Virus record (IMG/VR): IMGVR_UViG_3300035698_007935
Span: 1 to 24,860 of that record
Direction: 5' to 3' (one strand)
From: a virus
DNA: 24,860 nt
The notes beneath the pieces are model-generated. The model had not been told where the DNA came from. It was given only the letters and a program-made list of their open reading frames with translations, and searched no databases. The first letter of the stretch is position 1. Every line of letters begins with the position of its first letter. The translations under genes and the position numbers were made by a program. This document shows, piece by piece, positions 1 to 24,860 of this stretch.

Positions 1-1
1 T

Positions 2-64
2 AGATTTGCAGATCAGCAAAATGCCGAGAGAATGCAAAGACCCATTAAGGGGACAGGATGGTAA
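2..64 (+). CDS. 3' end of an upstream gene (partial)
   Basis: The frame is open from the left edge and reads RFADQQNAERMQRPIKGTGW before TAA at 62-64. It overlaps the terminase start by 7 bases, in the same style as other overlaps in this operon. Only about 20 residues are visible, so no function can be given. In many phages the gene before the large terminase is the small terminase or another packaging gene, but nothing in this fragment shows that. The call rests on an open frame and tight spacing only. Confidence 0.4.
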   Translation, partial: RFADQQNAERMQRPIKGTGW

Positions 65-3000
65 ACGTTCAAATTCCGGCTCATTTGGTACATTATTTTA
101 ATAATAGTAGAATGTGTCGTAAATGTATTTTAAAATACCATGACCTTTACACCAAGGGAAAGACAAGTGAACCATTCCCCGTTAAGTGTCATGGCGATAG
201 AAGAGTCCCGCCTCTGAACATGGATAATGAAAACGTAAGAATGCTACATACATTAAACGATGTTGTAAACTGGGCAGAGATAGAATTGTCAGATCCGGGA
301 AATACTAATAAACCATTTATACTCAGACCATATCAAGCAGATATGATAAGCTGTTCTGCTGTTAGAAAAGTTGAAAGATGGGGAAGGCGACTGGGGAAAA
401 CAATCGGTGCTGAGACAGCTATTCTACATCGCATGTTTATGAAAAAGACGAGAGTAATGGTAATAGTACCATATAGTAGGGTAGCAAGCCAATTCTTTCT
501 TTCTCTCAATTCGCTAATAGATGCGTCCAGCATACTTTTTGCATCTGTCAAGTCACGAACAAAGAATCCGCATGTAGTAGAATTTTTAAACGGCTCACGC
601 ATAGAGGCGTTTACAATAAACTCTGCACAAGGAACTACAGCTGACAAAGTTAGAGGACAGCCTGCTGATGTAATCTATATTGATGAAATGTCTTTCATTC
701 CAGACGCAGACTTTACGCCTGTTCGAGCAGTGTTAATGGATAATCTAGATACAGAACTCTGGGCAACATCAACACCATCTGGATTGAAGAATGAATACTA
801 TCAAATTTGCGAAGACAAAACAAGAGGATATGTTGAAACACATCTATCTGCTATGAACCATCCTAATTGGGCTGCTATGGAGAAGATGATTAGGGCTGAG
901 TATAAAAACAATAGCGTTGGATGGGAACATGAGATACTTGCTGAATGGGGTAATGTAGAAGGCGGAGTTTATTCTGTAAGAGCATTAGAAGCATCCGAAC
1001 AAAACTATACATATCCATGCGCAAGAAAACCATCTTATCCACAAAAGGTTGGTAGTGGCGGTGGATCTATATATGCTGTTGGGGTAGATTGGAATGGGGC
1101 ACCTACAGGTGACCACATTGTTGTTGTTGAATATGATACAGAAACATTTAAATTCAAAATTGTTGATAAGTATATAGTAAACGATATTGAATATACACAA
1201 TTAAAAGCTGTCCAGAAGATTATCAATATATGTGAGATGTGGCGTGCTGATATATTGTGGGTCGACAGCGGATTCGGCTGCATTGGAAAAGAAACATTAA
1301 TCCAAACACCAAATGGATGCTGCGAAATACAAGACATTAAAATAGGAGACAAGGTATTAACTCAAACTGGCGAATTTAAGAAAGTTATAGATAAACAGAA
1401 TGTTGGCAGTAAAAATTCTTATATAATAAACCCTGCTAAATGTCTACCAATTACCACTAGTCATTGTCATCCATTTTATGTTATAGATTTGCCAGATCGC
1501 TTTAATTCAGATGTCGATGAGGCACAAATTAAAGCAGTAACTGCCGAAGAACTAGATAAAGATAGGCACTTCATATCCATCCCAAGACAGAAAGTAAAAT
1601 ATAAGAACTCAAAGATACTAGATCTTACCACTATAATGGACCACGATTTTCGTTATGACGACGAACATATATGGATGAAAAATGGACAATCACCAAACTC
1701 TGATGTGTCATGTCCTATCTTGGCATCATTTGCCAAATGTGGGACAGCAACAATTTGCAGAATACGAAAACGTATTAAGCACAATATAGATTTAACGGAA
1801 TACCAAGAAGGAATCAAAGACTTACTTGACAATAATTTCAGTGATTGGCAAAGTCGTCCACCAAAGAAATATAATAGATACATAGACATTATGTCAAATG
1901 ATTTTCTATATATATTAGGTTGGTATTTATCAGAAGGATCTGTACGCAAAAGCGTGATGTCAATTAGCCAGACGGACGGTAACAGAACAGAAGAATTTAA
2001 TGAACTTATTGACATCATGAAATCTTTGTTTGGGGATAGTGTCAATGTTCGACATAGAAATGGAAATGGGAACAGAAAGGATTTCAGAGAAATTTATATA
2101 TGTTCATATCCTATTACCAGATTGTTTGCGGTGTTAGGTGGAAAAGGATCGCATCACAAAAGCATACACCCAATGTTATCGAATTGTAGACCGCAAAGAT
2201 TACTACAAGGAATACTCCTTGGTGATGGACATATTAAAAACCACGAGGTAACATTGAGTTTGACAAGCCACTCTCTTGTTATGCAAGTAAGACAGATATT
2301 CATAGACCATGGAATTCTGCCAAGTTTGTACAAAGTGAGGAAACATGGTGAGAACCATGCTGATCAGTTAAAAATATTACTATCAGGGAATATAGAAGAA
2401 GTCAATATTATCAACAAAGTTATCGGTATGGATTTAGAAAACGACAAACGTGTATGTAGAAGTAAATATATTACTACTGATAATTACATATTTGTTCCAG
2501 TAAATACTATCGAACCAGTTGGCAGTACAGATGACCTATATGATATATCTGTGGAAGATGTACACTCATTTTGTGGAAACGGAATGTTACTACACAATAG
2601 TGTCCAGATAGAAACACTTAAACGTTATATATCAGAAAATCCAACAAGTAATATGACTAAAAAGATAGTTGGAGTTAATATGGGTGGAAACGAAGAAGTG
2701 AGAGACCCATGGACAGGACAGAAGATTAAAAAGAAAACAAAGAGTTTAATAGTTAATATCACAGCAGAAAAAGTAGCTACAAATAATTGTATCTTTCCAG
2801 TAAGTGAAGACTTAAAAGACGGACTTGTTGATCAGTTAAGAAACTACCGTATCAAAAGATGGTCTGTTAATGGAGACGCTATATATGAAGACACATATGA
2901 CCACACGCTAACAGCGTGGCAGGTTGCTATTTATGGGATTATGAAAACCTATTCTAATCTTAGTTTGATAATTGGAAATGATGCTATGGATGTGGTAAAG

Positions 3001-3255
3001 TCTCCAGTTAGGATTAATGGCAACGTAATAGAAATAAACGATACAGGTTCTATTAATGCTAGCCCAGAATTCTTTAGAGATATTCTGTGTAATAAAAAGA
3101 GTGATTTTGAACGTTCCGCTTTTAATCGCAAAAGTTCTTTAACAAAGAGATCGGATAGAGATTCATTTGCAAGAAGTGGAGCACCAGTGAACAGAGAATA
3201 TGCAAGAGGCGGAGCACCTATAAAGGTTAGAAGATCAGGAGGGCGTTCCTTTTGA
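58..3255 (+). CDS. terL: Terminase large subunit, precursor with an in-frame intein
   Basis: This is the packaging motor: an ATPase that drives DNA through the portal and a nuclease that cuts the concatemer. The precursor is 1065 residues; removing the intein (residues 408-847) leaves 625, a normal to slightly long TerL. Visible motifs: a possible N-terminal zinc cluster (C20, C23, C44, H45); adenine-motif-like PYQ near 91-93; Walker A GRRLGKT 109-115; Walker B VIYIDE 205-210; coupling motif ATSTPS 236-241. The RNase H-like nuclease follows, with acidic residues D344 (GVDWN), D403 (WVDSG) and D948 of the precursor (DHTLTA; D508 after splicing). The C-terminus is basic and rich in Arg/Gly, with a short repeat (FARSGAP then YARGGAP). 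The ATG at 58 has AAGGGGA at 47-53 just upstream. The gene overlaps the next by 4 bases. The family call is firm; the packaging type is not shown. Confidence 0.95.
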   Translation: MVNVQIPAHLVHYFNNSRMCRKCILKYHDLYTKGKTSEPFPVKCHGDRRVPPLNMDNENVRMLHTLNDVVNWAEIELSDPGNTNKPFILRPYQADMISCSAVRKVERWGRRLGKTIGAETAILHRMFMKKTRVMVIVPYSRVASQFFLSLNSLIDASSILFASVKSRTKNPHVVEFLNGSRIEAFTINSAQGTTADKVRGQPADVIYIDEMSFIPDADFTPVRAVLMDNLDTELWATSTPSGLKNEYYQICEDKTRGYVETHLSAMNHPNWAAMEKMIRAEYKNNSVGWEHEILAEWGNVEGGVYSVRALEASEQNYTYPCARKPSYPQKVGSGGGSIYAVGVDWNGAPTGDHIVVVEYDTETFKFKIVDKYIVNDIEYTQLKAVQKIINICEMWRADILWVDSGFGCIGKETLIQTPNGCCEIQDIKIGDKVLTQTGEFKKVIDKQNVGSKNSYIINPAKCLPITTSHCHPFYVIDLPDRFNSDVDEAQIKAVTAEELDKDRHFISIPRQKVKYKNSKILDLTTIMDHDFRYDDEHIWMKNGQSPNSDVSCPILASFAKCGTATICRIRKRIKHNIDLTEYQEGIKDLLDNNFSDWQSRPPKKYNRYIDIMSNDFLYILGWYLSEGSVRKSVMSISQTDGNRTEEFNELIDIMKSLFGDSVNVRHRNGNGNRKDFREIYICSYPITRLFAVLGGKGSHHKSIHPMLSNCRPQRLLQGILLGDGHIKNHEVTLSLTSHSLVMQVRQIFIDHGILPSLYKVRKHGENHADQLKILLSGNIEEVNIINKVIGMDLENDKRVCRSKYITTDNYIFVPVNTIEPVGSTDDLYDISVEDVHSFCGNGMLLHNSVQIETLKRYISENPTSNMTKKIVGVNMGGNEEVRDPWTGQKIKKKTKSLIVNITAEKVATNNCIFPVSEDLKDGLVDQLRNYRIKRWSVNGDAIYEDTYDHTLTAWQVAIYGIMKTYSNLSLIIGNDAMDVVKSPVRINGNVIEINDTGSINASPEFFRDILCNKKSDFERSAFNRKSSLTKRSDRDSFARSGAPVNREYARGGAPIKVRRSGGRSF
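1279..2598 (+). mobile_element. Intein in TerL with LAGLIDADG homing endonuclease (440 aa)
   Basis: This in-frame insertion should excise as protein and join DSGFG to SVQIETL. The splicing blocks are complete: Cys1 in CIGKETLIQTPNG with IGDKVLTQTG behind it (block A); TTSHCHPFYV near 59-68 (block B, with H62 or H64 as the histidine); YDISVEDVHSF near 421-431 (block F); and a C-terminal His439-Asn440, followed by Ser as the +1 extein residue. The middle holds two dodecapeptide motifs, LGWYLSEG 213-220 and ILLGDG 312-317. Each keeps an acidic residue before its final Gly (E219, D316), so the endonuclease may be active. The basic stretch around intein residues 146-168 could be an added DNA-binding segment. 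It sits four residues after catalytic D403 of TerL, a conserved site of the kind inteins favour. The boundaries follow the Cys1/His-Asn/Ser rule and are firm. Confidence 0.95.
3237..3254 (+). promoter_or_regulatory. Ribosome site deciding a TTG start
   Basis: AGGAGGG at 3237-3243 stands 8 bases before TTG at 3252-3254, which itself overlaps the terL stop (TTGA). This strong site supports TTG as the true start of the next gene and suggests translational coupling with terL. Confidence 0.75.
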
Positions 3256-5843
3256 GTAAAATACGCAACAAACCAAATATAGAATATAGAGGTAGACGTA
3301 CTGTTAACCCAGAAGGCATTAGTCCTGGGCAAAAGACTGGGGATGCGTATAGACGCAATGCTACTGATCCGCTGTATAGTAATTTAAAGACATCTAAACA
3401 CGATGACAAAACTACAGATGAACAGGAAGCAGATGAAACATTTATAAATTTAGCAGGTGTATTGTCGAAGGTTAAACAGATTAAAAATCTGTCAGACAAA
3501 CTTAATAAGGCTCCATTTATTCCTGTTGATGCTGGAGCATCTGAAGTAAGACAAGCAGTCCTTCGTAGGGACAGAGAAAACGCACCTGGCGGTGATAAAA
3601 TATATTTTGAGTTATTCAAGAGAGCCGTAGATAAGACACTACATAAATATGATTTTGTAACTTTTGATTTTCTTGACAATGCAAAGCATGAACCGTTTTC
3701 TGATACAAAGTATTGGAACATGAATAAGATACGTCAGCAACTACAAGATGATATACGCGACATACTTGGGTCTGTATCTAGTAGCATTTCAACATCTGGC
3801 GTTGCAGAAGGTATTCGAGACAATCTATTTAATATAGATGGCGATGATAAATGGGCATGGTTAAGAAAGCTGCTGCTGTATTCAGCTCCATTGATATATC
3901 TACTGTTTGATTATAAATTAAAGGGACCAATATCTTCTATAGATGATGCTGGGAGATCAGCAGGGAAACTACCACCAGCTACAGAGATGCCTACTATTAT
4001 TATACAAATAATAGTCGGGATTATTATCTATATGCTATTAAATGCGATAACAAAAGAAGACATGAAGAAAGCTTTGTCTTCTATAGGGCTTCAAAAGAAT
4101 CTTAATGATAAAGCACATGGAAGCATAGATATAGACGGACTTGTAGATAACGCTGCGTCTATAATAAATGGTGAAACTGTAAATATTGCAGGACTTGGTG
4201 AACACAATCTAAATACATTACCACTTGGATTCAGTAAAGAGTTCTTAAAAGCCGCAATAGTTTATGTAGGACAAGCGGACTGGGATATTATAAGAGACTT
4301 TAGTGTTAACTATTTAATCAACAATATAGGCGAGAAGAAATACTATCCATGGAATATGTATCTAGACAGCTCAATAGGAGATGTCGAACTTGAGAAAGCA
4401 ATGGAAGACGCGACAACATATTCTCCATTCTTTAAAGACCACGCAGACAGAAACAATGTAGTTAACAACAGAAGTATTCCTCCCCTTTCATTTGAAGGTG
4501 CCATGTCTACTATTGATGCTTTCGGCAACGAAATACTTAGAGCACCCGATCCAGAAGATGTAAACTTTAATTTCTCAGTAAGCAATCCAGAGAACGCTAT
4601 TGAAGGTGCGGCTAATGATTTGATTAGTGGGCTTGGCGAGGCAACTACACTTGCCTCAAATGTGCAAGAAACAAATGCTTTCGCTCCACTACGTAGTTTT
4701 CTTGATAGTAATCAATCTGTAGATGATGCTAGAGCATGGCTCAAAACAAACCCAGGCACCATTAAACTTGGTGATAAACAAAATTGGTATAGAGAACTTG
4801 CGTGGACATGGAACAGTATTGTTGAATCGTTAGTTGCTAATTTAGTTTGGCAAGATTGGTATAAAGAATTCTTATGTTGTTTTGTAAGGTACGCAATGTA
4901 TTTAGATGGCGACATGCTATCTGTCTTAAAGAAGCTATTAAAATGGGCATCTGTAAATATGACAGTAGATATTGGCAGTGTTCTCAAAAAGTTATATGCT
5001 AAATACTGGGTCTCACTTATGGATGAGTTTAAGAAGGACTTACATAAACTGCTTGATTCAAAATGGCAGTCTGTTTTAAAAAAAGATGTTTATCCGTTAG
5101 CAGACCAAAGTCTAGATCATGAATCAAACAAATATTGTTTTCTTTGGAGAATGATGATAGAGGCTGTGTTACAATCATTACTAGATTTTAAAGCAAAGAT
5201 AGACTTGATGATAGATGATCTATTTGCAAAACTAACACTATCAAGTGAATTGTTTGATATGAAGATAAAGCTTCATATCGGCAATCAGTCACTAAAAATG
5301 TTTGCAGAACTTCTTGATATAGTTGTAAACTTCGTAGAAGAATGTGGTGTTCCACTAGACGACTCATCAATTGGAGATATAGAAACAGCCGTGAATAATG
5401 GTCTTACAAATGAATTCGGTACAACGATAGGCATAAGCAATACCAGCGTAAGATATCCTACTGTAGCAACAGCTACTACGATACTAAATATTCCGAATAC
5501 AGTAGATGACAACGGGACAGAAGTACCGATAACAGATATAGAAAAAGAAAAACGTCCACATAATATTATAAAAGTTTATGGACATATCATAGATTTGCCA
5601 GTAGAATATGATAAAGCATCACCACTAAATTCATGGTGGTTTGGAGAAGCTGTTGAATATGATTATGGTTTAGTCGTCATGCCCCTGTCATCTTATCTTG
5701 ACGAAACAGGAAAAGAAGATATAGCCGAAGAACAGAAAAGGCGATGTAGAGATCTTATGGCACCAGAAGAGATGATAAGCTTTATGAGTCAATTTCCAGC
5801 AGAATTTACAAACACTTATGTTAGGAATAAAAATGCGCTTTAA
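3252..5843 (+). CDS. Large unrecognised protein between terminase and portal, probably structural
   Basis: I do not recognise this 863-residue protein. The first 60 residues are polar and basic and look disordered. Two hydrophobic segments follow, near residues 207-222 (starting LLLYSAPLIYLLF) and 248-266 (TIIIQIIVGIIIYMLL), which could cross or lie in a membrane. The region from about 510 to 700 is strongly helical in pattern, with many Trp, Lys and Leu residues. The C-terminal third is rich in Asp, Thr and Val and may be beta-structured. It starts at TTG with a strong ribosome site and overlaps the portal start by 11 bases. Position alone suggests a virion or portal-associated protein, perhaps an internal or ejected one given the hydrophobic pair. 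That is inference. The coding call is firm and the function open. Confidence 0.9.
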   Translation: MSKIRNKPNIEYRGRRTVNPEGISPGQKTGDAYRRNATDPLYSNLKTSKHDDKTTDEQEADETFINLAGVLSKVKQIKNLSDKLNKAPFIPVDAGASEVRQAVLRRDRENAPGGDKIYFELFKRAVDKTLHKYDFVTFDFLDNAKHEPFSDTKYWNMNKIRQQLQDDIRDILGSVSSSISTSGVAEGIRDNLFNIDGDDKWAWLRKLLLYSAPLIYLLFDYKLKGPISSIDDAGRSAGKLPPATEMPTIIIQIIVGIIIYMLLNAITKEDMKKALSSIGLQKNLNDKAHGSIDIDGLVDNAASIINGETVNIAGLGEHNLNTLPLGFSKEFLKAAIVYVGQADWDIIRDFSVNYLINNIGEKKYYPWNMYLDSSIGDVELEKAMEDATTYSPFFKDHADRNNVVNNRSIPPLSFEGAMSTIDAFGNEILRAPDPEDVNFNFSVSNPENAIEGAANDLISGLGEATTLASNVQETNAFAPLRSFLDSNQSVDDARAWLKTNPGTIKLGDKQNWYRELAWTWNSIVESLVANLVWQDWYKEFLCCFVRYAMYLDGDMLSVLKKLLKWASVNMTVDIGSVLKKLYAKYWVSLMDEFKKDLHKLLDSKWQSVLKKDVYPLADQSLDHESNKYCFLWRMMIEAVLQSLLDFKAKIDLMIDDLFAKLTLSSELFDMKIKLHIGNQSLKMFAELLDIVVNFVEECGVPLDDSSIGDIETAVNNGLTNEFGTTIGISNTSVRYPTVATATTILNIPNTVDDNGTEVPITDIEKEKRPHNIIKVYGHIIDLPVEYDKASPLNSWWFGEAVEYDYGLVVMPLSSYLDETGKEDIAEEQKRRCRDLMAPEEMISFMSQFPAEFTNTYVRNKNAL

Positions 5844-7320
5844 ACCAATGATTGACAGGGTTAGCCCAACATCTATAGTTCCAGCCAGTGCAAGCGTTGC
5901 CATACCATTGGCATTAGCAAAGAGAAAGAATGTACAACCGCCAATTAATGTTGGTTCTGCATCTATCTGGTCGCCTAGTAGTGGAAGAGGAAACTTCGAG
6001 GAAATAGAATACAATTTAGAAGAGATAAGCAAAGCAGAAGAAACAGAGATGTATGTAACCAAGTCTTTCTCCGATCATGTTCAACTTCTCACTAGAGAAG
6101 GATTTAGCATAAAGAGCCAAGATAGTAAGATAGAAACATATATTAACATGAGGATCAAAGAGATTGAAGTGTTAACAGGAAAGTCTTTTCCACGTTTAAT
6201 CAAAAGTGTAGCTCGTGATTTAGTAAGATATTCAAATGCATATATAGTAAAGTCTAGAGTTAAAGCTCCTTGCAGTGGAAATAGATACAAACTTAATGGC
6301 GTTGACCTAGATCCAATTGTGGGACTGTTTTCTCTCAGTCCATTGGATGTTTCGGTATCTCGTAATAGTAAGGGTGTTGTAACTGGATATAAATCATCAC
6401 CAAAGTATGGTACAAAAACTAAGTATTTTAAATACTACGATGTTATACACCTAACATATAATAAGAAGACAAATGAAGCCTATGGCTTCCCGTGGGTCAT
6501 TCCAACATTAGATGATATTCGTATATTAAGAAGATTTGAAGAACACGTAGATATTCTCGGCGGAACATATGCTCAGCCATTTCTTCACTGGAAAATAGGT
6601 ACAGATGACCAGCCAATGCTTATGGATGACAACTCTGGGAGAGCAGAGGTAGAACTTGTTAGGTCTCTTGTAAATCAAATGGAGAAAGAAGGGATGGCCA
6701 TAACCAGCCATCGCCATAATATTGAAGCAATCGACACTTCAAATTCTGGAGTAAAGCTAGAACCATATCTTAATTACTTTAAAGATAGAGTTGTTGCTGG
6801 GTTAGGACTATCTGGTATATCATTAGGACAGGGAGGGTCAGCTAATAAAGCTACAGCCACCCAATTGATACAAGTTGCTATAGATAGATGTAAAAGTATT
6901 CAAGATGATATAACTTTACAATTAAATAACACATTGTTATTTGAATTGTTGCTAGATGGTGGTCGCCCGCTTACTCTCGCGGGTCAACCATATATTGAAT
7001 TCACAGAGATAGACGAAGAAGCACAGAGAGCACGAGAGAATCATGCGCTGTCAATGTTCCAAGGTGGGTTATACACACACAATGAAGCTCGTAAGGAAAT
7101 GAATAGAAACGACTTTACAGATGAAGATAAAGCCAATGATTTCATTGGCAACTATTCTACTCGCAAACTAGAGCTAGAAGGTCAAATGTCGAAGAAGTAT
7201 GGAGCACAGCTGACAGTTGGTGAGGGTGGGTCTGGAAGTCCTAAGTCAGTTAAGCAAGCAAGTCAACCAGCCAATCAATCTGGCACAAAGACAAAGACCA
7301 AGGTGAAGAAAAACGATTGA
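5833..7320 (+). CDS. Portal protein
   Basis: This is the dodecameric ring at the capsid vertex through which TerL pumps DNA and to which the neck attaches. The product is 495 residues from the ATG at 5833, a usual portal size. Portal-like features in order: a helical N-terminal region, VRYSNAYIVKSR, SPLDVSVSRNSKGVVTGYK, YYDVIHLTY followed by EAYGFPWVIPTLDDIRILR, and a long helical C-terminal half ending in a Lys/Gln/Thr-rich tail. An ATG at 5818 in the same frame would add five residues, but AGGA at 5823-5826 is correctly spaced only for 5833, so the later start is preferred. The gene overlaps the preceding stop. Synteny (after terL, before protease and capsid) agrees with the motifs. Confidence 0.88.
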   Translation: MRFKPMIDRVSPTSIVPASASVAIPLALAKRKNVQPPINVGSASIWSPSSGRGNFEEIEYNLEEISKAEETEMYVTKSFSDHVQLLTREGFSIKSQDSKIETYINMRIKEIEVLTGKSFPRLIKSVARDLVRYSNAYIVKSRVKAPCSGNRYKLNGVDLDPIVGLFSLSPLDVSVSRNSKGVVTGYKSSPKYGTKTKYFKYYDVIHLTYNKKTNEAYGFPWVIPTLDDIRILRRFEEHVDILGGTYAQPFLHWKIGTDDQPMLMDDNSGRAEVELVRSLVNQMEKEGMAITSHRHNIEAIDTSNSGVKLEPYLNYFKDRVVAGLGLSGISLGQGGSANKATATQLIQVAIDRCKSIQDDITLQLNNTLLFELLLDGGRPLTLAGQPYIEFTEIDEEAQRARENHALSMFQGGLYTHNEARKEMNRNDFTDEDKANDFIGNYSTRKLELEGQMSKKYGAQLTVGEGGSGSPKSVKQASQPANQSGTKTKTKVKKND

Positions 7321-7392
7321 GAAGAGAATGCAATTGAAGATATTAATAAAATAAATAATGATTTTATTCAAAATAATGAGGAATTAGTTTGA
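7321..7392 (+). other. In-frame open extension behind the portal stop
   Basis: After the portal TGA at 7318-7320 the same frame stays open for 23 codons (EENAIEDINKINNDFIQNN and four more residues) to a second TGA at 7390-7392. The composition is acidic and Asn-rich, like a protein tail. It may be a former C-terminus cut by a stop mutation, a low-level readthrough tail, or chance. No ribosome site points to an independent gene. Confidence 0.3.
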
Positions 7393-7417
7393 CAAAGGTG
7401 CATTTACAGCAGATACT
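7389..7417 (+). promoter_or_regulatory. Candidate sigma-70-type promoter before the head module
   Basis: A perfect TTGACA (7389-7394) is followed after exactly 17 bases by GATACT (7412-7417), four of six matches to TATAAT. It lies in one of the few true intergenic gaps, just before the protease-scaffold gene. It would start a transcript covering scaffold, decoration and capsid genes, which are needed in large amounts. A TATAAA at 7419-7424 is a better hexamer but too far from the -35. The host sigma factor is unknown, so this is a sequence match only. Confidence 0.5.
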
Positions 7418-7462
7418 ATATAAAGTAGAGAGCTTTTTCCTATTGCAACAAGGATGTTTTAT

Positions 7463-8974
7463 ATGAATGATATTAAATCAGTTGATATCTTTTCGTTTCA
7501 TAGTGATTTGATTGACAAGAATAATATAGACAAATTCTTTGACGCATCAGAAAAGACAAGAAAAGCGCAGAATAAATCTAAAGAACAAACAAAACCAATA
7601 TTGTTAGCGACTATAGATGCTGCACGATCAGGTTCGATTGTGAATACAAGAGTATATAGTGGCAAGTCAGTTAAAAGCGCAATGTCTACATGGACAAAAC
7701 CCTCTTGGAAACCTGTACTAGTACATCACCGCCAATCAGACAGTTGGGGAGATAGAGCGGAGGATCCAGTAGGTAGAGTTTCCTCAGCTAAGTTTATACA
7801 GTTATCAGAAATAAAGTTAGCAGAAGACCATCTCTTCGCAAAACGTGGTGGACAAGGTTCTGGTGCAGTAATATTGCAAACACAAATTCTAGATCCAGAT
7901 GCTGTTGACAAAGTAATTGACGGAAGGTATATGACAGTATCAACAGGACAAGGCACAAATGATGCCCATTGTTCTATTTGTGGTGCCTCATTACTTGAGG
8001 GGTGTGGACATAGACCAGGAAGAATATACGAATTAGAAGAGAATTCTCCTCTGAGAACAAAAAAGAATAAGCAAAAGGGAGAATGTTTTGTTATGTGGGA
8101 TTCGCGGATTAATTACCAAGAGGTAAGCTTTGTTAATATTCCCGCTCAGCAATATGCTAATGTTCTGTCTACCGAATACATAAAAGGACATGATAGTGAA
8201 GATAGCGGTGCTATCTTATGCGATGTATTTAATGGACAATATGATCATGATGGAGTTACCTCTGTTAGATATACAGATGGATTAGTAATTAAAGAATTAT
8301 ATAATGATGAATTTACAAACATAAAACCGTCCAATACTTATACTAGTGCGCCAACTAGCATTGATATGGGCAAAATTATTAATATAGACGAGCTTTCAAA
8401 GTCGTCGCAATCGGACCTTTCCGATAAAGACAGCAATGTCAGAGATGAAGATGTAAATCAAACTGTTTCTAACGAAAGGGAAAAACAAGTGGAAAAAGAA
8501 CTTGAAAAAACACTAGCACTCTTAACCGATGATAATCTCAAGCTTAAAGGAAGCGTTGAAAGTCTTGGGTTAGAGAAACAAGAGATGACAGCAGAAATAA
8601 ATCGACTGAAGAAAGCCGACGAAGCTGCTAATGGTGCTACTAGAGATGCTCTTGTTGGATCGCTCATTACAATGCGGCAGATCGTTGGCAATTATGCTGT
8701 TCTGACCGAAGATGAGATAAAAAGCAAAAAGGACGCTTTGTCTAAACGCAGTATGGAATCTATTACTGACGCAATTACCGATTTAAGCGGTACATTCGGA
8801 AGTAAGCTAACAGAGCTTGTAAAAATAGCGGAAGACAAAGACAAGGACACAACTATCAAAAAGGACGTGAAGGACGCGGCGGATACAGTGAAAGACCCTG
8901 TAGACGATGAAGATGGAGACAAAGACGAAAAGAAAGATGGCAAAGAACCCGTAGTAGATGACGGTATTTTATAA
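7463..8974 (+). CDS. Prohead protease fused to a scaffold-like domain
   Basis: The N-terminal half (about residues 45-250) looks like a herpesvirus/HK97-type prohead serine protease, which trims scaffold and capsid proteins before DNA entry. Likely catalytic residues are a histidine in LVHHRQSD (H88 or H89) followed by DPVGRV, and S160 in RYMTVSTGQ. A small zinc-binding-like knuckle, CSIC..CGH (C170, C173, C181, H183), follows. The C-terminal half has a coiled coil near 334-386 (rich in Glu, Lys and Leu) and a very charged Asp/Lys tail, as expected of scaffold. One polypeptide may thus be scaffold and its own protease. ATG 7463 is chosen over ATG 7454 because AAGGA at 7450-7454 overlaps the earlier codon but sits 8 bases from the later one. 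Length is 503 residues. Confidence 0.82.
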   Translation: MNDIKSVDIFSFHSDLIDKNNIDKFFDASEKTRKAQNKSKEQTKPILLATIDAARSGSIVNTRVYSGKSVKSAMSTWTKPSWKPVLVHHRQSDSWGDRAEDPVGRVSSAKFIQLSEIKLAEDHLFAKRGGQGSGAVILQTQILDPDAVDKVIDGRYMTVSTGQGTNDAHCSICGASLLEGCGHRPGRIYELEENSPLRTKKNKQKGECFVMWDSRINYQEVSFVNIPAQQYANVLSTEYIKGHDSEDSGAILCDVFNGQYDHDGVTSVRYTDGLVIKELYNDEFTNIKPSNTYTSAPTSIDMGKIINIDELSKSSQSDLSDKDSNVRDEDVNQTVSNEREKQVEKELEKTLALLTDDNLKLKGSVESLGLEKQEMTAEINRLKKADEAANGATRDALVGSLITMRQIVGNYAVLTEDEIKSKKDALSKRSMESITDAITDLSGTFGSKLTELVKIAEDKDKDTTIKKDVKDAADTVKDPVDDEDGDKDEKKDGKEPVVDDGIL

Positions 8975-8988
8975 ATAGGAGAATATAA

Positions 8989-9810
8989 ATGACATCAGTA
9001 AAAACACCGTATGGTTTCGGGGCACAGCGTAAGGATATTCTAGAAATATCTGAAGGCATATCCCCAAATACGCATTTTAAGGTAGCACCGTGGTTGCCAA
9101 TTTCATCCCATGATGCTAGGTCAGAATTTGACATAGCTATTCCTGCTGGATCAGTCGTTGCGATTGAACATTTTGCAACTGCTGTAGGCTCGATTCCTGC
9201 TGGATTCTATATTGTTCCCGCTAATGGTGGGAAGGCATTGGATCTTACGTATGGGGCAAGTGATGTGGGTAAAGTATTAGACAAAGACACAGGAGTAGTT
9301 GTAGCAGCTGCGAAGACAGTCACAGACGGTCTGCCTGCTAACAATCCTGTAGGCTATAACTATTACCACTATTTCCATACACAGGGTCACCTGTATAATA
9401 ACATGCAGTTACAGACATCTGTCGTAGGCTTCTCAAGGAGATGGCTTATTGAAGTTCCTGTAAAGTATGATTATCAGGCAGATGGAAATCCAGGCGAATT
9501 AGTTATTGCAGACTGGGCAGTTGCAGGAAGTTGGAGACCGCTAAATAGTACTTACTGGACAGGCACAGGAATGTATGTTGCGGCAAGTGGTACCATAACC
9601 AATCCAGAACAATTGAACAAGGAAACGCAGGTTATAGGTAGGTTGTATTCGATTGCGCAGATTAGCGATGTAGATAATTTATCGTATGTGGTTACGGCTC
9701 CGGGCTTAGGACTCACAGGTAGTTCTTCTAATGGAATACCACCGCATCTTCGTAATGCGGCTACTATCAAAAGTACTACATATCGCGCTTTAATAATGAT
9801 TAACGCATAA
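8989..9810 (+). CDS. Probable head decoration (cement) protein
   Basis: The product is 273 residues, Gly/Ala/Val-rich, with few charged residues, a pattern of short beta strands and no membrane segment. It lies between the scaffold and the major capsid gene, where decoration proteins are commonly found. The segment VLDKDTGVVVAAAKTVTDG recalls the strands of capsid cement proteins, which bind the mature shell from outside. The start has AGGAG about 7 bases upstream. The next gene follows 13 bases later. The role is inferred from position and composition; a minor capsid or fibre-like head protein is also possible. Confidence 0.6.
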   Translation: MTSVKTPYGFGAQRKDILEISEGISPNTHFKVAPWLPISSHDARSEFDIAIPAGSVVAIEHFATAVGSIPAGFYIVPANGGKALDLTYGASDVGKVLDKDTGVVVAAAKTVTDGLPANNPVGYNYYHYFHTQGHLYNNMQLQTSVVGFSRRWLIEVPVKYDYQADGNPGELVIADWAVAGSWRPLNSTYWTGTGMYVAASGTITNPEQLNKETQVIGRLYSIAQISDVDNLSYVVTAPGLGLTGSSSNGIPPHLRNAATIKSTTYRALIMINA

Positions 9811-9823
9811 GAAGGAGATATTA

Positions 9824-11221
9824 ATGAAAACAGACAAACACGAAGCCCAGTTTAGCACCAAAGACATGACTAATAAAGTCATAGAGATGGGACTAGCACA
9901 GTATATGAAGGGCAAAAGAATTGTTGATGACAACGACGAAGAGCCAAAGGACATTAAAGACCACAAAGAATTCCAAACGGAATGTGACGATAGGTACAAA
10001 CGTTTCGTTGATATTTGGCATAACAATGGTATAGGACCAAATGGTAAGAGAGTAACGATAGACAACTTTATTGACAGAGCAAAGAAACGCACGGTAGAAC
10101 TTCAGAGCGACCCAAGATACCTTCGCTCAGCAGATGCGGTATCAAGTCCCGACAATACACTGTTGTTACCTAGACTCGTCAGTGAAATTATCAAGGAGCC
10201 GATACCATTTAGTGAACCTATGGCCAGCTTGCTTCCAAAAATAAACATGCTGGGATCCACTGCTTTAATTCATTACCCTATGTTGGGATCTATGGGCGGA
10301 CAAGAACTAGACATAGGTGAAGGAATGGAGTATCCCGAAGGTAATATCGACATGTCAGGATCTACGAATATCGTAATTGGAAAAAGTGGTATAGCTATCC
10401 GCTTTTCTGCTGAACAGATTAGATACTCAATGTATCCTATATTCTCTCTCTTGTTTAAGCAAGCCAAGCAAGCACTCCAACGATGGAAAGATCTTAAAAT
10501 AGCAAACCATATTTTAGGTCTTGGGGTTACACAGTTCGATAACAACGACGGAAGTGCTCTAAACGACACCACAGGAAGAGATCAAACAGGTGAGTTGAAT
10601 GGCACTCTATCTGTAGATGATTTGTTCAAGACATATGCAAACTTAGTAACAGCTGGTTTCACACCAGACACACTGATAATGCACCCTATGTCTTGGCTTA
10701 TCTTTGCACGTGATCCACAGATGCGTCACCTCGCATGGTGGGACGGTGGCAACTACTTCAATAAGGTACAGGGTAATCTGCCTTATGCGAAGCAGTTTGA
10801 AAGTCAGTATGGAGCACTAGGTGGGTCGCTTGGACTCGGTGGAGAAAGTTCGATAGCAGGAATGTATAATGCGAACCTCCAAGGATTCCCAGTTCCGCTA
10901 AGAATTGTTGTATCGCCCTCAATTCCGTTTACAGCGGCAAGTGGTACTACACCAGCTAAATCAGACATCATCATGTGTGATTCTAGCCAGCTAGGAGTTA
11001 TCTTCGTAGACGAAGAGCCTACTAGTGAACAGTGGGACGATCCTTCGAGAGACATGTTGAAGGTCAAGATTCGTGAACGCTACGCGATTGCAATTGCAAA
11101 CGATGGACAAGCAGTACGTACTATCAAGAATGTCAATATCACCCAGTCATATGATTGGACAGAGAGACTGACATGGCCTGTAGGTACGGGTGGAGCTTTA
11201 CCGTCAGGTGGCTATGAATAA
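9824..11221 (+). CDS. Major capsid protein (HK97 fold)
   Basis: At 465 residues this matches capsid proteins of large myoviruses. The first 95 residues or so are highly charged and probably helical, like a delta domain that could be trimmed by the upstream protease. The shell domain begins near LLLPRLVSEIIKEP. It includes the E-loop-like segment rich in Gly and Met (LGSMGGQELDIGEG), the spine-like helix SLLFKQAKQALQRWKDLKIAN, the A-domain region TPDTLIMHPMSWLIFARDP, and a C-terminal RDMLKVKIRERYAIAIAND, a pattern common near the end of such capsid proteins. AAGGAGA lies 6 bases before ATG. A strong terminator follows directly, typical for a highly expressed capsid gene. The cleavage site is not visible. 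Confidence 0.88.
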   Translation: MKTDKHEAQFSTKDMTNKVIEMGLAQYMKGKRIVDDNDEEPKDIKDHKEFQTECDDRYKRFVDIWHNNGIGPNGKRVTIDNFIDRAKKRTVELQSDPRYLRSADAVSSPDNTLLLPRLVSEIIKEPIPFSEPMASLLPKINMLGSTALIHYPMLGSMGGQELDIGEGMEYPEGNIDMSGSTNIVIGKSGIAIRFSAEQIRYSMYPIFSLLFKQAKQALQRWKDLKIANHILGLGVTQFDNNDGSALNDTTGRDQTGELNGTLSVDDLFKTYANLVTAGFTPDTLIMHPMSWLIFARDPQMRHLAWWDGGNYFNKVQGNLPYAKQFESQYGALGGSLGLGGESSIAGMYNANLQGFPVPLRIVVSPSIPFTAASGTTPAKSDIIMCDSSQLGVIFVDEEPTSEQWDDPSRDMLKVKIRERYAIAIANDGQAVRTIKNVNITQSYDWTERLTWPVGTGGALPSGGYE

Positions 11222-11252
11222 GAATAGTTTCTAGTATATAGAACGGTCTAAC

Positions 11253-11291
11253 ATACCTGGCCAGGCCGTCGCTTGGTCAGGTATATTTTCT
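11253..11291 (+). terminator. Intrinsic terminator after the capsid gene
   Basis: A 14-pair stem (11253-11266 with 11271-11284, two G-T wobbles) closes on the four-base loop CGTC and is followed by ATTTTCT. The U tract is short, so termination may be partial. It would set the capsid operon apart in expression from the small and neck genes downstream. Confidence 0.8.
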
Positions 11292-11304
11292 AAAGGAGAG
11301 GAAG

Positions 11305-11424
11305 ATGAGAAGAAACACACCCATAAGGAATGGAAGTGGAAGAGGGACAAGAGCTAACCGTGGACGTGGTGGATGTAAAACCACTCGCAAGACAGGGCAG
11401 GGAAGAACAACTAGACGGAAATAG
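11305..11424 (+). CDS. Tiny Arg/Gly-rich basic protein (39 aa)
   Basis: The ATG at 11305 has AAAGGAGAGG just upstream and the frame ends with TAG at 11422-11424. The product has 11 Arg, 3 Lys and 8 Gly in 39 residues and no Asp or Glu. It includes RANRGRGG and a single Cys24. Such a protein would bind nucleic acid or acidic surfaces; protamine-like DNA binding, or a packaged internal protein, are possible roles. It lies between the capsid terminator and a small acidic protein. The function is not recognised. The strong ribosome site and the gene-sized gap it fills support it as real. Confidence 0.7.
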   Translation: MRRNTPIRNGSGRGTRANRGRGGCKTTRKTGQGRTTRRK

Positions 11425-11446
11425 TTATTTATAAGAGGTATTAAGA

Positions 11447-11737
11447 ATGGATAAATTAGATCAGGTTTATGACGAATTAATAGGCACGAAGCCTATAGAA
11501 AACAAACTAATTACACATCAAAAAACACCGACAAACATAATCAAATCACAAAATGCATTTAACCAATTGGGATTCGAAAAATTAGCTAGTCACTATACTG
11601 ACCAATCGTGTCTTCCTACGGGAAAATATGCAAATCAGTTTGATGATATAATAGATGAAGAAGTAGAAGAACGTGTTGTAGAAGTTAAATATCCAGAACC
11701 AGAGATGACAGAAGAAGAACTAGAAGAGATATTATAA
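11447..11737 (+). CDS. Small acidic protein of unknown function (96 aa)
   Basis: I do not recognise this product. The first 60 residues are mixed polar; the last 30 are strongly acidic (DDIIDEEVEERVVE, then PEPEMTEEELEE). AAGAGG stands 7 bases before the ATG. It ends one base before the next gene starts, so it is probably translated with the neck protein. Its charge is opposite to that of the Arg/Gly-rich protein encoded just before it, so the two could interact; this is inference only. Confidence 0.75.
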   Translation: MDKLDQVYDELIGTKPIENKLITHQKTPTNIIKSQNAFNQLGFEKLASHYTDQSCLPTGKYANQFDDIIDEEVEERVVEVKYPEPEMTEEELEEIL

Positions 11738-11738
11738 T

Positions 11739-13181
11739 ATGACAGTACCTATAAAGCTTTCCAGTACACCGTCAAACGGTGCGGAAAATGTTCCAACAAA
11801 CTTGGAACTTACAGTTACTTTCAATACGCCTCTAGATGAAGATACGATCCAAGAAGCCACACAGCTTATTAATATGGATACTAATGATATCTATCCAATC
11901 TCAGTTGGATTGTCAGAAAATACAATTACATATTATCCTGGACGAGCACTAGAAGATTATACGCGCTTTGAGTTAAGAATAATTGGATCAGATATATCTA
12001 GTGGACTACAGCCATTAAAGTCAGAAGACGGTGATGCTCTAACAGCAACAATCATAATTAGATTCTTGACTTCTCTACCAATAACAACCGGTAGCAGTAG
12101 TACAACCACTGAATATACCACCACAGAAGTAGATGCGTCTGGTCAAACTATAGCGGCAGCATATGATATATTTGCTTTTAGTGAAAGCAACCCCCCTGAT
12201 TCAACTCTATTTGTGGGTCCAACTTATTATGGCTCGGGGAACACATCTATTACAATTGACTATAATCTAGATATAGATCCAGTCTCTTCGTCAGGTGCGA
12301 TAACTATAGAGCAAAGAGCTTTTGTCGACCGTAGATATGCGGCTGACACATCTGCTGAGATAGAGGGTCTTTCTGATTACTATCTAGACCCACAAGACAA
12401 TGTTTATTGTCCAGCTGCAAAAGACACATTTACAAGTCCAGGCTTTAGTATCTCCGTAGAAGAGGGAAGAATAGTCATTAGTATGGATGATGCAAATGCT
12501 TTTAAATGGAACTCACAAGTAAATGTGACCGTGGATAAGTCATTGGCTTCATCCTCAGATACAGGGTCGCAGACCCTTGCCTCTGATACAGAGATTATAT
12601 TTACTACGGCTATGTTTCCATGGTATGGAGAGATAGAAGAAGTAAGACTTGAACTTGGACCTGCCAATGAACATTTCACAGATTTCCTTATCACCAGATT
12701 TCTATTAAGAGCATCTATAAGAGCATGGAAATTAGCATGCTTTAAATTTGAGCTATGTCGCCCACCTTTCTTTGTTGTTGAATACGCAGTTCTTAGAGCT
12801 ATTTATGACATAATGACAGGTCCAGAAGGAAGGGCTGTCTTCACTAGGGAGAAGTCCAAAACACTTGGTAGTTTTTCTGTGAAGTATTCAGCTGGAAGCA
12901 GTAGTGATACAGATGAAATGTACAAGAAGTTGAAAGCATACGAATTTTCTCTGCGCAATATGTGCAGAGGTTACACAGAAGCTACTACAGGTGTTAAAGG
13001 TACAGCAACAGGTACTTACCCAGCACTATCATATAGAGAAAGACACTGGCATAGTGACGGAGGAAAAGAGAACACCAAGAACTACAGAGTATATAAGAAC
13101 CCCAAGATAAATGAGACATATGTAAATATATCGGATAGTACGGATTTAGACGTAATACCTTTAAACGAGATATATACCTAA
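11739..13181 (+). CDS. Neck/connector-type protein with an N-terminal Ig-like domain
   Basis: The product is 480 residues. Residues 5-110 read like a bacterial Ig-like domain of the SbsA/Big_5 kind: SSTPSNGAENVPTNLELTVT, then FNTPLDEDTI, YYPGRALEDYTRFELRI and a closing strand IIIRFLT. A Ser/Thr linker follows near 115-130. A second beta-rich region (about 140-290) ends in another strand like the first (EIIFTTAMFPWYG). From about 295 the protein becomes helical (EEVRLELGPANEHFTDFLIT, RASIRAWKLACFKFEL), which fits a head-tail adaptor, and finishes with a Tyr-rich tail. Ig domains in phage virions often decorate surfaces and bind glycans. The position between capsid and sheath genes supports a neck role. 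The exact connector family is not recognised. Confidence 0.65.
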   Translation: MTVPIKLSSTPSNGAENVPTNLELTVTFNTPLDEDTIQEATQLINMDTNDIYPISVGLSENTITYYPGRALEDYTRFELRIIGSDISSGLQPLKSEDGDALTATIIIRFLTSLPITTGSSSTTTEYTTTEVDASGQTIAAAYDIFAFSESNPPDSTLFVGPTYYGSGNTSITIDYNLDIDPVSSSGAITIEQRAFVDRRYAADTSAEIEGLSDYYLDPQDNVYCPAAKDTFTSPGFSISVEEGRIVISMDDANAFKWNSQVNVTVDKSLASSSDTGSQTLASDTEIIFTTAMFPWYGEIEEVRLELGPANEHFTDFLITRFLLRASIRAWKLACFKFELCRPPFFVVEYAVLRAIYDIMTGPEGRAVFTREKSKTLGSFSVKYSAGSSSDTDEMYKKLKAYEFSLRNMCRGYTEATTGVKGTATGTYPALSYRERHWHSDGGKENTKNYRVYKNPKINETYVNISDSTDLDVIPLNEIYT

Positions 13182-13196
13182 TTAAGGATTAAAAAC

Positions 13197-13541
13197 ATGA
13201 CAAGTGAATATAAACAAGTAGGACCATATAGGACAAGAGACATAAAACTTGCGTCTATTCTTCTTGCTTGTGGACATGGACTTACTGGCCTACAGTATAA
13301 GCCTACTAATAACTACAAGCAGATCACAGACAAGAAAAGACAGAGAACAAACGTCTTGTTTGAATTTGATATGAATGAAGAACTCAACAAAGTTATCATT
13401 CAGTTTAACAGTAGACAGCTTATGATAGATGCGGCAACGCTGCTTGATTGTTTCCACAGTCTTAAGTCTATGGTCTCAAATGCAAACTATCAAGACTTTG
13501 AAGACATAAACAAAGTGACAACGGAGATAATAGAAAATTAA
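13197..13541 (+). CDS. Small head-tail region protein, DUF5659-like (114 aa)
   Basis: The product is a single small domain. Its opening (YRTRDIKLASILLACGHGL), then a strand pair (NVLFEFDMNEELNKVIIQF) and a closing helix resemble the DUF5659-type pattern seen in small phage and bacterial proteins: a residue pair before a helix ending in GH, then a beta hairpin. The role of that pattern is unknown to me, and the match is from memory of the pattern, not a search. AAGGA lies about 9 bases before the ATG. The last codons run into the frame of the next gene, which may start by re-initiation or frameshift here. Confidence 0.6.
   Translation: MTSEYKQVGPYRTRDIKLASILLACGHGLTGLQYKPTNNYKQITDKKRQRTNVLFEFDMNEELNKVIIQFNSRQLMIDAATLLDCFHSLKSMVSNANYQDFEDINKVTTEIIEN
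13523..13539 (+). promoter_or_regulatory. Possible ribosome site with ATT start, or +1 shift site
   Basis: GGAG at 13523-13526 lies 10 bases before ATT 13537-13539, which overlaps the stop TAA of the preceding gene by one base. The run AAAA at 13534-13537 would also let a +1 slip join the two frames. Both options explain why the next frame has no ATG, GTG or TTG near its beginning. Confidence 0.4.
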
Positions 13542-14514
13542 TTACTTTAGCAACAGCATCAATGATGGACCAGTAGAGAGAAACGCTAAAAGACTCCCAG
13601 AGAGTATTTCTAATTTACTACAAAAACCACTGTATCGTCCAGACGCTATTACGTTTGATACAGAGGGAACACAACCATCGTTTTTCAGTGAGTGTGAAAA
13701 TATTGTTGATGCTATAGATATACTAATCAAGTATGTTCAAACAGCACATCAGCTGTTTGATGGTAATGCGTGGAGAATATGGTTGCCTTATGAAGTTGTT
13801 CCACTGAAAGCCGGAGATAATATATATAGTACAGATAATCATATTTACGAAGTAAAAGATGTTGACAATAAGTATATTGGAGTGTATACTCTAGTTGACA
13901 ATGGAACCCCACCTACTGTTAATCAACAGCTGTATGTTGGGGCTAAGAATAGAATTAGATTTGTTATGGGTTACGCTAACGCTGAAGAGCTAGACACATA
14001 TGCAAACACAGCAGAGTGGAAAGCAATGAAAGAGGCTCCCTTCATTCCGACAATTACATATCGGATGATGAGAATAGAACCTGCTGGTAAAGATAGCTAT
14101 TTTGCTGGAACTAAAGATTTAGGTTCTCGCAATTTAGGCACATTTAAGTATGATAATGACAAGTTGGCGAATGTCAGAGTAAAGAGACAGGATGTAGAGA
14201 TCCAGTTTAGTGCATGGGATACTACAGGTGTTGGCGCAACAGCTCTCTCTAAATGGCTTCGTAAGGCATTTGATATTATTATTCCCGTTCTACGTGAACA
14301 CGGTCTTGAGCAAGGACACTTCTGGAAACAGGAACACGATGTCCATGTTGTCAAGTGGAAGAACGACATAACTGTTCGCAGTTTAGTCTATCGCTTCCGT
14401 ATTGGTATTGCATCTGTCTTCAATGAATATTTGTTGAGGCATCTTACGATACGAGAAACTGTTTCACCAAGTGGGGAAGTTGGCGTTAATACCGAAATGT
14501 TTATAGATTATTAA
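13537..14514 (+). CDS. Probable neck or tail-completion protein with an unconventional start
   Basis: The frame is open from 13534 to TAA at 14512-14514. From ATT 13537 it gives 325 residues: NYFSNSINDGPVERNAKRL, then PLYRPDAITFDTEG, a helix (IVDAIDILIKYVQTAHQLF), then a beta-rich part including IPTITYRMMRIEPAGKDSYF and a C-terminal RFRIGIASVFNEYLLRHLTI. The only usual start is TTG 13783, with GGAG 7 bases before it. That start would leave 241 coding-looking bases unused in an otherwise gapless operon. Alternatives are ATT initiation, a +1 frameshift from the preceding gene giving one 440-residue protein, or a one-base insertion error in AAAA at 13534-13537. The position just before the sheath gene suggests a neck or tail-terminator role. 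The family is not recognised. Confidence 0.6.
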   Translation: MNYFSNSINDGPVERNAKRLPESISNLLQKPLYRPDAITFDTEGTQPSFFSECENIVDAIDILIKYVQTAHQLFDGNAWRIWLPYEVVPLKAGDNIYSTDNHIYEVKDVDNKYIGVYTLVDNGTPPTVNQQLYVGAKNRIRFVMGYANAEELDTYANTAEWKAMKEAPFIPTITYRMMRIEPAGKDSYFAGTKDLGSRNLGTFKYDNDKLANVRVKRQDVEIQFSAWDTTGVGATALSKWLRKAFDIIIPVLREHGLEQGHFWKQEHDVHVVKWKNDITVRSLVYRFRIGIASVFNEYLLRHLTIRETVSPSGEVGVNTEMFIDY

Positions 14515-14552
14515 AATTTAATTTTTATGCGACAATTATAGGAGAAGTTATA

Positions 14553-16004
14553 ATGACTGACGAATACCCAAACGTACCAAAAACGTTTCTAGAATTTAAG
14601 GATGGCGGACTCACTGTTGCGCCTCCTGCGCCAGGAAAAAAGATAACATTAATTGCTGTTACTAACTCTTCGTCGCTGACTGCAAACGAGCCTGTTGAAA
14701 CAACTAGTGTAACAACAGCATTAACTCTCAGCTATCATGATGATGGTACACACTCCGAAATGACAAGAGCTGTTTCTGAAGCGTATGCGATGGGAGCTAA
14801 AAGAGTAGAGCTAATGAAAATCTGTCCAGAGGACGCAAATGGAGTTGCAACTGCATCTGGTGTTATATACACCGCAAGTGGTTCTTACTACATTCCTTCT
14901 GATGATATTGATGTAGACGATAGATGGGATCTGCTAAGTGTAGCTTATGCAAGTCTCTTAGATCATGATGTGGACATAGTCGTTCCGACCGAGGCTTATA
15001 TTGATAATCCTGCGTCTGCATCTGGATCATATACTACACGCGATTTTGGATTCCAGCTTGCTCAGTTTTGCTTTGAAAGCACGAGTGTTAACAACACAGC
15101 ACATGGAGTTATCGCTGCTCGTAATGAATTGCAAGTAGCCGATGCCGAATATGGTGAGAGTGTAGATGTTGCACATGGAACACCTACATTAGCTCAAGTC
15201 TCCAGGTATGCCACCGATTGTGGTACATATGCCTTCTGTTCATACTATGATGGCACAGGAGAAGCAGGAGTAGATGCTAGGCATAGACCAACTGCTTATC
15301 ACTATTTCAAGAATTCATCTGATTCAACATTACCCGCTCTCATAGGGGCTGCTGAACTAGATGCAAACGGTTTCCCAATTGACCAAGGAGCTTATATAGG
15401 AGTGGTCGGTGGACTTGTGAAGCATTCGAACTTTGCTGCTAAGACAGCGTTCCCAGAGTACGGATATTACAATGGTAATCTTGCAGTTACTTATGGGGCT
15501 ATGCAACTGAATCTACTCTCGGAAGATTCACCAACAAACAAAGGACTCACTGGAATTACAATTGCTAGAAAATATAGCATGAGTCAATTGAACACTCTTG
15601 CAGGAGCAAGATTTGTTGTTGCACAGGTTAAGAGTAGAAGAGGAGTTGTTGTTTGTAATGCGATGACAGGTGCATGGAACGTAAGTGATTACTATCGCTC
15701 AGATTATGTGAGGCAAACTACTGTAAACACAACACATGAAGTAGCTGACATAATTCGTGACGAAAGCGATCCATATCTTGGTCGTCCGGCTAATGGCGAT
15801 ATTGTAGCTGCTATACAGGCAAAATTTGATAATGCAATAGGAGACCTGATCGAAAGAGGAGCATTATTGAGTGGGACTGCGATACTTACACTGACACCAG
15901 AGAATAGAATTCTTGGTGAAGGCACAGTAGTTATCTCCCTGACTGTCCCTGGTGAGCTGAGTAAAATAAATGGTTCTATTGGGCTTAATAGAGCAAACGT
16001 TTAA
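14553..16004 (+). CDS. Contractile tail sheath protein
   Basis: The product is 483 residues. It forms the contractile outer tail cylinder that drives the tube through the cell envelope. The sequence has the sheath layout: an N-terminal strand region, then a Rossmann-like part with helices and DVDIVVPTEAYI, a central domain with GVIAARNELQ, and a conserved C-terminal domain with FVVAQVKSRRGVVVCNA, DPYLGRPANGD, and a final beta strand region (VVISLTVPGELSKINGSI) that in sheaths links neighbouring subunits. AGGAGAA stands about 7 bases before ATG. The tube gene follows 15 bases later, the usual pairing. The call is firm by sequence pattern and order. Confidence 0.88.
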   Translation: MTDEYPNVPKTFLEFKDGGLTVAPPAPGKKITLIAVTNSSSLTANEPVETTSVTTALTLSYHDDGTHSEMTRAVSEAYAMGAKRVELMKICPEDANGVATASGVIYTASGSYYIPSDDIDVDDRWDLLSVAYASLLDHDVDIVVPTEAYIDNPASASGSYTTRDFGFQLAQFCFESTSVNNTAHGVIAARNELQVADAEYGESVDVAHGTPTLAQVSRYATDCGTYAFCSYYDGTGEAGVDARHRPTAYHYFKNSSDSTLPALIGAAELDANGFPIDQGAYIGVVGGLVKHSNFAAKTAFPEYGYYNGNLAVTYGAMQLNLLSEDSPTNKGLTGITIARKYSMSQLNTLAGARFVVAQVKSRRGVVVCNAMTGAWNVSDYYRSDYVRQTTVNTTHEVADIIRDESDPYLGRPANGDIVAAIQAKFDNAIGDLIERGALLSGTAILTLTPENRILGEGTVVISLTVPGELSKINGSIGLNRANV

Positions 16005-16019
16005 AAAGGAGGATTAATT

Positions 16020-16643
16020 ATGCCAAATTATAAAAGAACATATACATCCTTTTCTGGATCAGATATTGTCTGTATCATCGGTGGCAAAGTAATTGCCGAA
16101 CTACAAGGATGCTCTTTTAATACCACCAGAGAAAAGGCCCCATGTTATACACTTGGATCGGCTGACCCACGTGCGTTTAGTAGGGGGAAGAGAGGAATAT
16201 CTGGATCTCTAATCTTCCTGTTCTTTAACAAATCGCCATTGCTTAATGAAAATGGTGGCAAGTTTCTTGGAAGAAAAGCAGAAGCACGCTTATTCAATGC
16301 TACCAATGCTACGAGGGACGAAGATATTGCGAGTGTTAACACTCCACCTCAAGCAACCGAAACTACACATGAGCTATATAGTGCATGGTATGTAGACCAA
16401 ATTCCACCGTTTGATATCTTAGTCCGTGCTACTAATGAGTATGGGCATAGAGCACAAATGGAAATTAATGGTACAGAAATCATTAATATGGGATCTGGGT
16501 TCTCGGTAGACGATATCACGTTAGATGAAAGCAACACATATGTTGCCAGACGTATTAAATCGTGGTACAAACAGCAGACTTATGATGCTGGAACGAGCAG
16601 TTGGGCAGATGACACAATACAATATGCAAATATTCCGTTTTAA
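16020..16643 (+). CDS. Tail tube protein
   Basis: The product is 207 residues and forms the inner tail tube. Features: TSFSGSDIVCIIGGKVIAEL at the start; SRGKRGISGSLIFLFF near the middle (a strand that likely lines the tube); PPFDILVRATNEYGHRAQM; and a C-terminal hairpin with DDITLDESNTYVARRIKSW. AAAGGAGG lies about 8 bases before ATG. It directly follows the sheath and is followed by a terminator, consistent with high expression as the main tube subunit. The next two genes repeat its pattern (SFAGSDI, YARGIRTIAGTMIF), so a tube-fold gene has been duplicated here. Which copy builds the tube is judged by order and terminator. Confidence 0.8.
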   Translation: MPNYKRTYTSFSGSDIVCIIGGKVIAELQGCSFNTTREKAPCYTLGSADPRAFSRGKRGISGSLIFLFFNKSPLLNENGGKFLGRKAEARLFNATNATRDEDIASVNTPPQATETTHELYSAWYVDQIPPFDILVRATNEYGHRAQMEINGTEIINMGSGFSVDDITLDESNTYVARRIKSWYKQQTYDAGTSSWADDTIQYANIPF

Positions 16644-16650
16644 GAAAGGC

Positions 16651-16689
16651 AAGGACATGAGGGGCGTAAGCCCCTCTGCCCTTATTTTT
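16651..16689 (+). terminator. Intrinsic terminator after the tail tube gene
   Basis: A perfect 7-pair GC-rich stem (16659-16665 with 16670-16676) closes on the tetraloop GTAA, of the stable GNRA type. Outer AAGG (16651-16654) can pair with CCTT (16680-16683). A T-rich run ending TTTTT at 16689 completes the signal. It probably raises tube over downstream gene expression. The next gene begins 2 bases after the run. Confidence 0.82.
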
Positions 16690-16691
16690 AG

Positions 16692-17372
16692 ATGCCATAT
16701 AACCAACTCGAAATGTCGCAAGGATGGCCAGATGGCCAGTATTCATTTGCTGGGTCAGATATAGATGTAACCTATGTTTCTCATGATACAAATGGGTTAA
16801 GTCGAGTATTAACAAACCTACAAACAATATCTATTTCAACACATAGCGAAGTATATCCTGTCCGTAGACTCGGAGAAAGATCTCCACATGGTTATGCGAG
16901 AGGAATACGTACAATAGCAGGCACTATGATATTCTTATTGAGAGGGAATGACCCTTTTCTAAGAGAAGTCATTAACTCGTCAGAAACTGTTGAGGCCCAT
17001 GGAGCCTACGAAATAAGACGATGTTACATAGAGCTAATACCTAAATTTGACATTATTGTCAAAGCTGTTAATGAAGTTGTAGCTACGAATGTAGATAATA
17101 AGGCGATTCATGTTGGAACACAAATGTATGTCAGCGGGATAGTCCTTGCTGAAACAGGAGTGACTCTTTCAACCCACGATGTTTATACAGAACTTACATA
17201 TACATACGTTGCAGAATTTGTAAGACCATTTGCAAGCACAATCCCAATTGAAGAAATCAAAAGATTAACTATGCCGAAGTCCATAGACTCGGCATCTATC
17301 TCTCAGTTAGTAAATAAATATTCTGATGATTTAATACAATTTAACAAGATTGCTGGAAAGGTAAGCAGATGA
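16692..17372 (+). CDS. Tail-tube-like paralogue
   Basis: This 226-residue protein repeats the tube pattern: QYSFAGSDIDVTYVS against TSFSGSDIVCIIGG; GERSPHGYARGIRTIAGTMIF against GSADPRAFSRGKRGISGSLIF; IPKFDIIVKAVNE against IPPFDILVRATNE; and a C-terminal hairpin ending YTYVAEFVRPF. It adds a C-terminal helical tail of about 45 residues. It could be a tube-end or tube-initiator protein, or a second ring type under the baseplate. It has no clear ribosome site: ATG 16692 immediately follows the terminator T run and a stop precedes it in frame. ATG 16713 is the only other near start. It is probably translated weakly. It overlaps the next gene by ATGA. Confidence 0.72.
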   Translation: MPYNQLEMSQGWPDGQYSFAGSDIDVTYVSHDTNGLSRVLTNLQTISISTHSEVYPVRRLGERSPHGYARGIRTIAGTMIFLLRGNDPFLREVINSSETVEAHGAYEIRRCYIELIPKFDIIVKAVNEVVATNVDNKAIHVGTQMYVSGIVLAETGVTLSTHDVYTELTYTYVAEFVRPFASTIPIEEIKRLTMPKSIDSASISQLVNKYSDDLIQFNKIAGKVSR

Positions 17373-18421
17373 GCACACTAAGTTTACCTTATCAATACTA
17401 CTGTGCTACTGACACACGTGTATCTATCGAAACAGAAGATAGGGGTTCTGAATGGTTTTGGATAGATGAAGCATTTGGTATTGAATGGTCTCTTTCGAGT
17501 CCGTGGATACCTCACTATGGGTATAGAGATACGAGAATACAAAGGTGGTCTCCTGGACGACAGATTGTACAGGGGAACTTAATAATAAACCACACAAGGC
17601 ACAATGCTTTATCACTTCCTCTTATGGGACCTGGGGTGGAAGACTATTTATATGAGACACAGCAAGACAAAGAAACCGTACCAGAAGATGCAAAGTATTT
17701 AACAAAAGCATATCTTGACTATCTAGTCAAGTGGTTTTATAAATTAGGTCCTGCCGAAGATTATATATTTACCTTCCCAGACGATGAACCATGGACAGCG
17801 GAACAAATGCAGGATTCACTAGATGCATTTATAGCTATGGAACCAAGAGCAGGCAAAGAAGTAAAACCTATAAATGGTGATTTTCTTGTTATGGAGAACG
17901 GTAGTCTTACAACCGTAACTAATAAATGGTCAGAAGCAGATATAGTCGAAGCAATAGATGGGTGGAGAGAAATACTTATAAGTTATGGCGTAACCATAGA
18001 AACACTTGATAGCGCGGAACTTGAGCTTGTAAACTACAAACAGAAACAAGGTGGAAGTGTATACATACAAAACAACAGTATTAGTGATGAAAAAGTTGCA
18101 GAAATATTATTAGATATGCGCAAGAATAATACGCCTACGATAGTAGAGAGAGAAATACTTAAGAACCAATACTGGGATACAAGGAACAGAGCAAAGATAG
18201 GGGATAAGAATATTCCACATCCATCGGATCCAAAGATTTCTGGCAAAACAATAAATCTAAAGATAGCTATAGGGCAGATAAGTGTAGGCACAGATTTTAA
18301 ACCAGTAGATACTATATATATAAAAGATGTAAAATTCCAAGGGGCACAAGCTATTGTTAGTCACAGTAGCAAAGATAATTTAAAGGATGTGTATCCATTT
18401 ATAGCCTCTCATATAGATTAA
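17369..18421 (+). CDS. Third tube-fold-like protein with a large internal insertion
   Basis: The product is 350 residues. Its first 90 residues contain PHYGYRDTRIQRWSPGRQIV then QGNLIINH, which lines up with the strand region of the two preceding tube-like proteins. Its last 60 (KTINLKIAIGQISVGT, IYIKDVKFQGAQAIVSH, DVYPFIASH) line up with their C-terminal hairpin. Between them lies a mostly helical insertion of about 200 residues, rich in acidic and aromatic residues (EDYIFTFPDDEPWTAEQM). It starts by ATGA overlap with AAAGG a few bases upstream. A tail hub or baseplate-junction role fits an embellished tube fold, but the alignment was made by eye and the function is inference. Confidence 0.6.
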   Translation: MSTLSLPYQYYCATDTRVSIETEDRGSEWFWIDEAFGIEWSLSSPWIPHYGYRDTRIQRWSPGRQIVQGNLIINHTRHNALSLPLMGPGVEDYLYETQQDKETVPEDAKYLTKAYLDYLVKWFYKLGPAEDYIFTFPDDEPWTAEQMQDSLDAFIAMEPRAGKEVKPINGDFLVMENGSLTTVTNKWSEADIVEAIDGWREILISYGVTIETLDSAELELVNYKQKQGGSVYIQNNSISDEKVAEILLDMRKNNTPTIVEREILKNQYWDTRNRAKIGDKNIPHPSDPKISGKTINLKIAIGQISVGTDFKPVDTIYIKDVKFQGAQAIVSHSSKDNLKDVYPFIASHID

Positions 18422-18440
18422 TATTAAAAGGAGAAGACTA

Positions 18441-18989
18441 ATGACAGACAGGCAATTCACACCACACAACCCAGGCGAAGAATCGTTGACAGTAGATCCA
18501 GTCACGGGGTATCCACAAGGTTATGGGTTTGCACAAGAAGCACAAAAGCAAAGCGTAGCAGACGGTCCACCTGCACCTGTAGGCAATATGTATGACGAAT
18601 TAAACAACCTTATCCCGAAAGCTATATTAGATGGCACAGCTGGGCAAGGTGGTGATGTGGCTAATGAAAGTTTCTATCCAGAAGGATTAACTCCTGAGAT
18701 GGTAGCTGGTTGGAAAGAACGCTACGGACAAACCAATATATACTTAACCTCAATCCTAGACCGTATATGGGTAACAAGAAGTGTCGCAAGGATAGAGTGG
18801 GTTCATCTTAAGTCACAATCTTTTACAGAAGATATGTTTAAAGATATACTTGCGACAAGATGTGTGCTTTTCCCTATTCTTAGTAAAAAGACCATAGAAG
18901 CAATACCTGGCGGATTGCCAGAATCGCTATATGATCAGATATCATATTGTTCAGGGTTTAATACACAGAGCATTCCTATAAGGTTGTAA
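18441..18989 (+). CDS. Probable tail assembly chaperone, copy 1
   Basis: This product is 182 residues. The N-terminal 95 are Gly/Pro-rich and probably flexible. The C-terminal part carries WVTRSVARIEWVHLKSQ (from about 112), then DILATRCVLFP and GGLPESLYDQIS. This resembles the tail assembly chaperone pattern in which a strand ends in R.L.R.E, followed by a helix and a ..C.L.P motif. These proteins coat the tape measure during tube assembly and are usually absent from the virion. AAAGGAGAA lies upstream of ATG. The next gene shows the same pattern and starts 4 bases after this stop. The family call is by eye plus position before the tape-measure gene. Confidence 0.6.
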   Translation: MTDRQFTPHNPGEESLTVDPVTGYPQGYGFAQEAQKQSVADGPPAPVGNMYDELNNLIPKAILDGTAGQGGDVANESFYPEGLTPEMVAGWKERYGQTNIYLTSILDRIWVTRSVARIEWVHLKSQSFTEDMFKDILATRCVLFPILSKKTIEAIPGGLPESLYDQISYCSGFNTQSIPIRL

Positions 18990-18993
18990 CAAG

Positions 18994-19647
18994 ATGACTA
19001 CACCTGCATGGCATGTTTGTAATCATCAATTCATAGACAATGAAATGCTACTTCAGATTGTTGAAGCGAAGAAATACAATCCCAACATATACAGAGTAAC
19101 ATTAGACGGTCCATGGTTTTATGGATCAGAACACAGAGACAGCCTGTCGGTTGTCTTTAGACCATTGACTAGAGATGAAAATGAAACATTATCTAATCTT
19201 CGTTTCTACAATCTATCATTTAATAGAGACTTTGTAATATATGGGTGTATATTCTATCCATCAGAAGAAGAATGGAATGAGGCACCAGCAGGATTAATAG
19301 AATCTATTTATGATATAATAGAAGGGGTTTCTGCGTGGAACTCAGAAGAATCATTAGTCTCACTACATCAAGCACAAAGAAATAGTATTGAGTCGGAAGA
19401 CGGACAGCAGATGAGCACTATGCTAGATATAGTTATCTCCACAGGGCTTGGAATGGAGATAGATAGGATAAGACATTTAGATGCATATGAAACATTGAAA
19501 ATGTTGGCTATTACAGAGAATAGGTTTGGGAAGAAGATAGACTTGAGGTCTAAAGAGACAATAGACAGAGAAGAAGAACAGAGAGAACGGGCATTTAGAG
19601 AAAAGTTTGGCGATGGCAATACAAGAAGAAGAACGCGGCGGACTTAG
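18994..19647 (+). CDS. Probable tail assembly chaperone, copy 2
   Basis: The product is 217 residues. It has VVFRPLTRDENETLSNL near 53-69, then FVIYGCIFYPSEEEW and PAGLIESIYDIIEG, matching the corresponding segments of the preceding protein (RSVARIEW, ATRCVLFP, GGLPESLYDQI). A helical C-terminal extension (LDAYETLKMLAITENRFGKK) ends in a highly charged Arg/Glu tail, like the T extension of longer chaperone forms. The usual lambda-style G/GT pair is made by frameshift; here two separate genes seem to do it. It overlaps the next gene by 35 bases. AAGG lies upstream of ATG within the end of the preceding gene. Confidence 0.6.
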   Translation: MTTPAWHVCNHQFIDNEMLLQIVEAKKYNPNIYRVTLDGPWFYGSEHRDSLSVVFRPLTRDENETLSNLRFYNLSFNRDFVIYGCIFYPSEEEWNEAPAGLIESIYDIIEGVSAWNSEESLVSLHQAQRNSIESEDGQQMSTMLDIVISTGLGMEIDRIRHLDAYETLKMLAITENRFGKKIDLRSKETIDREEEQRERAFREKFGDGNTRRRTRRT

Positions 19648-22600
19648 ATCATTCTTTGGATACGGGCTTAGTATAACGGGAGCTTTCCTTGGTATTCGAG
19701 CTGCCGCAAAGAACATAACACCACTACGGAAGATAGCGGTAGAAGCCGCTTCTAACGCTAGTGATCTTGCTGTACATATTCGAAGAAAAGCAGCTTTATA
19801 TGCAGAAGAGAATGCGAGTAATGCATTGGTCAAGCTCTTGCGTGGGGAAAAACTGCAAGACAAGGGAATGCAACGCCTTAGAACAAGCCTGCTGTCTGAA
19901 CTTGGTGATGTTGATAAAATCCAATATAGTAAAGTTGCCTCATCCGATCTAGCAGAGAGGCTAAAGCCATTTGCCAAAGTTGATAGTATGGCTTTTAGTG
20001 AATATAGGGCACTAACTGCTGGCGACATAGTAAATAGAGCACAGAAAGTTGGTGATGACATATATGGCATCACAGCAAATAGATATGTCACCGGTAAAGA
20101 CGTTTCAAATCTCCGCAAAGCTATAAAGCAAGGCATAATTAGTGAAAACTTTATGCTAGATAGAAACTTGCTTGTTAGACAAACAGGTAGTGGATTCGCC
20201 ATACGTGATGCACGTTCATTAAATATCAGAAGGACACTTAATGCCGCAGTTAGAAAAGGGCAGGAGTTCCAACTCTATGGTGCGTCTCCATTTGATGCAC
20301 TGGTTCCCAGGCTATGGGGGCAGAAACATATAACGGGAAGGCTTAGCTCTCGCATCCCAGTACAAATTGCTGGGCGTGGTTTAGTTGAAATAGGTGGAGA
20401 CTATGGTTATCAGATAGGTGAAAGTGTTTACCGTGTCTCAAAAAACAATTGGGAATATTTAGGGAAGACAAAGGGTAAGATATATAAGAGCGGGATGCTT
20501 GCGAAGCATCGTGCTGCTCAATCTTTTGTAAGAGATAAAGGCGGCAATGTAATAGGGCTTGCTGGCAAGACAATAGGTAAGGATATAAAAAGCCCACTTA
20601 CATATGCTGAAAAACTTAAACTTTATCCAGAAAGATACAAAGGGTTTGGAGGAAAGATAAGGTCATATCTTGAAAGAGGTACTGGCTTTAAAGGACTTGG
20701 GATTGGTGAAGGGTATGATATTGGAACCCAATATGCCCAGAGACCAAGTTTGGTAAGTACTGTTTATAACTCCCTTGAAAGATTTGTTAGTGGCAAAACC
20801 GCTATTAATGTAAAAACAGGAAAGCAGGGATGGGGAGCTAAAGAAGGGCATTCATTCCTAGATAGAATATTGGGGCTTGCAAAGGTAGATACAGTCGGAC
20901 GTAGAGGAGAAAAGGTTACATGGGCTACCAAGAGTCAAATAAGCAAAATGGATCCAGCAAAAGAAGTCCAGAAGCTTGCTGACCTAGCTCCCTACCAAAC
21001 AAGAATAGCTACTGACACTGTGTCAATGACATCTGAGCAGGCACTCGGAGCTATGGGTCGTAAGACACTTACAACTCCATTGCGCGTATTTGAATATGCT
21101 ACTGGACTTGGTGTTAAACCAGGCACAGCAGGTCAGATGGCATGGAGGATGCTTGCCAAAGGAGTTATCCCTATATGGATGGGTGCAGAAGCACTTAAAT
21201 ATGTTGACTACCTCACAGAGCAAGCAACTGGTTTCAGTCCTTTTAAGGGATTGACTTTCGGTTATGCCGGAGCAATGACTGCTCGTCAAGCCGCCTTAAA
21301 TGTAACTGGCTATTCTCATGTATCTGAGAAGATGAATGAAGCCACTGGTGGATTAACAAATTCTTATCTTGGTACTGCAATGAAAAGCGCAGGTGTATTT
21401 GGCATGGGCATAGCTATTGGCAGACACTCAAAAGCTCTTAGTAGAATAGCTCCTCTTGCTGGACTTGCAGCTGCCGCAGCAATATTTACAACTACACCAA
21501 GTGAATCCGCTGTAGATACATGGCAAACATACATGGGTAAGAAAAGTGTTGCAGTCCGTAAAGGACGTTTCTGGATGATCGGCAGCCAGCCATATGAAGG
21601 TGGCGAAGTCATGTATCACAGGAAGCATATGACTGCTCAGATACTTGATGATGAGATATATAATAAATATGGTGGGAAAGAAGACTATTGGAAACATATC
21701 TCCTTATTACCCACGCCAAGTAATCTTATGGGTGCAAGAAAAGTAATTGATCCATATTCTTGGGAGAAAAAACACTATTATGATCGTCCCTATCCCGTTT
21801 CCGCAGGGATGTTTTCCTCTGTTCCTATTGTTGGTCCAGGACTTAACATAACAGCAGGACGAATTCTAAAACCCCGTAGGTTAATGCATGGAGAAGAACT
21901 CAATACATGGCTACATAGCCAACCAGAATATGCAGGAGAACCTGGCTTAGAAGGTATAAGCCAAGCACTTGGATTCCAGACATCACAACACGGGCGCGCT
22001 ATTCCTCGATATGGATTAGCTCAAGAAGCAGGTGAAGTCATGAGGGGAGCAACAGACTTTATAGGACTACCTGGTTTTGTTATCAATGCTGCTAAAGAAC
22101 AAGTAACTGGCAACCAAGAATGGTTCCATAGTGGACCAATATGGGAAACACCTGATTATAACATATCACAGGCGAAGACATTCTTTGAAGCTCAACTGGG
22201 TGGACTAGCCGGGCACTGTTTCGTGGGAGAAACACCAATCTCAACTATAAACGGGCAGAAGAACATAGAGGACATGCAAGTAGGCGACAAAGTAATAAGT
22301 ATTAATGGGGAAGAAAAAAGTGTAGTAAGAATATTTAAACGGAGTTCGTCAGATCTCCGTGAACTAAAAATATCATGTATATCATCAGAAATAGTTGGAA
22401 CAAGCAACCATAAGATACCTATATTTAGACCAGACGTTTGTAAAGCAGGTGGATCGAGACGATGTGTTCCGGGAAGAAGGAAATACTGTAGTAAATGTAG
22501 GAAGCAAAGAAGTATAGAATTACACGACACAGAAATGAAGGACATAAAAAGTGGTGATTTTGTTTGTGTGCCTATCATAAAACCAAAATACATATATCCC

Positions 22601-24860
22601 ACTATAGATTTATCAAATGCATCAGATAAAACATTTACAGATGACTGGATATATAGCAATGCGTCAACAGAGTTTGCAGAATGTATGGAAATGATAGAAA
22701 AAGACATTAACATAACAAGAAAAGAATTGCGTGGATTAGGATTCCGTGACGCAACTGCAAAAGAGGCACTATATGGACGAAGACACAACGCTCTCCCATG
22801 CAGAGAACAAAGATATGTTCAAATTGATGCTGATATTGCCTATGTATTAGGTTGGTATGCAGCGGAAGGCTCTATAGAAGAGAGTGGTAGGGTGTCATTT
22901 GGTCTGCATGCGAAAGAAATACCTTATGCAAAAAAGATACAAAGTATACTTGCGGATAAGTTTAATGCATATTCTCAGATAAGAATAGAAAACAACACAC
23001 TTAGATTGCGATCTCAGTGTCTTACATTCTGTAGACTAGCAAGTTTAATGATAGGGAAAGGGTCCCACGACAAATATATCAACTATAAGATAAAGTCACT
23101 TCCACATGATGCACTAAAAGCATTTTTTAAGGCCATAGTTCTTGGAGATGGATGGTCGAATATCGAAAAGAAAACATCTGGGTATACCTCTGTTTCCCCT
23201 GAATTATGCAGAGATGTTCTCGATGTATCGTTGTCGCTTGGCATAAAGGGTTATATTATATTAGATTACAAAGAAATATCAAAAGGTAATTATCCCCAAG
23301 GAACACCAAGACTAGATGCTGCGAGATCACATGTGGTGTGGTCTGCAAATTCAACAGCAATGATACATAACATATTATATGATGATATGGTAGAGGAACC
23401 TATGCATTCACGTTCGTTTATACACAACTGTATGCTATACGTACGGGTTATATCCAACATAGAGATAGAAAGTGAAGCCACAATAGTTTACGACATGGAG
23501 ATAGAAGACCTACATTACTATACAGCTGGTGGTATAATAGTCCACAATAGTGAAGCGGTCAGAAGACTATACGGTGGATTACGCCCTGGTCATGAAGCAA
23601 ACTATGTAAATCCTATTCTGAACCAAGCACCATCCTATCTACCTGGAAGTAGATCTGACTATGGCGATAATTCGTTTATAGATTTCCATACTGGTGACCC
23701 CTTGGCAACTGTGCCTTATGCAGGAGAAAGAACAAGAGATGGGACTGCTTTCGAGAAATACAGATCATTACAAGATATAGCTCCGTTTTCTGCGGCAGCA
23801 AGAAACTATAGATCTATCATAGAAAAACAGGCTATGGCAGGCTCTCTTTCTGATGAACAAGCAAGGACTTTTGAAGATATACAAGGTAGAGAAGATGCTT
23901 ATAATGTATTAAGCGGAGTAGCTGGATATGGATCAGAAGGTGTTACATCAAAACTTCCTATTCATATTCCGTGGGTAAGCACCAAGTTTCTTGGTGCTAA
24001 AGATGTAGAGTCCCACTATAGAGACATGGTGCTTTATGGGTCTAGCTTCCAAGATTGGAAACATCCATACAGTCAAATGTTAGACCCACACCTCTCAAGC
24101 CTATCCTCACGCGACCCAGCGAACGCAATGCTTGGCGGGGGTGGTTTAGCCTTTCTAGGGAGAACTCCTCTCACAGCGGCTGCAATTGGTGCAGGTGGGG
24201 CTGCTTACGGTGGTCTTGCATCTCTAACTGGTCCACACAAGAGTTCTAAAGAACAAGACAGAGAATTTAATGAAGAATACTTTGATAATCTTAAATTTAT
24301 TAAGTATAGAAGATTAGAGAAAAGAGCTGAAGAATTAGGTAGAGATGATATTGTTAGTAAGTTAAGAAAGCTTCAGAACAAAACTATGGCTGGATTAGAT
24401 TATTCTGGAGATGGTAAGCAATTCTTAATAGCTGCCCAAGCAGCTTTACCACGTACAGATAGAGATTATCTTGGCGCGATAGCTAATTCTAATATGGATA
24501 TATCTGAGCTTCCATCTTATATGCGTCCTATGGTTGAGAAAATTAGGTCAGGGACAGCTGGTGGTAGAAGATCAAGATCACAAGTTGACAGACATGTTGC
24601 AAATGAAGTTATGGAACAAGGTGGAGTCCCGGGTGGTAAGTGGACTGGGTGGAACCCAGAAGTAAGTATGGAGTCTGCTAAATTAGTTAAAGTGGCTGAC
24701 CAAGCCGCTAATATGCATGACTATGACGTATACCAACCAGCGTTTGAGGAAAAGTATGAATCTAGCCCTGCTATACAAAGTTCAAATATTTCTTATTTAG
24801 ATCTTCGCAAATTAGGAAGAGACGTGTATAATACAGGTGTAGATGCAAAGCGATTAGGAA
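19613..24860 (+). CDS. Probable tape-measure protein with intein (3' end beyond window)
   Basis: The frame is open from ATG 19613 to the right edge: 1749 codons, of which 444 belong to an intein. That leaves at least 1305 extein residues. It is mostly helical, with hydrophobic Gly/Ala-rich stretches at residues 11-34, 509-530, 592-628 (APLAGLAAAAAIF) and, after the intein, 1505-1541 (LTAAAIGAGGAAYGGLASL). Such segments occur in tape measures, which set tail length and can help DNA enter the cell. Its place right after two chaperone-like genes supports this. Against it, long coiled coils are not obvious, and parts near 1325-1380 (YVNPILNQAPSYLPG, IDFHTGDPLATVPYAGER) look like a folded domain I do not recognise. 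The ribosome site is weak; TTG 19607 is the only other near start. Confidence 0.6.
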   Translation, partial: MAIQEEERGGLRSFFGYGLSITGAFLGIRAAAKNITPLRKIAVEAASNASDLAVHIRRKAALYAEENASNALVKLLRGEKLQDKGMQRLRTSLLSELGDVDKIQYSKVASSDLAERLKPFAKVDSMAFSEYRALTAGDIVNRAQKVGDDIYGITANRYVTGKDVSNLRKAIKQGIISENFMLDRNLLVRQTGSGFAIRDARSLNIRRTLNAAVRKGQEFQLYGASPFDALVPRLWGQKHITGRLSSRIPVQIAGRGLVEIGGDYGYQIGESVYRVSKNNWEYLGKTKGKIYKSGMLAKHRAAQSFVRDKGGNVIGLAGKTIGKDIKSPLTYAEKLKLYPERYKGFGGKIRSYLERGTGFKGLGIGEGYDIGTQYAQRPSLVSTVYNSLERFVSGKTAINVKTGKQGWGAKEGHSFLDRILGLAKVDTVGRRGEKVTWATKSQISKMDPAKEVQKLADLAPYQTRIATDTVSMTSEQALGAMGRKTLTTPLRVFEYATGLGVKPGTAGQMAWRMLAKGVIPIWMGAEALKYVDYLTEQATGFSPFKGLTFGYAGAMTARQAALNVTGYSHVSEKMNEATGGLTNSYLGTAMKSAGVFGMGIAIGRHSKALSRIAPLAGLAAAAAIFTTTPSESAVDTWQTYMGKKSVAVRKGRFWMIGSQPYEGGEVMYHRKHMTAQILDDEIYNKYGGKEDYWKHISLLPTPSNLMGARKVIDPYSWEKKHYYDRPYPVSAGMFSSVPIVGPGLNITAGRILKPRRLMHGEELNTWLHSQPEYAGEPGLEGISQALGFQTSQHGRAIPRYGLAQEAGEVMRGATDFIGLPGFVINAAKEQVTGNQEWFHSGPIWETPDYNISQAKTFFEAQLGGLAGHCFVGETPISTINGQKNIEDMQVGDKVISINGEEKSVVRIFKRSSSDLRELKISCISSEIVGTSNHKIPIFRPDVCKAGGSRRCVPGRRKYCSKCRKQRSIELHDTEMKDIKSGDFVCVPIIKPKYIYPTIDLSNASDKTFTDDWIYSNASTEFAECMEMIEKDINITRKELRGLGFRDATAKEALYGRRHNALPCREQRYVQIDADIAYVLGWYAAEGSIEESGRVSFGLHAKEIPYAKKIQSILADKFNAYSQIRIENNTLRLRSQCLTFCRLASLMIGKGSHDKYINYKIKSLPHDALKAFFKAIVLGDGWSNIEKKTSGYTSVSPELCRDVLDVSLSLGIKGYIILDYKEISKGNYPQGTPRLDAARSHVVWSANSTAMIHNILYDDMVEEPMHSRSFIHNCMLYVRVISNIEIESEATIVYDMEIEDLHYYTAGGIIVHNSEAVRRLYGGLRPGHEANYVNPILNQAPSYLPGSRSDYGDNSFIDFHTGDPLATVPYAGERTRDGTAFEKYRSLQDIAPFSAAARNYRSIIEKQAMAGSLSDEQARTFEDIQGREDAYNVLSGVAGYGSEGVTSKLPIHIPWVSTKFLGAKDVESHYRDMVLYGSSFQDWKHPYSQMLDPHLSSLSSRDPANAMLGGGGLAFLGRTPLTAAAIGAGGAAYGGLASLTGPHKSSKEQDREFNEEYFDNLKFIKYRRLEKRAEELGRDDIVSKLRKLQNKTMAGLDYSGDGKQFLIAAQAALPRTDRDYLGAIANSNMDISELPSYMRPMVEKIRSGTAGGRRSRSQVDRHVANEVMEQGGVPGGKWTGWNPEVSMESAKLVKVADQAANMHDYDVYQPAFEEKYESSPAIQSSNISYLDLRKLGRDVYNTGVDAKRLG
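22217..23548 (+). mobile_element. Intein with LAGLIDADG endonuclease and four-Cys cluster (444 aa)
   Basis: This insertion spans residues 869-1312 of the host protein. It starts at Cys1 (CFVGETPISTINGQ with VGDKVISING), has block B GTSNH near 61-65, block F VYDMEIEDLHYY near 424-435, and ends with His443-Asn444 followed by Ser. The exteins join as GGLAGH to SEAVRRLYGG. The endonuclease motifs are VLGWYAAEG 210-218 and IVLGDG 307-312, both with their acidic residue (E217, D311), and GKGSHDKYI lies between them. Unlike the TerL intein it has C75, C83, C91 and C94 in a very basic segment (CX7CX7CX2C), which looks like a zinc-binding DNA-contact module. All splicing residues are present, so splicing is expected. 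Boundaries are firm. Confidence 0.93.

Follow-up and report, generated by a model that had tools for sequence, protein, structure and literature searches.

A probable homing intein at a near-invariant motif of a gp145-like tail-module protein, in a family that inteins have invaded repeatedly

Inteins are usually said to live at the active sites of enzymes of DNA metabolism. The stretch of DNA analysed here (the window), a linear virus record of 24,860 bases that is an incomplete metagenomic fragment, holds one in a large gene of a phage tail module, first read as encoding a probable tape-measure protein. The questions that this locus raises are which protein has been invaded, and why at this point. 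Our explanation, in which we have high confidence, is that a homing intein has entered a gp145-type virion protein of a contractile-tailed phage resembling 0305phi8-36, at a motif that hardly varies in the family. The insert is of class-1 type and full length, and its LAGLIDADG homing endonuclease appears intact.

The intein occupies 22217–23548 on the plus strand (444 aa), exactly where it was originally placed; translated, it opens with Cys1, closes with His-Asn and stays in frame with ...QLGGLAGH on one side and SEAVRRLYG... on the other. Although the ORF list starts the host ORF at a TTG at 19607, we place the start at the ATG at 19613, giving an N-extein of 19613–22216 and a C-extein, with Ser at +1, of 23549–24860, both on the plus strand and both aligned with homologues; the ORF is still open where the contig cuts it at the 3' end. 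All splicing blocks and two LAGLIDADG motifs are found on the same strand. Block A supplies Cys1 (CFVGETPIS, 22217–22243), which falls within a nine-member intein alignment (A7), and block B the TxxH motif (TSNHK, 22400–22414; TSNH forms intein residues 62–65), of which T62 and H65 are kept in intein b of contig L160. The first LAGLIDADG motif (YVLGWYAAEG, 22841–22870) carries the acidic residue E217 and the second (FFKAIVLGDGW, 23123–23155) D311, which is invariant in A7, while blocks F and G (23486–23548) end in the penultimate His and Asn444. Cys1 in block A, TxxH in block B and HN/Ser in block G are the features of a class 1 intein. In Pfam, Intein_splicing (PF14890; 38.1 bits, cut-off 35.8), LAGLIDADG_3 (PF14528; 38.2 bits, cut-off 22.5) and Hint_2 (29.0 bits, cut-off 28.4) are all matched above threshold. 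The NCBIfam model for the C-terminal region of inteins is likewise matched, at 16.3 bits against a cut-off of 15.6, and the intein parts of the NCBIfam RNR and PolII models match as well. A profile of this intein and eight others of the family retrieves the intein endonuclease PI-PkoII, whose structure is solved (2cw7), with an E of 2.9e-22. The full motif set, the Pfam scores above cut-off and the profile match to PI-PkoII together confirm the intein. An AlphaFold model of it from a two-row alignment reached a pLDDT of 41 and was set aside. A chance ORF was ruled out by the profile scores and by an intein at the identical junction in L160 (E 1e-58). Between block B and the endonuclease lies a four-cysteine cluster (C..C..C..C, 22439–22498, plus strand), a putative zinc-binding module, all four residues of which are also present in the L160 same-site intein; a cluster resembling it is seen in the inteins of another site of the family (site C, below).

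Annotated relatives of the host protein are Moorella phage MTATph1 CDS0026, Bacillus phage KLEB27-3 gp031/gp033 and Acinetobacter phage ME3_35. ME3_35 is annotated as homologous to YP_001429636 of phage 0305phi8-36 and ME3_37, the hub, to YP_001429638; consecutive numbering makes YP_001429636 orf145, and the identity of the host as gp145 is inferred from this numbering together with gene order. Relatives keep the arrangement of sheath, tube, tube and two small genes followed by the gp145-like gene, and both homology and synteny with 0305phi8-36 gp145 (sheath, tubes, chaperone-position genes, gp145-like gene) were found. The 0305phi8-36 genome (218,948 bases) corresponds by homology to IMGVR_UViG_641201006 (L016). 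The host is therefore probably the orthologue of Bacillus phage 0305phi8-36 gp145 and not a tape measure, as the original prediction had supposed; the tape measure of that phage was published as orf146, the next gene downstream (PMC2147016). Alignment-based scans of viral contigs recovered relatives, while a scan with the C-extein alone gave none and PHROGs held no family for the protein. Presence of gp145-type proteins in the virion is indicated by the virion and structural annotations of the ME3 and KLEB27-3 records. The tail module of MTATph1 also contains an annotated transposase (L003, 21632–23119).

The most likely role of such a protein, we infer, is that of an ejected or structural tail protein. 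A plausible alternative, toward which we lean slightly less than away, is that it is specifically an ejected virion protein acting on nucleic acid, and hence belongs to the usual target class of inteins. In many gp145 homologues a PD-(D/E)XK domain of 180–240 aa is inserted after RLPG.GYE and before ILADVAP (alignment A4 matches 4ic1 at E 2.5e-4, and PF12705 is above cut-off in L045), others have a weak SNase-like stretch, the adjacent gene is RNA-polymerase-subunit-like in some relatives, and a relative in BFVD bears the label of large polyvalent protein. Against this, homologue alignments show both insertions to be absent from the window copy, the SNase scores are below cut-off, and nothing in the PDB matches the conserved core (best E 0.86). 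A search of the window host for a catalytic domain in Pfam, PHROGs and NCBIfam yielded intein matches only; the host was originally held to be structural rather than an enzyme, and this copy gives no sign of an enzyme, though many homologues carry the inserted nuclease domain. The PD-(D/E)XK insertion, which is Cas4-like, occupies one fixed position in about 15 loci (L016 8229–8957 and equivalents). In four loci (L095, L107, L129 and L080) the gp145-like gene consists of two overlapping ORFs upstream of the block of intein sites, which could reflect gene fission or a frameshift.

The gene at the orf146 position adjoins the host gene on its 3' side, past the end of the window contig; examples are L032 14810–16969 and L004 22783–24942. 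A pattern match finds a D.DGD motif in it in 25 of 83 loci, RNA_pol_Rpb1_2 (PF00623) matches three of 12 members (best E 2.4e-4, below the curated cut-off in the member shown), and the 12-member subset matches phiKZ055 at E 0.01. These signatures are suggestive, not proof, that the gene may encode a virion RNA polymerase subunit. This RNA-polymerase-like signature leaves the published tape-measure assignment open and calls it into question for the 0305phi8-36 lineage; the signature is beta'-like in several relatives and makes the assignment of orf146 shaky.

It is accordingly conceivable, if unlikely, that the host really is the tape measure and that the published orf146 assignment is wrong. 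The host gene follows the chaperone-position genes, the usual place of a tape measure (the next gene does so too, at one remove), and the beta'-like gene at the orf146 position of several relatives may not be a tape measure at all. However, the published assignment lies one gene downstream. Moreover, the gp145 family retains near-invariant motifs across very distant phages, whereas tape measures diverge fast (PMC2147016), and many homologues have inserted nuclease domains. AlphaFold gives a confident model for a homologue, mostly helical and with many helices (pLDDT 77.7, pTM 0.74); Foldseek returned nothing significant for it against the PDB and only four significant matches in a viral library, none labelled tape measure. 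A literature search for tail lengths of ME3, KLEB27-3 and MTATph1 found none; 0305phi8-36 is the sole phage considered here with a published length–tail correlation, which is for orf146. With the tape-measure assignment of this lineage in question, the worry that an unspliced intein would spoil tail length lacks support without being refuted.

Taking the host as gp145-like, the insertion point can be examined across its family. At the junction GGLAGH/SEAVRR (site B) the motif GG..G./[S/T]E..RR is near-invariant among 97 non-redundant intein-free representatives: one Gly, the Glu and the first Arg are present in all 97, the second Arg in 96 and another Gly in 82, and the +1 residue is Ser in 51 and Thr in 29. 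Indeed, that the intein sits at a conserved motif, one of two possibilities first raised for it, is borne out by these homologues, which show no break at the junction. L160 (IMGVR_UViG_3300035158_000183) has a gp145-like ORF, at 5223, with three full-size inteins, one of which is at the exact junction of the window, is 31% identical over its full length and is found at E 1e-58. The closest relative of L160, L087, lacks all three; over 1386 aa its protein matches that of spliced L160 at 67% identity, and its DNA presents a clean empty site, about 80% identical to L160 around it. A wider search for the lineage of the window intein gave only L160 at site B, the remaining matches being weak and in unrelated hosts. 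The nearest homologues of the window host are about 30–40% identical in their best blocks, and among the homologues found there was no near-identical empty allele of the window phage. It is very improbable that the mature protein keeps the insert as a Hint domain that has degenerated or does not splice: no catalytic residue is missing, the endonuclease has both its acids, and homologues free of the intein read uninterrupted across the junction. An assembly chimera, conceivable in a metagenomic fragment, can be practically dismissed given the exact in-frame junctions and the related intein at the identical motif of an independent contig.

The gp145 family has been invaded at other places as well. 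An HMM of family inteins identified 20 inteins in 13 of 132 non-redundant gp145-family ORFs; among 432 further non-redundant ORFs of at least 300 aa from the same loci it identified none. These loci are mainly tail region, so that gp145 is here compared with its neighbours and not with the whole genome. This HMM was built from seven family inteins and is biased, yet it finds the terminase intein of the window (E 1.6e-37); its only other match in those loci is an intron-borne LAGLIDADG ORF in L018. Site A (RKGRWWE.G[RK]/S) is occupied in L160, L115, L196, L203, L212 and L243, and site A2, five residues beyond it, in L243. Site B is occupied in the window and L160, with an L243 intein one residue upstream in the sequence motif; site C (LPG.DW.GW/SP.VD) in L160, L098, L100 and L236; and site E (RLPG.GY/SALHPE) in L203 and L236. 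Sites D, F and G are represented by L149, L243 and L135, and L228 holds an intein at a ninth site whose N-junction was not located. The ORF at 3662 of L243 (IMGVR_UViG_3300014911_000022) contains four inteins, two of them only five residues apart, and three of the four are mini-inteins of 144–156 aa without an endonuclease; a 151-aa mini-intein in L212 is placed within clade A. The eight mapped sites lie at conservation percentiles of 0.72–0.97 (mean 0.876; P 3e-5 against uniform placement), as scored in ten-column windows and with the adjacent sites A and A2 not independent.

Introns also interrupt these genes. In L018 and L019 the gp145-like gene comes in two pieces, separated by a group I intron that bears a LAGLIDADG ORF, scoring 39.7 and 27.7 bits in Rfam (E 2.8e-8 and 1.2e-4; curated cut-off 50). 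In KLEB27-3, gp032 lies between two gp145-like gene halves and a group I match reaches 19.6 bits (E 0.028), so the gene is probably split by a group I intron there too. The intron-like interruptions lie at 6782–7947 in L018, with the LAGLIDADG ORF, and at 15092–16190 in L004, with an HNH-like ORF (KLEB27-3 gp032).

The window contains a second intein, of 440 aa, in its terminase large subunit gene (58–3255, plus strand; Terminase_6N 45.6 bits, phrog_2 91.5 bits). It occupies 1279–2598 on the plus strand, with junctions WVDSGFG/C...HN/SVQIETL, is a LAGLIDADG intein and is 24% identical to the site-B intein. The terminase of BtI1, a relative of 0305phi8-36, has an intein too (PMC2147016). Between terminase and portal lies an 863-aa ORF (3252–5843) with no Pfam or PHROG match.

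In a tree, the family inteins group mainly by site and not by phage, the inteins of one phage being scattered: clades A, C and E have support of 1.0, 0.999 and 0.991, and the site-B pair 0.956. The four L243 inteins are the exception: none joins the clade of its site, a pattern consistent with independent invasions. The site-C inteins of L098 and L100 are 95.8% identical in DNA while their exteins are 76% identical in protein; identity in the flanks is 70–85% in the nearest 150 bases and, further out, 74% over 450 bases and 54% over 300, in an ungapped comparison in which an indel may lower the 54% figure. This contrast between intein and flanking DNA shows recent homing for site C. Horizontal movement is further supported by the disagreement in rank between intein and extein identities: intein A is 65.6% identical between L160 and L203, with exteins at 50%, but 47% identical between L160 and L196, with exteins at 64%. 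For the window's site B recent homing is not established in this way, as the identities of window and L160 are alike for intein (33%) and extein (28%) and descent and homing cannot be told apart by them.

The data have led us to propose a model in which the whole precursor would be translated first and the intein would then excise itself, through an N-S shift at Cys1, transfer to Ser+1 and cyclisation of Asn444, with ligation of the exteins at GGLAGH-SEAVRR. The endonuclease would be expected to cut the empty site in a co-infecting phage, into which the intein would be copied by repair. What would make the gp145-like gene a favoured target is its conservation throughout the lineage, together with the fact that an intein in it is lost only by precise deletion; the host protein is presumed essential.

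Such an element would be an ordinary homing intein of known kind. The gp145 family as a hotspot appears new, no report of inteins in it having been found in the literature searched, which took in few subscription journals. The other possibility first raised, that inteins hit structural genes more frequently than supposed, stands for this one family, with its 20 inteins at eight mapped sites and a ninth. Inteins have entered conserved motifs of this virion protein, for which no enzymatic core is recognised, on at least eight occasions, whereas the large neighbouring ORFs of the same loci have none. We moderately favour the interpretation that intein targeting follows the sequence conservation of a lineage's core genes and not DNA metabolism as such, or else that the gp145 core acts on nucleic acid in a way not yet recognised, next to a virion RNA polymerase, and that this family, with up to four inteins per protein, ranks among the more heavily invaded proteins known. 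The family thus offers a natural comparison of two target rules, DNA-site conservation and enzyme function, and adds about 20 new inteins, among them three natural mini-inteins that share one protein; the invaded sites point to gp145 motifs that must matter for the phage.

PI-PkoII (2cw7) and the archaeal RNR/PolII inteins likewise combine Hint splicing blocks with two LAGLIDADG motifs; the window intein differs from them in its host, a phage tail-module protein, and in its extra four-cysteine cluster. Virion structural hosts have precedent in the six portal-protein inteins of mycobacteriophages (PMC5050341) and the minor head protein intein of a cryoconite phage (PMC7468147), but these are other proteins with one site or few, whereas the gp145 family has eight mapped sites. 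Haloarchaeal MCM, with four intein sites (PMC10643990), and mycobacteriophage TerL, with seven (PMC5050341), resemble gp145 in that one gene has several conserved sites, several inteins occur together and inteins group by site; MCM and TerL are, however, ATPases of DNA metabolism or packaging, while no enzyme fold is recognised in the core of gp145. The tape-measure gene of ICP1, which harbours an intron-borne HNH endonuclease (PMC10448857), shares with the window a mobile endonuclease within a tail gene, although the ICP1 element is an RNA intron, not an intein, and its host a true tape measure. Closest to the window are gp145 of 0305phi8-36 (L016/L235) and ME3_35, orthologous hosts that share its site motif as well as its gene order; both are free of the intein, and 0305phi8-36 has the PD-(D/E)XK insertion instead.
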